The notes under the pieces: model-generated
The model's database searches: none
What the model was told of the DNA's origin: nothing
What the model saw: the letters and a program-made list of their open reading frames with translations, nothing else
Program-made: the position numbers and the translations under genes
Shown here: positions 1-64,000 of the stretch, piece after piece
How the letters are laid out: the number at the start of each line of letters is the position of its first letter
How positions within the stretch are numbered: position 1 is the stretch's first letter
DNA from: Deltaproteobacteria bacterium
GTDB lineage: Bacteria; Desulfobacterota; Desulfomonilia; UBA1062
Direction of reading: 5' to 3'
Length of the DNA: 64,000 nucleotides
NCBI GenBank assembly: GCA_029552245.1
Contig: JAKPDW010000086.1
Span: forward strand, 1-64,000

Positions 1-462
1 ATCTGCCTTAATGTCATTGAGATATTTGGAAGCAAGATTAACGCCCTTCTGAATCGTGCCGCAGCAAGAGATTTATATGATACATATAACATGATAAGAT
101 TTAAATTGTTTGATGAAATGGAAGAAAAACTACTCAGAAAATGTGTAGTATTTTATGCGGCCGTTTCTGCAAAGGAAATCAACAAAGACTTCAACACTGC
201 AGCCATTGATAGCTTGACAAATCATAAAATAAAGACGGATTTGCTTCCGGTATTGACTAAACGGGATTCTTTTGATTTGGAAACAGCGAAGAAGGTGGTA
301 AAGGATTATCTCAACGAATTACTCGTTTTAACACCTTCAGAGAAAGAGTTCCTTGATTACTTTGAAAAGAAAGTATATATACCTCAGTTATTATTTGAAG
401 ATACAGAGATTATAAAGCGAATAGAAAATCATCCTATGGCTCTGTGGAAAACCAGGAGGTAA
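1..462 (+). CDS. AbiEii/AbiGii-type nucleotidyltransferase toxin, C-terminal part
   Basis: The frame is open from base 1 and ends at TAA 460-462, so the N-terminus lies outside the window. Just before the first internal Met it reads EIFGSKINALLNRAAARDLY, followed by D. This matches the K-x2-ALxxRxxARDxYD block of the AbiEii nucleotidyltransferase family. That family supplies the toxin of type IV toxin-antitoxin and phage-abortive systems, normally with an AbiEi antitoxin gene just upstream, which would be off the window here. The remaining 123 residues are helical and charged, as in the family's C-terminal half. The gene is AT-rich with A/T-ending codons, unlike everything after ~1.75 kb, and belongs with the AraC regulator that follows. 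The family is fairly certain; activity cannot be judged because the GSxxD-type catalytic N-terminus is missing. Confidence 0.8.
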   Translation: MCLNVIEIFGSKINALLNRAAARDLYDTYNMIRFKLFDEMEEKLLRKCVVFYAAVSAKEINKDFNTAAIDSLTNHKIKTDLLPVLTKRDSFDLETAKKVVKDYLNELLVLTPSEKEFLDYFEKKVYIPQLLFEDTEIIKRIENHPMALWKTRR

Positions 463-509
463 TTTATAATTAAAGTAGAACAGCTATGCTGTACGAGGAG
501 AGATGATAA

Positions 510-599
510 ATGAAAAAATGGTACAAAGAAGAATATCAATTTATAAATAAACCCGAAGCAGAATTACTGAACAATAACTTAGCAATTTTGGTCGAGTAG
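510..599 (+). CDS. possible 29-residue ORF, perhaps a gene remnant
   Basis: An ATG at 510 follows a GAGGAG ribosome-binding site at 495-500 and runs 29 codons to TAG. The start reads MKKWYKEEYQF, which resembles from memory the start of small Firmicutes proteins of the TIGR04076 type, after which similarity stops. It may be the truncated head of such a gene, or a genuine short peptide between the toxin and regulator genes. It is AT-rich like its neighbours. No function is proposed. Confidence 0.3.
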   Translation: MKKWYKEEYQFINKPEAELLNNNLAILVE

Positions 600-640
600 C
601 TTACCGTCGCTTTTGCTATACTGGATGCCGGAGGTGGAAA

Positions 641-1543
641 ATGGGATTATCGGACAAAATCAAAGCTGTTAGCAGAATGCAGTATTATATCATCGCGCAT
701 TTGGACGAAAGCATCACGCTGGATGACATTGCAAAAGTTGCCGGTTACAGTAAATACCATGCCGCACGAATTTTTAAAGAATTAACGGGCAGGACACTTT
801 TTGAAACCATCCGCGCTCTTCGGCTTACTAAAGCGGCACAGACCTTGCAGTCTTTTAATGAAAAAGTTGTGGATGTGGCAATAAGCAGCGGCTTTGATTC
901 ACATGACGGATTTACCAGGGCGTTTTTTCAGCAATTTGGGCTTACCCCACAAAAATATCACATGGAAACCCCACCGATAAAATGGTTTGTCCATTATCCC
1001 ATTGAAGCCTACTACATCCTTAAAGGAGGCATAAAGCCTGTGTTGAATGAAAAAGTATCACGAACTGTTACGGTTACTGTGGTGGAAAGACCAGCAAGGA
1101 AGCTGATTTTTCTGCGTCACAATGCAACTGACTATTTCTCCGCATGCGAAGAAGTCGGTTGTGAATGGGAGGGATTTTTCAACAGCATTCCCGAGAAGTT
1201 TGACACCGCTGCTGGAGGTCGCTTGCCAAAATTCTTAATCCGACCGAATACAAATGGTCACGCATTTTTCGTTGAGGTTCCATTGGATTACTGTAAGCCT
1301 ATCCCTGATGGATATGAAATAGCAGAATTGCCACCCTGCACTTATCTGTACTTTAACGGTATGCCGTTTGAAGATCCAAACAATTTTCCTATAGCGATCG
1401 GGATTGTGAATGAGGCTATTGCAAATTACCCATTTGAACGTTTCGGGTGGGAAAAATCTGATGATGCGCCATATCTGGGGATGGGCGCCGAACCTGAAAC
1501 AGGAGCACGGGCAGCTGTTCCGGCGAAAAAGTTGATAAAGTAA
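641..1543 (+). CDS. AraC-family transcriptional regulator with GyrI-like effector domain
   Basis: This 300-residue protein has an AraC double helix-turn-helix at residues ~10-110: LDDIAKVAGYSKYHAARIFK is the first helix pair and VVDVAISSGFDSHDGFTRAF the second, followed by the family's FGLTPQKY ending. Residues ~140-290 form a GyrI/Rob-type effector-binding domain (VERPARKLIFLRHN; YEIAELPPCTYLYFNGMPFE). Such proteins (Rob, BmrR-like effector domains) bind amphipathic small molecules and activate efflux or stress genes. The start is backed by GGAGG eight bases upstream. It sits in the AT-rich left arm behind the AbiEii-type gene and is followed by a strong hairpin. Its target is not visible. 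Codon use indicates a low-GC Firmicutes-like origin. Confidence 0.9.
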   Translation: MGLSDKIKAVSRMQYYIIAHLDESITLDDIAKVAGYSKYHAARIFKELTGRTLFETIRALRLTKAAQTLQSFNEKVVDVAISSGFDSHDGFTRAFFQQFGLTPQKYHMETPPIKWFVHYPIEAYYILKGGIKPVLNEKVSRTVTVTVVERPARKLIFLRHNATDYFSACEEVGCEWEGFFNSIPEKFDTAAGGRLPKFLIRPNTNGHAFFVEVPLDYCKPIPDGYEIAELPPCTYLYFNGMPFEDPNNFPIAIGIVNEAIANYPFERFGWEKSDDAPYLGMGAEPETGARAAVPAKKLIK

Positions 1544-1601
1544 ATTAAAACGTATTTGTACTTTTTGTGTCAAAATTATGGTTTAATATTTGTGTTTCAG
1601 C

Positions 1602-1642
1602 AACAAGGCACTCTATGTTGTAGTTTCGTAGAGTGCCTTGTT
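1602..1642 (+). terminator. perfect 14-bp stem hairpin, terminator of the AraC gene
   Basis: AACAAGGCACTCTA (1602-1615) and its exact reverse complement TAGAGTGCCTTGTT (1629-1642) flank a 13-nt loop, 59 bases after the AraC stop. The T-run after the stem is short (TTCGTTT), so termination is inferred mainly from the stem and its position. It could also work on the other strand. Confidence 0.75.
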
Positions 1643-1675
1643 CGTTTACAATCAGCGGCCTCACTTTCATACGAT

Positions 1676-1739
1676 ATTGACATGTTTCCATGAACAGATA
1701 CTTTACTAAAAACAGCTGAAAACCCATTGACATGTTCCC
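1676..1739. repeat. pair of 14-bp direct repeats at the AT-rich/GC-rich junction
   Basis: ATTGACATGTTTCC (1676-1689) and ATTGACATGTTCCC (1726-1739) differ at one base and start exactly 50 bp apart. The GC-rich host sequence begins immediately afterwards. Repeated subterminal motifs of this kind occur at the ends of some insertion sequences, notably IS21-like ones, but no transposase is present here, so this is only a candidate mobile-element end or recombination scar. Confidence 0.5.
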
Positions 1740-1871
1740 GTAGACGTAAGGTTCAAAAAATCAGTCCAAGACATCAATCCAAGCCGCTCAAGCCACATCG
1801 AGTCCCTCACGGTTCTCAAGTCCTGAGTTTCGTCTGGACAATCTTCGGGATACGCGGGTATATCAAGCACG

Positions 1872-2723
1872 ATGGTGGTGGGTATCGTCTGCAAGGAGGA
1901 CAATCCCGAGGCCCTCTCCCTTTCCTCGGAGGTGATACGCCGTCTGTCCGAACGCGGCGTGAAGTGCCTCTACGAAGACCACGTCGCCTCTTCTTGCAAT
2001 CTGGCGCCGACCGGGCGCGTCTGGTCGGACTCCGACCTTCTCGTGGTGATCGGGGGGGACGGCACGATCCTCAGGGCGATCCGCATGTCCCTGCCCCGGG
2101 AGGTCCCCATCCTCGGCGTACACATGGGCTACCTCGGTTTCCTCACCGAGGTGACGAACGAGGAGGTCGTGCAAGCCCTCGATGAGCTCCTCGAAGGCAG
2201 ATACACCATCGAGAGGAGGACCATGCTGGAGGTGACGCTGGATCGCTCAGGGACGATCCTGGCACACCATCTCGTCATAAACGACATGGTCATCAACAAG
2301 GGGGCCCTGGCCAGGATCATTCACATAGAGGTGCTCACCGACGAGGTCTTCGTCACGAGCATCTGGGGTGACGGCCTGATCGTGGCCACGCCCACCGGCT
2401 CCACCGCGTACAACCTGGCATCGGGCGGCCCCATCGTCCACCCGGACGTCTGCGCCCTGGTGCTGACGCCCATCTGCCCGCATGTGCTGTCCAACAGGAG
2501 CATCGTCCTGCCCGACACCCAGGAGATCGTGATCGCGGTGAAGTCGGGCAAGGCGTCCGACAATATCTACCTCACGCTCGACGGGCAGATCGGCCACTCC
2601 CTCGTCGCCGAGGACAGGATAAGGGTGAGGAGGGCCTCGACGGGGGCGTCCATGGTCCGCCTCGGAGGGCGGAGAAACTACTTCGAGGTCCTTCGCAGCA
2701 AACTCAAGTGGCAGGAGCGATGA
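1872..2723 (+). CDS. nadK: NAD kinase
   Basis: This enzyme phosphorylates NAD to NADP in the cytosol using ATP (or polyphosphate in some relatives). The 283-residue length is typical. Diagnostic blocks are the GGDGT motif at residues 61-65, the NDMVINKGA block that contacts the substrate, and WGDGLIVATPTGSTAYNLAS with the conserved glycine/threonine-rich loop. The ATG start gives MVVGIVCK, matching the family's N-terminal beta strand, although no good ribosome-binding site precedes it. It is the first gene of GC-rich character after the left junction. Its TGA overlaps the recN start (ATGA), so the two are co-translated, an arrangement common in bacteria. Confidence 0.96.
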   Translation: MVVGIVCKEDNPEALSLSSEVIRRLSERGVKCLYEDHVASSCNLAPTGRVWSDSDLLVVIGGDGTILRAIRMSLPREVPILGVHMGYLGFLTEVTNEEVVQALDELLEGRYTIERRTMLEVTLDRSGTILAHHLVINDMVINKGALARIIHIEVLTDEVFVTSIWGDGLIVATPTGSTAYNLASGGPIVHPDVCALVLTPICPHVLSNRSIVLPDTQEIVIAVKSGKASDNIYLTLDGQIGHSLVAEDRIRVRRASTGASMVRLGGRRNYFEVLRSKLKWQER

Positions 2724-4387
2724 TCGAGGTTCTCAGGATCTCTTCTCTCGCGATCTTCGACGAGGTGGAGCTCGAGCTCGAAGAAGGGCTCAACTGCATC
2801 ACCGGCGAGACCGGGGCCGGGAAATCCCTCGTCCTGAACGCGTTGACCCTTCTCATGGGCGCCCGTGCGGGACGGGACCTCGTCCGCCCGGGTCGCGACA
2901 GGTGCGCGGTCGAGGCGCTCTTTGCGACCGAGGACGGCGAGACGGTGCTCAGGCGCGAGGTGACCGCCTCCGGCCAGAGCAGGTGCTACATCGACGGCAG
3001 GCTCGCGACGCTGGCCCAGCTCGCCGGGAAGGCATCTGAGCTCGTCCACATATACGGCCAGCACGACTACCAGGACCTCCTGCTTCCCAGGCAGCAGATG
3101 GCCATCCTCGAGGAGGCGGCCGGCCTGTCGAGGCTGGAGGCCGAAACCGCGTACCGTGAGTACAGGGATGCGCTGGAGTCCCTGATGGAACTGAGGGAAA
3201 GGATCAGGTCCGCCTCGGAAGACCGTTCGTACCTTGAACACTGCCTGGCGGAGATCCGTTCGGCTGGCATCGAGGAGGGGCTCGAGGAGTCTCTGGAGCG
3301 CGAGCTGCACCTCGCAAGGAAGGCGGCTTCCCTCAGGGAGTCGGCCCAGGCTGCGGAAGAACTCCTTTACAGCGGCAGCCCTTCTCTCGCGGACATGGCA
3401 TCCAGGGTGCGCCAGATCCTTCAGCGCATCTCGAAGGACGACCCTCTCATGGAGGACCTGGCCGAGCGCATGGGTGACATAGGCGCCGCCCTCGCGGACG
3501 CCTATGAACTCCTGCGCACGAGGATCGAGAGATACGAGGCCGACCCGCAACGCATCGACGACATCGCCCAACGGCTGGACAGGCTCAGGTCGCTGATGCG
3601 CAAGCACAAGACCGACGAGGCCGGGCTGATTGCGCTCGAACGGGAATTCGACCGCAGGCTCTCCCTCATCGACGATCCCTCGGTCGCCCTCGATTCCGCC
3701 CAGAAAGAGGTGGCAAGGGCCCTCGAGAAGTACAGGGACACGCTGCATGCGTTTCTCTCCAAACGGTGGGATGCGGCGGCGGCCTTCTGCAGGGCGGTCT
3801 CCGAAGACCTGGAAGGGCTCGGGATGAAGGGGTGCGTCCTCGAGGTGGACCAGGTTCGCCCGCAAGAGCTCGGCAGTTACATGCTCGACGATGCATCCGA
3901 AGCGAAGTCTCCCGCCCAGATCTTCAGGGGAGAGTTCCTCGTCTCCACCAATATCGGACAGAGGGTGCTCCCCCTTGCGAGGGTGGCATCCGGAGGCGAG
4001 CTCAGCAGGATCATGCTCGCCATCAAGGCGCACCAGAACAAGGTGCAGACCTCGACCCTCGTGTTCGACGAGGTCGATGCGGGCACAAGCGGCCAGAGCG
4101 CCATCGCCGTCGCCTCGAGGCTGAAGGAGATAGCCTCCCGTTGCCAGGCCCTCGTGGTCACCCACCTCCACCAGGTTGCATCCCTCGCAGACGTCCACTT
4201 CCACATCTCCAAGGAGACCAGGGGAGGGAAGACGACCTCCCTACTCAAACGGCTGCACGGCCACGATCGGGTCATGGAACTCGCCCGCATGATGGGAGGG
4301 GACGATCCCAGCCCCACCGTGATAGAGCACGCAAGGGAACTCGTGATGAACCCGGCGTTCAGGCACAAGGGTGCGCCGGCCACCTGA
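2720..4387 (+). CDS. recN: DNA repair protein RecN
   Basis: RecN is an SMC-like cytosolic ATPase acting early in double-strand-break repair. The 555-residue product has Walker A GETGAGKS at residues 29-36, a long charged coiled-coil middle (~150-350), the ABC signature ASGGELSRIMLAIK and Walker B TLVFDEVDAGTSG near the C-terminus. The start was set at the ATG at 2720: it overlaps the nadK stop by ATGA, has AGGAG at 2713-2717, and yields MIEVLRISSLAIFD, the usual RecN N-terminus. An in-frame ATG 12 bases upstream is less likely. Confidence 0.96.
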   Translation: MIEVLRISSLAIFDEVELELEEGLNCITGETGAGKSLVLNALTLLMGARAGRDLVRPGRDRCAVEALFATEDGETVLRREVTASGQSRCYIDGRLATLAQLAGKASELVHIYGQHDYQDLLLPRQQMAILEEAAGLSRLEAETAYREYRDALESLMELRERIRSASEDRSYLEHCLAEIRSAGIEEGLEESLERELHLARKAASLRESAQAAEELLYSGSPSLADMASRVRQILQRISKDDPLMEDLAERMGDIGAALADAYELLRTRIERYEADPQRIDDIAQRLDRLRSLMRKHKTDEAGLIALEREFDRRLSLIDDPSVALDSAQKEVARALEKYRDTLHAFLSKRWDAAAAFCRAVSEDLEGLGMKGCVLEVDQVRPQELGSYMLDDASEAKSPAQIFRGEFLVSTNIGQRVLPLARVASGGELSRIMLAIKAHQNKVQTSTLVFDEVDAGTSGQSAIAVASRLKEIASRCQALVVTHLHQVASLADVHFHISKETRGGKTTSLLKRLHGHDRVMELARMMGGDDPSPTVIEHARELVMNPAFRHKGAPAT

Positions 4388-4676
4388 ACCGTGCGATGAT
4401 GGTTTTTTCAGCGTCCATGACCAAGACCGAGTTGAGCGGCCGGCACGCCTTCCCGACCTCGCGCGAGCGTCTTCACGCCTCGTGAACGGGAGACCGAGGT
4501 CGAGGTCGCCTGGCAGGGGAACGAGGCCCCGCTTCATGCCACGTGAGCGGGAGATCGCGAGCACTTATGTTTGACTTCATGCCCTCGCCGGTACGAGACT
4601 CCCACCCGGTGGTCACCGAGGAGGCGAGTTTTGTGTTTGACTTTCGAGCCTTGTTGAGGCGATCTAGTGAGGGAAA
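4388..4676. other. intergenic stretch between recN and the acetyltransferase gene
   Basis: No convincing gene is seen. It contains two copies of a TGTTTGACTT-like word (near 4566 and 4632) on either side of CTCGCC...GGCGAG arms. This may be a promoter or leader for the downstream argA-like gene, but nothing decisive is visible. Confidence 0.3.
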
Positions 4677-5165
4677 ATGCAATCGGGACAACCACCTTCC
4701 ATGATACGAAAGCCGCTCATCAAAGAGGCGGAGCAGATCAAGTCTCTCATCCAGCCCTTCGTGAAGGACGGCCTCATCCTGCCGAGATCGCTCCACTCGA
4801 TCTATACCGGCATACGGGATTTCTGGGTTTCCTGCGGGTCCGGTGACTCTGGGGAGATCGTCGGATGCTGCGCCCTTCACGTGACCTGGCTGGACCTTGC
4901 TGAGATCAGGACGCTCGCGGTCAAGAGGGAATACCAGGGCAGGGGAGGGGGCAGGGAGCTCGTCAAGGCCTGCCTGAACGAGGCGATCGGGCTTGGGGTG
5001 AGACGCGTCTTCACGCTCACCTTCGTTCCCGAATTCTTCAAGAAGCTGGGGTTTGTCGAGATCGACAAGGCTGCGCTGCCGAACAAGATATGGGCCGACT
5101 GCATCCATTGCCAATACTTCCCGGAGTGCAAGGAGGTCGCCCTGGTGTACGAACTGGAGGGCTGA
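4677..5165 (+). CDS. argA: GNAT N-acetyltransferase, short N-acetylglutamate synthase type
   Basis: A 162-residue GNAT protein of the short ArgA class that acetylates glutamate with acetyl-CoA at the start of arginine synthesis. The acetyl-CoA loop is QGRGGGRELV (core Q-x2-G-x-G/A), preceded by the strand LAEIRTLAVKREY. The C-terminal block FFKKLGFVEIDKAALPNKIW and a CIHCQYFPEC segment are characteristic of this short synthase. The chosen ATG has GAGGG upstream; an internal ATG at 4701 giving MIRKPLIKEA is a good alternative. An argJ gene lies 4 kb downstream, so acetylglutamate might be supplied by two routes. The stop codon overlaps the pmbA start by one base. Substrate is inferred from family, not shown. 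Confidence 0.8.
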   Translation: MQSGQPPSMIRKPLIKEAEQIKSLIQPFVKDGLILPRSLHSIYTGIRDFWVSCGSGDSGEIVGCCALHVTWLDLAEIRTLAVKREYQGRGGGRELVKACLNEAIGLGVRRVFTLTFVPEFFKKLGFVEIDKAALPNKIWADCIHCQYFPECKEVALVYELEG

Positions 5166-6493
5166 TGGATATCGATCTCCTGATGGAAAAGGCCGTCGAC
5201 CTTCTCGGGAGGCGTTCTGTGGAGGCCTTCGAGGTCTTCTGCTCGAGTACGGACACGACGAGGGTCGAGGCCAAGCATCAGGCCGTCGAGACGCTCAACC
5301 GGCATCGCGAGACAGGCTTGGCGATACGGGTGCTCACGTCCGACGGGATGGGTTTCGCCTACGGTGACGAGCCGGATGACGCCCTCGTGGATGCGGCCGT
5401 GACCTCGGCGCGGCACCAGACCAGGGACGATTGTCACCACGTACCGTGTCCCTCGGTGCCGTACCCGGACGGGGTCACGGCCTTCGATCCAGAGGCGGTC
5501 ACCCTGGATGCGGATGCATGCATAGACGCGGCGTTGAGACTGGAAGCGGCGGCGAGAAACGCACACAGTGGCGTGGAGCACGTCAGGAAGGCGGCCTTCA
5601 CCAGGTCCATGACCGAGATACGCATCGTGAACTCGTGCGGCGTGGCCTGCAGATTCCCCGTGACCTCGGTTTCCGCCTCCGTGATGTGCACGGTGAGGCG
5701 GGGCGAAGACGTTCAGTCGGGCTACGACTTCGACTTCAGCCACTTTGTCTCCGGATTCGACGTGGAGGCGGTGGGGAGGCGCGCCGTTGAGCGCGCGGCC
5801 GCCCTCCTCGGCGCCAGGCGCGTCGCCACGAGGCGCATGCCGGTGCTCTTCGACAGTTCGAGCGCCTCGGAGATCTTCGACTTCATCTCCGAGTCCTTCC
5901 TCGGCGAGAACGTGCTCAAGGGGAAATCCTTCCTGAAGGATTCCCTGGGCATGGATCGCTTCTCCGCCTGCCTGACGATCGTGGACGACCCCCTGGACGT
6001 GCATGCGGCGGACTGCTGCCCCTTCGACGGCGAGGGGATGCCCTCCATGCGCACGGTCCTCGTCGACCGCGGCACGGTCAGCGCCTTTCTCTACGACGCG
6101 TACTGGGCAAGGCGCTCAGGCCTCTCCTCGACGGGGAACTCCGTCAGGTCGAGCTACCGCGCGTGGCCGACGCTTGCGAGCAGGCACATCTCCGTCGTGC
6201 CCGGGACGGTCCCCCTCCGGGAAGTCCTCTCGGGGATACCCGCCGTGCTCAAGGTGATGGACATCATGGGCATGCACACGGCAAACCCCATCACCGGCGA
6301 GATGTCGGTGGGCATCAACGGTATCCTCCTGGAGCATGGGGAGCCTGTCCACCCGGTGAGGGAGGCGGCCATCGCCGGCAACATCTTCGACATGCTCGGC
6401 CGGGTGATCGCCGTCGGGGACGATGCGCGCGCCTTCGGGCACGTGCTCTGCCCGTCCATACTCGTCGACTCGGTGGACGTTGGCGCGCAGTAG
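5165..6493 (+). CDS. pmbA: TldD/PmbA-family metalloprotease-like protein (PmbA/TldE)
   Basis: The 442-residue product matches PmbA (TldE), partner of the TldD peptidase that processes modified peptides and unfolded small proteins in the cytosol. The N-terminal half shows the family opening, AFEVFCSSTDTTRVEAKHQA and the RETGLAIRVLTSDG strand. The C-terminal half contains the GEGMPSMRTVLVDRGTVSAF block and the typical ending with INGILLEHGEPVHPVREAAI. PmbA subunits lack the TldD zinc site, and none is evident here. The ATG at 5165 has GGAGG upstream and overlaps the previous stop. A TldD gene is not in the window. Confidence 0.88.
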   Translation: MDIDLLMEKAVDLLGRRSVEAFEVFCSSTDTTRVEAKHQAVETLNRHRETGLAIRVLTSDGMGFAYGDEPDDALVDAAVTSARHQTRDDCHHVPCPSVPYPDGVTAFDPEAVTLDADACIDAALRLEAAARNAHSGVEHVRKAAFTRSMTEIRIVNSCGVACRFPVTSVSASVMCTVRRGEDVQSGYDFDFSHFVSGFDVEAVGRRAVERAAALLGARRVATRRMPVLFDSSSASEIFDFISESFLGENVLKGKSFLKDSLGMDRFSACLTIVDDPLDVHAADCCPFDGEGMPSMRTVLVDRGTVSAFLYDAYWARRSGLSSTGNSVRSSYRAWPTLASRHISVVPGTVPLREVLSGIPAVLKVMDIMGMHTANPITGEMSVGINGILLEHGEPVHPVREAAIAGNIFDMLGRVIAVGDDARAFGHVLCPSILVDSVDVGAQ

Positions 6494-6669
6494 ACAGGGC
6501 CCGGCCTCCTTCTCCGCAGTGACGGGAAGATACGTGTTGAAATGCACAGATCCGTGTTCTATGTATCCTCACAAGACCGACCAGGCCGCACAGGGTTCGT
6601 CATGAGGTATGCTCCGGCATCCTCACGGGGAAGCATTGTGACACGAAAGGAAACGCGGGAAGCGCATAC

Positions 6670-9296
<2,627 letters not shown>

Positions 9297-9300
<4 letters not shown>

Positions 9301-10445
9301 CCCCCAGGGGGTTCCGCTTCTCTGCGGTCAACGCTGGGGTGAAAGCCCCCGATGTGAAGAGCCTTGACCTCGGCCTCATCTACGCCGAGTCACCGTTTGT
9401 CCTGTCCGGCATGTTCACGAGGAACATCGTGAAAGCGGCCCCGGTGATCATCGCCATGGAACAGGCCAAGAGGGGGAGTGCGCGTGCGATCATCGCCAAC
9501 TCGGGCAACGCGAACGCGTGTACCGGTGCCACAGGCCTTGCGGACGCCAGGTCGGTCATGCAGGCGGTCGCCAAAGAGCTCGATATAAGACCCGACGAGG
9601 TCGTTCCCATGTCGACGGGGACCATAGGGGTATACCTGCCTACCGAGCGCATCGTGCACAAGGTGCCTGAGCTCGTACAGAAACTATCCGACGACCCTGA
9701 ACCTTTCGCGCGATGCATCATGACCACTGACACCACCCTGAAGGTGTCGAGGAGGCGGGTGGGCCAGGCGTGCATCCTCGGGATCGCGAAAGGGGCCGGG
9801 ATGATAGCCCCGGACATGGCCACCACGCTCGCGATCGTCCTCACAGACGCCGTCATGGACAAGGACACGCTCGACAAGGTGCTCAAGGGGGTGGTGGCCC
9901 ACACCTTCAACGCCATCAGCATAGACGGGGACATGTCCACGAACGACACCATCCTCGCGTGTGCGTCGTCCCAGGTGGATGCAGACCCGGAAGAGTTCGC
10001 CTACGCATTCGACGAGGTGGTAACCGAGCTTGCCCACATGATCGTCAAGGACGGCGAGGGCGCCACCAAGTTCGTCACCGTCAAGGTCATGGGGTGCGCC
10101 AACGACAGGGATGCAAGGCTTATAGCAAGAGCGGTCGCCGATTCCCTGCTGGTCAAGACCGCCCTGTTCGGGGCGGACCCCAACTGGGGGAGGATCGTCG
10201 CCGCAGTGGGATACGCGGGAGTGAACATAGATCCGGACAGGATATCGGTGAGGATCCAGGGTCTCGACGTGGTGACCTCGGGCGTGCAGGACAGGTCTTT
10301 CAGGGAAGAGGACTTGAAAGAAGCCCTGCAACAGCACGACATCACCATCGAGATCACCGTGGGCGGCGGCATGGGACGGTTTACCGTGTGGACCACGGAT
10401 CTCTCCCACAAGTATATCGAGATCAACGCATCGTACCGAACCTGA
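9297..10445 (+). CDS. argJ: bifunctional ornithine acetyltransferase / N-acetylglutamate synthase ArgJ
   Basis: ArgJ moves the acetyl group from N-acetylornithine to glutamate and so recycles it in arginine synthesis; many forms also use acetyl-CoA. The 382-residue product opens with [20 protein letters not shown] and contains the autoprocessing site: [20 protein letters not shown], with cleavage expected between Ala175 and Thr176, the threonine being the new N-terminal nucleophile. [17 protein letters not shown] is the conserved C-terminal-half block. The start overlaps the secA stop by four bases. Whether it is mono- or bifunctional cannot be read from sequence; the short acetylglutamate synthase at 4677 suggests it need not be bifunctional. 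Confidence 0.95.
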
Positions 10446-10541
10446 GGCTGGTTGAGCTCGCCCTCACGAAAGTGGGGCGCCCCTGCCGCGGGAAGCACGC
10501 CTACACGGAGCGACAAGGAGCGCCTGCCTGTGGATACCTTT

Positions 10542-10570
10542 TTGACCGATAATATATGTTATGTTAAATT
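10542..10570 (+). promoter_or_regulatory. sigma-70-type promoter candidate
   Basis: TTGACC (10542-10547), a 17-base spacer and TAAATT (10565-10570) lie in a locally AT-rich patch. A start near 10577 would give a ~64-base leader before the small ORF at 10641. The match is good at -35 and fair at -10. Confidence 0.45.
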
Positions 10571-10640
10571 AGAGACCGGGAACATCTTCCTTCCTCTTCA
10601 CAGATCGTCTAAGGGGACCCAGCAGGCAGAAAGGGACGAC

Positions 10641-10757
10641 ATGGTGACCATGGAAAGGGTCTTGCACACCGAGGATTCCCTCATCACGCTGGACCTTTGC
10701 ATGAGGTATGCACCGCTTCGTATGTATATCTCAAAGGATACGCGAGAGATGCGATGA
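10641..10757 (+). CDS. possible 38-residue small protein
   Basis: ATG at 10641 follows AAAGGGA with a four-base gap and runs 38 codons to TGA. The product begins MVTMERVLHTEDSLITLDLC and is Met/Arg-rich with one cysteine; no membrane segment is apparent. Its support is the ribosome-binding site plus the promoter 70 bases upstream. The family is not recognised and chance cannot be excluded. Confidence 0.3.
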   Translation: MVTMERVLHTEDSLITLDLCMRYAPLRMYISKDTREMR

Positions 10758-11102
10758 TCATGTGCCGATCGTGTCCACCCAGATCTCCTTGGCGACACGA
10801 CGACCATCATCGATGAAGGCATGCAGAGACATATCGACCATGGTTTTACTTCGCATCTTTCTATTCAGAAAAGCGGCCCATTTCGAAATCATGCGAAAAA
10901 GATATCTACACCATAATCGGTGTCGAGAACTCCTAGACAGTTTATCGCGCCCTGCCAGGTTCATTCAACCCATGGGAAACCATTGACCTTGCTCATGAAA
11001 CGCATCCTGGCGCAAATAAAGAGAAAAACCTGTGAAACAGCTTCCGGGGCCTGTTTGTGGGCAACCTGGCGATCCCAGAACCCGTGATGATCCTCGCGGG
11101 GG

Positions 11103-12185
11103 TCAGATCTTTCCCGACATGGCCTGTTCGATGACCTCGTCCACGATCACTTTGACCCTGTCCGGCAGGCCCGCGATCTTCACGTCGAGGAATCCCCTGA
11201 TGATAAGCGAACGGGCCTCTTCCTTGCCGAGCCCCCTGGTCATGAGGTAGCTCACTTCCTCGTCCGATATCCTCCCTATCGAGGCCTCGTGGGACAGGTC
11301 GATATCAGGGTGCTTGCCCCTGAGCTCCGGTATGGAGTGGATCACGCCGTTCTCGGCAAGGAGGAGACCGCTGCACTCCATGTGCCCTATGCAGCCTTTT
11401 GTCTCTCCGGAGATCGTCTGCCTCGATATCACGGTACCACCCTCGGAAACCACCCTGCTTATGATCTCCCCGGACGAACCTTCACCCTCGAGGGCCACAA
11501 AGGCGCCGGTGTCGAAATACGAGGACTGCCTGGCGTAAATAATGGAGTAATATCGAGCAGATGCATGCGGTCCAACCGTGGCCTTGGGATACGTCTCGAT
11601 CCTCTTCACTGGCGAGGTGGAGACGTAGTTTGAAAGGTACCTTGCCCCCTCCCCTACCTGCACGGCCCCCACGGGGTAGACCTCCATGTCGGGTCCCCAG
11701 TTGTGTATCATCGTGTACCCGAGGGATGAACCTTTTCCCAGATAGGTTTCTGTTATGCCTATGTGCCTGCCCGATGTCCCGGCATGGGTGTTCGCGCACC
11801 CGTTCACGATGTCGAGCGAGGCCCCTTCTTCGAGCTCTATGATGTTGTGGATGAGTTGGTCTTGGTGAGCCCCACCGAAGAGAAACGCCGCCTGCATGGG
11901 GTCGGCGATCTTGACGCCCTTCTCCACCCGCACGTAGTAGCCCACCGGATCCACCCGAGACGCCATCTTCGTGAAATCGTTCTTGTCTTTGGGGATCAAG
12001 CCGAACAGGAGGTTTTCTCTCACGTGTGGATAGACCTCGAAAGCCGTCTTGAGGGGCATCACGTGAAGGCCGCTGATCCCACACGAAAACTCGAGGATGT
12101 CCCGATCCAGCACCATGAAGCGGCCGCAGCTCGCCGCGCAGGAGTCATACCCCATGGAGACCAGTCGTTCAGGTGCGATGTCCAT
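11103..12185 (-). CDS. smsB: SufB/SufD-family Fe-S scaffold of a two-gene system (SmsB-like)
   Basis: This ~360-residue SufBD-family beta-helix protein is predicted to form the scaffold on which Fe-S clusters are built, with the ATPase encoded just upstream. Blocks seen are IGHMECSGLLL (a cysteine where SufB uses one for cluster assembly) and the hallmark HPDIDLSHEASIGRISDEEV followed by YLMTRGLGKEEA. The ATG at 12185 overlaps the upstream stop (TGATG) and has GGAG a few bases before it; a GTG one codon earlier is possible. No sufD, sufS, sufE or sufU lies nearby, so this is the compact BC-only form known from archaea and anaerobes as SMS. The role is inferred from family and gene order. Confidence 0.85.
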   Translation of the reverse strand: MDIAPERLVSMGYDSCAASCGRFMVLDRDILEFSCGISGLHVMPLKTAFEVYPHVRENLLFGLIPKDKNDFTKMASRVDPVGYYVRVEKGVKIADPMQAAFLFGGAHQDQLIHNIIELEEGASLDIVNGCANTHAGTSGRHIGITETYLGKGSSLGYTMIHNWGPDMEVYPVGAVQVGEGARYLSNYVSTSPVKRIETYPKATVGPHASARYYSIIYARQSSYFDTGAFVALEGEGSSGEIISRVVSEGGTVISRQTISGETKGCIGHMECSGLLLAENGVIHSIPELRGKHPDIDLSHEASIGRISDEEVSYLMTRGLGKEEARSLIIRGFLDVKIAGLPDRVKVIVDEVIEQAMSGKI

Positions 12186-12955
12186 CACTTCTCCAGGTCT
12201 TGGGTGTTCATGTCACGGTATTTCTCTGCGAAGCACATCGTGCACTTCTTGTATCCATGCTGCCTGATCTCGTCGAATATCTCGCCCGGCGCCCCGCACC
12301 CCAGCACGTGCCCGTCCATGATCACGTAGGCGATGTCAGCCTTAATGTAATCAAGGATGAGCCCTGTGTGCGTGATCACGATCGCGGACCTCTGTCGCCT
12401 GGATATGGGCTTGTCCTTCTCGAGCATGACACGCAGGCCCTGCGCGATGAGCGATATGTTCTCTATGTCCACTCCCGACTCGGGCTCGTCCAGGAGGGCG
12501 AGGTCGGGCATCTGGACCATGAGCTGGAGGATCTCCGATCGCTTCCGCTCGCCCCCGGAGAATCCCACGTTGAGGTCCCGGTCCACATATGACGTCATGT
12601 TGAGCATCTCTGCGCTTGTTTGCACCCAGTTTCCATCGCTATTCACGTGCTTGAGGAGCACCCCGAGCCGTACCCCCTTGACAGCCGGCGGGTATTGGAA
12701 GGCCATCCCTATACCGAAACGCGCCCTCTCGTCGATATCCATGTCCAGGATGCTCTTTCCCTTGAAGAGTATATCGCCCCGTGTGACCCTGAAGCCGGGC
12801 AAGCCCGCAATGGCTCCGAGCAGGGTGCTTTTGCCTGATCCGTTCGGTCCGAAGATGATCGCCGTGCGGCCTGCATCGACCGAGAGATTGACCCCCTTGA
12901 GGATTTCCCGGCCCTCCGCCTCTACGTGCAAGTCCTTGATCTCGAGGAACGACAT
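12185..12955 (-). CDS. smsC: SufC-like ABC ATPase of a two-gene Fe-S system (SmsC-like)
   Basis: A 256-residue cytosolic ATPase with Walker A FGPNGSGKSTLLGAIAG, signature VGFSGGERKRSEIL (the SGGExKR form typical of SufC) and Walker B LALLDEPESGVDI. SufC hydrolyses ATP to drive conformational change in its SufB-type partner. It lies directly upstream of, and overlaps by one base, the SufB-like gene, so the two form an operon on the minus strand. The ATG is preceded by AAGG. No membrane partner is present, supporting SufC over a transport ATPase. Confidence 0.9.
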   Translation of the reverse strand: MSFLEIKDLHVEAEGREILKGVNLSVDAGRTAIIFGPNGSGKSTLLGAIAGLPGFRVTRGDILFKGKSILDMDIDERARFGIGMAFQYPPAVKGVRLGVLLKHVNSDGNWVQTSAEMLNMTSYVDRDLNVGFSGGERKRSEILQLMVQMPDLALLDEPESGVDIENISLIAQGLRVMLEKDKPISRRQRSAIVITHTGLILDYIKADIAYVIMDGHVLGCGAPGEIFDEIRQHGYKKCTMCFAEKYRDMNTQDLEK

Positions 12956-13109
12956 GCCTTATCACCCGTTCATTGAGAGAGTCACACCCGTTGCAGATGA
13001 GGCAGTTATCGAATAGAATGCGCGAGAAATCAAGGGGGGATGACGCTCCCGGCTGCATCCAGCACGATCGCCGGAGCCATTTTGTGAACATACGTCCCCA
13101 TTACGTGAC

Positions 13110-14279
13110 ATGAGACTGCATGACGTTCTCATCATAGGTTGCGGACCGGCGGGCTCGACTGCGGCCTTCCTGCTTGCTAGAGCCGGCCTTTCAGTGGCCA
13201 TGTTCGACAAGTGCGTGTTCCCAAGACAGAAGCTCTGCGGCGGGCTCCTGCCGGACAAGACCGTCAGGGTCGTTGAGAGGCTGTTCGGGATCCACAGGTC
13301 CTCCCTTCAAGACAAGGGGGTGATCGTGCACACGTCGAACACCTACCGCATCTATTCCGGGGGCAGGCTCCTCGTGGAAGGTCGTTCACCCCGTCCTTTC
13401 ACCCTTGTCGATAGGGCGGCCTATGATTCGTTCCTCCTCGAGCTGGCGAGAACACAAGGTGTCGAGATCCACGAGGGCCAAAAGGTAGAGAGGGTCGATC
13501 CATACGGGACGTTCATCGAGACAGCCTCAGGCGCTCGGCATTACGGCCGGTTCATCATCGGCGCGGACGGCGCCCTGGGTGTGACTGCACGATGCGCAGC
13601 CAACGCCCTGGCCCGGGAAAGAGACCGACGGATCCTCGCGGGTTCGCTCGATGTGACCCTGCCTGTCGAGAAGCTGGGAAGACCCGTCTTCTGCCCCGAG
13701 ATCTTGCTGGGTTACGTCGATTGGGGGTATGCATGGGCCTTCCCCTCCGGGAGGTCCGTCACCTTGGGCCTGGGTGGTTTGCAGAGGAAGAACAAGAAGA
13801 CATTCAAGGAGTTGTTGAACGACATCTGCGAGGACATCGGCGTGAAGAGACTTGGGGAGACCGAGCCCAAAGGCCACCCCATTCCCTTCGGAAGGCCGGG
13901 AGATCGTCTGGCCGTGGGGTCTCTGGTCCTGGTCGGCGACGCAGCAGGCCTTGCAGACCCCATAACAGGCGAAGGGGTGTACTCCGCCCACCTCAGTTCC
14001 GAAGCGGCATCGGCGGCCGTCATCCGTGCCCTCAGGTACGGCGGGTCTCTTGGGGCGATCTACCGCAGGTTGATTGACAGGCGCCTGCTGGGCCTGCTCG
14101 AAGGTGCCGCGAGGTTGCAACCCCTTGTCTACACAGCCCTCGAGGTGCTCCCCAGGTCCGTCTCCGGCATGCTCGTGAGGCGCTTCCACACGAGGGCGTT
14201 GCGGGTGATCAACGGGGACAAAGGTTATCCCTTCTCAAGGACTGGGCATCCAGATGCCGCTCTGCCATCATTCGTGTGA
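13110..14279 (+). CDS. geranylgeranyl-reductase-family FAD-dependent oxidoreductase
   Basis: A 389-residue flavoprotein with the Rossmann dinucleotide motif VLIIGCGPAGSTAAFLLARA at residues ~6-25, the KLCGGLLP block near residue 50, the GYVDWGYAWAFP motif (PxxYxWxFP-like) of the family, and the second FAD contact LVGDAAGLADPITGEGVYSA. Relatives reduce double bonds of prenyl chains in lipids, quinones or chlorophyll side chains; in a non-photosynthetic anaerobe a menaquinone or polyprenyl substrate is plausible but unproven. It stands between the minus-strand smsCB pair and a pyruvate-kinase-domain gene, with no obvious isoprenoid neighbours. Confidence 0.85.
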   Translation: MRLHDVLIIGCGPAGSTAAFLLARAGLSVAMFDKCVFPRQKLCGGLLPDKTVRVVERLFGIHRSSLQDKGVIVHTSNTYRIYSGGRLLVEGRSPRPFTLVDRAAYDSFLLELARTQGVEIHEGQKVERVDPYGTFIETASGARHYGRFIIGADGALGVTARCAANALARERDRRILAGSLDVTLPVEKLGRPVFCPEILLGYVDWGYAWAFPSGRSVTLGLGGLQRKNKKTFKELLNDICEDIGVKRLGETEPKGHPIPFGRPGDRLAVGSLVLVGDAAGLADPITGEGVYSAHLSSEAASAAVIRALRYGGSLGAIYRRLIDRRLLGLLEGAARLQPLVYTALEVLPRSVSGMLVRRFHTRALRVINGDKGYPFSRTGHPDAALPSFV

Positions 14280-14382
14280 CACCCCTTGATCTTGCATGAG
14301 GCAACAGTTTCCTGCATGGAAGAGACACGACCTGCGCGCCGGCGCACATGCATGAGAAGGTTACCCGAGGAGGTTACTGGTC

Positions 14383-14964
14383 ATGAAGATGAGAGAGGTC
14401 AAACAGATGCTCTTCGAGACGCCCGGGAAGCACAACACCGATCACTGTATCGATGTCGTGAGGCGGTACGTCACCGAGCGCGGCCAGACCCACGTGGTCG
14501 TGGCGTCGACCACCGGGAGGACAGCCCTCGCCTTCTGCCGCGCACTCAAGAATTCGCCTGCCCGTCTCGTGGTGGTCACCCACAGCGTAGGGTTCAAGGA
14601 ACCCAACAAGGATGAGTTCGAGCCCGAGGCGAGGCGCATCCTGTCACAGGAGGGCATACCCGTGCACACGGGCACCATCCTCACCCATTCTCTCGAGAAA
14701 TCTCTCATGGACGACTTTCACGGCACGTACCCGGGATACATCATAGCGACCACCTTGAGGCGATTCGGCGAGGGCACGAAGGTCGCGGTGGAGGTCATCA
14801 TGGAGGCATGCGACGCAGGGCTCATCCCGGAAGACGAAGAGGTTCTCGGTGTGGGCGGGACGGGCTACGGCGCGGACACGGTCCTGCTCGTACGATCGAA
14901 GCCCTCGAAACGTTTCGGGAAACTCGAGGTGCTCGAGATACTCGCTCGACCCAGGGGTCGGTGA
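14383..14964 (+). CDS. stand-alone pyruvate-kinase C-terminal (alpha/beta) domain protein
   Basis: This 193-residue protein corresponds to the C-terminal regulatory domain of pyruvate kinase without the catalytic barrel. Visible features are THVVVASTTGRTALAFCRAL (the nucleotide/phosphate-binding-type loop of that domain), RLVVVTHSVGF and the ending VGGTGYGADTVLLVRSKPS. Such free-standing proteins occur in archaea and anaerobes and have no assigned reaction. The ATG at 14383 is preceded by GAGGAGG at a good distance. It could be co-transcribed with the reductase gene 103 bases upstream. The domain call is firm; function unknown. Confidence 0.75.
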   Translation: MKMREVKQMLFETPGKHNTDHCIDVVRRYVTERGQTHVVVASTTGRTALAFCRALKNSPARLVVVTHSVGFKEPNKDEFEPEARRILSQEGIPVHTGTILTHSLEKSLMDDFHGTYPGYIIATTLRRFGEGTKVAVEVIMEACDAGLIPEDEEVLGVGGTGYGADTVLLVRSKPSKRFGKLEVLEILARPRGR

Positions 14965-15139
14965 GATGGACCATCGATGTTTCCGAACCGTAAACCCACA
15001 TGACGTGACGCCTTCGGATGCGCCATCGAGCATGCACGGTGGTCGGCGGGTGGGGATGTGTGGATGGGATGAGGAGCGAACGGAAGGGAAAGAAAGGTGA
15101 AAGATAAAGATGCGGCCTCTGCCGGGAAGGCCTAAAGAA

Positions 15140-15159
15140 GGCCGCGGGCCATCGCGGCC
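15140..15159 (-). terminator. hairpin after the 21-residue ORF
   Basis: GGCCGCG (15140-15146) pairs with CGCGGCC (15153-15159) around a six-base loop. Read on the minus strand it starts four bases after the micro-ORF stop and is followed by TTCTTT, as a short intrinsic terminator would be. Confidence 0.5.
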
Positions 15160-15163
15160 GCGG

Positions 15164-15229
15164 TCACATCCACGATACGAAGATCAGGAGTGAAAACACC
15201 AGGATGCTTACGGTAAAGAGTGTCCTCAT
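15164..15229 (-). CDS. putative 21-residue single-span membrane peptide
   Basis: On the minus strand, ATG at 15229 is preceded by GGGGGAGACAAGGCG, a strong ribosome-binding site, and opens a 21-codon frame ending TGA at 15164. The peptide begins MRTLFTVSILVFSLLIFV: one basic residue then an uninterrupted hydrophobic stretch, the pattern of small inner-membrane proteins with the N-terminus inside. A GC-rich hairpin with a T-rich tail follows the stop directly, so start signal, frame and terminator form a compact transcription unit. No homologue is recalled and no function is proposed. Confidence 0.45.
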   Translation of the reverse strand: MRTLFTVSILVFSLLIFVSWM

Positions 15230-15370
15230 CGCCTTGTCTCCCCCGACGGGTCGGTTTTCTTGGCGCCCTCATATATCATCGTTTTCCTGCATGCAAGATC
15301 TTTTTCGGCTCGATGGCGCCCGGAGAATAGCGAGGCAGGACAAGACTTCACAATCGTAACCCGTGTTACG

Positions 15371-15784
15371 TCACTTCCCGCCCTTCTTTCCGTCGAGGAG
15401 GTCCTTGAGCCTGTCAAAGGTGTTGTGGGTGAGGGATTGCGTGCGATCACCAGGGTCGTCTCGACTGGGGGCAAGGTCGTCCTCAAGCCTCCCGTGCTCG
15501 GCGTCATGGCAATAGATGCAGAGGTGTTCCCAGTTGCTGCCGTCAGGAGGATTGTTGTTGTGGTTGTGATCCTTGTGGTGAACCGTGAGTTCCCTGAGGT
15601 TCTTCAGGGTGAAGTGTCTCCCGCACCTGGCGCATACCCATGGATGTATCCTGAGCGATTGCTCCCGATACCCGGCCATGCGTTCTTCGTTGAGCCTTCT
15701 CGCACGCTCGGCGAACAGCTCGAGCTCCTTGGGATCGAGGGGATCCTTCTGTGTCTTCGGTAACTTGCTTCTGTCCCTGGTCAT
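15371..15784 (-). CDS. yajD: YajD-type HNH nuclease
   Basis: A 137-residue HNH endonuclease of the YajD type. The zinc-finger/HNH core is CARCGRHF, then LTVHHKDHNHNNNPPDGSNW and LCIYCHDAEH: two CxxC pairs plus the HH and N/H catalytic positions. YajD proteins are small and widespread; their physiological substrate is unknown. The start was set at ATG 15784, which has GAGAGG nine bases upstream and gives MTRDRSKLPKTQ; a GTG at 15853 would overlap the preceding gene. That gene (15811-16119) ends 26 bases before, so the two are probably one operon. Confidence 0.85.
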   Translation of the reverse strand: MTRDRSKLPKTQKDPLDPKELELFAERARRLNEERMAGYREQSLRIHPWVCARCGRHFTLKNLRELTVHHKDHNHNNNPPDGSNWEHLCIYCHDAEHGRLEDDLAPSRDDPGDRTQSLTHNTFDRLKDLLDGKKGGK

Positions 15785-15810
15785 CCTCAACAACCTCTCA
15801 CGCAGGATTA

Positions 15811-16119
15811 TCAGAAGATCGGTTCGCCTCCCGCATTCCTTGCCCTCTCCCACTCGCTTACGAGCCTTGCTGCCAGGTGCCTTTCCTGGGGCCGCATCAC
15901 GTGAAGGGACGGGTTCGCCGTATCGTGCGCAGACGGGATGAGCCGCGACACATCCAGGTTCTTGAAGGAGACTTCTCCACCCCTCGACTCGAGGTAACAG
16001 GCCGCATCCATGATCTCTTCAGTGCATGCAGATGCGAACACGATCTCTGGACCGGGGAGGTGGAAGACGAAAACCACCGGAAAAACTGCTACGATTCCGA
16101 GTCCCGGCAGACAGACCAT
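15811..16119 (-). CDS. hypothetical 102-residue protein upstream of yajD
   Basis: The frame opens at ATG 16119 behind GGAGGAGAGAGG and uses host-like codons with G/C at third positions, so it is probably real. The N-terminus (GLGIVAVFPVVFVFHL) is hydrophobic enough to be a membrane anchor or signal; the rest is soluble with a charged C-terminus (HLAARLVSEWERARNAGG). It has no family that I recognise. It likely shares a transcript with the YajD nuclease 26 bases downstream. Confidence 0.5.
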   Translation of the reverse strand: MVCLPGLGIVAVFPVVFVFHLPGPEIVFASACTEEIMDAACYLESRGGEVSFKNLDVSRLIPSAHDTANPSLHVMRPQERHLAARLVSEWERARNAGGEPIF

Positions 16120-16209
16120 ACCGACCTCTCTCCTCCGGCGCCCCGCCCGTTCCCGTTCCTTGATGTTGTTGTCACCAGGCGCCAGAGGACACCCCAGATA
16201 CCTTTCTTT

Positions 16210-16268
16210 ATCATGGAGCCAAATGGTAATCTCTTTCTCATCACCACGACAACATTTTTCTCCATGAT
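16210..16268. repeat. 9-bp inverted repeat upstream of a sigma-54 promoter
   Basis: ATCATGGAG (16210-16218) and CTCCATGAT (16260-16268) are exact inverted copies 41 bases apart. They lie ~70-130 bases upstream of the inferred start of the promoter at 16313, where sigma-54 activators normally bind. They are a candidate enhancer pair; chance cannot be ruled out. Confidence 0.35.
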
Positions 16269-16312
16269 CGAGGCCTCAACAGACGAGATGTTGAATTACA
16301 GCAACTTACCAC

Positions 16313-16328
16313 TGGCATTCATCTTGCA
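16313..16328 (+). promoter_or_regulatory. sigma-54 (-24/-12) promoter
   Basis: TGGCATTCATCTTGCA matches the sigma-54 consensus TGGCAC-N5-TTGCW, with GG and GC exactly ten bases apart. Transcription would begin near 16339, giving a ~45-base leader before the exported protein at 16384. Expression would then need an ATP-dependent activator. Confidence 0.7.
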
Positions 16329-16383
16329 GATAATCTCCAGAATATGTTTAACTTTTTCTGAAATATAGTGTAAGAGGCGGAGG

Positions 16384-16869
16384 ATGACACTGTCCACCCT
16401 GAGTATGAGGCTGGTACCGATCATTCTGGTGTTGCTCGTCCCCCTCTGTGCATGGCCGTTATCGGAGGTCGACGAGAGAGAACTCGCCGACGTATCGACC
16501 CCTGCCTCGTTGAACATCATCCGGTCACCGGAGACCGTCCAGGAAAGCCTGAAGGTGGAAGGTGCACAAGCTCAGACGCAGGCAACCACCAGGGCAGGCT
16601 CTCTCAAGAGACAGCGGGAAGAACCAATCCAGGAAAAGGATATCGAGGCCATAGCGATGCCTGAGGACGTGTCCGAGACCGAGCACGATGTCAGGAAAAT
16701 CAACAAGCAATCCTATAGCATAGAGCATCCGGACGGTTCACGGATGGAATGGGGCGATGCATACCGGTTCATCATCAAGTCCGGCGATACGGAGATGAGG
16801 GATACGTTCATCCAGCAAAGGGGTGCAGAGATATCCCCGGGAAGCTGGGTCGACATCAAGCCCAGGTAA
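16384..16869 (+). CDS. hypothetical exported protein, 161 residues
   Basis: The first ~28 residues form a signal peptide: hydrophobic core RLVPIILVLLVPLCAWPLS. The mature part is polar, rich in Glu, Gln and Thr to residue ~100, then has a compact end (DGSRMEWGDAYRFIIKSGDT, then SPGSWVDIKPR). AGAGGCGG precedes the ATG; a second ATG at 16405 would still keep the signal peptide. It is the first gene behind the sigma-54 promoter at 16313 and appears monocistronic. It is probably periplasmic. No family is recognised. The neighbouring lipoprotein nucleotidase and propeller gene also have sigma-54 promoters, hinting at a shared envelope regulon. Confidence 0.65.
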   Translation: MTLSTLSMRLVPIILVLLVPLCAWPLSEVDERELADVSTPASLNIIRSPETVQESLKVEGAQAQTQATTRAGSLKRQREEPIQEKDIEAIAMPEDVSETEHDVRKINKQSYSIEHPDGSRMEWGDAYRFIIKSGDTEMRDTFIQQRGAEISPGSWVDIKPR

Positions 16870-17188
16870 GCGAGCGTTACCCCCCTGGAGCGCCCGCCCT
16901 TTCACCCGCCGTGTCGACACCAGGCACACCAAACCTCTATCCCGGTTGACCTCCATGCTCGACCCGGCAGCCCCTGGTCTTCGGGCGCGCCTGCTCGCAC
17001 CGATCTTCCCCTGTCGAACACCAGCTCGTAAGCAGAAACAGCTTGGAACGAGCATTCTTGGAGTCGCCTTCAAGAGAAATACAGCGGTGAACACCAGACG
17101 GACAGCGTAAAACAGCTTGGAATACCAGGGGCGGGGGCAGGCACAAACAGCCCGGCCCCCGCCCCGATTCATGCCGTTTCAGGCGAGC
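16870..17188. other. intergenic region between convergent genes
   Basis: This 319-base gap contains the strong hairpin at 17128-17165 and nothing else recognisable; ORFs here lack ribosome-binding sites. Confidence 0.4.
17128..17165 (-). terminator. 11-bp GC-rich hairpin, terminator of the 5'-nucleotidase gene
   Basis: GGGGCGGGGGC (17128-17138) and its exact complement GCCCCCGCCCC (17155-17165) flank a 16-base loop, 24 bases after the minus-strand stop. There is no strong T-run, but the gene ends of two convergent units meet here. Confidence 0.65.
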
Positions 17189-18982
17189 TCAGTACACCCT
17201 CCCGTACACGACACCACCGGGACCGTAGACAGCCTCGGGTATGGAGGTGCCGAGAGAAGGCAGGAAGGACATGAGCGCCATCCATTCCTTGAGCTCCTGC
17301 ACGTCCGACGTGAGTGGATCTCGGTCGATCCTCGACGGATTCTGAGGGCTTATGGGCGGAAGACCATAGTAGATGAGATAGTCGTTCACCACCGAGAGCA
17401 TCTGGAGTGCATAGAGGTCCACGACGATGCGGTATGTCCCGTCAGGATCGACGGGCTCTGTCGGCCCCAGGCAGAAGACGTCAGAAGGATCGTAGACCTC
17501 CACGCTCTGGACCCCACTGAAGGTTGGTGCACCCGATGGGTCGTAGTCGATCCTGAGTCCCGAGAAGTTGAGGTAGTAATCGGATCCCATGAGGGGGGCC
17601 AGGCTGAGGGAGACCTCGCATATGGTGTAGATGTCTTCTCCGGATGCATATGCCGACATGAGCGGGTACCCTGGCACAGACTGGTCGTACGGGGAGATCC
17701 CGAGAGGCAGGACGTTGTACGCATCCGCGAACGTGATGATGCCGCTCACGCCCCCAAGGATCTCGTCCCTGATGACGCCGCTCGCCACGATGCCCACGTC
17801 GAACGGGTCACCCCCGTTGTATGGGGCCAGGGAATTGGCGACAGCCCTCAGCGAGTCCGCTGCCAGTGCACCGAGGCCTGTAACTGAACAAGGTACCATC
17901 TCGAGGGGGAAAGTCGTGCTCGAGACCGGGTCCTTGAGGGCGGGAAGCCCCTTGCTCACGAGCACCGCGCTGATGCCTGCGTCGTAGGCCTTCACGAGCC
18001 CGTCCATACCGGCATCCCCGACGATACCGTCATCGACCGGTATCAGGTCGAACGTGTAGTCCACGAGCTTCCTGGTGAACACGTTGTACGTCACGTCGAG
18101 CCTGCTGAGGTACTTGCCGTATTCGCCGGGAGAGAAGATGATGGTACGACTCGGTCCGGCGACTATCGGCCGGGATGTGGCGGTGTGGTAGTGGCCCGAC
18201 GCGATGATGTCTATCCCCTTGACGTTGTTGGCGAGATCCACGTCATCGCCGCTGCCGTCCTCGTTGACCCCCCCGTGGGACAACGCGATGACCACTCTCA
18301 CCTTCTCCACCTTCCTCAGGTAGTCCACCTGGCTTTGGATGAAGGCATAATCGTGATTGAAGCTCACGGGCCTGGCAACAGGGGCCTTCGAGTCCGCATC
18401 CCTGCCCATGAGACCTATGATGCCTATCTTCACGCCGCAGGGGTGCGAGAGGACCTTGACCCTCGAAATGACACCGGAATCCACGAGCCCCTTGAGGGCG
18501 CAGCCCTCAGGCACGTCCATGTTGGTCGCCACCACCGGGACGTTGAACCCGTTGGCTGCCGCGTTCGCCAGAAGGAGCGCGAGACCCGAGGGCGACCAGT
18601 CGAACTCGTGATTGCCCAAGGTCACGGCATCGTACCCCATGGACTGGAAGAAGGCGAACGCCGGGGGGTTCTCGTTGGCGAGGTCATAGACGGTGCCCAT
18701 GAGAAAATCGCCGGAGTCGAAAAGGAGCGTGGGCATGCCCCTCCTGTTCTGCCTTTCCTTGATCCCTTTGATGAGGGCGGCAAGACGCGCATACCCCCCA
18801 AGGACGATGTCACCGTCTGAAGCGAGGGGCGTATAGTCGGCGTACGGGCCGTACCCGCTCGCGTGGTGGTGCAGGTCAGAGGTCTGCAGGATCGTGACGG
18901 TGATGTTGCCCAGCGGGCAGGCGCTGCTCGACAGCACGAGCCCGACACAAGCCAGCAGCATCATCCAACGTGCCTTTTTCAT
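17189..18982 (-). CDS. exported 5'-nucleotidase / metallophosphoesterase, probable lipoprotein
   Basis: A 597-residue protein of the UshA/5'-nucleotidase family. The N-terminus has two lysines, a hydrophobic stretch and LSSSAC, a plausible but imperfect lipobox (Cys22). The metallophosphatase domain shows TSDLHHH, DSGDFLMG, GNHEFDW, ALSHGG and GHYHT, supplying the two-metal ligands. The C-terminal 5'-nucleotidase domain (~residues 370-570) binds the nucleoside. It probably dephosphorylates nucleotides or sugar diphosphates outside the inner membrane to salvage nucleosides and phosphate. GGGAGGTGAATT precedes the ATG. A sigma-54 promoter match lies ~390 bases upstream on the same strand. Specificity is not readable from sequence. 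Confidence 0.9.
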   Translation of the reverse strand: MKKARWMMLLACVGLVLSSSACPLGNITVTILQTSDLHHHASGYGPYADYTPLASDGDIVLGGYARLAALIKGIKERQNRRGMPTLLFDSGDFLMGTVYDLANENPPAFAFFQSMGYDAVTLGNHEFDWSPSGLALLLANAAANGFNVPVVATNMDVPEGCALKGLVDSGVISRVKVLSHPCGVKIGIIGLMGRDADSKAPVARPVSFNHDYAFIQSQVDYLRKVEKVRVVIALSHGGVNEDGSGDDVDLANNVKGIDIIASGHYHTATSRPIVAGPSRTIIFSPGEYGKYLSRLDVTYNVFTRKLVDYTFDLIPVDDGIVGDAGMDGLVKAYDAGISAVLVSKGLPALKDPVSSTTFPLEMVPCSVTGLGALAADSLRAVANSLAPYNGGDPFDVGIVASGVIRDEILGGVSGIITFADAYNVLPLGISPYDQSVPGYPLMSAYASGEDIYTICEVSLSLAPLMGSDYYLNFSGLRIDYDPSGAPTFSGVQSVEVYDPSDVFCLGPTEPVDPDGTYRIVVDLYALQMLSVVNDYLIYYGLPPISPQNPSRIDRDPLTSDVQELKEWMALMSFLPSLGTSIPEAVYGPGGVVYGRVY

Positions 18983-19007
18983 AATTCACCTCCCTGTCTT
19001 CACGAAA

Positions 19008-19340
19008 TCAATACGCCATGGTCTTCTTGTGTGCAGTGTATGTATACGAGAGACCCCAGAGCGGTCCCGGCTTGTGCCGGCGGATCACTTCGCGACCTGG
19101 GGTCCCGCGAGAATCCCCCTGAGTCAAGGGCGAGGGAAAAACGTCCTCTCCGAGGATCACATCGAGGCCTCCCATCTCAGGAAAACTCACACACCGTTCG
19201 AGCATGTCGAAAAACGACCGAGGGCTCACCGTTTTGACATACGATACCCTGGGAAAGGGTCCTTGCACTCCCCCATCGTGACCATATCTCAGGCGGCGTC
19301 CGCTCACCTTCATCTCCCCGGCATGCGAGTGATCGTGCAT
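19008..19340 (-). CDS. doubtful 110-residue ORF in the nucleotidase leader
   Basis: An open frame from ATG 19340 ends 25 bases before the nucleotidase ATG, downstream of the sigma-54 start near 19371, so it would be on the same transcript. The product starts MHDHSHAGEMKV and is soluble. Codon bias is weaker than in clear host genes and only a weak AGG precedes the start; a second ATG preceded by GGGGAG (MKVSGRRL) is possible. It may be no more than untranslated leader. Confidence 0.22.
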   Translation of the reverse strand: MHDHSHAGEMKVSGRRLRYGHDGGVQGPFPRVSYVKTVSPRSFFDMLERCVSFPEMGGLDVILGEDVFPSPLTQGDSRGTPGREVIRRHKPGPLWGLSYTYTAHKKTMAY

Positions 19341-19381
19341 GCCTGGAGCTTCCGAAAACGTAGTGGATGGAGCATTGAACA

Positions 19382-19397
19382 TGCAATGTCACTGCCA
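19382..19397 (-). promoter_or_regulatory. sigma-54 promoter facing the 5'-nucleotidase gene
   Basis: Read on the minus strand the site is TGGCAGTGACATTGCA, with TGGCA, TTGCA and exact GG-N10-GC spacing. The start would be near 19371, giving a ~390-base leader to the nucleotidase. It shares the TGACATTGC core with the opposite promoter at 19558. Confidence 0.65.
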
Positions 19398-19466
19398 TGC
19401 CAGTCCCTTATAATTGCCTGATAATCCAATATATTATGACCGCCAGAGGGGGGGCATGAGCAATTC

Positions 19467-19485
19467 TTTTCCCCATAGGGGAAAA
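19467..19485. promoter_or_regulatory. perfect palindrome centred between two divergent sigma-54 promoters
   Basis: TTTTCCCC-ATA-GGGGAAAA (19467-19485) has perfect 8-bp arms. Its centre (19476) is ~105 bases from each inferred transcription start (about 19371 and 19584). That is the usual distance and form of an enhancer bound by a dimeric sigma-54 activator, so one site could serve both genes. Confidence 0.6.
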
Positions 19486-19557
19486 ACGGATTCCGTCCAC
19501 CCTCTCCTTCCCGGAACCTTTCCCACGATAAGAATGTTTTTTCTTTGCGTTATGTCA

Positions 19558-19573
19558 TGGCATTGACATTGCT
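19558..19573 (+). promoter_or_regulatory. sigma-54 promoter of the propeller-protein gene
   Basis: TGGCATTGACATTGCT fits the consensus at every key position with GG-N10-GC spacing. Transcription would start near 19584, ~74 bases before the ATG at 19658. Confidence 0.75.
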
Positions 19574-19657
19574 TGAAGAATGTGGGGTTCGTGCCTCGAG
19601 GGGGGAGACCACTGGTGTCCTCCAGTGGCACTTAATTGATTTTTCAAGAGGTTCTGC

Positions 19658-22600
19658 ATGGGAAAGGGCGACATCCGCACGAGACCGTTGACGGCGTTCT
19701 TGTGCTCTTTCTTGCTCCTGCTCGCGGCGGCGCCCACACCTTCCCACGGGTCGGCATGGCGTTGGCAGAACCCGCTTCCCCAGGGAAACACCCTTCACAC
19801 CGTGTGGTCTGCGAGATCGGGCGAGGTCTTCGCGGCGGGAGACCGGGGGACCATCCTCGTCTTCTCCCCTGCCCTGCAAACCCCCGTGGTCTTCAGCAAC
19901 ACGACGACGAACGATATCCTGGCGCTCTGGGGTACCTCGTCCAGGGACGTCTTCGCCGCAGGCGCCTCGGGAACGATCCTCCACTTCGACGGTTCGGAAT
20001 GGATCACGATGCACTCGGGGACCAGGGAGCACCTCTGGGGCGTATGGGGGAGCGCGCCCAACGACGTGTTCGCCGTCGGGTCCGGGGGAACCATCCTGCA
20101 CTATGACGGGAACTCGTGGCAACCCATGAAGAGCCCGACCACCAAGACCCTGAGATCGGTCTGGGGTATTTCTCGAGAACTGGTGTTCGCCGCCGGGTAC
20201 GACGGGACGGTGGTGCGTTACAACGGTGTGGACTGGTCGGTCGAGCAGGTCGGTACCCACAGGGACCTCTATTGTATAAAAGGTATATCGGGTATCGATG
20301 TCTTCGCGGCAGGTGCCGAAGGCACCCTGCTGCACTTCGACGGCGCCGCATGGAAACCCCTGAACAGTCCTGACCTCCGTGGCGACTTCTCCTGCCTCGC
20401 GGCCGGGTATGACGGGATGGTGTTTGTCGCCACCCAGAAGGGGGACGTGTTCTCGTATAACGGCAAGAAAATCATCAAGTTGACATCCCCGCCGGTGCCC
20501 GGCGGCCTCACCGGTATGTGTAGAACCCCTGACGGCCTCCTCTACCTCGTGGGTTCCATGGGCACGTTCCTCTGTGGAGATACAGGGACGTGGAACTCTC
20601 TTGCCACAGGCTTAAGGACCGAGTTCTCCACCATAGGACGCGGGCACGGCAACGACGTGATAGCCTCTGGTTCCGGCGGCGCCTTCGCCGTCTACGATGG
20701 GGTAGCATGGCGCCAGGTGGATGCAGGTATGACCAAGGGCGTGTCCGCAGTGTGGAGGGACGCCGCATCCGACAAGATCTTCGTGGTCGGCGAAAAGGGC
20801 ATGATCAGACGCCACGACGGACGATCCTGGCACGAGATGACCAGCCCCACGTCCGAGAACCTCAACGATATATGGGGTGTTTCCGAGAAAGATGTCTTCG
20901 CGGTCGGGGATGGGGGGACCATCCTCCACTTCGATGGGTTCGACTGGGTCCCCATGAAATCGAATACCTCCAAGGACTTGCGCTCCGTGTGGGGGTATTC
21001 GAGGGAAAGCGTGTATGCCGTCGGGGAAAACGGGGTCATCCTTCGCTACGACGGAGATGCATGGGAGGCCTTGCCGAGGAAGACCGCGCACACCTTGAAC
21101 GGCTTGTGGGGAAGCTCGGAGAGAGACCTGTTCGCAGTGGGTGACATGGGCACCGTTCTCCACTTCGACGGTTCCTCCTGGTCCACGATGGACACCGGCA
21201 TGCTCATGGATCTCCACTCGGTATGGGGCTCGGGCGCCGACGACGTGTACGCGGTCGGCGAAAAGGGCACGATGCTCCACTTTGACGGCTCATCGTGGAG
21301 CCTTCTCCACCCCATGACCACGCTCGACCTCATGGCGGTCTGGGGAAGTTCTGCGGATGACGTGTACGTGGCTGGGCAAGGAGGTGTCATCCTCCACTAC
21401 GGCACCTCGGCTGACCGGGCCATGAACACCGTCGCCCATGCACGGGATGCCCGGAGCACGGTGGGCGATCCCGACATGTATGCAGCACGCACAGCGTTCG
21501 TCCCCGAGGATGAGGCCTTAGACGGAGTGACAGGAGAGACCGTGGATGCGCAGGTCGTCTTCCAGAGAAGAAAGAATGCGAGCAAGAGCCTGCTCGAGTT
21601 CCTGGCGATCCTCGCAGAGGAGAAAGGTCTCTCGAGAGGCGGGCAGGCGCTCGCGGACGCAGGGTCGGCCCCCGTCGGCCAAGGCGGGACCGACGGGCGT
21701 TCGACGACGATGCTTGCGGCAACGGAAAGTCAAAAGGTCACGGCGGCGGCGAATGCCCGGTCAGAGACGCTCGTGGCTGACCTCGGGGTTCCTGCCGGCG
21801 CGATGGACACTAACTCATCTCCTTCCCACGTTTCCGTGCCGGACGATGGGGGTGCCGGCACGCGGGGAGCGGCATCCATGGCACCCATGGACACGATGCC
21901 TGAAACGCGGGTCGCCCTCGGCGGGAAAGAACCCACCCCCGTTGCGGCAGGTTCCAGACCATCGGCTGAACAACCTTCGAAAACCCCCGGCCTGACCCCA
22001 TCCACGGACCTTGCAGGCATTGCGCAAGAGACAGGGCCTGGAACACCAGGGGTCGCCTCGACGACAGAGGCAGGAGTGGGGAACAACGAGGTGGCCGAGG
22101 CCGCCCGCTCCCAAAACGATGCCATATCGCCCGCAGGCAAGGCTGAGGGCCTCAAGTCTGATGAACTCCTCGCACGTCTGGATGGTTCCACCTCCAAACC
22201 GGCAGAGACCCAGGGTTCCCTTACAGTCGAGGGTGACCCCGGCATTGGCGGCAACACCTCTATCGAGGAAACCGGCCCCCAAGAAGTGATCATGGCATCG
22301 GCCGAGACCGGGACCGCCCCTGCCAAGGCTGGGGACAAGGACGAGCCGGCCCCTGCGGGTATCGACCAGGGTGCGTTCACACACCATCCGTCGAGCAGGC
22401 AGACCCCCTCCCCCGAGGTCAGGGGTGAGGACAGGCGCACAAGTGCGCGATCGCTCGCATCGATCAAGCCGGAAGGCGGCGACGACCACGGCACGGGCGG
22501 CGACATGAGCGGGCCGGGCCCGGCAGCGGATTCGACCGGGGCGCGCACGCCCACGTCCGTGGCATCCATGGCGCCTGCCCAGGATGCGGTCAGCGGCGCG

Positions 22601-22843
22601 CAACCCTCCGCCAAGGCGGGCGGCACGTCGCTCGGTTCGACGGCGACTCAGTGGGGGATGCCCACCCACGCTCGACCTTACTACCCTGCAGAGTCGATCT
22701 ACACGCATGTGCTCCAATGGATCCTCGCCCTCTCGCTTGCCGGATTCTTCCTCTTCGGGCTCATCACCACCTTGGTGTGGAGAGAAGAGCGGGTCCACAG
22801 GATCCTCCTGCACCTCACCAGCCAGGTCACCCCGGAGAAGTGA
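19658..22843 (+). CDS. large exported beta-propeller-repeat protein with C-terminal membrane anchor
   Basis: 1061 residues in three parts. A signal peptide covers residues ~1-31 (core LTAFLCSFLLLLAAAP). Residues ~38-590 hold fourteen tandem ~39-residue repeats of the form VWGSSxxDVFAVGxxGTILHYDGxxW, which by count would make two seven-bladed propellers. Residues ~590-1010 are a low-complexity Ala/Gly/Pro/Thr-rich linker. One transmembrane helix follows at ~1018-1041 (VLQWILALSLAGFFLFGLIT), with a short basic cytoplasmic tail. The propellers should therefore sit in the periplasm on a long flexible stalk. AAGAGG precedes the ATG and a sigma-54 promoter lies upstream. Such repeats occur in uncharacterised exported proteins; ligand and role are unknown. 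Confidence 0.85.
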   Translation: MGKGDIRTRPLTAFLCSFLLLLAAAPTPSHGSAWRWQNPLPQGNTLHTVWSARSGEVFAAGDRGTILVFSPALQTPVVFSNTTTNDILALWGTSSRDVFAAGASGTILHFDGSEWITMHSGTREHLWGVWGSAPNDVFAVGSGGTILHYDGNSWQPMKSPTTKTLRSVWGISRELVFAAGYDGTVVRYNGVDWSVEQVGTHRDLYCIKGISGIDVFAAGAEGTLLHFDGAAWKPLNSPDLRGDFSCLAAGYDGMVFVATQKGDVFSYNGKKIIKLTSPPVPGGLTGMCRTPDGLLYLVGSMGTFLCGDTGTWNSLATGLRTEFSTIGRGHGNDVIASGSGGAFAVYDGVAWRQVDAGMTKGVSAVWRDAASDKIFVVGEKGMIRRHDGRSWHEMTSPTSENLNDIWGVSEKDVFAVGDGGTILHFDGFDWVPMKSNTSKDLRSVWGYSRESVYAVGENGVILRYDGDAWEALPRKTAHTLNGLWGSSERDLFAVGDMGTVLHFDGSSWSTMDTGMLMDLHSVWGSGADDVYAVGEKGTMLHFDGSSWSLLHPMTTLDLMAVWGSSADDVYVAGQGGVILHYGTSADRAMNTVAHARDARSTVGDPDMYAARTAFVPEDEALDGVTGETVDAQVVFQRRKNASKSLLEFLAILAEEKGLSRGGQALADAGSAPVGQGGTDGRSTTMLAATESQKVTAAANARSETLVADLGVPAGAMDTNSSPSHVSVPDDGGAGTRGAASMAPMDTMPETRVALGGKEPTPVAAGSRPSAEQPSKTPGLTPSTDLAGIAQETGPGTPGVASTTEAGVGNNEVAEAARSQNDAISPAGKAEGLKSDELLARLDGSTSKPAETQGSLTVEGDPGIGGNTSIEETGPQEVIMASAETGTAPAKAGDKDEPAPAGIDQGAFTHHPSSRQTPSPEVRGEDRRTSARSLASIKPEGGDDHGTGGDMSGPGPAADSTGARTPTSVASMAPAQDAVSGAQPSAKAGGTSLGSTATQWGMPTHARPYYPAESIYTHVLQWILALSLAGFFLFGLITTLVWREERVHRILLHLTSQVTPEK

Positions 22844-23108
22844 ACCCGTCGTGACCACGAGCCTGATGCGCCTTCAGCGCACAATCGATACGGGGCGCAT
22901 GCATCAGGCCGCGCCCATCGTAACCGCAAGGATTTCCTGAAAGATTGTTCTTCCAGCAAGGAGCGTAGGATCACGGCGTATCGTGCAAGCCGCCTCATAC
23001 CCGGCAAACCGCCTTTCAGGGATGACGGCATTGACCTGCGCACCCCGCATCCGCGCCTGTCGCACGACGGCCCTTGTGCACAAGGTCGCGTTCAGGTAGA
23101 GCAACCTT
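22844..23108. other. gap between the propeller gene and mutL
   Basis: 265 bases with no supported ORF. The segment 22855-22960 contains partly self-complementary CTGATGCGCC/GGGGCGCATGCATCAGGC arms that might act as a terminator for the propeller gene, but the pairing is imperfect. Confidence 0.3.
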
Positions 23109-24911
23109 ATGTCGAGGATACGGGTGCTCCCCCCCGAAGTGGCGAGCATGATAGCCGCCGGCGAGGTCATCGAGAGGCCGGCGTCTGTGGTCAAGGAGCT
23201 GGTCGAAAACGCCATCGACGCACAGGCGGGCTCGATCGTGGTGGACATCAAGGGAAACGGCTGCGATCTCGTCAGGGTGACCGACGACGGGGCGGGCATG
23301 ACGCCCGAAGAGCTCGACAAAGCCATCCTCAGGCACGCGACGAGCAAGATCGGTTCTGCCGAGGACATCTTTGCCATCAAGACCCTCGGGTTCAGGGGCG
23401 AGGCCCTGCCGAGCATAGCGGCGGTCAGCAGGACGACGATCGCGAGCAGGCCCCGCTCGACGGATACGGGCGCTGCGCTGGTGATCGAGGCAGGGGTGGT
23501 GACGAGGCGCTGCCTCAAGGGAATGCCCCCGGGCACGACGGCGGAGGTGGCAGACCTCTTCTTCAATACCCCTGCCAGGAGAAAGTTCCTCAAGACAACG
23601 GCCACCGAACAGCGCTCGATCATCGACGTGATCGCCAGGTACGCCCTCGCCTACCCAAAGCTCGCCTTCCAGCTCGGCATCGACGGCCGCACCGTTATCG
23701 ACGCCCCGGGAAACTCCTCGCATGAAGAGAGGGCCAGGTCTCTCATCGGCAAGTCCTCCGCGGACAGGATGGCGACTTTCTCCAGGGATACCGATATGTT
23801 GCGTGTTTTCGGCCTGCTCGGCCGGATACAGGACGCGAGGAAAAACCGATCCGGCATGTACGTGTTCGTGAACGGCCGCTCCGTCAAGGACGGCATGATA
23901 ACGGCTGCGATCATGGGGGGATATGCGGGGGTGTTGGTCAAGGGCTCCTATCCCGTGGCGGTCGTGTTCATCGAGGTCGACCCAAGAGAGGTGGACGTGA
24001 ACGTCCACCCGACGAAGGCGGAGGTGAGGTTCAGGAACCCGGCAGCTGTCTTCGGCATCCTCTCCTCGGTGATCAAGGAGGCGGTTTCCTCGTCCATGCA
24101 CATGAACGCATCGTCATCTCCTGGAGAGGACGCCTGGTTGACCGGCAGGGGCATCCCACAGGCAGGCAGGCTCGCGGAGGCGGCCCTTCCCCCACACTTG
24201 CACCCCTATGCAGGTCAACGGCAAGGCGAAGACGGCCCCACCCGGCCTCGAGGCCGCCCCGTCGACGCAGCGGAGACCCTGCCGCTCTTCGGTGCGGAAC
24301 GAGACGGTGCCGGGCATGCCTTTTCCTATGCCGGGCTCACGATACTGGGCAGCTTCAGGAATGCGTATCTCGTCCTCTCCGACACGGACTCCCTCTACAT
24401 CCTCGACCAGCATGCGGCACACGAGAGGGTGACCTACGAGAGGCTCAGGCGGGCGTACCACAGCGGCCGTATCCCTTCCCAGTCCCTGGTTTCCCCCAGG
24501 GTCGTGGAACTGACCCCCGGCGACTTCGCCGCGTTCCTCGATGCCCGCGATCTCATTGAATCCCTTGGTTTTTCGTGCGACCCGTTCGGGGAGCGGACCG
24601 TCCTGGTCAGGGCGGTGCCCCAGGAGGTCACCGGCAGCGACGTCGAGGGGGTAATCCTGGACGCAATCCACGCGCCAACCGAGGGGTATGGTCAAGACAC
24701 GGCAGGGGGCCGTAAGATCGATGCGATCCTCGCGGCACTCGCCTGCCGCTCGAGCGTGCGCATCGGCGTCTCGCTCGGTCGCGAGGAAATCGAGCGTCTC
24801 CTCCTCGACCTCGACCGCCTCGGAAGCCCTGCAACCTGCCCGCACGGCAGGCCCCTCTACAAGAGGATCACCCTCGGGGACATCGAGAAGTGGCTGAAAA
24901 GGAAACCCTGA
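23109..24911 (+). CDS. mutL: DNA mismatch repair protein MutL
   Basis: MutL couples MutS mismatch recognition to strand removal. The 600-residue product has the GHKL ATPase motifs in order: ELVENAIDAQAGSI, DDGAGMTPEEL, ATSKIGSAEDIF, and TLGFRGEALPSIAAVSR, then FFNTPARRKFLK. The C-terminal dimerisation domain includes LDQHAAHERVTYERLR, containing the DQHAxxER element that carries the nicking endonuclease site in MutL proteins of organisms without MutH; GQxxxxE-type companions should be checked. CPHGRPLY near the C-terminus fits the metal-binding CPHGRP motif. The C-terminus overlaps the miaA start. Confidence 0.97.
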   Translation: MSRIRVLPPEVASMIAAGEVIERPASVVKELVENAIDAQAGSIVVDIKGNGCDLVRVTDDGAGMTPEELDKAILRHATSKIGSAEDIFAIKTLGFRGEALPSIAAVSRTTIASRPRSTDTGAALVIEAGVVTRRCLKGMPPGTTAEVADLFFNTPARRKFLKTTATEQRSIIDVIARYALAYPKLAFQLGIDGRTVIDAPGNSSHEERARSLIGKSSADRMATFSRDTDMLRVFGLLGRIQDARKNRSGMYVFVNGRSVKDGMITAAIMGGYAGVLVKGSYPVAVVFIEVDPREVDVNVHPTKAEVRFRNPAAVFGILSSVIKEAVSSSMHMNASSSPGEDAWLTGRGIPQAGRLAEAALPPHLHPYAGQRQGEDGPTRPRGRPVDAAETLPLFGAERDGAGHAFSYAGLTILGSFRNAYLVLSDTDSLYILDQHAAHERVTYERLRRAYHSGRIPSQSLVSPRVVELTPGDFAAFLDARDLIESLGFSCDPFGERTVLVRAVPQEVTGSDVEGVILDAIHAPTEGYGQDTAGGRKIDAILAALACRSSVRIGVSLGREEIERLLLDLDRLGSPATCPHGRPLYKRITLGDIEKWLKRKP

Positions 24912-25822
24912 TCGTCATCACCGGGCCGACATGCTCTGGAAAGACATCGTGCGCCCTCGAGCTCGGGCGGATCTTCCCCGTCGAGGTCATATCCGCCGAC
25001 TCCATGCAGGTCTACAGGTACATGGACATCGCCACGGCCAAGCCCACACCGGAAGAACGCCGGGCAGTACCCCACCACCTGGTGGATGTCGTCAACCCCG
25101 ACGAGGAGTTCAACGCGGCGAGGTTCGTACGCATGGCGATGCGCGCCCTCGAGGACATCAGGTCGCGGGGCAAGATACCCATGGTCGTGGGCGGAACGGG
25201 CCTGTATGTCAAGGCCCTCGTACACGGCCTCCTGGAGGCCCCGGGATGTTCCCCGCCGCTGAGGCTCGCCCTCAAGCAGGTCGCGCGGAAAAGGGGCCTG
25301 TCCTTTCTGAGAGAGATGCTCGAGAGGCTCGATCCGGTTTGTGCCGCCCGCATCCTCCCCAACGACGAGATCCGGCTCGTCAGGTACCTCGAGATCGTCC
25401 TGTCCACCGGCAGGCGCCCAAGCGAGCTGATGCACCTTCACAGGTCGAGCCCCGCCCTCTTCGATGCGAAGGTCGCGTGCATCGTCCCGGAGCGGGAGCG
25501 CCTCTACAACTCTATATCCGCAAGGACCGGGGTCATGTTCGACAGGGGCCTCGTCGAGGAGACGAAGCGGCTGCTCTCCATGGGGTACGACCCTTCCTTG
25601 CGGACCATGCAGACCCTGGCGTACAAGCATGTCGTATCCTATGTGGCCGGCTCGATAGGGCTCGATGAGTGCAGGTTCCTCGTCGAGAGGGACACCAAGA
25701 GGTTCGCGAAACGCCAGCTCACGTGGATCAGGTCGCAAGAGGGGAACGTGTGCCTTCCCGATGCCTCTGAGGCCTTCGACACGGTAGCCCGGTGGATCGC
25801 CGAGGAAAGGGTTTCACCGTGA
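24890..25822 (+). CDS. miaA: tRNA dimethylallyltransferase MiaA
   Basis: MiaA adds a dimethylallyl group to A37 of tRNAs reading UNN codons. The 310-residue protein has P-loop ITGPTCSGKTSCALELG, the substrate block VISADSMQVYRYMDIATAKPT and VVGGTGLYVKALVHGL. The GTG start lies inside the 3' end of mutL (22-base overlap) after GGGGACATC; mutL-miaA linkage is common in bacteria. MiaB is not in the window. Confidence 0.96.
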   Translation: MAEKETLIVITGPTCSGKTSCALELGRIFPVEVISADSMQVYRYMDIATAKPTPEERRAVPHHLVDVVNPDEEFNAARFVRMAMRALEDIRSRGKIPMVVGGTGLYVKALVHGLLEAPGCSPPLRLALKQVARKRGLSFLREMLERLDPVCAARILPNDEIRLVRYLEIVLSTGRRPSELMHLHRSSPALFDAKVACIVPERERLYNSISARTGVMFDRGLVEETKRLLSMGYDPSLRTMQTLAYKHVVSYVAGSIGLDECRFLVERDTKRFAKRQLTWIRSQEGNVCLPDASEAFDTVARWIAEERVSP

Positions 25823-26134
25823 CGCATCCGGAGGAGCAAGCCTCTTCCCTCGACAGAGTGCAGGCCTTTCCTCAGGATCGTTCACGACGGGGACTTCGGG
25901 GATGCCCCCTCGAGGCCTTCCCTCGAGGTGACGGCGAACTGAACGACCTCCGCCACGAGCCGCCTGCAGAATCATTCTCCGGGAATCCCGGCGCCCCTCA
26001 CCCTCGTCGGCTGTGATCATCCCGGCGCCAATGACCCAAGTGCAAGCCTTCGTGCGCCTGGGACGTGTTTTATGGTATGGCTTCTCACGGTGCACGGTCA
26101 TGCGCGTCGACAGCCGAGACGTTCGGGTGGGAAC
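25823..26134. other. 312-base gap between miaA and ttcA
   Basis: No ribosome-binding site with an ORF, hairpin or recognised RNA element is seen. A TTTTATGGTATGG patch near 26070 may hold a -10 element for ttcA. Confidence 0.3.
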
Positions 26135-26899
26135 ATGAAACAGAGATCCTTTGCATATCTCGAGAGGCTTCTGAGAAAGAAGACAGGCCAGGCGATCCAT
26201 GATTACCGGATGATCGAAGAGGGAGACCGCGTCATGGTCGCCGTGTCCGGCGGAAAGGATTCCCTGGTCCTCGTGAAGATACTCTCCCTGCTGCGCCGTG
26301 CCGCTCCCGTCGAGTACGAGCTCATGCCGGTCTACGTAAACAGCGGCTTCGACAGCGGCTTCGACAGGGTCAAGGCGTGGATCGAGGATACGCTCGGGCT
26401 CGATGTCATCATCCACGATGCGTACATCAGGGAGATCCTCGACACCGTGGGAGACCCGGACAAGAGCCCCTGCGCCCTGTGCTCCAGGCTCAGGCGGGGC
26501 CACCTCTACAGTCTCGCCACACAGATGGGCGCCGACTCCATCGCGCTCGGTCACCACCTGGACGACATCGTCGAGACCTTCCTGCTCAGGTGCTTCTACA
26601 CCGGCCAGATAGGAGCGATGGCGCCGTCACGGGTGACCGACGACGGGAAGAACCGCATCATCAGGCCTCTCGCCTACTGCACCTCGGAGCTCATCGATGC
26701 CTACTTCAGCCGCCTCGAGGTCGAACCCGTGACGGTGGAGTGCCCGGCACGGCCCGACGGCAAGCGCATGCTCGTAAGGGACTACATCAAACGCCTCGAA
26801 CGTGATATACCTCGGGTGAGATACTCTCTATTCGCCGCCCTGGGAAACATCGACGCCAGGAGCCTGTGCACGAAGGGGGGAGACCCATGCGGATCCTGA
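26135..26899 (+). CDS. ttcA: tRNA 2-thiocytidine-forming TtcA-family protein
   Basis: A 254-residue adenylating PP-loop protein that thiolates cytidine 32 in tRNA with a 4Fe-4S cluster. The PP-loop is VMVAVSGGKDSLVLVKIL at residues ~34-51; PCALCSRLRRGHLY holds the CxxC, and VECPARPDGKR supplies the third cysteine. ALGHHLDDIVETFLL is the conserved HHxDD block. It is somewhat shorter than the E. coli protein. The ATG 26135 after GGGTGGG is preferred to an upstream ATG at 26072. Fe-S assembly could come from the SMS pair at 11.1-13.0 kb. Its end overlaps the yciO-like gene by 13 bases. Confidence 0.88.
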   Translation: MKQRSFAYLERLLRKKTGQAIHDYRMIEEGDRVMVAVSGGKDSLVLVKILSLLRRAAPVEYELMPVYVNSGFDSGFDRVKAWIEDTLGLDVIIHDAYIREILDTVGDPDKSPCALCSRLRRGHLYSLATQMGADSIALGHHLDDIVETFLLRCFYTGQIGAMAPSRVTDDGKNRIIRPLAYCTSELIDAYFSRLEVEPVTVECPARPDGKRMLVRDYIKRLERDIPRVRYSLFAALGNIDARSLCTKGGDPCGS

Positions 26900-27507
26900 T
26901 TGACCCTCAACGGATAAAACCGCGGGTGGTCGAGCAGGTTGGCGAGATACTCATGGATGGCGGTATCATCGTGTACCCCACGGACACCGTGTACGCCCTG
27001 GGCTGCATCGTGAGCAACAAGCACGGTCTCGAACGGATAAGCAGGATCAAGGCGTCGAACAAACCCAAGAGCGTCATCTTTTCCGATATCAAGATGGTGT
27101 GCGATTACGCGAAGATGGACAACGAGGCCTACAGGCTCATGCGCCTCATCTTTCCAGGGCCCTACACGGTGATCCTGCCCGCGACCAAGAACGTGCCCAA
27201 GCTCCTGCAGTCGAAACGCAAGTCCATCGGCGTCAGGATTCCCGATCACTGGTTCTGCAGGTCGCTCGTGGAGAAGGTCGGGGAACCCATCATCACCACG
27301 AGCGTACCCCTTGCGGACGACCGTATACACATAGATCCCGTCGAGATCGAGGCCCACCTCGGGCAGCAGGTGGATGCCATCGTCGACAGCGGCATCCTGC
27401 CCGACATCCCCTCCACGGTGATCTCCCTCGAGGAGGACACCCCGAGGATAGTCCGGTACGGTCTCGGACCCACCGACCTGTTCGAGATCGAGGGGGCCGG
27501 GCCTTGA
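26887..27507 (+). CDS. Sua5/YciO/YrdC-family threonylcarbamoyl-AMP synthase-like protein
   Basis: This 206-residue member of the YrdC fold is nearest the YciO branch. The conserved core is GGIIVYPTDTVYALGCIVSN, followed by IKASNKPKSVIFSD (KxR-like substrate loop) and FPGPYTVILPATKNVPK. YrdC/Sua5 makes threonylcarbamoyl-AMP for the t6A37 tRNA modification; YciO proteins are poorer at it, so the exact role is open. ATG 26887 has GGGGGAG upstream. It is translationally linked to ttcA upstream and rng downstream, in keeping with an RNA-modification operon. Confidence 0.85.
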   Translation: MRILIDPQRIKPRVVEQVGEILMDGGIIVYPTDTVYALGCIVSNKHGLERISRIKASNKPKSVIFSDIKMVCDYAKMDNEAYRLMRLIFPGPYTVILPATKNVPKLLQSKRKSIGVRIPDHWFCRSLVEKVGEPIITTSVPLADDRIHIDPVEIEAHLGQQVDAIVDSGILPDIPSTVISLEEDTPRIVRYGLGPTDLFEIEGAGP

Positions 27508-28961
27508 AGAAGATGCTCATCAACGCCAAGTTTCCCGAGGAGGTAAGGGTCGCCGTCGTGGAAGACGGCCTGCTCACCGAGTTCCACATGGAGAGCCCGC
27601 TCAAGGAGCAACTCAAGGGAAACATCTACAAGGCGCGCATAGCGAAGGTCGAGCACGGCCTGAACGCCGTCTTCGTCGATTTCGGCAGGGAACGTCACGG
27701 GCTCCTCCCCGTCTCCGACATCAACGCGGCCTTCGTGTCAGGCCTCAACGGGCGAAAACCCGACCTCAAGGACCTGAGGCCGGGAATGGACCTCCTCGTC
27801 CAGGTGGTGCGCGAGGAGAAGGGCAGCAAGGGCGCGCTGCTTACCGCCGAGATCTCCCTTCCCGGGAGATTCGTGGTCCTTCTGCCCCGGCAGGACATGT
27901 CCGGGGTTTCCCGCAGGATAGAAGACGCCTCCCTGCGATCGAGGCTGAGGGAGATCGTCGCCCAGATAAAGCCGCCTGAGGGCATGGGGGTCATCGTGAG
28001 GACGGCGGGCATGGACCGCACGAAGACCGAGCTCTCTCGCGACCTCTCGTTCCTCCTGAGGCTCTGGGCGAAGATCGAGGACGGCTTCGACAGCGCGCCC
28101 TGCCCAAGCCTCGTCTACCACGAGGGGGACGTGGTGATCCGCACCATCAGGGACTACCTCACCGCCGACACCGGGGAGATCCTCGTCGACGACGAGGAGA
28201 CCATGGACCGGATCCTCGGGTATATGGAGACGTTCATGCCGCGCCAGAAAGGGATCGTCAAGGCGTACAGGCAGGCACGGCCCCTGTTCGCCAAGTACGA
28301 GCTCGAGCGGCAGATCGAGTCCATCTTCGACAAGACCGTCCAGCTCAGGAGCGGGGGGAGCATCGTCATCGAGTCCACTGAGGCCATGGTGACGATCGAT
28401 GTCAACTCCGGCCAGGCAAAGGGTACCCGGAACATCGAGCAGACCGCCCTCGAGACGAACCTGGAGGCGGCGCAAGAGATAGCCCGCCAGCTCGTGCTCA
28501 GGGACTTGGGCGGCCTGGTCGCGATCGACTTCATCGACATGAAGTCGAGGGAAAACGTCAAGGCGGTGGAGAAGGCGCTGAGGGAAGCGCTCAAGAAGGA
28601 CAAGGCGCATGTCGTCGTGGGGAGGATATCCAAGCTTGGGATACTGGAACTCTCTCGCGAACGCCTCTCGCCGCCCCTGATGGAAAAGAGCCACGTGGCC
28701 TGCCCCGTGTGCTCGGGAAACGGGCTCGTCCGTTCCGTGGAATCCTCCGCCATGGCCGCCTTGAGGCAGATCCAGTCCTCGCTGTCCAGATCCCGGGCGC
28801 CCCGGGTTGATGTCACCCTGAGCCCGGAGGTGGCGATGCACCTCGTGAACGAGTGCAGGCGGCACATCGATGCCCTGGAAAGCGAGTTCAAGACGAGAAT
28901 CCACCTGAAGGTGGACGAGGGTGTGGGAAGACCATTCTGCGCGGTGACGCATGCGGAATGA
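27504..28961 (+). CDS. rng: ribonuclease G / E family endoribonuclease
   Basis: RNase G trims 16S rRNA 5' ends and degrades mRNAs in the cytosol. The 485-residue length fits RNase G, lacking the long RNase E scaffold tail. An S1-like domain comes first (GNIYKARIAKVEHGLNAVFVDFG), then the catalytic region with MVTIDVNSGQAKGTRNIEQT and LGGLVAIDFIDMKSRENV supplying the magnesium aspartates, and the zinc-link CPVCSGNG. The TTG at 27504 overlaps the previous stop (TTGA) and has GAGGGGG upstream; ATG 27513 is the alternative. It terminates a ttcA-yciO-rng transcription unit. Confidence 0.93.
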   Translation: MKKMLINAKFPEEVRVAVVEDGLLTEFHMESPLKEQLKGNIYKARIAKVEHGLNAVFVDFGRERHGLLPVSDINAAFVSGLNGRKPDLKDLRPGMDLLVQVVREEKGSKGALLTAEISLPGRFVVLLPRQDMSGVSRRIEDASLRSRLREIVAQIKPPEGMGVIVRTAGMDRTKTELSRDLSFLLRLWAKIEDGFDSAPCPSLVYHEGDVVIRTIRDYLTADTGEILVDDEETMDRILGYMETFMPRQKGIVKAYRQARPLFAKYELERQIESIFDKTVQLRSGGSIVIESTEAMVTIDVNSGQAKGTRNIEQTALETNLEAAQEIARQLVLRDLGGLVAIDFIDMKSRENVKAVEKALREALKKDKAHVVVGRISKLGILELSRERLSPPLMEKSHVACPVCSGNGLVRSVESSAMAALRQIQSSLSRSRAPRVDVTLSPEVAMHLVNECRRHIDALESEFKTRIHLKVDEGVGRPFCAVTHAE

Positions 28962-29156
28962 GTCGGCCCTCCCAGGTGAGCTCCAAGGGGGGACGAACCA
29001 CACGGGCATGGGGCGACAGCTGCTGGAAGAAGGCCTTTGCCAAGGCGTACCGGGGCGTGGCGATGCCTTTTCACCTGTGGTCCTGCGAGGAGGACCGGTG
29101 GGGCACGATGCCATACCCCTTTGCAATACGAAAGACCTACACGGGGAGGAGGTCGC

Positions 29157-31298
29157 ATGGCCGATATGGAGAACCACCTGCACGACAGGCTCAAGGCCCT
29201 GGCACAGAACCTCTGGTGGACGTGGCACCCGGAGGTGATATCCCTGTTCACCGACATCGACCCCCACCTTTGGCGCGTGGTGGAACACAACCCCATCGCG
29301 TTCCTCAACAGGATCACCCCTGAACAGGTGGAGGAACGCGCATCCGAACTCGTCCTGCACAGCAGGATAAACCACGCGTTCAGGCGGTTGAACGAATACA
29401 TGGAACAGGAGCGCACCTGGGGTTCCATCAACTGCGGGAACGTCAACTACCGGCCGGTGGTCTATTTCTCGGCGGAGTTCGGTCTCCACGAGTCGCTCCC
29501 CATCTATTCCGGCGGCCTGGGCATCCTGGCGGGGGATCACCTCAAGAGCGCATCCGACCTCGGCATCCCCTTGATCGGCATCGGGCTGCTCTACCAGCAG
29601 GGATACTTCAACCAGAGGCTCAACCAGAACGACTTGCAGGAAGAGGACTATGTCGATCTCGACCTCGAGAACCTCCCCCTCCACCCGGTCTTGAACGAAC
29701 ACGGGACCCAGCTCACCGTGCGGGTCGACACCAGGACCACCCCGATCTTCGCCCGCGTGTGGAGGCTCCAGGTGGGACGAGTCAGGCTGTTGCTCCTCGA
29801 CACGAACGTGGAGGCCAACACCCTGGAGGACCGCTCGCTCACCAACAGGCTCTACGGTGGGGACACGAGGGTCCGCATCAGGCAGGAGCTTCTCCTCGGT
29901 ATCGGGGGCGCCCGCGTGCTCCAGGCCCTGCACATCCATCCCGGCGTGCTGCACCTGAACGAAGGTCACAGCGCGTTCGCCATCCTCGAGGAGATACGCA
30001 GGACCATGGAATACGACATGATCCCCTTCAACCGGGCCATGCGAAGGGTGAGCCTCTACACCGTGTTCACGACGCACACCCCTGTGGCTGCCGGCCACGA
30101 CCGCTTCTCGCCCGACCTCGTCGAGGAACACCTCGGCGTGTTCCGAGAGAGGCTCGGTCTTTCCCATGACGAGTTCATGGCCCTGGGCCGCGTGAACCCG
30201 AACGATGCAGGGGAACCCTTCTGCATGACAGTCCTCGCCCTCAAGGGTTCGAGGAGGGCGAACGCCGTCTCGGCCATCCACGGCACGGTGAGCAGGCTCA
30301 TGTGGAGAGGGCTCTGGCCGAACAGGCCGGAGTCGGAGATCCCCATAGGCCACATCACCAACGGCGTACACGTGCTGTCGTGGCTCGCCCCCCAGATGTA
30401 CCAACTCTTCGAGACCCACCTCGGTTCCGACTGGGCGACGCGCATGGTCCACCCGGACGTCTGGGAGGGCGTGGAGAAGATCCACGACGGGGAGCTCTGG
30501 GAGACCCACCAGTTCCTCAAGATGCGCCTCATCCGGTTCGTGAGGAGGAGGCTTCGCATCCAAGCGGAACGCCTCGGCTTGAAACACATCCTCAAGGACA
30601 TCGACCACGTGCTGGACCCGGACGTCCTCACCATAGGCTGCGCCAGGAGATTCGCCGCGTACAAGCGGGGCGACCTCGTCGTCTCGGACCTGGAGCGCCT
30701 CACCAAGCTCATCAAGGACACGAAACGCCCCATCCAGATCATCTTCGCCGGAAAGGCGCATCCCAATGACGACGAAGGGAAGCGGTTGCTCCAGAAGATA
30801 GCGAACCTCTCTCACGACAAGAAGTACACGGGCTCCATCGTCTTCGTGGAGAATTACGACTACAACGTCGCCAGGCACCTCGTCCAGGGCGTGGACGTCT
30901 GGCTCAACACGCCCAGGAGGCCGCTGGAGGCATGCGGCACGAGCGGCCAGAAAGTGGTCCTCAACGGCGGGCTCAACCTCTCGGTGCTCGACGGTTGGTG
31001 GAACGAGGCCTTCGACGGGAAGAACGGGTTCGCCATAGGCCACGGGGGCATGCACAACGACCCGGAGATTCAGAACAAGAGGGATGCCGAGTACCTCTAT
31101 TCCGTTCTCGAGGACGAGGTCATACCCCTGTACTACAAGCGCGACACAAGCGGCATCCCGACGGAGTGGATAAGGCGCATGAAGCATGCCATGAAGACGC
31201 TCGGCTGGCGCTTCAACGCAGACCGCATGGTCAAGGATTACGCATGTCGTTTCTACCTACCCGCGGCAGGTTCCACCTCCGCGGAGTGGGCCGGTTGA
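29157..31298 (+). CDS. glgP: alpha-glucan phosphorylase (GT35)
   Basis: The 713-residue enzyme releases glucose-1-phosphate from glycogen or maltodextrin with phosphate and pyridoxal phosphate. It belongs to the shorter bacterial/archaeal alpha-glucan phosphorylase branch. Seen are NLWWTWHPE at the N-terminus, FSAEFGLHESLPIYSGGLG, HLNEGHSAF, TTHTPVAAGHDRF, and the cofactor region CGTSGQKVVLNGGLNLSVLD, in which the lysine near residue 598 binds PLP. GGGGAGGAGG precedes ATG 29157. A GH13 enzyme at 61-64 kb may act on the same storage polymer. Nothing in the sequence distinguishes glycogen from shorter glucans. Confidence 0.93.
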   Translation: MADMENHLHDRLKALAQNLWWTWHPEVISLFTDIDPHLWRVVEHNPIAFLNRITPEQVEERASELVLHSRINHAFRRLNEYMEQERTWGSINCGNVNYRPVVYFSAEFGLHESLPIYSGGLGILAGDHLKSASDLGIPLIGIGLLYQQGYFNQRLNQNDLQEEDYVDLDLENLPLHPVLNEHGTQLTVRVDTRTTPIFARVWRLQVGRVRLLLLDTNVEANTLEDRSLTNRLYGGDTRVRIRQELLLGIGGARVLQALHIHPGVLHLNEGHSAFAILEEIRRTMEYDMIPFNRAMRRVSLYTVFTTHTPVAAGHDRFSPDLVEEHLGVFRERLGLSHDEFMALGRVNPNDAGEPFCMTVLALKGSRRANAVSAIHGTVSRLMWRGLWPNRPESEIPIGHITNGVHVLSWLAPQMYQLFETHLGSDWATRMVHPDVWEGVEKIHDGELWETHQFLKMRLIRFVRRRLRIQAERLGLKHILKDIDHVLDPDVLTIGCARRFAAYKRGDLVVSDLERLTKLIKDTKRPIQIIFAGKAHPNDDEGKRLLQKIANLSHDKKYTGSIVFVENYDYNVARHLVQGVDVWLNTPRRPLEACGTSGQKVVLNGGLNLSVLDGWWNEAFDGKNGFAIGHGGMHNDPEIQNKRDAEYLYSVLEDEVIPLYYKRDTSGIPTEWIRRMKHAMKTLGWRFNADRMVKDYACRFYLPAAGSTSAEWAG

Positions 31299-31376
31299 AC
31301 CCGGCTCTCCAGCGGCCCGGAGGCGGCACCTCCCAGGGTGCCGTGCCTCGACGAGGCGCATGGCGCCGGGCGATGT

Positions 31377-31467
31377 CCCCTCCCTGAGCATGAGAGGATG
31401 AAGCTCATGAAAAGGGCAAACAGGCCCCTGTCCGCCACCCCTCCCTGCGCATGGGAGGATGAAGCGC
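31377..31467. repeat. two imperfect tandem copies of a 30-base repeat
   Basis: Copies at 31377-31406 and 31438-31467 differ at three positions and are 61 bases apart. Both start CCCCTCCCTG and contain AGGATGAAGC. The second copy overlaps the left arm of the 12-bp inverted repeat that follows. Confidence 0.6.
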
Positions 31468-31525
31468 CTCCTTTGTCCGCCGAGTCCCTGGCGGGTCTCT
31501 GCTCAAGCGCTCCAGGCGCTTCATC
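31458..31525. ncRNA. possible structured RNA or terminator after glgP
   Basis: GATGAAGCGCCT (31458-31469) pairs perfectly with AGGCGCTTCATC (31514-31525). Inside the 44-base loop CCGCC and GGCGG form a second hairpin around GAGTCCCT. A closing 12-bp helix with an inner stem suggests a folded RNA; no T-run follows. It lies 160 bases past the phosphorylase stop. The strand is uncertain because the helix is symmetric. Confidence 0.4.
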
Positions 31526-32057
31526 GATCGACCGCGCACCCCTCGTCCTGTGGTGACCGTCGTGGATCTGCATGCCACCCTGCGGCGCGTCGATGGATCG
31601 GGGTTGCCAAGGCTTCCTTGAAATCATGAGGTATTTGCCTGTCTTCCCCGATGACGCAGAGCCCGAAGGGGGGCCGTCGCCCCTTGGCACGAGTACGTCA
31701 TGCTCACCCTGCACGTGTGGGCACGGTGACCTCGATCACGAAGGGCCTCGGTGCCCTGTCCCACGGGCCCTCCTCACCCACAGGACGTGCCATGCCAGGG
31801 GTTTCCTTCTGATAGGGAGTGCCAGGGTACGCCTTCCCCGCGTCCTCTGACCGTCACGGCATCCATCTCTTGCCGCCTGCGATCTCTTGCCATTTGAGCG
31901 TTATGGTGTTAATGATTTTATCAATACAGGTGTATTGTTGGTAGTCTCATGGCATGTGTGCCGCCATGGGTGGGGCAACGTTCAATGGGTAAGGCTGCGC
32001 CTCGGGTCACACGATTCGTGGTGCGCCTCTGAATACCATGTGAAAGCAGGCAGATAC

Positions 32058-32309
32058 ATGGGCAAATGCTTCGTTGTTCCCGAGGAGGTACTGAACCTGA
32101 CAAGACTGTGCCCGACCGAGATGGGCTGCCTCAAGGACGAGGCTGAACGCTCGCGGCCGCTTTGTCCGGTTGTGTTCGTCGTGGCCGAGCATGCGACCGT
32201 GGTCGACATAAGGGGGGACAAGCGGTGCCCGTACGCCTTTGACCTGGGCGCCTCGGGGATCTGCTCGTGCCCCACGAGGTATGCGATCTACATGAAATAC
32301 GGCGTCTAG
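32058..32309 (+). CDS. Cys-rich small protein, 83 residues
   Basis: The frame from ATG 32058 gives MGKCFVVPEEVLNLTRLCPT as its start, with further cysteines in GCL, LCP, RCPYAFDLG and GICSCP: eight in all, in several CP and CxC pairs. The spacing suggests metal or Fe-S binding rather than disulfides, since no signal peptide is present. The ending CPTRYAIYMKYGV is aromatic. Upstream in-frame starts exist but the extension is unlike protein. The family is not recognised. It is convergent with pth and has its own AT-rich upstream patch. Confidence 0.55.
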   Translation: MGKCFVVPEEVLNLTRLCPTEMGCLKDEAERSRPLCPVVFVVAEHATVVDIRGDKRCPYAFDLGASGICSCPTRYAIYMKYGV

Positions 32310-32367
32310 GTCGGGTGTGTGCCCCTCTTGCGCCGTTTTCCTGGGTTCGTTCAGCTCGGGGCCATTC

Positions 32368-32946
32368 TCAGTCGGGGCCGTCCATGCGCGGCTCGGACCT
32401 TCTGTTGAACGTGTTCATGGCACGGGTCGTTTCTCCGGTCACGCACATGATCACGGCGTCCGCCGCCTGCTCGAGCTGTTCCTCGAAGGCCTCTTTCTCC
32501 GCCTCATCCAGAGGCGACAGCACGAATTCGGACGGGTCCATCCCTTCAGGAGGCCTCCCGATCCCGAGCCTGACCCTCACGAAGTCGCCCGAGCCGAGAA
32601 CGGTGCAAAGGGAATCGAGCCCCTTGTGCCCGCCCGTGCCGCCCCCCACCTTCACCCTCACCACGCCTTTGGGTATGTCCATGTCGTCGTGCACCACGAC
32701 CAGGTCTTGGGGGTCTATCCGGAAGGTCCTGAACGGCTCGCCGCTCAGGTTCATGTAGGTCATCGGTTTGGCGAGCATCACCTCGACGCCCTTGATGCGG
32801 GCCCTCTCGTACAGGATCCCGGAAGCGGTCTTTCTCAGCGAGACCTTGAGACGCCTGCAGAGGACGTCTACAGCCATGAAACCCGCGTTGTGACGGGTGA
32901 GCGCGTAGCGTTTCCCTGGATTGCCCAAACCATAGACGAGTTTCAT
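32368..32946 (-). CDS. pth: peptidyl-tRNA hydrolase
   Basis: Pth frees tRNA from stalled peptidyl-tRNA. The 192-residue protein shows VYGLGNPGKRYALTRHNAGF (catalytic His in RHNAGF, substrate Asn in GNPG), KPMTYMNLSGEP and VHDDMDIPKGVVRVK with the conserved Asp, then GGTGGHKGLDSL. The start was set at ATG 32946 (MKLVYGLGNPG), 13 codons inside the longest frame. It is divergent from uvrC across a ~115-base AT-richer gap likely to hold both promoters. Confidence 0.95.
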   Translation of the reverse strand: MKLVYGLGNPGKRYALTRHNAGFMAVDVLCRRLKVSLRKTASGILYERARIKGVEVMLAKPMTYMNLSGEPFRTFRIDPQDLVVVHDDMDIPKGVVRVKVGGGTGGHKGLDSLCTVLGSGDFVRVRLGIGRPPEGMDPSEFVLSPLDEAEKEAFEEQLEQAADAVIMCVTGETTRAMNTFNRRSEPRMDGPD

Positions 32947-33060
32947 GCCCCGGTCCGTCCCTTCTCGTTCATCCTTATACCACATCCATCCTCTTCAAAT
33001 AGGATCCCCTGTCAAGGTGAATTGTTCACCGTTTCGGCCGGGACATGCTATCATAAAGGC

Positions 33061-34836
33061 GTGGCGCTGACAGAGGACATGGTGAAGTCCCTTCCCCGGG
33101 CCACCGGCGTATACCTTCTCAAGGATGCGCGTGGGGTGCCGGTCTACATCGGGAAGGCGAACGATGTGCGTTCAAGGGTGAGATCGTACCTGGCCGAAGA
33201 CGGCCGCCCCTTCACCTCGAGGATCGCCGGAGAGACGGCGCGCGTCGACTTCATCCTCACCCGGAACGAGTCCGAGGCGTTGCTCCTCGAAAACCAGCTC
33301 ATCAAGAAACACAGGCCTCGCTACAACATCGACCTCAAGGACGACAAGTCGTACGTGCGCATCAAGGTCTCCCTCTCCCACCCCTGGCCTTCCATCTCGG
33401 TCACGAGGACGATCCTCAAGGACGGTTCGCGCTACTTCGGGCCGTACGCATCCGCACAGTCGACCAGGCGTACCCTGTCGGCGCTGGGCAGGGTCTTCCC
33501 CTTGAGGAGGTGCAAGGACACGGAATTCAGGAACAGGAAGAGGCCGTGCGTGTACCACTCCATAGGCATGTGCCTGGCTCCCTGCGTGCGGCCTCATGTC
33601 CGAAGGGAGTATGACCAGGCCGTCTTGGATCTCATCGAGTTTCTCGAGGGAAAGGACAGAGACCTCGTGGAGAACATGAGACGCCGCATGCTCGAAGCCG
33701 CTGATAGGCTGGATTTCGAGGAGGCCGCCCGCCTCAGGGACCGCATCAACGCCCTCGAGTCCACCCTCGTGCCGCAGGCGGTGATCGCCGGCACGAGTTC
33801 CGAGTGCGACGTCTTTTCCTTCTTCGAGTCCGGCCCCGTCGTCACCGTTTCCGTGGTCAGGATCGCAAAGGGCGCCATCGAGGACAGCAGGGCTCTTTCC
33901 CTGAGGAAGGCCGCCCAGGATGACGTGGTGTCCATGGCGGTTCTCCAGTTCTATCTCGCAGGGAACACGGTGCCGCCGCTTGTCTACCTGGACGACGACG
34001 CCGGGTCCCGGCACAAGACCCTGGGCAGGGCCCTCGAACGTCTCAAGGGCGCGCGGGTGAGGGTGGCGGTCCCCAGGAGGGGGAGACCCCTGGAGTGGCT
34101 CGAGATCGCGAGGCAGAACGCGCGGGGCCACAGTCTGGACAAGGGGCCCTCGGCGCTGGAGGAGATCGCGGAGGCCTTCCACCTGAAGGTCTTGCCCTTC
34201 AGGATGGAGTGTCTCGACGTCTCCACCCTCGGGGGGACGTACTCCACGGCGTCATGCGTCGCGTTCCTCGGCGGAGAACCAGCGAAGAACCTCTACAGGA
34301 GGTACCGCATACGCGACGACTCGGCCAAGGACGATTACTCGATGTTGAGGGAGGTGCTCGCGAGGCGTCTCGCGGGCGACGAGGCCAGGCCGGACCTCCT
34401 CGTCATCGACGGCGGCAAGGCCCAACTCAACGTCTTTCTCCGTGTGGCCCGGGAGCTCGGCATCGAGTCGTTCCCTGTGGTCGCCATGGCCAAGGCGCGG
34501 GGGGCGACCCAAGACAGGTTCTACCTGCCCGGGAGGAAGGACCCGGTGCGCCTCGGGCCGAAGAGCAAGGCCATGCTCACCCTGCAGAGGCTCAGGGACG
34601 AGGCTCACCGGTTCGCCGTGGGATACCACAGGCGCCTGAGGTCGAAGGGGAACATCACCTCCCTGTTCGAGGACATACCCGGTATCGGGCCGGTCAAGGC
34701 TCGGGCCCTGCTCCAGCTGGCCTCGCGCGGCCGGGATATCTCGGCGATCGGGAGGTCGGATCTCGAGGGTCTCGGATGCCTGAACCGCAAGGACATCGAA
34801 CACATCCTCGATCACCTGAACCGCCTGAGACCCTGA
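33061..34836 (+). CDS. uvrC: excinuclease ABC subunit C
   Basis: UvrC makes the dual incision in nucleotide excision repair. The 591-residue product has the GIY-YIG nuclease (GVYLLKDARGVPVYIGKAND), an UvrB-binding UVR motif (LEAADRLDFEEAARLRDRIN), the RNase-H-like second nuclease with LDVSTLGG and LLVIDGGKAQLN, and a C-terminal helix-hairpin-helix (FEDIPGIGPVKARALL). The GTG start at 33061 gives the usual ~12 residues before the LP-x-x-x-GVYL block; ATG 33079 is an alternative. UvrA and UvrB are outside the window. Confidence 0.96.
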   Translation: MALTEDMVKSLPRATGVYLLKDARGVPVYIGKANDVRSRVRSYLAEDGRPFTSRIAGETARVDFILTRNESEALLLENQLIKKHRPRYNIDLKDDKSYVRIKVSLSHPWPSISVTRTILKDGSRYFGPYASAQSTRRTLSALGRVFPLRRCKDTEFRNRKRPCVYHSIGMCLAPCVRPHVRREYDQAVLDLIEFLEGKDRDLVENMRRRMLEAADRLDFEEAARLRDRINALESTLVPQAVIAGTSSECDVFSFFESGPVVTVSVVRIAKGAIEDSRALSLRKAAQDDVVSMAVLQFYLAGNTVPPLVYLDDDAGSRHKTLGRALERLKGARVRVAVPRRGRPLEWLEIARQNARGHSLDKGPSALEEIAEAFHLKVLPFRMECLDVSTLGGTYSTASCVAFLGGEPAKNLYRRYRIRDDSAKDDYSMLREVLARRLAGDEARPDLLVIDGGKAQLNVFLRVARELGIESFPVVAMAKARGATQDRFYLPGRKDPVRLGPKSKAMLTLQRLRDEAHRFAVGYHRRLRSKGNITSLFEDIPGIGPVKARALLQLASRGRDISAIGRSDLEGLGCLNRKDIEHILDHLNRLRP

Positions 34837-34999
34837 TGATCCCCGATGATCCCCCGTGCGCACACAGGCGGCCTCGCTGTCCGTGCGTATCGTCTTGTAT
34901 GATGGCCGCCGCCAAAAGAGGGCCCATACGCGGATACCCGAGGACGGCGGGGTACATGCACGGGCAACTGGCATCTTTCCATTCCGTCTTGAATGATCT

Positions 35000-37460
35000 A
35001 TGATCCCGGCCATGGCTCGGGACCTGTCGCGCATCCCCTTCACCTTTGCAGGCGAGTACGGCCCCCTGCTGAGGCCGCTGATGCGAAGGCTCTTTTCCCG
35101 CATCTCGACCCCGGAGATCTTCAAGGCCTCGATGAAGAACCTCTCCACGAAAGGGCACGTCGTCTATGCACTCGCATCGTCGAGCACCGTCGACGCCCTG
35201 CTCCTCAACATGAGATTGAGAAACGAGGGGCTGCCCGCCCCCATGCTCGTGTTCTCGAAGACCTTTTTCCTGCTCCAGAGCGTGTTCTGCGCCCTCAGGG
35301 ACATCGCCCACCGGGTCAAGGGGGAGACCCCCTTTTCCCATGATTCTTACGTGGAGTTCATGAAAGACCGGCTCAGGGCATCCCTCGTGTTCCTGGACGA
35401 ATCACGCCCGGCGAGCGGGGCGGACGTCATCCTCGAGCTGCTCAAGCTCCAGCGCAGGATCGATGACCCCGTGTTCGTCGTCCCGGTCCGCATCGTCTAC
35501 CAGCGCGCCCCGCTCAAGCTCAAGGACACCAGCGACGAGGAACAGCTGCGCATAACGGACGCGAGGAAACTCCTCGTCCTCCTGAAGGGCCGGGAGCGCG
35601 GTTTCGTGGAACATGGGGAGCCCCTGAACCTCAAGGAGATGCTCAAGAAGGACGTCTCCGGCCGAAAGTTCGTAGAGGAACTGGCCGGCGAGATCACCTC
35701 CGAACTCAGGCACACCCTGGCTGTCCTGGGCAGCAACGTCTCCGGCGCACCCATCCGCGAGCGTTCCTTCATCATAGACAAGACCATGCGGGACCCGATC
35801 CTCCAGTCCTTCCTGGAATCCCTCGCCCAAGGCGACGCCAAGGCCCTCAAGGCAGCCGAGCACACGGCGAGGAAATACCTGGACCAGATAGCATCCGACC
35901 TGACGCCATCCACGATCACCTTCCTCGACAAATCGTTGACTTGGGTGTTCAACAACATCTTCGAGGGTCTCGACGTTGACATGGCGGGTCTCCAGGCGGT
36001 GCGCGACAGGGCGAGGACAGGCTCGCTCGTCTACGTCCCCTGCCACAAGAGCCACATCGACTACCTGATCCTCTCGTATTGCCTCTACCACAACTGGATG
36101 AGCGTCCCCCTGATAGCCGCGGGCATCAACCTCTCCTTCTTTCCCATAGGCTCGATCCTGAGAAAGGGCGGGGCCTTCTTCATGCGCCGGACCTTCAAGG
36201 ACAACCCCCTGTATGCCCAGACCTTCAGCGCGTACGTCAGGACCATCCTCGGGGAGCGGATCCCCATGGAGTTCTTCATCGAGGGCACGAGGAGCCGCTC
36301 GGGGAAGCTCATGCTCCCCAAGAGGGGTCTTCTGTCCATGATCATCCAGGGGTGGGAGGCCGGCGTGTGCAGGGACGTCATCTTCGTCCCCGTCTATGTC
36401 GGATACGATACCGTGGTGGAGGAGAACGCCTATATCCGCGAGATGAAGGGCGCCCCGAAGGAAAGGGAGAGCTTCCTCCAGCTCCTCAAGGCCGGCTCCA
36501 TCCTGAAGAACCGCTACGGCAAGGTGTACATCAGGTTCGCCCCTCCCCTGTCCCTCGAGGAGTACATGATGTCGAGGCCGGGCGCCTCCGGCATGAGCCC
36601 GGACCAGAAAGAGGAACTCTACGAAGACGTGGCGACGAGGATCATCTCCGCCATATACCGCCAGACCGTCGTCACCCCGGTATCCCTGATGTCCTGCGTG
36701 CTCCTGAGCCTCGGCCGGGCTCTCGACGAGGCCGAATTGAAAGAAGGCTTCCACGTCTTTCTTGAATACCTGAAGTTCCAGGGGTGTTCGCTCTCCTCGA
36801 CGCTCGCCAACGAGGACTCCGCCTACAAGGAAGCCATCGAACTCCTCGAGGGCAAGGGCCTTCTGACCCTGGATGCAGGTGAATCCAACTCCGAGCCGGG
36901 GCTCGCGTACGTGGAGAACGAGGACAGGATCCACCTCGAGTACTACAAGAACACCATCCTCAACTTCTTCGTGCCTGTCTCCCTCATAGCGAACGTGCTC
37001 CTCAAGAACAAGGGCTCGACTGTCGAAAAGGACCTTCAGAGACAGGTCAGGAAGCTTGCGGGCCTCCTGGAAAAGGAGTTCATCCTTGACCTGGAGAGCT
37101 TCTACAAGGCCCTGGATTTCCTGACGTCGCAAGGGATTGTGACGGTGAGCAAGGGAGTGTACACGGCATCCGAGAGATCCGTCGATGTCCTGAGACTGTT
37201 CGGTGGACTCGTCGAGAACTACCTCGAGTCGTATCTCTGCGTGGCCGAAAACCTCGACAGGATACAAGACACCCCGGAGAAGAACGTCCTCAAGGCCATC
37301 AACCGCCACGCCGAGCGGATGTTCAAGAAGGGGGAGATCAAGCGATTCGAGTCGCTGTGCCTGCCCGTGTACAAGGGCGCCCTCGACACCTTCAGGGAAA
37401 AGGGTCTCATAGACGCCAAGAACCGCATCACAGACAGGAAACGCATCGAGGAGCTCGTTC

Positions 37461-37489
<29 letters not shown>
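35000..37489 (+). CDS. plsB: glycerol-3-phosphate 1-O-acyltransferase PlsB
   Basis: PlsB transfers a fatty acyl group to sn-glycerol-3-phosphate at the inner membrane, the first step of phospholipid synthesis. The 829-residue length and the acyltransferase blocks agree: PCHKSHIDYLILSYCLYHNW (HX4D near residue 350), GGAFFMRRTFKDNPLY, EFFIEGTRSRSGK and FVPVYVGYDTV. The large PlsB type is less usual than PlsX/PlsY outside Gammaproteobacteria but is known in Desulfobacterota. Start candidates are ATG 35000 and ATG 35012. Its 3' end overlaps rlpA by 29 bases. Confidence 0.92.
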
Positions 37490-39430
<1,941 letters not shown>

Positions 39431-39444
39431 AGCCAAGGAAGCCG

Positions 39445-39474
39445 GGCGGCGTCTCGACCAGGTGAGACGCCGCC
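39445..39474 (+). terminator. intrinsic terminator after eno
   Basis: GGCGGCGTCTC (39445-39455) and GAGACGCCGCC (39464-39474) form a perfect 11-bp stem with an 8-base loop, 15 bases after the stop and followed by a TTCTCTCTCTC tract. Confidence 0.85.
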
Positions 39475-39642
39475 TTCTCTCTCTCCCCTTCCAGCCTCCT
39501 CCATCGTGTGTGCCATCGGCATCACCCAGCGCAGGCCGGAGGCCGCCTCCTTTCTCTCGTTTTCGCCTCTTCCCCTGCCCTCTCTCCTTCGACCACGCCA
39601 GGCTCGCACCCCAAACGCCCACCTCTCTCGGGCGAGCGCCGT

Positions 39643-39658
39643 CGGCCTTCCTGTTGCT
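39643..39658 (+). promoter_or_regulatory. weaker sigma-54 promoter candidate for the thiolase operon
   Basis: CGGCCTTCCTGTTGCT has the required GG-N10-GC spacing and a perfect TTGCT, but CGGCC replaces TGGCA at -24. A start near 39670 would give a ~90-base leader to the thiolase ATG. Confidence 0.35.
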
Positions 39659-39759
39659 TTTTCCTCTGTCTTGTTCTAGGGTTCACTCTCGTGCGTGCGC
39701 TGGAACGTGGACGGTCACCGCGCGCATGGCGATGATACGCTGAGATAAGAGGAGGGATC

Positions 39760-40935
39760 ATGCAAGAGGTCGTCATAACCTCGGCCGCCAGGACCCCGAA
39801 CGGCGGTTTCAACGGCACCCTGGCTCACGTGGGGGCCACGAAACTGGGGGCCATAGTCATCGAGGAGGCGATTCGTCGCTCAGGCATCGAAAAGCACCTG
39901 GTCGACGAGGTCATCATGGGCATGGTGCTGCCCTGCGGTTACGGCCAGAACCCGGCCAGGCAGGCGGCCGTCATGGCCGGCCTCCCGTGGGAAGCCGGCT
40001 GCATCACCGTCAACAAGGTGTGCGGATCGGCCCTGAAGGCCGTAATGCTCGCTGCCCAGGCCATACGGTCGGGTGACGCCGAGGTGGTGGTCGCAGGCGG
40101 CATGGAAAACATGAGCATGGCCCCCTACTACCTGGAGAAGGCGCGGTTCGGGTACCGGATGGGGCCTGGGCAGATCCAGGACCACATGGTGCACGACGGG
40201 CTGTGGGACATCGTGAACGACTTCCACATGGGGATCTCGAACGAGCTGTGCTCGGAGAAGTACCACGTCACCCGTGAGGACCAGGACCGGTATGCGGAAC
40301 GTTCCTACAGGCTCGCCATGACCGCGATCGCCGGTGGGAAGTTTACGGAGGAGATCGTCCCGGTGAGCGTACCCCAGAGAAAGGGAGAACCGAAACTCTT
40401 CGCGGTGGACGAGTGCCCCAGGACCACCACCTACGAGCAGCTCGCCTCCATGCCGCCCGCGTTCAAGAAGGGAGGGCTCACCACGGCGGGCAACTCCTCG
40501 GTGATCTCGGACGGTGCTTCGGCCGTGGTGGTGATGTCCGAGAGGCGCGCGCGCGAGCTCGGGTGTCCCGTGCTCGCGCGCGTGGGCGCACAGGCCAGCG
40601 CAGGCATCGACATGAAATACGTGCTGGTGGCCCCCATCCTCGCGATACCGAAGGTGCTCGGGAAGGAGGGGATCGGCATCGGCGAGGTCGACCTCTTCGA
40701 GATCAACGAGGCATTCGCGGGTTCCACGGTGGCGGTCATCAGGGAACTCGGGATCGACATGGACAGGGTGAACGTCAACGGGGGCAGCGTGGCGCTCGGT
40801 CACCCCATCGGCTCGAGCGGCACCAGGGTGCTCGCCACCCTCCTGTACGAGATGATCCGTTCCGGAAAGAAGACCGGCGTCGCGAGCCTGTGCCTGGGTG
40901 GAGGGGAAGCGGTGGCGCTGGTGGTCACGAGGTGA
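39760..40935 (+). CDS. acetyl-CoA C-acetyltransferase (thiolase)
   Basis: A 391-residue thiolase that condenses two acetyl-CoA or cleaves acetoacetyl-CoA. The acyl-accepting cysteine lies in NKVCGSALKAVMLAAQAI, the second active site in SVALGHPIGSSGTRV, and the C-terminal cysteine in SLCLGGGEAVALV. GAGGAGGG precedes the ATG. The 3-hydroxyacyl-CoA dehydrogenase gene follows after 17 bases, so the two form a C4 acyl-CoA module, usable for beta-oxidation-type butyrate or crotonyl-CoA breakdown or for synthesis. Direction cannot be told from sequence. Confidence 0.94.
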   Translation: MQEVVITSAARTPNGGFNGTLAHVGATKLGAIVIEEAIRRSGIEKHLVDEVIMGMVLPCGYGQNPARQAAVMAGLPWEAGCITVNKVCGSALKAVMLAAQAIRSGDAEVVVAGGMENMSMAPYYLEKARFGYRMGPGQIQDHMVHDGLWDIVNDFHMGISNELCSEKYHVTREDQDRYAERSYRLAMTAIAGGKFTEEIVPVSVPQRKGEPKLFAVDECPRTTTYEQLASMPPAFKKGGLTTAGNSSVISDGASAVVVMSERRARELGCPVLARVGAQASAGIDMKYVLVAPILAIPKVLGKEGIGIGEVDLFEINEAFAGSTVAVIRELGIDMDRVNVNGGSVALGHPIGSSGTRVLATLLYEMIRSGKKTGVASLCLGGGEAVALVVTR

Positions 40936-40952
40936 AAGGAGGAGTTCTCCCC

Positions 40953-41813
40953 ATGGAAATCAAGGATATCAAGACGATAGGGGTCGTAGGCTCGGGCCAG
41001 ATGGGAAGCGGTATCGCCCAGGTCTCAGCGGCCGCTGGCTTCCGGGTCATCATGAACGACATCGGCGAGCATCTCGTGAAGAAGGGTCTCGGGGTGATCG
41101 AAAAGAACCTGGGAAGGCAGCTCGAGAAGGGCTCGATCTCCAGGCAGGAGTTTGACACGATCCTCGGCCGCATCGCCTTGAGCACGAACCTGCCCGACAT
41201 GAAGGAGGCGGACGTGGTGATCGAGGCCGCCACCGAAGACCAGGTCATGAAGTTCAGGATATTCTCCGAGCTCGACTCCGTGTGCCCCGAGCACACGATC
41301 CTCGCCTCCAACACCTCGTCCATCCCCATAGGCAGGATCGCGGCACAGACCAAGAGGCCCGGCAAGGTCATCGGGATGCACTTCATGAACCCAGTGCCGG
41401 TGATGAAGCTCTGCGAGATCATAAGGGGCCTGGCAACGACCGAGGAGACCTTCCGCCTCACGTGGGACCTCGCCGGAGTCCTCGGAAAGACACCGGCCGA
41501 GGCGAACGACTACCCGGGGTTCATCTCCAACAGGATCCTCATGCCCATGATCAACGAGGCCGTCTACTGCCTCTACCACGGGGTGGGGACCAGGGAATCC
41601 ATAGACACGGTCATGAAGCTCGGCATGAACCATCCCATGGGACCGCTCGCCCTGGCTGACCTCATAGGCCTTGACACCTGCCTGGCCATCATGGAGACCC
41701 TCTACCAGGGGTTCTGCGACTCCAAGTACCGGCCCTGCCCCCTGCTGCGCAGGTACGTCGAGGCCGGGTGGCTGGGCAGAAAGACGAAGAAGGGATTCTA
41801 CGATTACGATTGA
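40953..41813 (+). CDS. hbd: 3-hydroxybutyryl-CoA dehydrogenase
   Basis: The 286-residue enzyme oxidises 3-hydroxybutyryl-CoA to acetoacetyl-CoA with NAD(P). It has the Rossmann motif IGVVGSGQMGSGIAQVSAAA, catalytic His/Glu region ASNTSSIPIGRIA with GMHFMNPVPVMKLCEII, and C-terminal GFISNRILMPMINEAV and GMNHPMGPLALADLIGLD. AAAGGAGG before ATG 40953 is close to ideal. It is the second gene after thiolase. NAD or NADP preference is not assigned. Confidence 0.94.
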   Translation: MEIKDIKTIGVVGSGQMGSGIAQVSAAAGFRVIMNDIGEHLVKKGLGVIEKNLGRQLEKGSISRQEFDTILGRIALSTNLPDMKEADVVIEAATEDQVMKFRIFSELDSVCPEHTILASNTSSIPIGRIAAQTKRPGKVIGMHFMNPVPVMKLCEIIRGLATTEETFRLTWDLAGVLGKTPAEANDYPGFISNRILMPMINEAVYCLYHGVGTRESIDTVMKLGMNHPMGPLALADLIGLDTCLAIMETLYQGFCDSKYRPCPLLRRYVEAGWLGRKTKKGFYDYD

Positions 41814-42083
41814 ATCCCTGCACGGAGAACCCTATGTTGGAACCGGTGCGTATGGGCGGCAGGGGCAGCACCGCCGTCGAGGAGTGCGGTGTGTCGGGCC
41901 CAAGCCCACGGCATGGGTCACCCCTTGCCTGCACCCACGACGCCGCCCGGGGGAGAGGTTCGGCATGCACAAGGGTGGTGAGGACTCTGTGCGGTTGAAG
42001 ACAGTGTCGTTCTCCCGCATCCCCGGCTGAAGGACCGATGGGGATGTGGTCCTCGAGGGTTCATACAAAGACTCGCCTGTGGG

Positions 42084-43184
42084 ATGCCTTGCATGAGAGT
42101 GACACCGATAGCCGCCGTCGCGTTCTCCGCGATCCTCCTTGCCTCCTTTGTCTTGTGCCGGGGCCAAGGAGAGGTTCCTGAAGCACTCGACATGACAGGG
42201 GGGCACGCAGGCGTGTACGACCTCGAGACCATTGCCGCACGCAAGGTCCACCATGCTGACGGCATGTTTCTGAACCCCTTCTCCGACGAGCCGTTCCACA
42301 GGCGTTCCTTCGGCCAGATCCTCAGGTGGAAGCTCTTTTCCAAGAACCGCTTCGAGGATGAGTACGCCAGGGAACGGGTCAGGCCGGTCAGCATCGACTG
42401 GGCCAAGGTGCTCTCACGCTCCTCGACCAGCGTCACGTGGATCAACCACGCCTGCGTCCTGGTGAGCGACAACGGGTCCAGGCTCATCATCGATCCCGTC
42501 TTCTTCGGCCTCTTCTGGCCGATAAAGGACTTCAGCCCCATCGCCTTCGACGTCTCGTCCATGCCCACGGTGGATGTCGTTCTCGTGACCCACGGCCACT
42601 ACGATCATCTGGACATCGATTCGCTCCTGGCGCTGAAGAGGGGCGATCCTGTCTACCTCGTTCCCCTCGGGTTCAAGGGGCTCCTCGCACAGCACGGCAT
42701 GAACCGGGTCATGGAGATGGACTGGTTCGACACCGCGAGCGCAGGGGGGTTCCACGTCACCTTCCTGCCGGCCAACCACTGGACCATGCGAAGCATCATC
42801 GAGGGGCCGAACAGGGCCCTGTGGGGCTCTTTCCTCGTCAAGACCCCTTCGGGCAAGACCATCTACTTTTCCGGCGACACCGCCTATTTCAAGGCATTCG
42901 ACCAGATAGGCAGGCTCGGGGCCATCGACCTCGCCGTGTTCAATGTGGGCGCCTACGAACCCCGATGGTTCATGAAGCGCTCGCACCTCGACCCGGAAGA
43001 GGCCGTCAGGGCGTTCAGAGAGCTCGGGGCGAAGAAGTTCCTCGCCGTGCACTGGGGGACCTTCAGGCTCGGGGACGAGCCGGTGTTCAAACCCGGTCAA
43101 GACATACGGCGGGTCATGGCCGAGCAGGGCCTCGCCGACCGGCTCGTCGACCTGGACCACGCAGGGACCTTCATCCTCGAGTGA
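42084..43184 (+). CDS. exported MBL-fold metallohydrolase (NAPE-PLD/UlaG-like)
   Basis: A 366-residue metallo-beta-lactamase-fold protein with an N-terminal hydrophobic segment (IAAVAFSAILLASFVLC), probably a signal peptide or anchor. The metal site is VTHGHYDHLDID (HxHxDH), with ANHWTMRS, the bridging Asp in YFSGDTAYFKAF and a final VHWGTFRLGDEP. The overall pattern, including WINHACVLV before the first motif, matches NAPE-phospholipase-D-like hydrolases, which cleave phosphodiester bonds in lipids. ATG 42093 is an alternative start; neither has a good ribosome-binding site. Substrate unknown. Confidence 0.82.
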   Translation: MPCMRVTPIAAVAFSAILLASFVLCRGQGEVPEALDMTGGHAGVYDLETIAARKVHHADGMFLNPFSDEPFHRRSFGQILRWKLFSKNRFEDEYARERVRPVSIDWAKVLSRSSTSVTWINHACVLVSDNGSRLIIDPVFFGLFWPIKDFSPIAFDVSSMPTVDVVLVTHGHYDHLDIDSLLALKRGDPVYLVPLGFKGLLAQHGMNRVMEMDWFDTASAGGFHVTFLPANHWTMRSIIEGPNRALWGSFLVKTPSGKTIYFSGDTAYFKAFDQIGRLGAIDLAVFNVGAYEPRWFMKRSHLDPEEAVRAFRELGAKKFLAVHWGTFRLGDEPVFKPGQDIRRVMAEQGLADRLVDLDHAGTFILE

Positions 43185-43348
43185 CTGAAAGCCCGAGGGT
43201 GTCGAGGCGTGTCTCCCCGTTCGTGCGTGCAGTTCGACGTGCGCCTGGGGCGAAAGACAACCCGAAGGCGTCCAGACGCGTGCGCCCAGGGGCCGCTCCC
43301 CTCGACCCCCATGCTCCACTCTCGTTGCAGAGTCCCGCACCCCGGCCT

Positions 43349-44968
43349 TCAGACGGGCATGTTTCCGTGCTTCTTCGGGTAGGTGGGCCTCTTCCTCTTG
43401 GTCGAGAGGAAGGCAAAGGCCTTCACGAGCACCCTCCTCGTTTCCCCGGGCTCGATCACGTCGTTGATGAAGGGGTTGTAGGACGCCTCGCGCAACGGGT
43501 TCGCATACCTGTCCTCGTACTCCCTCATGAGGGCCGCCCGCGTCTCCTCCGGGTTCGGCGCCTTGGCGATCGCCTCGCCGAAGAAGAGCTCGACCGACGC
43601 CTTGGCACCCATGACCCCGAGCTCGGTGATCGGCCAGTAGAACATCATGTCCGTGCCGGCCTGCGCCGGTATCACACCCATCCCGAGGTTGCCGCCGCCG
43701 TAGGCCTTTCTCAGGACCAGCCCCACCCTCGGGACGGTCGACTCGCACAGCGCGTAGAGCACCTTTGCGCCGTGCCGGATGATCCCCCGGTGCTCCTGGT
43801 CTTTGCCCGGGAGGTAGGCCGAGGTGTCCACGAGGAGCAGGATGGGGATGTTGAAGCAGTCGCAGAACCGCATGAATCGTGTCTGCTTGTCGGAGCTGTC
43901 GACCGTGAGGCTGCCGGCCAGGCAGGAAGGCTGGTTCGCCACGACGCCCACCACCTCGCCGGCCAGCCTCCCGAAGCCCACCACGATCTCGCAGGCGAAC
44001 TCGGGCTTGACCTCGAAAAACCTGCCTGCATCCACGATGCACGCGATCGCGTCGCGCACGTCGTATGCCTTCGATGCGTCCGAGGGCACGATATCCATGA
44101 GCTCGTCGGTGGGCCTCTCCGGGTCGTCCCCGAGGTCCAGGTAAGGCGGCCGTTCATCGGCGTTCTGCGGGAGATACGTCATGAGCTCCCTGATCCCTGC
44201 CAGCAGGTCCTGCTCCGAGGCGAACCTCCCGTCCGCCACCCCTGAGAGTACGCAATGCACCCCAGCGCCGCCGAGGTCCTCCTTGGAGAGCTCCTCTCCC
44301 GTGACCGCCTTCACGATGGCGGGTCCGGTTATGAACATGTGGCTCTTCTTGTCCACCATGAAGATGAAGTCGGTGAGTGCCGGTGAGTACACCGAGATCC
44401 CCGCGCAACTCCCCATGATCCCGGATACCTGCGGTATGACGCCGGATGCCTGGGTGTTCGGGAAGAAGACCGCACCGCCATGCTTCTCCATGGCCTCCCC
44501 GAACACGCTGCGCGAGGTGCCCATGTCCGGTATACGGGCGCCCGGCGACTCGTGCAGGCCGATGAAGGGGACCCCCATCTGGAGCGCCCACTCGATCGTG
44601 CGGTACATCTTGAACCCGTGCATGGGCCCTATAGAGCCGCCCTTGACCGTCGAGTCCTGGGCGTAGACGCACACCGGCCTGCCGTGTATCGTGCCGTGGC
44701 CCGCCACGAGCCCGTCGCACGGGAGCCCTTCCAGGTGGCCGATCACGAGGTTGTGCTCCACGAACGTGTCGTCGTCGAGGAGGAGATCTATGCGCTCCCT
44801 GGCCGTGAGCCTCCCGGATGCGTGCAACGCGTCGACCTTCTCCTTCCCGCCCCCTTTAAGCGCCGAGTTCTTTACCGTGCGCAGCCTGTCCAACGCTCGA
44901 GCATACTTCTCGTCCATGTCCGACAACCTTTCAAAGCTTGGCGCCTTCATACCCGTCATGCCCGTCAT
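43349..44968 (-). CDS. acyl-CoA carboxyltransferase subunit (methylmalonyl/propionyl-CoA type, 12S-like)
   Basis: A 539-residue homodimer-type carboxyltransferase subunit. Conserved parts are GRLTARERIDLLLDDDTFVE, the first oxyanion region around GSCAGISVYSPALTDFIFMV, and the second around RKAYGGGNLGMGVIPAQAGTD. It matches propionyl-CoA carboxylase beta, methylmalonyl-CoA decarboxylase alpha and the 12S subunit of transcarboxylase. Its ATG overlaps (ATGA) the end of a fused 5S-biotin gene, which favours transcarboxylase: carboxyl transfer between methylmalonyl-CoA and pyruvate. No biotin carboxylase or membrane pump subunit is nearby. Acyl-CoA specificity is inferred. Confidence 0.88.
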   Translation of the reverse strand: MTGMTGMKAPSFERLSDMDEKYARALDRLRTVKNSALKGGGKEKVDALHASGRLTARERIDLLLDDDTFVEHNLVIGHLEGLPCDGLVAGHGTIHGRPVCVYAQDSTVKGGSIGPMHGFKMYRTIEWALQMGVPFIGLHESPGARIPDMGTSRSVFGEAMEKHGGAVFFPNTQASGVIPQVSGIMGSCAGISVYSPALTDFIFMVDKKSHMFITGPAIVKAVTGEELSKEDLGGAGVHCVLSGVADGRFASEQDLLAGIRELMTYLPQNADERPPYLDLGDDPERPTDELMDIVPSDASKAYDVRDAIACIVDAGRFFEVKPEFACEIVVGFGRLAGEVVGVVANQPSCLAGSLTVDSSDKQTRFMRFCDCFNIPILLLVDTSAYLPGKDQEHRGIIRHGAKVLYALCESTVPRVGLVLRKAYGGGNLGMGVIPAQAGTDMMFYWPITELGVMGAKASVELFFGEAIAKAPNPEETRAALMREYEDRYANPLREASYNPFINDVIEPGETRRVLVKAFAFLSTKRKRPTYPKKHGNMPV

Positions 44969-47040
44969 GGTGCGGACACCACGGCGAGCACGTCCCCCTT
45001 CTTCGCCGCCTGCCCCTCTCTCATGCAGATCTTCTTCACCACGCCGTCACTGGGCGCCGTAATGAAGTTCTCCATCTTCATGGCCTCGAGGACCACGAGC
45101 ACGTCCCCTTTCGCAACGCGCTCACCCTCGCCGAGGACGTACCTGACCACCATCCCGGGCATGGGCGCCGTCACCGGGGTGTCACCGTCGCCGGGGGAGC
45201 CTGGAGCCTCACCGCCCGTGCCCTCCCTTGCGACGCCTTCCTCGTTTCGCACCTCGTGTCTGACGTGCACCGGGTCTGCGGGAAGCCCCCTCTTCTCCCT
45301 CAGCTCGAGACCCGGCCTCTGCGAGCCCCCCCTGGATACGAGACCGCCTGCAGGATGTGCGACCTGCTCGAGCGCGAACTCGACGCATTGCCCGTCCACG
45401 TACAGCCTGTACCTCGTCGCCCCGACCGGGAAGCCGGCATTTTCATCCCGTCTCGGTCCGCCCAACCCCTCCTGGACATCCCTTCTCAGGCTGTCTCCTC
45501 CTGTGCACTTTCCCTCCGCGGCGTCCTTTCCCTGAGCCGGGGGCGGTCCTTGCCGGCTGGGCATGGATGTCCCCTCGCCTGTCACCTCGGCGGGGATCTC
45601 CTCGAGCCCGTACTTCCACCTGAGGAACCTCTTGCCGGTGGTCGGGTACAGGGCGTAGACGAGCACGTCGTCGATGTCGCGGGCAAGGCCGGCGGTCTCC
45701 TCGCGCGCCTTTTCGAGCTCCGGCTCCAGTATGTCCGCCGGCCTGACATGAATGGGGGTCGATCCCCTCGGGTGGTCCTTGAGCGCCTTCGTCCTCACCT
45801 GTTCGTCGATCGGCGCGGGTGTCTTCCCGTAGAGGCCGTAACAGAGGTCCTTCACCTGGGCGGTGATCATGGAGTAGCGTTCGCCCGGCTTGTCGAAGAG
45901 GACGTTGTTGACCGCCTGGATACCTACGATCTGGCTCGTGGGCGTGACGAGGGGGACCTGGCCCAGGTCTTTGCGGACCCTCGGGAGTTCGCCGTAGACA
46001 TCCTTGAGCCTGGGCAGGGCGTCCATCTCCCTGAGCTGGTTCACGAGGTTGGAGATCATGCCCCCGGGTATCTGGTGCAAAAGGACGTTCGCGTCCACGA
46101 TGGAGGTGCGGTCATCGAGGAGGTGACGGTATGTTCGCGACACCTCCTCGAGGAGCTCGCTGCACTCGCTCAACAGCCCGAGATCCAGCCCGCAGGCCCT
46201 GCTCGTGTTCATGAGCGTCACGACCAGGGGCTCCACCGCGGGGTGCGACGACCGGTACGCCCACGCCGACAGGCAGGTATCCACGATGTCGACCCCTGCC
46301 TCCACGGCCTTGAGCAAGCTCATGTCCGCCATGCCGGAGGTGAAGTGGCTGTGAAAGTGGATGGGCACCCTGACCCTCTCCTTGAGCGCCTTCACCAGGA
46401 CGTATGCATCGTAGGGCGAGATCAGCCCCGCCATATCCTTGATGCAGACGCTGTCGGCCCCCATGTCCTCGAGCTCTTTCGCCTTGTCGAGGTAGTATTC
46501 GAGCGTGTAGACCTCGCCGCCCATGCGCCTCTCGGTGAGCGAGTAGCAGATGGCGCCCTGGAAGTGCTTGCCGTGTTCCTTGACCACCCTCACGACGGTC
46601 TCGAAGTTGCGGAAATCGTTGAGCGCGTCGAATATCCTGAAGATGTCGATCCCGTTGATGCAGCAGCGCTCCACGAAGGCCTCGGCCACGTCGTCCGGGT
46701 AGTTCCTGTACCCCACGAGATTCTGTCCCCTGAGCAGCATGGAGAACGGTGTCCTGCCCATGTGCCTCTTCAGGACCCTGATCCGTTCCCACGGGTCCTC
46801 CCCGAGGAACCTATGCATGGTGTCGAAGGTGGCGCCTCCCCAGACCTCCATCGAGTGGAAACCCACCCTGTCCATCTTCTCGGCGATCACCAGGAGGTCT
46901 TGTGTGCGGACGCGCGTGGCGAAGATGGACTGGTGAGCGTCCCTGAACGTCACGTCCTGGATCTTGAGCGGGTTCGTGGGGCGTACCTCCCCCCACTGGC
47001 TGATCTTTGCCACCAGGGTGCCATGTCTCGTCGTCTTCAC
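44965..47040 (-). CDS. fused transcarboxylase 5S / oxaloacetate decarboxylase alpha-type subunit with biotin carrier domain
   Basis: This 691-residue protein has a carboxyltransferase barrel first: TFRDAHQSIFATRVR, ADSVCIKDMAGLISPYDA (lysine expected to be carbamylated) and HFHSHFTSGMADMSLLKA (metal histidines). A poorly conserved linker follows at ~residues 510-620, then a biotinyl domain with the EAMKMEN site near residue 660. Such proteins move CO2 between pyruvate/oxaloacetate and biotin. With the downstream 12S-like subunit the pair resembles methylmalonyl-CoA:pyruvate transcarboxylase with 5S and 1.3S fused. GTG 47040 is preferred because AGGGGGG lies six bases before it; a TTG at 47058 is the longer option. 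A near-perfect sigma-54 promoter lies ~80 bases upstream. Confidence 0.88.
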   Translation of the reverse strand: MKTTRHGTLVAKISQWGEVRPTNPLKIQDVTFRDAHQSIFATRVRTQDLLVIAEKMDRVGFHSMEVWGGATFDTMHRFLGEDPWERIRVLKRHMGRTPFSMLLRGQNLVGYRNYPDDVAEAFVERCCINGIDIFRIFDALNDFRNFETVVRVVKEHGKHFQGAICYSLTERRMGGEVYTLEYYLDKAKELEDMGADSVCIKDMAGLISPYDAYVLVKALKERVRVPIHFHSHFTSGMADMSLLKAVEAGVDIVDTCLSAWAYRSSHPAVEPLVVTLMNTSRACGLDLGLLSECSELLEEVSRTYRHLLDDRTSIVDANVLLHQIPGGMISNLVNQLREMDALPRLKDVYGELPRVRKDLGQVPLVTPTSQIVGIQAVNNVLFDKPGERYSMITAQVKDLCYGLYGKTPAPIDEQVRTKALKDHPRGSTPIHVRPADILEPELEKAREETAGLARDIDDVLVYALYPTTGKRFLRWKYGLEEIPAEVTGEGTSMPSRQGPPPAQGKDAAEGKCTGGDSLRRDVQEGLGGPRRDENAGFPVGATRYRLYVDGQCVEFALEQVAHPAGGLVSRGGSQRPGLELREKRGLPADPVHVRHEVRNEEGVAREGTGGEAPGSPGDGDTPVTAPMPGMVVRYVLGEGERVAKGDVLVVLEAMKMENFITAPSDGVVKKICMREGQAAKKGDVLAVVSAP

Positions 47041-47133
47041 CGCGACCCCCCTGTTCAATCACACCGTGTGATCGGGAGGGCTTGCGGCCGCGCCGTGCCC
47101 ACGTGGCCGCGCCCACCCCCTGACAGCCTGGAC

Positions 47134-47149
47134 AGCAATATGGGTGCCA
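47134..47149 (-). promoter_or_regulatory. sigma-54 promoter of the transcarboxylase operon
   Basis: On the minus strand the site reads TGGCACCCATATTGCT, matching TGGCAC-N5-TTGCW at every defined base. Transcription would begin near 47123, with an ~80-base leader to GTG 47040. It is the best consensus match in the window. Confidence 0.8.
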
Positions 47150-47398
47150 CGGCATCGCACCCTGTATCATATTGTTATTCTTTTTGATTTTTAGAGGGTT
47201 GCTGCCGCCCCGGCCCATCCCCCTGGTGCGGCCATGACCCCGAAGCGCTTCTCATCGGGCGCAACATATTGTTCTTACAGGCGATCCTGCAGGATGGAAC
47301 CGACAGGCGACAAGGTGGGACACTTTCGGGCAACCACCGCCATCGTTCTTGGGCCGGGCAGGATGCCATCTGCAGGTGGGGGACCCCACGAAAAGGCC

Positions 47399-47497
47399 AA
47401 GCATGCAGGCCAGCATGGATGACGTGTGCCCTTGCGCCACGGCCGGAACGCACGCGTCACCGAGAAAAAGGAAAGCATGCAGGACTGCATGGGTGAC
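47399..47497. repeat. two 25-base hairpin-forming repeats
   Basis: Copies at 47399-47423 and 47473-47497 share AAGCATGCAGG, GCATGG and TGAC with four mismatches. Each folds: CATGC-AGGCCA-GCATG in the first, CATGCA-GGAC-TGCATG in the second. They lie ~280-380 bases upstream of the transcarboxylase promoter and ~120-220 bases past the FadL-type gene's stop. Confidence 0.45.
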
Positions 47498-47616
47498 CGA
47501 TCAGCCCCGACAACCCGGACATCTCGAACCGGCCTCAATGGACGAGGCCGAGCCGCTCTCTCGATGCCCACCCGGCCGATGCAGGCCCGTTCCGAGCTCT
47601 AAAGGGGCGTCCCGGT

Positions 47617-48987
47617 CTAAAAAGAACAGTCCACTCCCAAGGCCAGCGCGCCCGAGAGGTCGTTCTCCACGGACACCGTGCCTGCACCCGTGCTTATGGC
47701 CGCGTCCCGGTACGTGATGACCCCGGTGCCGAGGTTGAAGGTGATCGAGGGGGTGACCCGGTATGCGAAGCCGAGGCCGATCATGAGATCGTTCTCGTAG
47801 TACACCTCCACGGCCCCGGTGGTGTTCCTGTAGAACCCATCCATGTCCTCGAAGTCGTACCACGTGTACAGGAAGCCGCAGCTGACTTCGAGGTCCCTGT
47901 TCAGGGCGTGGCATACCGAGGCGCCCACGCTGTAGGAGTCGCCCGCGAGGTCCGCCAGGCCCCTTCCGTCGGCTGAGCGGCCCCAGTCTGCGTCCTTCTG
48001 GAACCAGTAGTTGGCATCGAGTTCCACCCTGGTCCTGTCGCCGACACGGAAGGATGCGCCGAGGCCCACCATCGCGGGCAGGTCCCTCGGGCTCTCCGCC
48101 CCGTCCGAGAACAGCCCTGCCTCTTGGCTCACGTTGTCGCCGGACTTCACGTCCGCCCTGACGTCGATCCTCGTGGGCGACTCGTAATGCAAGGCGAGGT
48201 TGACCGCGTCCGAGGGCCTCACCTGGATGCCGCACACGACGCCCCAGCCCCTGCCCTCCTCGCTCACCCTCACCCTGAGCGGCACGTCCTGGGTCATGGG
48301 ACCCAGGAGACCCCCGGTGAGCGTGAGCCCCCCCCTGATCTCGTTCCTGATGGAGACCGTCCTGATGCCCGCGGCGAGGCTCACGCCTTCCGTGACCCTG
48401 CACGCTGCGCCGGCGGACAGGGCGAGGTAGAGCGAGGTCCCCTCCAGGTACTCGTCGTCGATGTCGTTGTAGATGAGCTCGTACGGCCCGCCCGGGCCTA
48501 TGATGCCGGCGCCCAGGAGCCGCGTGGAATACGAGCCGTCCGGATAATCGACGGCCGCCCCGCCTGCCGGGATGTAGGCCGCGGCGAACAAGGCCCAGCC
48601 GGGGCCGCAGTACGCGGCATGGACGTTCGGGACGATCCAGTCGGTTTTTTTCTGCTCGAACCTGAGGCGGCCCCCGCCGAGGGGATCATCGAAGGAGTGG
48701 CTCGGCCTCCTCACCCACGTCTGGTTCGAGATGTTGAGGTGATAGCCTTTCGAGAGGTCCACGAGCCCGGCCGGGTTGTATACCACGATGTCGGCGGCGT
48801 CTGTCGCCGCGTTGCGGTTGAGGCTCCGCGCGTACTCGGCGCTCTGGCACGTCTGGTTGTAGACCTGTGCGGACGCACCGGTATAAGGGGTCACGGCGGC
48901 GATGCATGCGAGAAACACGCACAGGAGCGTGATCGGCCCCGCCTTCCTGGATACCCTTGCCGGTTGCGGGGTCGATCGTCTCGTCAT
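47617..48987 (-). CDS. FadL/OmpP1-family outer-membrane transport protein
   Basis: A 456-residue beta-barrel protein of the FadL/TodX type, which lets long-chain fatty acids or aromatic hydrocarbons cross the outer membrane. A signal peptide (core GPITLLCVFLACIAAV, ending near ASA-QVYNQ) is followed by SLNRNAATDAADIVVYNPAG, the conserved NPA segment of the N-terminal plug. Alternating strands then run to an ending in LGVDCSF with terminal Phe, typical of barrels. Start ATG 48987 was chosen at the signal peptide; the frame stays open further upstream but that part is only the shadow of the PLP-enzyme gene. The ligand is unknown. Confidence 0.85.
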   Translation of the reverse strand: MTRRSTPQPARVSRKAGPITLLCVFLACIAAVTPYTGASAQVYNQTCQSAEYARSLNRNAATDAADIVVYNPAGLVDLSKGYHLNISNQTWVRRPSHSFDDPLGGGRLRFEQKKTDWIVPNVHAAYCGPGWALFAAAYIPAGGAAVDYPDGSYSTRLLGAGIIGPGGPYELIYNDIDDEYLEGTSLYLALSAGAACRVTEGVSLAAGIRTVSIRNEIRGGLTLTGGLLGPMTQDVPLRVRVSEEGRGWGVVCGIQVRPSDAVNLALHYESPTRIDVRADVKSGDNVSQEAGLFSDGAESPRDLPAMVGLGASFRVGDRTRVELDANYWFQKDADWGRSADGRGLADLAGDSYSVGASVCHALNRDLEVSCGFLYTWYDFEDMDGFYRNTTGAVEVYYENDLMIGLGFAYRVTPSITFNLGTGVITYRDAAISTGAGTVSVENDLSGALALGVDCSF

Positions 48988-49079
48988 GCGCTGGTGTATC
49001 TCTTGTCTCGTTTGTCCTCGGCGGGAGGCCCCGGGAATCCGCCGTGCCAGGGCGGTCGCAGAGGGGGCCTTCCCTTCGG

Positions 49080-50273
49080 TCACTTCCTCGAGGCCTTGTC
49101 GAAGGCCCTCTCGAGGTCGTCTATGATGTCCTCCACATCCTCCAGGCCCACTGCAAGGCGGAACAGCGTGTCGATGATGCCGAGCTCGTAGCGTCTCTCC
49201 CGGGTATAGTCGTAGTAGCTGACCGTCGCCGGGTGCGTGATGAGCGTCTCTGGCCCCCCGAAGCTGGGTCCTATGAAGATCATCTCGAGGGAATCCATGA
49301 AACGCTTGGCGTCCTCGAGATCCCCCTTCATGATGAAGGTGACCACGCAACCGCCGCCGGTCATCTGTTCTCTTGCGATGCTGTAGTGCTGGTGGCTCTC
49401 GAGGAACGGGTAGTACACCCTCTCCACGGCAGGGTGCGACTCGAGGAAGCGCGCCACCTCGAGCGCGGTTTCGTTCATGCGCTGGACCCTCATGGGGAAG
49501 GTCTTGAGCCCCCTGAGGAGGAGGTAGCAGCAGTGTGGGTCGATGAGGCCGCCCATGGACTTGTGGAGGCTCCTGATGGGCCCTATGTGCTCGCTCTTCC
49601 CGAGCACGACGCCCGCCAGGATGTCGTTGTGACCCGAGAGATACTTGGTGCAGCTGTGCGTGACGAGGTCGATGCCGAACTCCAGCGGCCTCTGGTTTAT
49701 GGGGGTGGCGATGGTGCTGTCGATGAGGGTCATGACCCCGTACTTGTCGGCGATCTTCTTGAGGAGCACGAGGTCGAACACGTTCAGATAGGGGTTCGTG
49801 GGCGACTCGGAGAAGATGAACCTCGTGTTCTTCTTGATGGCCTTCTCCAGGGCCTCGTAATCGCCGAACGGGACCACGGTGCACTCCACCCCGAAGCGCT
49901 GGAGATAGGTGTTGCAGAACTCCAGGGTCTTCTTGTAGCTGTCGTCCGTTATCACGATGTGGTCGCCGGTGTTCACCAGGGACAGGATCGTGGTGGTGAT
50001 GGCCATCATGCCCGAGGAGAAGACGAGGGAGTCCTCGGCGCCCTCGAGGTCCGCCAGCCTGCGCTCGGCGATGAGCTCCGTCGGGTTTCCGTACCGGCCG
50101 TACTCGAACCGGGGCTTGTTTCCCTTGGTGTACTCCTCTATATCCCTGCTGTCCTTGAACACGTAGGTCGACGTCTGAAAGATGGGGGTGGTCAGCGAGT
50201 CCGCGTAGCGCTCCCTCGGTTCACCTGCATGGATGGCTCGGGATGCGATCCCCGGTTTCCTCCTCTGGTTCAT
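49080..50273 (-). CDS. transsulfuration-family PLP enzyme (cystathionine gamma-synthase-like)
   Basis: This 397-residue Cys/Met-metabolism enzyme uses pyridoxal phosphate. Signatures are YGRYGNPTELIAERRLADLE, FSSGMMAITTTILSL, and the PLP lysine in THSCTKYLSGHNDILAG; SFGGPETLITHPATVS is the C-terminal substrate block. Relatives are MetB (cystathionine from O-acyl-homoserine), MetC/MGL and MetY; residue comparison alone does not separate them, though cystathionine gamma-synthase fits the overall pattern best. ATG 50273 is preferred because AAGGAG lies six bases upstream; ATG 50279 abuts it. No SAM riboswitch was recognised upstream. Confidence 0.88.
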   Translation of the reverse strand: MNQRRKPGIASRAIHAGEPRERYADSLTTPIFQTSTYVFKDSRDIEEYTKGNKPRFEYGRYGNPTELIAERRLADLEGAEDSLVFSSGMMAITTTILSLVNTGDHIVITDDSYKKTLEFCNTYLQRFGVECTVVPFGDYEALEKAIKKNTRFIFSESPTNPYLNVFDLVLLKKIADKYGVMTLIDSTIATPINQRPLEFGIDLVTHSCTKYLSGHNDILAGVVLGKSEHIGPIRSLHKSMGGLIDPHCCYLLLRGLKTFPMRVQRMNETALEVARFLESHPAVERVYYPFLESHQHYSIAREQMTGGGCVVTFIMKGDLEDAKRFMDSLEMIFIGPSFGGPETLITHPATVSYYDYTRERRYELGIIDTLFRLAVGLEDVEDIIDDLERAFDKASRK

Positions 50274-50421
50274 GCTCATCTCCTTGTACTTGCCATGGAA
50301 CGAATCAATACGGTGTATCGCTAATATACCGGGGATATGGTGTCAAGAAAACACTTCTCGTATTCTCGGTGAGATAGGCTCTCGTTGAGAGGGCGATGCA
50401 CTTGTGGTAGAAACCTGCGGC

Positions 50422-51063
50422 ATGAACCCCATCGTCGAGGACATACGGCGCCTGGCGTACGGCCTGTTCAAGAACGCTTCCCTCAGCCACGACTGGGACC
50501 ACACCCAGCGCGTCTACAGGCTCTGCATGCATATCGGCCAGGTCGAGGGCGCCGACTGCGAGGTCCTCTCGGTCGCCGCCCTGCTCCACGATATCGGGAG
50601 GATAAGCCAGGATGTCTCCCGGGGCGCCGTGTGCCATGCCGAGGAGGGCGCGCGCATGGCACGCGAGATCCTCTCGCCCTTCGACCTGCCCGCCGAGAAG
50701 AAGGACAACGTCATTCACTGCGTCCTGACACACCGCTTCCGGAACAGCCACGTGCCCGAAACCCTCGAGGCCAGGTGCCTGTTCGACGCGGACAAACTCG
50801 ACGCCATCGGCGCCGTGGGCATCGCCAGGGCGTACCTCTTCGCAGGCGAGGTCGGCGCCGTGCTCCACAACCCGGAGGCCTCCCCCGAGGAGACGTTGCC
50901 CTACACGAGGGACGACACGGGTTACCGCGAGTACATGGTCAAGCTCAGGAAGATCAAGGACCGCATGCTCACCTCCGAGGGCAGGCGCATGGCCCAGGAC
51001 CGCCATGCCTTCATGGAGGCCTTCTTCGAGAGGTTCCTCAAGGAATACGAGGGGGACGTCTGA
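50422..51063 (+). CDS. HD-domain phosphohydrolase
   Basis: A 213-residue HD-superfamily protein with HDWDHTQRVYRL (first His/Asp), VAALLHDIGRISQD (HD pair) and a later FDADKLDAIGAVGIARAY block, as in the YedJ-like branch. Such enzymes hydrolyse phosphate esters of nucleotides or related compounds with a divalent metal; the substrate is unknown. A GTG 18 bases earlier with GAGAGGG upstream may be the true start. It precedes hypAB by 58 bases and could be in the same transcript, but no functional link is known. Confidence 0.85.
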   Translation: MNPIVEDIRRLAYGLFKNASLSHDWDHTQRVYRLCMHIGQVEGADCEVLSVAALLHDIGRISQDVSRGAVCHAEEGARMAREILSPFDLPAEKKDNVIHCVLTHRFRNSHVPETLEARCLFDADKLDAIGAVGIARAYLFAGEVGAVLHNPEASPEETLPYTRDDTGYREYMVKLRKIKDRMLTSEGRRMAQDRHAFMEAFFERFLKEYEGDV

Positions 51064-51121
51064 GTGCAGGCCGCCTTTAGGGTGTCAGGCATCCGGGGAC
51101 CGCTCGAGGAGGGATGAGCTG

Positions 51122-51472
51122 GTGCACGAGCTTCCCGTCATGCAGAGCATCCTCGGCATCGTGCTCAGACACGCCCTCATGCACGGCGTGAAGAGGGTCC
51201 ACTCCATCTCCCTCGATGTCGGCGAGCTGAGCGACCTCGAGGAGGAGTGGATGCAGAAGTACTTCGACCACCTGAGCAGGGGTACCGTGGCCGAGGGCGC
51301 CAGGTTGAAGGTGAGATGGGTCAAGGCGGTGCTCGTGTGCGATGGGTGTTCCACCCGGTTCGAGCTCGACAGGAACCGCAGTGAACCGCCCGCGTGCCCG
51401 GGGTGCGGGGGCACGAGGCTCTCGCTCGCATCCGGCAGGGAGTACCATATCAAGGACATGGAGGCCGAGTGA
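51122..51472 (+). CDS. hypA: hydrogenase nickel-incorporation protein HypA
   Basis: HypA delivers nickel to [NiFe]-hydrogenase precursors together with HypB. The 116-residue product has the zinc ribbon CDGC-x-n-CPGC (VCDGCSTRFEL; PACPGCGG). The start was fixed at GTG 51122 because it yields MHELPVMQSIL: family members need His2 next to the N-terminus to bind nickel, and GAGGAGGG lies upstream. The later ATG (MQSIL) would remove that histidine. The stop overlaps the hypB ATG by one base. No hydrogenase genes are in the window. Confidence 0.94.
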   Translation: MHELPVMQSILGIVLRHALMHGVKRVHSISLDVGELSDLEEEWMQKYFDHLSRGTVAEGARLKVRWVKAVLVCDGCSTRFELDRNRSEPPACPGCGGTRLSLASGREYHIKDMEAE

Positions 51473-52140
51473 TGGGAGAGATACGGCTGATCGAGGTCAA
51501 GGAGGACATCCTTTCCGACAACAAGAGGGAGGCCCAAGAGCTCAGGGGACTCTTGAAACAGTCGAAGACCTTTCTCCTCAACCTCATGTCTTCTCCGGGC
51601 GCGGGCAAGACCACGCTCATCACGAGGACCATAGAGAGGCTGAGGGACACCTTCCGCATGGCCGTGATCGAGGCGGACATCGACTCGACGGTGGACGCGC
51701 AGAAGATAGCGGGCCTCGGCATACCCGCCGTGCAGATACGGACCGGGGGCTTCTGCCACCTCGATGCATCCATGGTCAGAAAGGGGCTCGACGCCCTCGA
51801 TCTTGACCGGCTCGACCTCGTGATCATCGAGAACGTGGGCAACCTGGTGTGCCCGGCGGAGTTCGACACGGGCTCGATCAAGAACGCGATGATCCTGAGC
51901 GTGCCCGAGGGCGACGACAAGCCCCTCAAGTACCCCCTCATGTTCACGGTGTCGCACGCGCTCGTGGTGAACAAGATCGATTACCTCGGCCTGTCGGATT
52001 TCGACATGGAGGCCCTCTCCATACGCGTGCGCGCCCTGAACCGGGATATCGAGATATTCGAGGTCTCCTCGAAGACCGGCCGGGGTGTGGATGCGTGGGC
52101 CGGCTGGCTCGCCGAGCAGGTAAACGCCTTTGTTGCATGA
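51472..52140 (+). CDS. hypB: hydrogenase nickel-incorporation GTPase HypB
   Basis: A 222-residue G3E-type GTPase that drives nickel insertion. P-loop [38 protein letters not shown], the metal-binding loop [27 protein letters not shown] and the guanine motif [10 protein letters not shown] are all present. It lacks the His-rich N-terminal nickel store seen in some HypB proteins. It is translationally coupled to hypA. HypC-F are absent locally. Confidence 0.96.
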
Positions 52141-52226
52141 CACCGAGGCCCTGTGTAATAGTGTCCGCCGAGTTGCGCCCCGTAGCGGCGCATCCGGGTG
52201 GAAACAAGGTCAGACAAGGGGCATGC

Positions 52227-53450
52227 ATGATAAGGATCAACGAAAACTTCCTCAAGCTGAGGCCGTCGTACCTCTTCTCTGAGATATCGAGGCGCCTGGC
52301 GGCCTTCCAGGACAGCCACAAGGGGGCGAGCATCATCCGCCTGGGCATCGGCGACGTGACCAGGCCGTTGCCCAGGGCATGCATCGACGCCTTCCACAAG
52401 GCCGTGGACGAGATGGCCCGCCAGGACACCTTCAGGGGCTACGGCCCCGAGCAGGGATACCTCTTCCTCAGGGAGAAGATCGCCGAGTTCGACTACCGCT
52501 CGCGCGGCGCCGACATAGACGCCGACGAGATCTTCATCAGCGACGGCGCGAAGAGCGACACCGCGAACATCCAGGAGATCTTCTCCCAGGACGTGCGCGT
52601 TGCCATCCCGGATCCCGTCTACCCGGTATACCTGGACACCAACGTCATGGCTGGCAGGGCCGGGGACATGACCGACGGCAGGTACTCGAACATCGCCTAC
52701 CTCGATGCCACGCCCGACAACGGCTTCGTGCCCACCCCGCCCGACGGGCAGGTGGACCTCGTGTACCTCTGTTACCCCAACAACCCGACAGGCGCCGTCA
52801 TCACGAAAGAGAGGCTCGCCCAGTGGGTGGACTACGCGCGCAGGAACAAGGCGCTCATCCTCTACGACGCGGCGTACGAGGCTTTCATAAGGGACGATGA
52901 CCTCCCCAGGACCATCTACGAGATCGAGGGCGCGACCGAGGTCGCCATCGAGTTCAGGAGCTTCTCGAAGACCGCCGGCTTCACGGGGACGAGGTGCGCG
53001 TTCACCGTGGTGCCCAAGGAGTGCACGGCGTACGACTCCGCGCTCAGGCCCCACTCCTTGCACGGACTCTGGATGAGACGCCAGTCGACGAAGATGAACG
53101 GCGTGTCGTATCCCGTCCAGCGCGCGGCCGAGGCCGTCTACACGCCCGAGGGAAGGGCCCAGGTCAAGGAACTCATCGACGGGTACATGGAGAACGCATC
53201 CCTCATCAGGTCCTCCATGGAAGACCTCGGCCTCCCCAGCACGGGTGGGGAAAACTCCCCGTACATCTGGGTCGAAACGGGCATGGACTCGTGGGACTTC
53301 TTCGACATGCTCCTCGAGAAGGCGCACGTGGTATGCACGCCGGGCGAGGGGTTCGGCAGGTGCGGCAGGGGTTTCGTCCGCATCAGCGCCTTCAACTCGA
53401 GGCAGAACGTCGAGCTCGCCATCGATAGGATCAGGAAGGTCCTGTCCTGA
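52227..53450 (+). CDS. dapL: LL-diaminopimelate aminotransferase
   Basis: DapL converts tetrahydrodipicolinate directly to LL-diaminopimelate, using glutamate as amino donor and bypassing the succinyl or acetyl branch of lysine synthesis. The 407-residue length and motifs fit: [65 protein letters not shown] and the PLP lysine in [23 protein letters not shown] precedes ATG 52227. dapF, the next enzyme of the path, follows 0.56 kb downstream on the same strand. Confidence 0.95.
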
Positions 53451-54006
53451 CCCCCAAAGACAAGAGCCCCCTTGTCCGATGGAGCCGGGGCCCCTTCGAA
53501 AAGCGGCATCCGGGTGCACCCCCACGTCCCGGGCCCGTGTGTCCGCCTTCACCCGGTGTCTTCCCGTCACCACCGGGGCGGGGTCGCTCACTGCCGGCCG
53601 CCGGGCTCACGGGCGCTTACGCCTGCGGCCCTCGGGCGAGCCCCACATCGAGGAATCGGGTCTCGAGGGGCACACGTGAAGACCACAACGGCGTCGTGAC
53701 GGGTCTTTCCGACGGTCACGAACCATGGGCGGATCGCCTCCCGTGATGCGGCCGAGGCCCCGGGCGCAAAAACACGGTATCCGAGCGCCACGCACGAAAG
53801 CCACGCCTGCCTTCCACACGGCCGGGCACGCGGCGCACGCTTGGGGAGAACCGCGATGCCGGGCCCGCGAGGCGGCACCTCGTGCCTGGCTTCACCGCCA
53901 TTCCCCCAGCCTCGGTGTTGACGGCGCCTTTTCACTCTGTTAATTCTTGCCTACCTTATGCGGCCCTGCAGGCGGCATGACCCTTGAGACGCAAAGCGGC
54001 GGACAC
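53451..54006. other. 556-base GC-rich gap between dapL and dapF
   Basis: No ORF with ribosome-binding site or host codon pattern is supported. A weak hairpin (GACAAG 53459-53464 with CTTGTC 53471-53476) just after dapL may help end its transcript. No other structure is recognised. Confidence 0.35.
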
Positions 54007-54822
54007 ATGGAGACCATCACCTTCACCAAGATGTCGGGTGCCGGCAACGACTTCATCATGATCGACGCCTGCTCGAGCGACCTCCACCTCCCGTGGAGCG
54101 AGAAGGCCGCATCCTGGTGCCGCCTGAAGACGGGCATCGGCGCGGACGGCCTCATCGTGATCGCACCCCACGAGGAGTGCGACTTCACCATGCGCATCTT
54201 CAACTCCGACGGGAGCGAGGCGGACATGTGCGGCAACGGCGCGCGCTGCGCCGCCCTCTTCGCCCGCATGCAGGGGCTCGCCGGCCCGGAGATGCGCTTC
54301 ATGACAAAGGCCGGCGTCATCGGCGCGAAGGTGCGGGAAAACCGGGCCGCCATAGAAATGACCGAGCCCAGGGATCTCGCCTGCGGCATGAGCGTCCAAG
54401 CGGACGACGAGCCGCTGACCGTGCACTTCGTGAACACCGGCGTGCCCCATGCCGTCCTCTTCACGAGGGATCTGGACGCTGAGCCGGTTGCCGATCTCGG
54501 GAGGCGCCTGAGGTACCACGAGCTCTTCGCCCCGACGGGTACGAACGTGGACTTCGTCGAGGCCGCAGGGGGAAACGTGATCAGGGTGCGCACCTACGAG
54601 AGGGGCGTGGAGGCCGAGACGCTCGCATGCGGCACAGGCGCCGTCGCCTCGGCGATCGTCTCTCACCGTCTCGGCATGGTGCAGGCCCCACCCATAACGG
54701 TGAAGATGCCGGGCGGCGACCTCGCCGTGGATTTCGCCGCCAATGGAAGCGCCTACACTTCCGTATGGCTCGATGGGCCGGTGGATGTCGTGTTCAAGGG
54801 GGAGATAGATGCCAGGCGGTAA
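54007..54822 (+). CDS. dapF: diaminopimelate epimerase
   Basis: DapF interconverts LL- and meso-diaminopimelate for lysine and peptidoglycan. The 271-residue protein opens TFTKMSGAGNDFIMIDA; the two catalytic cysteines lie in ADMCGNGARCAALFA and ETLACGTGAVASAIV. Start ATG 54007 gives the normal N-terminus; earlier in-frame ATGs at 53947 and 53977 would add an unlike extension. It probably shares regulation with dapL, though the long gap argues for a separate promoter. guaA follows after 47 bases. Confidence 0.96.
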   Translation: METITFTKMSGAGNDFIMIDACSSDLHLPWSEKAASWCRLKTGIGADGLIVIAPHEECDFTMRIFNSDGSEADMCGNGARCAALFARMQGLAGPEMRFMTKAGVIGAKVRENRAAIEMTEPRDLACGMSVQADDEPLTVHFVNTGVPHAVLFTRDLDAEPVADLGRRLRYHELFAPTGTNVDFVEAAGGNVIRVRTYERGVEAETLACGTGAVASAIVSHRLGMVQAPPITVKMPGGDLAVDFAANGSAYTSVWLDGPVDVVFKGEIDARR

Positions 54823-54869
54823 GGCCGAAACGATCCTGATACACCATTGTTCGCCAGGGACGACGAGCC

Positions 54870-56408
54870 ATGCGTGAATTCGTCGCGGTGCTCGACTACG
54901 GTTCGCAGTACGCCCAGCTCATATCGAGGCGCATCCGCGAGTGCGGTGTGTACTGCGAGATCCTGCCCCACGACCTGAAGGCCCCCGAACTCGACTCCAT
55001 GCACCCGGGGGCGGTGGTCCTCTCGGGAGGCCCGGCATCGGTGCTCGACAAAGGCAGCCCGGGCATCGACCCCGAGGTCTTCGAGCTCGGCGTGCCCATC
55101 CTCGGCATCTGCTACGGGTTGCAGCTCACCTCGAAGGTCCTGGGAGGGGTCATCGAACGTGGACGATCAGGGGAGTACGGGCCGGCTCTCATCGAGATCG
55201 ACGTCCCCGGAAGGCTCTTCGACGGCCTCGGCGAAAGACTCGACGTCTGGATGAGCCACGGTGACCACGTGAGCGTCCCGCCTGAGGGGTTCACGGTGCT
55301 CGCCCACACGGACACCTGCCAGGTCGCGGCCATGGCTGACGAGTCGAGGAAGATCTACGGGGTGCAGTTCCATCCCGAGGTCGCCCATACCCCCCTGGGA
55401 AAGGAGATCCTCCGGAACTTCCTCTACAAGATAGCCGGTCTCTCCGGCGGGTGGTCCATGAAGGGGTTCATCGAGGAATCGGTACGCTCCATCAGGGAAC
55501 AGGTGGGGGACTCGAAGGTGATCTGCGGCATGTCGGGCGGGGTGGACTCGTCGGTGGTGGCGGCCCTGCTCGACAAGGCGGTGGGTCCCCGCATGACCGC
55601 CATATTCGTGGACAACGGCCTCCTCAGGGCCTCTGAGGCACAGGAGATCCGACGGACCTTCACGGAGACCTACCCGCTCAACCTGGACATCGTCGATGCC
55701 AGAAAACGCTTTCTGGATGCGCTCAGGGGGGTGACCGACCCGGAGGAGAAACGCAAGGTCATAGGAAAGACCTTCATCGAGGTGTTCTACAATGAGGCGG
55801 ATCGCATAGGCGGCGCCGAGTTTCTCGCCCAGGGCACCCTGTACCCGGACGTCATCGAGAGCAGGTCGGCCAAGGGTGGGCCTTCGGCCACCATCAAGAG
55901 CCACCACAACGTGGGCGGGCTGCCCCCTGACCTCAAGTTCAAGCTCATCGAGCCCCTCAAGGAACTCTTCAAGGACGAGGTCCGCCTGCTCGGCAGGGAG
56001 CTCGGCCTGCCCGAGACCATCATAGAGCGGCAACCCTTCCCGGGGCCGGGCCTGGCGGTCAGGATCCTCGGCGAGGTGACCGCCGAGAACGTGGAGATCC
56101 TGCAGGAGGCGGACAAGAGGGTGCAGGAGGAGATGGCCGCGTGGGAGGGCTACCGTGGCGTCTGGCAGTCCTTCGCAGTGCTGCTGCCGGTCAAGAGCGT
56201 GGGCGTAATGGGCGACGAGAGGACGTACGCGAACGTGATCGCCATCCGGGCGGTTCACAGCGTGGACGGCATGACCGCCGACTGGGTGAAGGTCCCCTAC
56301 GAGCTGCTGGCCAGGATGTCCACCCGGATCATCAACGAGGTCAGGGGCGTCAACCGCGTCGTCTACGACATCAGCTCGAAGCCGCCGAGCACCATCGAGT
56401 GGGAGTGA
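54870..56408 (+). CDS. guaA: GMP synthase (glutamine-hydrolysing)
   Basis: GuaA aminates XMP to GMP. The 512-residue protein contains the class I amidotransferase ([15 protein letters not shown] with the nucleophile Cys; [18 protein letters not shown] with His/Glu), the ATP-pyrophosphatase P-loop [19 protein letters not shown], and the C-terminal dimer domain ending [16 protein letters not shown] PurF-like gene follows 0.3 kb later, giving a small purine grouping. All catalytic residues are present. Confidence 0.98.
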
Positions 56409-56707
56409 GACGGGCCCGCCCGTGCGGCGCGACGTCGGGTTGCACCCGGTGAGGGGTGTTACGGGAAGCGGGCCCGAAGGGCATGCAACGGTTCCCGGGG
56501 ACCGGCCTGCGTGTCGAGCCGCGGCGAGGCTGGGAAGGATCGATCGGCATGGCCGTCCTCCACGCAATCCCGGGCGCACGGAGGAGCCCGTCTCCTGGGC
56601 GCCTCGGGACACGACGGCCGATCGCGGCTCGCTTGCACTGAACGAAGACACTTTGTAAGAAAGAGAACCTCGAGGAATCGCCACAACGAAAGCAAGGGGG
56701 GCAGGAC

Positions 56708-58114
56708 ATGGGCGGGTTGTTCGGCGTCGCTTCCAGGACCGATTGCGTGAGGGACCTCTTCTACGGCACTGACTACCATTCCCACCTCGGCACCAGGAGG
56801 GCGGGCCTCGCCGTCGTCAACGAACAGGGTTTCACGAGGTCCATCCACTCCATCGAGAGTTCGTACTTCAGGACCAAGTTCGAGCCGGACCTGGCGATCT
56901 TCAAGGGCGCCATGGGCATCGGCGTCATCAGCGACACCGATTCCCAGCCCCTCATCATCAACTCTCACCTCGGCACCTTCGGCATCGTGACCGTGGGCAG
57001 GATCAACAACATGGCGGAGCTCGGCAGAAAGGCATTCTCGCAGAGGAAGTACTTCTCCGAGACCTCGGGTTACGACATCAACCCCACCGAGCTCGTGGCC
57101 ATGCTCATCTGTGAACAGGACAACTTCGTCGACGGCATACGGCACGTGTTCGAGAACATTCGGGGTTCCTGCACGCTCTTGGTGCTCGCGAAGGAGGGCA
57201 TTTACGCGGCCCGTGACCGCTACGGCAGGACCCCTCTCGTCATCGGGAAAAGGGACGGCGCCTACGCCGTGTCATCCGAGTCGAGCGCGTTTCCCAATCT
57301 CGGGTTCGAGACGGACATGTTCCTCGGCCCCTCGGAGGTGGTATGCATCACGCCCGATGGGTACGAACGGGTCAGCCCCCCCGGCCCACAGATGCAGGTA
57401 TGCTCGTTCTTGTGGGTCTACTACGGGTATCCGCCTTCCTGTTACGAGGGCATCAACGTGGAGGAGGTGCGTTACCGGTGCGGCAGGGCGCTCGCCTCGG
57501 GCGACGAGGTGGACGTGGACTTCGTCTCGGGCATCCCCGACTCGGGCATCGGGCACGCCCTCGGGTATGCGATAGGAAAAGGCATCCCCTACATGAGACC
57601 CTACGTGAAGTACACGCCCACGTGGCCGAGGAGCTTCATGCCGCAGAACCAGGCCGTGAGGGACCTGGTGGCGAAGATGAAGCTCATCCCCAACAGGGCG
57701 ATCATCCAGGGGAAACGGATCGTGTTCTGCGACGACTCGATCGTGAGGGGCACGCAGCTCCAGGACAACATCCAGATCCTCTTCGAGTACGGCGCGAAAG
57801 AGGTGCACATGCGCGTGGCATGCCCTACCCTCATCTATCCCTGCGACTTCCTGAACTTTTCCACGTCCCGTTCCCAGCTCGACCTGGCCGGCCGCAAGGC
57901 CATCCTCGCCCTCGAGGGCCGCGACGACATGCACCTCGAGGAGTATGCATCGACAGGGTCCGACCGTAACCGCGCCATGACCGAGTGGATCAGGAAGACG
58001 CTCGGCATGACCACCCTCAAGTACCAGAGGCTGGAAGATCTCGTCGACGCCATCGGCCTCCCCAAGGAGAAGCTCTGTACCCATTGCTGGGATGGGTCGA
58101 GCTACGGCGGGTAA
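56708..58114 (+). CDS. amidophosphoribosyltransferase (PurF)-like protein lacking the N-terminal catalytic Cys
   Basis: This 468-residue protein aligns in layout with PurF, which makes phosphoribosylamine from PRPP and glutamine. The phosphoribosyl half is intact: PRPP loop IVFCDDSIVRGTQLQ, GIPDSGIGHALGYA and a C-terminal LCTHCWDG resembling the CxxC that helps bind the PurF cluster. The Ntn-amidotransferase half, however, begins MGGLFGVASRTDC where PurF has MCG: glycine replaces the nucleophile exposed after Met removal. AGGGGGGCAGGAC just before the ATG confirms this start. Similar Gly-type proteins are known in anaerobes. It may use ammonia or do another job; whether it serves purine synthesis is open. 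Confidence 0.85.
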   Translation: MGGLFGVASRTDCVRDLFYGTDYHSHLGTRRAGLAVVNEQGFTRSIHSIESSYFRTKFEPDLAIFKGAMGIGVISDTDSQPLIINSHLGTFGIVTVGRINNMAELGRKAFSQRKYFSETSGYDINPTELVAMLICEQDNFVDGIRHVFENIRGSCTLLVLAKEGIYAARDRYGRTPLVIGKRDGAYAVSSESSAFPNLGFETDMFLGPSEVVCITPDGYERVSPPGPQMQVCSFLWVYYGYPPSCYEGINVEEVRYRCGRALASGDEVDVDFVSGIPDSGIGHALGYAIGKGIPYMRPYVKYTPTWPRSFMPQNQAVRDLVAKMKLIPNRAIIQGKRIVFCDDSIVRGTQLQDNIQILFEYGAKEVHMRVACPTLIYPCDFLNFSTSRSQLDLAGRKAILALEGRDDMHLEEYASTGSDRNRAMTEWIRKTLGMTTLKYQRLEDLVDAIGLPKEKLCTHCWDGSSYGG

Positions 58115-58242
58115 GCCCCTGCCCGGCTCACCCCGGCCTTCACCCCCTGCCCCCTTGGGTATGCAGGCGCCATCGGGGCGGGGTCTGCCCGGTGCAGCCG
58201 CGACATCGCCATGGGGAGGCGCCTGCTTCCTGCTCGCCGGGC

Positions 58243-59475
58243 TCACCCGGCCCTGAAGGCGGGGATGACCTCGAGGACTGCCGACACGACCTTCGTCACC
58301 ACCTCGCTCAGCCACGCCGTCCCCATCGACCTGGCCTCCCCCCCTAGGCCCTTGATCGTCTCCAGGTAGTCCCGGCCCGAAACCCCGCCCGCCCGGCGGA
58401 GCGTGTCGAGGAAGGCGTCTCTCAGCCTCGGGTCCCCCTCGTAGGACCTCATGGACATGATCCTGTCCGTAAGCCTGTCCTTGTTGGAGACGAGTTCCCC
58501 CGGGAGGGCGGGGTCCCCCCGCGAGGTCCCTCCCGTGGCTCGGCCCCGGGTGACCCCTGTTTCCCTGAGCTTGTCGACAAACCCTTCCAGCCTCGATATC
58601 CGCTCGTCCATGGCCAGCTCCAGCTTGTCCACGGCCCCGGCCGTGAGCCACCGGGCCATGGTGCCTGCAGGCGCGAACAGGGTCCTCACGTGCGCGTACC
58701 ATGCGCGGAGCGCGACGAGGTTCGCAATGTAGGTGACGTTGAGGACGACCTTGTCCTTGACGCCGCCGGTGGCCCCGGTCTTCAGAGCGGGACCGCCTTC
58801 GCCTCTTCCCACGAACACGCACTCTTCCTCGAGCCTGCCCTTGAACACGACGCCCGCGGCGATAGTGGTCCCGTAGGAGATCGAGGAGGGGCCCACCAGC
58901 CCGCCCTGCCCGCCCAGGAATATGGGCTTCCTGTCGAGCATGACCCCGTGCGGCACGTCACCGATGAGCGATGCGGTCGCCTTGTCCTGGCGCGGGGTGA
59001 AGTTGAAGTGGATGTACGAGCTCCCCACCTCGCTGTGGTCCTTCCTGCCCGTCCCCCCTGCCATGAGGCAGTCGCAGAAGTTGACGAGGCTGCCGAGCGT
59101 GACGAAGGGGAAGAGGATCGTGTGCTTGAGGCCGACGCTGTGGGCGCAGCTGGCGTGCTCCTCGAGGATGCAGGCCTCCCGCACGTGCGCCCCGGATCCC
59201 ATGGACGAGTGGGCCAAGAACACCGAGCGGCTGACGTAGCCGCCCTTGAGGCTGACGTTGGGGCCGACCTGGCAGTTCTCCACGGTGAGGGGGGTCTCTC
59301 TCCCGAGTTCCGCGCCCTCCATCACGAGGGTCTCGGGCCCGGTGATCCTGCAGCCGGGGTGTATGGTCACGCCGTCACCCGAGATCCTCGAAGGATCGAC
59401 ATCTCCCGCTATGAAGACGCTCGCGGGATGAGGGATCCTCACCCCCTTGTCCAGGAGTGCCCGAACGATGTCCAT
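58243..59475 (-). CDS. left-handed beta-helix (hexapeptide) protein of the GlmU/UDP-sugar type
   Basis: A 410-residue protein with hexapeptide-like turns from ~30 to ~230 (for example IHPGCRITGPETLVMEGAEL and VGPNVSLKGGYVSRSVFLAH), then SSISYGTTIAAGVVFKGRL and a helical C-terminus. The fold is that of the acetyl/acyltransferase or lid domain of sugar-nucleotide enzymes; no N-terminal pyrophosphorylase domain is present. GGAGGG precedes the ATG, which is 9 bases after the glmM stop, so it is co-expressed with glmM. An N-acetyltransferase step toward UDP-GlcNAc is a natural guess, but acyl-CoA contact residues were not identified. Confidence 0.65.
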   Translation of the reverse strand: MDIVRALLDKGVRIPHPASVFIAGDVDPSRISGDGVTIHPGCRITGPETLVMEGAELGRETPLTVENCQVGPNVSLKGGYVSRSVFLAHSSMGSGAHVREACILEEHASCAHSVGLKHTILFPFVTLGSLVNFCDCLMAGGTGRKDHSEVGSSYIHFNFTPRQDKATASLIGDVPHGVMLDRKPIFLGGQGGLVGPSSISYGTTIAAGVVFKGRLEEECVFVGRGEGGPALKTGATGGVKDKVVLNVTYIANLVALRAWYAHVRTLFAPAGTMARWLTAGAVDKLELAMDERISRLEGFVDKLRETGVTRGRATGGTSRGDPALPGELVSNKDRLTDRIMSMRSYEGDPRLRDAFLDTLRRAGGVSGRDYLETIKGLGGEARSMGTAWLSEVVTKVVSAVLEVIPAFRAG

Positions 59476-59484
59476 CGACCCTCC

Positions 59485-60834
59485 TCAACCGATCTTTTCC
59501 CGGATCACCCGGGCTATGCGCCTGCAGTACTCCTCCGTCTCCTCCTCGGTGGGCCCCTCGACCATGACGCGGCACATCCTCTGTGTGCCGGAGTACCTCA
59601 CGAGCACCCGGCCGTCCTCGCCGAGCAGCCTCTCCACCTGGGAGACGACAGAGGTGATCTCGGGTATGGTGTCGAGGTCGGGCTTGCTCTTGACCTCCAC
59701 GTTGATGAGCCTCTGCGGGAACACCCTCATGACCTTGCCCAGCTGGGACAGGGGCCTCTTCTCCTCCCTGAGGACCCTGAGCACCTGGAGGGCGGATATG
59801 ATGCCGTCGCCCGAGGTGTGGTGGTCGAGAAAGATGATGTGCCCGGACTGCTCGCCACCGATCCTCGCCCCCTTTTTGAGCATCTCCTCCAGGACCGAAC
59901 GGTCGCCGACATCCGTGAAGCTCAAGTCCACCCCGTGATCCCGCATGGCCACCTTGAGGCCGAGGTTGGCCATGACGGTGGTGACGAGCAGGTTGTTTCG
60001 CAGTTCCCCCCTCCTCTTCATGGACAGGGCGCACAGGGCGAGTATGTGGTCGCCCGTGAGGACTGAGCCCTGCTCGTCCACCGCTATGACGCGGTCCCCG
60101 TCCCCGTCGAAGGCGAACCCTGCGTCCGCCCCGTTCTTCACGACCTCCTCGGCGAGCGCCTCGGGGTGTTGGGACCCGCACCCCTCGTTGATGTTCGTGC
60201 CGTCCGGGTCATGGGAGATCGTGACCACCTTTGCGCCGAGCTCCGAGAAGACCTCGGGCGCTATACGGTACGCCGCGCCGTTGGCACAGTCGAGCACCAC
60301 CTTCATGCCCTCCAGCGAGTACTCCTCGGGGAAAGACTTCTTGATGAAGACGATGTATCGGCCCGGGGCGTCGTCGATACGGGAGGCGAGCCCCACCCTC
60401 AGGGAAGGGGACGGGTGCGGCAGGGGATCCCCTGACAGGACGAGCCTCTCCAGCTCCTCTTCCATGGCGTCGGCGATCTTGAACCCGTCCTTCGAGAAGA
60501 TCTTGATGCCGTTGTCCATGTACGGGTTGTGGGAAGCCGAGATCACGATCCCCGCGTCCGCACGCATGCTCGTCGTGAGGAAGGCCACCCCCGGCGTGGT
60601 CATGACACCGGCCAGCAGCGCGTCCGCCCCCATCGAGCACACCCCGGCCGCGATCGCGCTCTCGAACATCGTCCCTGACTGCCTCGTGTCCCTCCCGATG
60701 AGAATGCGAGGGGTATGGTCCTGCCTGGAACACATGAGCGCGATGGCCTTGCCGACCTTGAGGGCGGTCTCCGCGGTCATGGGCTCCACGTTGGCGACGC
60801 CCCGTATCCCGTCCGTGCCGAAGAGCTTCCCCAT
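59485..60834 (-). CDS. glmM: phosphoglucosamine mutase
   Basis: GlmM turns glucosamine-6-phosphate into glucosamine-1-phosphate for UDP-GlcNAc and peptidoglycan. The 449-residue enzyme shows GKLFGTDGIRGVANVEPMTA, the phosphoserine loop VISASHNPYMDNGIKIF, the metal loop FAFDGDGDRVIAVDEQG and the phosphate-binding GRVLVRYSGTQRMCRVMVEG near the end. GGAGG precedes the ATG. It heads a two-gene unit with the beta-helix protein. Confidence 0.97.
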   Translation of the reverse strand: MGKLFGTDGIRGVANVEPMTAETALKVGKAIALMCSRQDHTPRILIGRDTRQSGTMFESAIAAGVCSMGADALLAGVMTTPGVAFLTTSMRADAGIVISASHNPYMDNGIKIFSKDGFKIADAMEEELERLVLSGDPLPHPSPSLRVGLASRIDDAPGRYIVFIKKSFPEEYSLEGMKVVLDCANGAAYRIAPEVFSELGAKVVTISHDPDGTNINEGCGSQHPEALAEEVVKNGADAGFAFDGDGDRVIAVDEQGSVLTGDHILALCALSMKRRGELRNNLLVTTVMANLGLKVAMRDHGVDLSFTDVGDRSVLEEMLKKGARIGGEQSGHIIFLDHHTSGDGIISALQVLRVLREEKRPLSQLGKVMRVFPQRLINVEVKSKPDLDTIPEITSVVSQVERLLGEDGRVLVRYSGTQRMCRVMVEGPTEEETEEYCRRIARVIREKIG

Positions 60835-60915
60835 CTCTCATCCTCCACGAAAACCCCATCCCCAGTGGGGACCCTTGCCCACCTTCGTCCGATCGGCCCG
60901 CACGAGACCCTTGCC

Positions 60916-63900
60916 TCATGCCGCAGCCTCGAGCAGTGACGCCAGGCGCTCGATCTCGTACCTGGACTCGTCCACCTTGAAAGAGAGCTCGTCGAACCCT
61001 TCGCACACCTCGCAGACGATCTCGAGGGCCTTCCTGTCGTCGAAGCTCCCGCCAGCGAGCGCCACCAGCGCCGTACACAGGGATGCCCACCCGAGGAACT
61101 CGTTCATCGCCTCCCTGTTGAACCACCACGTGCCCCCGAAGTGGTTGACCCCCAACAGGTCCCTCACGTCGGCATCGAGGAGCATCTCCCTGAGCATGAA
61201 GGAGACCCTGCCCGGGACCATGAGCTCGTGGTGTTTGGCCAGGACGGTCACCACGGCCGCTTCACGTCGGGCTGCAGACGCCTCGGCACCGAGCGACTCC
61301 ATGGCCCTCTGTGCGCCCACGCCGAGCATCCACTCGTCGATGTACGAAGACGGGTTGTCACGAGCGGGAGCCGCCTGTGACAGGGCCGCGACGGGCACCA
61401 TCACCGACCACAGGAGAGGGATCCTCCAGCCCTCGAGATCCTCCCTGGGCGTGGGTTCCAGCATGGAGAAAAAGGACCGGACCCGCTCGTCTCGAAGCGC
61501 AAGGCGCTTGTGCCTGAGCCTGTCCACGGTGAAGAGGGCGTCCAGGAGAAGGCATGCGCGATCCGCCGATGGCACGGCCTCGCCCTCGATCTGCGCGAAC
61601 GCGCAGGCGGTCTCGAAGAAGGATCGCAGCGAGGAGGAAAACGACGGCGGCACCGTACCCAGGGCCCTGCCCTCCTTGACGAGGGCCCTCAAGTCCTCGG
61701 GCGCGATCAGGGTCCTGAACGGGACGAGGACCTTCTCCACAGAGATCTCCCTGTACAGGGCCCACACGTCCGGGTGACCAGCGCCTGCGAGCCGCTGCTC
61801 GACGCGCTTCCAACGGGCCTCGACGTCTCTGACCTCGCGAAACGACGTGAAGACGTGGCACTTGTACGCCCCGAGGTGTATCCTGAGCCCGTTGCGGGCG
61901 AGGTCTGCACCGTTCCTCACGTACTCGAGCCCCGACTTCTCGTCCCTGAAGATGTAGAACAGGTCCTCGTCGGCCTTGAGACCCAGGCCCTCCGAGAGGC
62001 TCTTCTGGACGATGGAGCGCCTCGACGCATCGCCGACGTTCATGCCCACGGAGCGCGACAGGGTTCCCGAGGCCTCGCTGAACCGGTTGTTGTAGATCAC
62101 CAGCACGCGTTCGTCCCCGAGCCTGTTGGAATAGGCGAACACGTCCTCGTTCACGTGGCCGTCGTGCATCCGACAGTCGTAGAGCACGAAGTTCTCCACG
62201 CCGGAGAACAGCCTGCGCCTCTTGAGGAGGGGAAAGATCTCCCGTTCGTGCCTCCCGAGGAGGTCTCCGTCCACGGGCTCGTCCCAGTACGAGCGCCGGT
62301 ACTCCATCCCGTACTTCTCGGCGAAGCCCTCGACCTGTCCGTGGCCGAACATGGGCAGGCCCGGCATGGTGGCCATGAGGGTGGCCACGCCGAAGTACTT
62401 GTCGCCCTTTCCGAAGCAGACCGCCGCAGGTTCCTCGTCCGGGTTGTTCATGAAGTTGACGAACCGCCTCAGGATCTCCGGGTTGAAGCGCAGCACGTTC
62501 TTCATGACATCCCTGTACTTGCTGTTCTCCTCGGCCTTCAACATGTTCATGAACGCGCTGTTGTAGACGCGGTGCATGCCGAGGCTCCTCACGAAGTAGC
62601 CTTCCATGAGCCAGAACGCCTCGGCGAGCAGCAGCGTGTCCGGGGCCTCCTGCGCCACCCGATCCACGAGCTCCCGCCAGAATTCCACGGGGAAGAGCCG
62701 TTCGAATTCCTCGGGGGGCACGCTGTGGCCCGATCGCGAGGGGATGTCCCCCCCGTAGCCCGGCACGGGATACCACAGCCTCTGGAAATGCCTCTTGGCG
62801 AGCGTCATGGCCGCATCGAACCTGATGATGGGGAAACGCCTGGCTATGGCGATGGTCTGGTCGATGACCGATCGGCGAACCTCTTCCTTGAGGAAATCGA
62901 GCTGGGCGGTATCGTTCCACGGCATGCTCGTGCCGTCGTTGCCGTGGTAGATGTACCGCGTTCGCCCGGTGTGCCTGTCGTGCCACCTGAACACGACCGC
63001 CGCGTCCGTCCTGTTCCAGTACCCGTCCTCGATCTGGATCTCGTAGCGCTCGTCCTGCGAGAGGTTCACGCCCGTGAACCGGTAGGAAGGGAACGGCGGG
63101 TAATCGAGCTGGATGAACCAGTCCGGGTGCTCAAGGACCCAGCGCGAATAGATGCCCATGTGATTGGGCACCATGTCAGTGGCCATCCTGATACCCCTGG
63201 CGAAGGCCCTGGCCTTGAGATTCTCGAACGCCTCGTCGCCGCCGAGGTCGGAAGCTATCTTGTACTCGAAGATGGAATAGGCGGAAGACTCGGCCTCGGG
63301 GTTGCCGGTCAGCCGCTTGATGGTGCGGGATGCCGGGCTCCTCTCCCAGATGCCGATGAGCCAGAGACCCGTGAACCCCCACGCGGCCAGGGTGTCCAAC
63401 TCCTCGTCGGGTATCTGGTCGAGCCGCCAGATGTGCCTGCCGTACTTGCGCGAGAGCTGGTACAACCATACGTAGACGCTCTTGGCCATGAGGACGAGGC
63501 TGGGCATCCAGTCGAGGTCGGGGCTGAAGCGTTCCATGTCTTCGTAATCCCTCTGGGTGAACACAGGGACAGGCGCCTCACCCTTGCCGAAGAACCTTGG
63601 CTTGGTCTCTTCCTTTATGAAGTCAAGGGTGACGAGCAGCCTGGCGTAGAGCCCGCCGAGGAGGTGGCCCCAGTGGGTGCGGATGTACTCGAGCTGCCCG
63701 TACAGGGAGTGCGGTGCGGCCCTGATCGGCGACATGAGGAGGTCGAGCAGGGTCTGGCCGTAGGGCCCGAAGGGCGGCATCGTCCTGAAGAGCTCGTCGA
63801 GAGAGGCTATCACGTGGGGGTAGTGGGTCCGCTCCTCGAGGATGCTGTCGTCGAAGAGCTCGAGATAGCGCTCCACCGCCGGGTTGGAGTTCGTTATGTA

Positions 63901-64000
63901 GAGCAGGAGCATTTCCTCGAGCGTCGTCAGCCTGTTGGGCTGGCCCGTGCTGTCCTGCGCATAGTATTCCTCTTCTCTCAAGAGGCCGCGGTAGACGTCC
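60916..64000 (-). CDS. very large GH13 (alpha-amylase family) enzyme, 5' end outside window
   Basis: More than 1027 residues; the frame stays open to the right edge (TTG at 63981 is only an internal codon), so the true N-terminus is missing. A ~170-residue helical N-terminal part precedes the GH13 barrel: WGFTGLWLIGIWERSPASRT, MATDMVPNHMGIYSRW (region I), IIRFDAAMTLAKRHFQ (nucleophile Asp, near 62816) and LLLAEAFWLMEGYFV (acid/base Glu, near 62620). A ~400-residue C-terminal helical region is not recognised. No signal peptide can be judged. It probably acts on intracellular alpha-glucan, with the phosphorylase at 29 kb a plausible partner. Subfamily is unclear. Confidence 0.85.
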   Translation of the reverse strand, partial: DVYRGLLREEEYYAQDSTGQPNRLTTLEEMLLLYITNSNPAVERYLELFDDSILEERTHYPHVIASLDELFRTMPPFGPYGQTLLDLLMSPIRAAPHSLYGQLEYIRTHWGHLLGGLYARLLVTLDFIKEETKPRFFGKGEAPVPVFTQRDYEDMERFSPDLDWMPSLVLMAKSVYVWLYQLSRKYGRHIWRLDQIPDEELDTLAAWGFTGLWLIGIWERSPASRTIKRLTGNPEAESSAYSIFEYKIASDLGGDEAFENLKARAFARGIRMATDMVPNHMGIYSRWVLEHPDWFIQLDYPPFPSYRFTGVNLSQDERYEIQIEDGYWNRTDAAVVFRWHDRHTGRTRYIYHGNDGTSMPWNDTAQLDFLKEEVRRSVIDQTIAIARRFPIIRFDAAMTLAKRHFQRLWYPVPGYGGDIPSRSGHSVPPEEFERLFPVEFWRELVDRVAQEAPDTLLLAEAFWLMEGYFVRSLGMHRVYNSAFMNMLKAEENSKYRDVMKNVLRFNPEILRRFVNFMNNPDEEPAAVCFGKGDKYFGVATLMATMPGLPMFGHGQVEGFAEKYGMEYRRSYWDEPVDGDLLGRHEREIFPLLKRRRLFSGVENFVLYDCRMHDGHVNEDVFAYSNRLGDERVLVIYNNRFSEASGTLSRSVGMNVGDASRRSIVQKSLSEGLGLKADEDLFYIFRDEKSGLEYVRNGADLARNGLRIHLGAYKCHVFTSFREVRDVEARWKRVEQRLAGAGHPDVWALYREISVEKVLVPFRTLIAPEDLRALVKEGRALGTVPPSFSSSLRSFFETACAFAQIEGEAVPSADRACLLLDALFTVDRLRHKRLALRDERVRSFFSMLEPTPREDLEGWRIPLLWSVMVPVAALSQAAPARDNPSSYIDEWMLGVGAQRAMESLGAEASAARREAAVVTVLAKHHELMVPGRVSFMLREMLLDADVRDLLGVNHFGGTWWFNREAMNEFLGWASLCTALVALAGGSFDDRKALEIVCEVCEGFDELSFKVDESRYEIERLASLLEAAA

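Follow-up and report, generated by a model that had tools for sequence, protein, structure and literature searches.

Divergent sigma-54 promoters that share one EBP (sigma-54 activator) are already known. In D. vulgaris, those of orp1 and orp2 are co-activated by the EBP DVU2106, which acts at palindromic sites located between them, as demonstrated experimentally, and IHF sites at -42/-43 of orp1 and orp2 lie between the EBP site and the promoter (PMC3897727). In the D. vulgaris regulome study, divergent sigma-54 promoters with one EBP are also predicted for T3SS operons (PMC4641369). A repeated unit upstream of sigma-54 sites is known from the PEP-CTERM box of the PrsK-PrsR system, a motif that is sometimes repeated, is located about 63 nt before the sigma-54 site of exported and EPS-related genes, and is attributed to an NtrC-family response regulator; its motif 1 is a 17-mer ending in TTTACA (PMC1569441). 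More generally, control by sigma-54 of flagella, EPS and surface proteins is a known cell-exterior theme (PMC3162934; PMC4641369).

The locus described here belongs to a 64,000-nucleotide stretch of a Deltaproteobacteria bacterium genome, hereafter the window. The preliminary description had placed two divergent sigma-54 promoters in it, and both are present and face outward (Table 1). The -24/-12 patterns TGGCAC-N5-TTGCW and GG-N10-GC were found at both sites, and 160 bp separate the two elements. TGGCA-N6-TTGCW occurs 28 times in the whole genome, versus 6 times for the reversed control pattern, so most of these sites should be real. The genome encodes rpoN and about 21 full-strength EBPs. 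Another good sigma-54 site, TGGCACCCATATTGCT (47134-47149, minus strand), lacks a tandem enhancer. The genes had been described as those of a lipoprotein 5'-nucleotidase and a giant exported propeller protein; lipoprotein and propeller were recognized as such, but "giant" overstates the size of the latter. The nucleotidase leader is long (~390 nt, 18983-19371) and contains an open frame on the minus strand (19008-19382). No such leader exists in the relatives G003 and G004, where 141 to 158 bp separate the promoter element from the nucleotidase start. The predicted folding of the leader was nothing unusual (z = -0.66), and an Rfam search of the window gave zero matches.

TABLE 1 Features of the divergent promoter region and of related loci (window coordinates unless a locus is named)
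Feature	Position	Strand	Remarks
Sigma-54 (-24/-12) promoter TGGCAGTGACATTGCA	19382..19397	(-)	5'-nucleotidase gene; inferred start ~19371
Sigma-54 (-24/-12) promoter TGGCATTGACATTGCT	19558..19573	(+)	Propeller gene; inferred start ~19584
Third sigma-54 promoter TGGCATTCATCTTGCA	16313..16328	(+)	Before 161-aa exported protein (16384-16869, +); absent from the preliminary description
Exported 5'-nucleotidase-family (metallophosphoesterase) lipoprotein, 597 aa	17189..18982	(-)	Metallophos + 5_nucleotid_C; lipobox-like signal
Exported beta-propeller-repeat protein, 1061 aa	19658..22843	(+)	Signal peptide and C-terminal TM segment (membrane anchor)
Predicted enhancer dyad A GCAATTCTTTTC	19460..19471	(.)	GCAA-TTCT-TTTC; 7/8 consensus bases of GAAA-N4-TTTC
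Predicted enhancer dyad B AAAAACGGATTC	19482..19493	(.)	AAAA-ACGG-ATTC; 6/8 consensus bases; 22 bp from dyad A
10-bp spacer CCCATAGGGG			Between dyads A and B
Palindrome TTTTCCCC-ATA-GGGGAAAA	19467..19485	(.)	Made up of the 10-bp spacer and the inner halves of both dyads
IHF-like site TATCAGGCAATTA	19411..19423	(-)	Exact match to WATCARN4TTR; located between the promoter and the enhancer, at about -46 relative to the nucleotidase start
GAF-GGDEF-HD-GYP locus	L133 6894-7020 and 3354-6660 (G000:C63)		Strongly conserved tandem, GAAATWTATTTC-N10-TAASAAAAGTTC in relatives

GAAA-N4-TTTC first emerged, as a weak lead, when the regions preceding every sigma-54 site were surveyed for dyads. A count of shared dyads made without a prior motif reached a maximum of 4 sequences, within the range of shuffled sequences, and was discarded. 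The lead became convincing with a family-wide positional search, in which GAAAN4TTTC-N86-116-sigma-54 site was matched 26 times, in 17 of the 24 genomes, and its reversed control 0 times. The motif was derived from these family-wide matches, the window pair not being used. Many dyad-bearing family promoters have a second dyad at 22 bp, a period first spotted with family and window sequences side by side; the model itself, a symmetric 14-bp dyad used in pairs 22 bp apart, was trained on the promoters from the family-wide search, none of which belongs to a nucleotidase/propeller pair. When periods of 12 to 60 were scanned, the peak was at 22, with a sum of 96.2 over 8 regions (61.1 at 21 and 52.3 at 23), about ten standard deviations above the sums for shuffled sequences at the same regions (-54.6 ± 14.2, maximum -5.6). 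The distal/proximal distances from the TGGCA, in eight cases, were 92/70, 90/68, 91/69, 91/69, 92/70, 92/70, 91/69 and 101/79, the last about one helical turn farther than the other seven (90-92/68-70 bp).

With this model, trained on the promoters of other genes, the window tandem GCAATTCTTTTC-N10-AAAAACGGATTC was distinguished from shuffles (p = 0.0046). Its dyad centres lie 92/70 and 90/68 bp from the TGGCA of the two promoters, and it is symmetric about 19476.5, the promoter midpoint being 19477.5. The window copy is more degenerate than that of the GGDEF gene (score of 11.2 versus about 16 to 23), and dyad B alone is weak (1.5). As for IHF, the window contains 2 perfect consensus matches in 64 kb (0.77 expected), and IHF/HU-family genes were found in the genome; no match to the consensus was found on the propeller side or in the G003 and G004 intervals.

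The nucleotidase is present in 2 of 4 genus-mates, G003 and G004. In each of them, one sigma-54 promoter precedes the nucleotidase and another faces away from it, the elements being 262 and 312 bp apart, versus 160 bp in the window. The gene on the other side is the propeller ortholog in G004; that of G003 is not, its product being, by our reading, a PKD lipoprotein that contains RCC1-like repeats. A tandem was found for each of the four promoters, GAAGAATCATTC/GAAAGATATTTC and AAAAACCATTCC/CAAGAAAATTCC in G003 and GCAAATGTTTTC/GTAAATGATTTC and GAAAATATCTTC/CCAACCGCGTTC in G004 (p ≤ 0.003 each). A separate predicted tandem would serve each promoter in the relatives, and one would serve both in the window genome. 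In the genus g8 genomes G016, G018 and G011, a -24/-12-like site is found about 75 to 95 bp before the nucleotidase, with a tandem in G011 (p < 0.001) and G018 (p = 0.001) and no clear tandem in G016 (p = 0.13). The nucleotidase orthologs of genus g4 lack both the sigma-54 site and the tandem. Neither a tandem nor a strong sigma-54 site was found for propeller homologs elsewhere in the family, in stretches that sometimes stop short of the gene start. Direct local alignment of the G003, G004 and window (G000) intergenic regions yielded nothing significant after six comparisons.

The preliminary description had assigned the activator to a perfect palindrome at the exact midpoint between the promoters, ~105 bases from each inferred start. 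The palindrome exists, with 8-bp arms and a 3-bp loop, at about 105 to 108 bp from each start; its centre (19476) is nearly, though not exactly, at the midpoint, being about 1.5 to 2 bp off. Palindromes of such size number 13 in the 64-kb window, that is, about 0.03 expected per 160 bp. The palindrome TTTTCCCC-N3-GGGGAAAA could itself be the site of another dimeric regulator, either an EBP or a repressor, the tandem dyads being incidental. Its perfect symmetry and central position would fit such a role, as would its occurring once in the genome, which is conceivable for a site dedicated to this locus: with 2 or fewer mismatches in the 16 fixed bases, no second copy was found there. However, no copy with ≤1 mismatch was found in 23 relatives, and no CCCCN3GGGG precedes a sigma-54 site at the matching distance in the 23 other family genomes. 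Relatives thus keep the genes without the palindrome, the outcome that the preliminary description had named as refuting, but this bears on the palindrome only: the promoters and the enhancer grammar persist in them, and with these the sigma-54 control. Moreover, its inverted inner halves (TTTTC...GAAAA) are already supplied by the two tandem dyads and extended by CCC/GGG in the spacer, so that only three more base pairs need to have arisen by chance, and its CCATAGG core is part of the N10 spacer, a segment that family enhancers do not have in common. We therefore consider it quite unlikely that the palindrome is the regulator's site. As a genome-wide regulon motif it was rejected (15 forward versus 20 control matches at ≤3 mismatches), and a 3-mismatch site at C70:26493, followed at 72 bp by the sigma-54 site of a flgM-like gene, was taken as chance.

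The sharing of one enhancer by both promoters must also be weighed against the use of two EBPs or of separate enhancers, with the tandem serving one promoter and the other being activated from elsewhere. This arrangement would resemble that of G003 and G004, where every promoter has its own tandem, and a further weak dyad, GAATGTTTTTTC, does occur at 19532. Yet a single tandem was detected in the window interval, at distances from both promoters that match those in the relatives, which makes separate activation unlikely. The intergenic spacer is AT-rich relative to the genome, and in such a context the promoters and dyads could be a coincidence, the genes being transcribed from sigma-70-type promoters. 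Against this, divergent TGGCAN6TTGC pairs are present in both nucleotidase-bearing genus-mates, one of them with a different divergent protein, and the tandem scores far beyond shuffles, so that coincidence appears highly improbable.

To assess specificity, about 174 kb of the window genome was scored in 160-bp tiles, excluding the 19382(-)/19558(+) interval; every tile scoring ≥8.5 was located just upstream of a sigma-54 site, in a sample that is not random because most of the sequence beyond the window was fetched for its sigma-54 sites. These tiles were those of C22 and C63, both in the training set, and of the 16313(+) promoter of the window, outside it; flagellar and metabolic sigma-54 promoters had low tandem scores. 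A further 307 kb of loci, drawn almost entirely from relatives, was scored as well, and almost every match was upstream of a sigma-54 site; one in L080 was a clear exception. A strong tandem (24.6) was also observed in L073 (1841-1975), before a sigma-54-like site, TAGCACGTATATTGCA, and the start of a ParA/Mrp-like ATPase (MPRVVAVTSGKGGVGK). The dyad tandem GTAATCTCTTTC/GACAACATTTTT precedes the 16313(+) promoter by 81/59 bp; the 161-aa protein encoded downstream matched no Pfam family and shows weak similarity (E = 0.004) to the DUF6160-like protein of L048.

The targets of GAAA-N4-TTTC include GAF-GGDEF-HD-GYP, glycosyltransferase and polysaccharide-export genes and that of a DUF6160/FilA-like exported protein. 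In other genera, glycosyltransferase or polysaccharide-export genes with the dyad enhancer and a sigma-54 site were seen in L118, L119, L122, L129 and L130. Two further sigma-54 sites were noted in the window genome: one (L047, C18:6365-6380, minus strand) is before a Spy/ZraP-like periplasmic protein, with an EBP gene about 3 kb away (C18:9080), and looks like a ZraSR-ZraP system; the other (L061, C43:116731, plus strand) is before a PEP-CTERM protein. The phosphate or nucleotide signal suggested earlier found no support, the other promoters with the GAAA-N4-TTTC enhancer pointing to cell-exterior and c-di-GMP functions, and the regulon looks like a cell-exterior one. We find it reasonably likely that genes for c-di-GMP turnover, polysaccharides and surface proteins belong to an undescribed EBP regulon of this deltaproteobacterial family, marked by paired GAAA-N4-TTTC dyads at a constant spacing of 22 bp, with one symmetric enhancer at this locus and one per promoter in the relatives.

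The likeliest candidate for the EBP acting on the window enhancer is a receiver-AAA-HTH response regulator encoded in C63 (L133:3354-4742, plus strand), with GAFTGA and the receiver Asp conserved. The assignment, which we judge slightly more likely than not, comes from gene neighbourhood: the gene adjoins the enhancer-bearing GAF-GGDEF-HD-GYP gene in 7 of the 7 genomes read (genera g1, g4, g8 and g9), in convergent order wherever the ORF list resolved both. The candidate proteins are 78 to 91% identical to the G004 copy, and their HTH is near-invariant. The genome also encodes about 20 other EBPs as alternative activators. Identity of the candidate with PrsR was rejected (TIGR02915 score of 388.1 versus a cutoff of 502.6 bits).

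Taken together, one enhancer tandem, one response-regulator EBP and two divergent sigma-54 promoters probably make up the system. The tandem score, the distances and the recurrence at orthologous promoters lend good support, by sequence model, to the earlier proposal of a single EBP for both promoters, and we infer that it binds the tandem, activates transcription and brings about co-expression of both genes. The 160 bp between the -24/-12 elements would constitute a bidirectional sigma-54 control region, in which the two 12-bp dyads, on a 22-bp period that places them two helical turns apart on the same face, would be bound by a single EBP of the response-regulator type. Since both sites have dyad symmetry and together are centred between the promoters, the two closed complexes would face the same geometry; with nearly equal distances from each TGGCA (90-92/68-70 bp), one activated EBP oligomer could therefore loop to either promoter. 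IHF probably bends the nucleotidase side.

An unconserved palindrome thus gives way to a testable enhancer grammar (unit, period and distance), a candidate activator and a set of target genes, in a lineage represented here by metagenome-assembled genomes only. The shared enhancer of the window and the separate ones of the relatives offer a natural comparison for how divergent sigma-54 promoters share, or compete for, a looping activator. In the literature passages searched, no description of the tandem GAAA-N4-TTTC grammar or of its set of genes was found; published motif tables may hold a match. The window unit is a GAAA-N4-TTTC dyad of 12 bp that recurs after 22 bp, unlike the 17-mer of the PEP-CTERM box, and the TTTACA of motif 1 does not occur on either strand between 19398 and 19557. 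Compared with orp1/orp2, the genes are different, and the window system is predicted from sequence; furthermore, the orp EBP is the cognate regulator of its cluster and has two palindromic sites, whereas the candidate EBP of the window is unlinked and would use one midpoint tandem. Like orp1/orp2, the window has an outward-facing sigma-54 pair with a predicted EBP site between, at activating distance from both promoters. On the nucleotidase side, though not on the propeller side, where no consensus match was found, an IHF-like site at about -46 compares with those at -42/-43 in orp1/orp2.

Follow-up and report, generated by a model that had tools for sequence, protein, structure and literature searches.

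The window, by which we mean the whole stretch of 64,000 nucleotides that was analysed, comes from a Deltaproteobacteria bacterium (genome G000) and contains, at positions 19658-22843 of the plus strand (exact coordinates), an open reading frame whose translation is 1061 residues long. The predicted product, hereafter the propeller protein, combines two β-propellers with a long tether and a C-terminal transmembrane helix (Table 1). Its N-terminal and C-terminal hydrophobic segments (the latter at about residues 1014-1042) were identified by hydropathy only. An AAGAGG motif is located 6 nt 5' of the ATG. Conserved DNA was looked for around the gene and none was found, and no RNA element near it reached the gathering threshold. 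At the start of the window, positions 1-2000 have a G+C content of 41.5%, against about 57-66% elsewhere, and contain an ORF for an AraC-type regulator (641-1543).

Table 1. Predicted parts of the propeller protein and its flanking genes, in window coordinates.
Feature	Residues	Position	Strand	Remarks
Signal-peptide-like N-terminus	1-32	19658..19753	+	Hydrophobic segment 10-29; putative cleavage site
Propeller 1	33-310	19754..20587	+	Closing strand WRWQ, then blades 1-7
Propeller 2	311-586	20588..21415	+	Closing strand TWNSLA, then blades 8-14
Ala/Gly/Ser/Thr/Pro-rich tether	587-1013	21416..22696	+	Disordered by composition; poorly conserved relative to the orthologue
Conserved hydrophobic segment RRKNASKSLLEFLAILAEE	637-655	21566..21622	+	Near the start of the tether
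C-terminal transmembrane helix	1014-1040	22697..22777	+	Kyte-Doolittle 19-residue mean 2.37
21-residue tail, predicted cytoplasmic		22778..22840	+	Orientation predicted on the basis of the export signal at the N-terminus
5'-nucleotidase/metallophosphoesterase, divergent neighbour		17189..18982	-	Pfam; positional marker
mutL, downstream neighbour		23109..24911	+	Pfam; same order in G004; positional marker

Fourteen blades and two rings

An earlier note on this DNA had counted fourteen repeats of ~39 residues, enough for two seven-bladed propellers. A profile built from the protein's own units placed fourteen such blades at residues 46-595, and a second profile, for which only relatives from outside its family were used, gave 14 placements in register, which bears out the count. 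With the latter profile, 12 of the 14 repeats scored 12-75 bits, the other two, repeats 6 and 7, being barely detectable (2.3 and -1.2 bits); in 200 shuffles the best score was 4.4 bits and no domain exceeded 5 bits. The repeats singled out beforehand as the most degenerate, 6-8, were indeed the weakest when scored with a broad family profile (11, 17 and 21 bits). An internal duplication of a seven-blade block was considered and is not claimed, because the similarity of blades at offset 7 was no higher than expected (permutation p 0.26; p 0.63 in the orthologue described below).

A single-sequence AF2 model of residues 33-605 was of modest confidence (pLDDT 65.7, pTM 0.46) and showed four-stranded blades almost throughout. 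Its second half (model residues 286-550, corresponding to protein residues 318-582) matched the seven-bladed G-beta with a Z-score of 27 over 264 residues at 2.5 A, and the structural matches of the whole model were led by the tandem two-propeller proteins 4a2l and 1nr0. An AF2 model of the first half reached a pLDDT of 85.6 and a pTM of 0.85, on an alignment of the second half and one relative, and this inclusion of the protein's own other half could bias the model towards symmetry; an alignment of distant relatives (A1) was left out of folding as too gappy. The first-half model matched 7big, a designed 7-bladed propeller, with a Z-score of 34.0 over 274 residues at 2.0 A.

In the first-half model, an N-terminal strand is formed at model residues 2-5 (WRWQ) and confidence is low past model residue 279. 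Blade 7 of propeller 1 and blade 14 of propeller 2 are each without a fourth strand of their own, and the stretch TWNSLATG, which lies between these two propellers' blades 7 and 8, aligns to WQNPLPQG at the N-terminus. Since the chain past residue ~310 is of low confidence in this model, TWNSLATG would be free to close the second ring, and we infer that both rings are closed by a strand swap involving WRWQ and TWNSLATG. The junction that the earlier note had placed at repeats 6-8 is supported, with the break after strand C of blade 7, at about residue 310.

The blade counts of relatives provide independent support for two rings. Of the 37 relatives that were complete, non-redundant and had 4 or more contiguous blades, 15 have 7 blades and 12 have 14; 13 and 11 blades occur once each, and eight relatives have 4-6, some of these being degenerate or cut arrays. 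In doubles, blades at positions 1, 7-8 and 14 score lower on average, and in singles those at positions 1 and 7. The proportion of doubles should not be read as a census, because the relatives were gathered with the propeller protein and a profile of 14-blade proteins, and the threshold of the phylum search was strict.

Taken together with these 7-or-14 counts, the two models and the solved propellers that they match support an arrangement of the fourteen blades in two closed seven-bladed rings, as had been proposed from the repeats. That all 14 blades close into one large ring, or are partitioned in some other way, is a reading that the sequence repeat alone cannot discriminate from this one, and unusual blade counts do occur in some repetitive propellers (PMC9218822); however, in the models each half forms a closed ring of seven, relatives with exactly 7 blades are common, and the 14-blade protein WRAP, solved as 2YMU, turned out to form two 7-bladed rings (PMC6805158), so that we regard this reading as very improbable.

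Kinship of the blades

When the PDB was searched with a four-sequence profile, Ycf48 was the top solved relative by sequence, with chains at E-values of 7e-9 to 2.4e-8. No Pfam or NCBIfam model reached its cut-off on the propeller protein: PSII_BNR (PF14870), whose cut-off is 27, gave 23.8 bits on the second half and did not match the whole protein, and no WD40 family was listed at E-values up to 10. The short Asp-box motif is defined as S/t-X-D/n-X-X-X-W/f/y between strands C and D (PMC2716378). Its D/N and aromatic residue are found at the right spacing in 11 of the 14 blades; its initial S/T is absent from all 14, where the position is mostly H or R. The Asp-box S is present in three distant relatives (L021, L023 and L157). 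These comparisons support the assignment of the blades to the Ycf48-related, Asp-box-like group of propellers. Such kinship is evidence of fold and descent, not of function; the folds are familiar, and it is the combination of double propeller and stalk, with its repeat family, that has no catalogued name.

The C-terminal modules found in relatives include Big_5, an SdrD_B-like module scoring below cut-off and, from reading the sequence, dockerin-like repeats. One 14-blade relative (L043:7971-9953, G023:C85) ends in two dockerin-like DxNxDG repeats, for which Pfam returned nothing. The genome G000 also encodes a paralogue (L044:7262-9019, G000:C63) in which degenerate VWG blades precede a Big_5 domain and the C-terminus is CFI-like; relatives occur in a gene neighbourhood that is conserved across the family and includes transglycosylase/LysM, rpoH-like and trmE-like genes. 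A phage origin was rejected, as there was no match in phages and none in viral contigs.

Orthologue and gene neighbourhood

Only one further genome, G004 from the same genus, was found to encode the stalked double-propeller architecture. The G004 orthologue is 936 residues long; its 14 blades are followed by a long tail, which has diverged, and by a helix at the C-terminus (Kyte-Doolittle 19-residue mean 2.01); the gene order 5'-nucleotidase, propeller, mutL, miaA and onward is that of G000, and the 5'-nucleotidases of the two loci are 69% identical. A comparable helix at the C-terminus is absent from all other 14-blade relatives that were examined.

At variable loop positions, the two orthologues are identical at 24/63 sites in the D-A and B-C loops against 7/48 in the A-B and C-D loops (Fisher p 0.0097), in an exploratory comparison of two sequences over eight well-aligned blades, both blades and positions having been chosen after a first look. 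The D-A/B-C face thus appears to be more conserved than the opposite one, pointing to a putative binding surface.

The earlier note had advised looking for conserved neighbours, and this search yielded no partner gene, the gene order being kept only within the genus. Elsewhere in the family, in other genera, mutL does not have this propeller as a neighbour, and outside the genus no VWG propeller was found beside the 5'-nucleotidase, which leaves a functional pairing with the latter unsupported. In a third genome (G003), the slot between mutL and the 5'-nucleotidase is occupied by a protein of RCC1 type that has two PKD domains and begins like a lipoprotein (L081:3215-4948, G003:C94); it is unrelated to the VWG double propellers of G000 and G004 and yet sits in the same place. 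RCC1 matches in G003 are confined to three contigs. With VWG doubles in two genomes and an RCC1-type lipoprotein in a third, one may speculate, with a low expectation of being right, that the VWG blades form an uncatalogued exported family of 7-bladed singles and 14-bladed doubles and that the mutL slot of this genus holds an interchangeable tethered propeller. If true, the filling of this slot by unrelated propellers would mean a shared envelope task.

Tether, anchor and location

Residues 665-1010 consist to 84% of A/G/P/S/T/E/D/Q/N/K/R, and order-promoting residues make up 14% of them, versus 33% in the propellers. From this composition and the comparison with the orthologue, the ~425-residue tether is fast-evolving and probably floppy. 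The disordered linker of ~420 residues described in the earlier note is consistent with composition and poor conservation, except that it is not wholly featureless: the RRKNASKSLLEFLAILAEE region is identical to the orthologue at 12/21 positions (the best of 60 shuffles gave 11) and lies 48 residues behind the propeller, versus 49 in the orthologue.

The outer-membrane assembly protein Omp85 is encoded in 3/3 genomes tested of the genus, which supports a diderm host cell, and the propellers should therefore lie in the periplasm. In such a cell, a putative export signal combined with a predicted C-terminal helix implies anchoring in the inner membrane, in agreement with the export and tethering originally proposed. 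An exosortase-type sorting of the tail was not supported, since the G000 tail does not seem to resemble such a sorting signal and G004 has no exosortase match. Elsewhere in G000, a strong exosortase (EpsH) match of 228.6 bits is found at C24:102577-103338.

Discussion

We propose that the propeller protein is a Sec-exported periplasmic double propeller of the Ycf48-related group, flexibly tethered to the inner membrane and serving as a binding or assembly platform, a reading to which we give about an even chance. After export via Sec, the fourteen blades would close into two adjacent seven-bladed rings in the periplasm, with blade 7 completed by the N-terminal WRWQ and blade 14 by TWNSLA, which lies between blades 7 and 8. 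The C-terminal helix would fix the protein to the inner membrane, through a tether that is flexible and at most ~425 residues long. The rings would offer a binding platform, most likely via the conserved loop face, and the bound target, an envelope protein or another ligand, would be kept near the inner membrane; a comparable handling is that of unassembled D1 by Ycf48, a membrane-held seven-bladed propeller.

As no catalytic or signalling domain was found, a tethered scaffold, not an enzyme, is the most economical and the most likely reading of the function. The earlier note had favoured a sensor or scaffold over an enzyme; the preference for a scaffold over an enzyme is consistent with these results, the function itself being deduced from the architecture, and the sensor is weakened. 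Only 21 residues follow the helix, leaving no room for a signalling domain, and the propeller protein could therefore not signal alone. It might still act as the head of a receptor, its double propeller binding a glycan or other small molecule, as in the hybrid two-component sensors of Bacteroides, and the signal passing to a separate membrane kinase or transporter. The best whole-model matches are indeed periplasmic sensor domains with two seven-bladed propellers each, BT4663 and BT4673, the former of which binds disaccharides on its propeller entry faces (PMC5121618). However, besides the short tail, Pfam found neither a Y_Y_Y domain nor a cytoplasmic kinase in the tail region, no kinase or polysaccharide-utilisation genes were recognised among the neighbours examined, and a flexible tether of this length would be a poor transmitter of conformational change, so that a receptor head seems unlikely. 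We judge equally doubtful an adhesive or structural envelope protein, whose stalk would let the propellers reach peptidoglycan or the outer membrane, join layers, or be surface-exposed or released. The long low-complexity stalk and the surface-type C-terminal modules of relatives would suit such a role; the inner-membrane anchor, in a cell that is diderm, and the exosortase results above speak against it.

Double propellers are known from a sensor (BT4663) and from secretion (PorZ), and the tethered platform would extend this set by a form that is stalked and held at the inner membrane. The blade family is widespread, comes in units of seven and has no Pfam or NCBIfam model; a named blade model would allow the annotation of many hypothetical envelope proteins.

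Comparison with known propellers

Ycf48 is a seven-bladed, lipidated factor for the assembly of photosystem II (PSII) and interacts with D1 in its unassembled form (PMC8038367). Like the propeller protein, Ycf48 (PSII_BNR, PF14870; PDB 2xbg, 5ojr) is seven-bladed, exported and membrane-held on the non-cytoplasmic side; unlike it, it has one ring, no stalk and a photosynthetic role, and its anchor in Synechocystis is an N-terminal lipid instead of a C-terminal helix. The hybrid two-component sensors BT4663 and BT4673 (PDB 4a2l, 3ott) have two consecutive seven-bladed periplasmic propellers tethered to the inner membrane, as is predicted for the propeller protein, but their spacer is a Y_Y_Y domain and they signal through a cytoplasmic part, where the propeller protein has a seemingly disordered tether and a tail of 21 residues. 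PorZ is likewise an exported protein with two N-terminal seven-bladed propellers in tandem, but it carries a C-terminal T9SS domain, is surface-exposed and has no transmembrane stalk. The fourteen blades of WRAP (Npun_R6612, PDB 2ymu; PMC6805158) also form two seven-bladed rings, yet they are of WD40 type, near-identical through recent amplification, and part of a STAND protein. Finally, the C. elegans homologue of actin-interacting protein 1 (PDB 1nr0) similarly combines two seven-bladed propellers in one chain, in this case of eukaryotic WD40 type and with actin as a partner.
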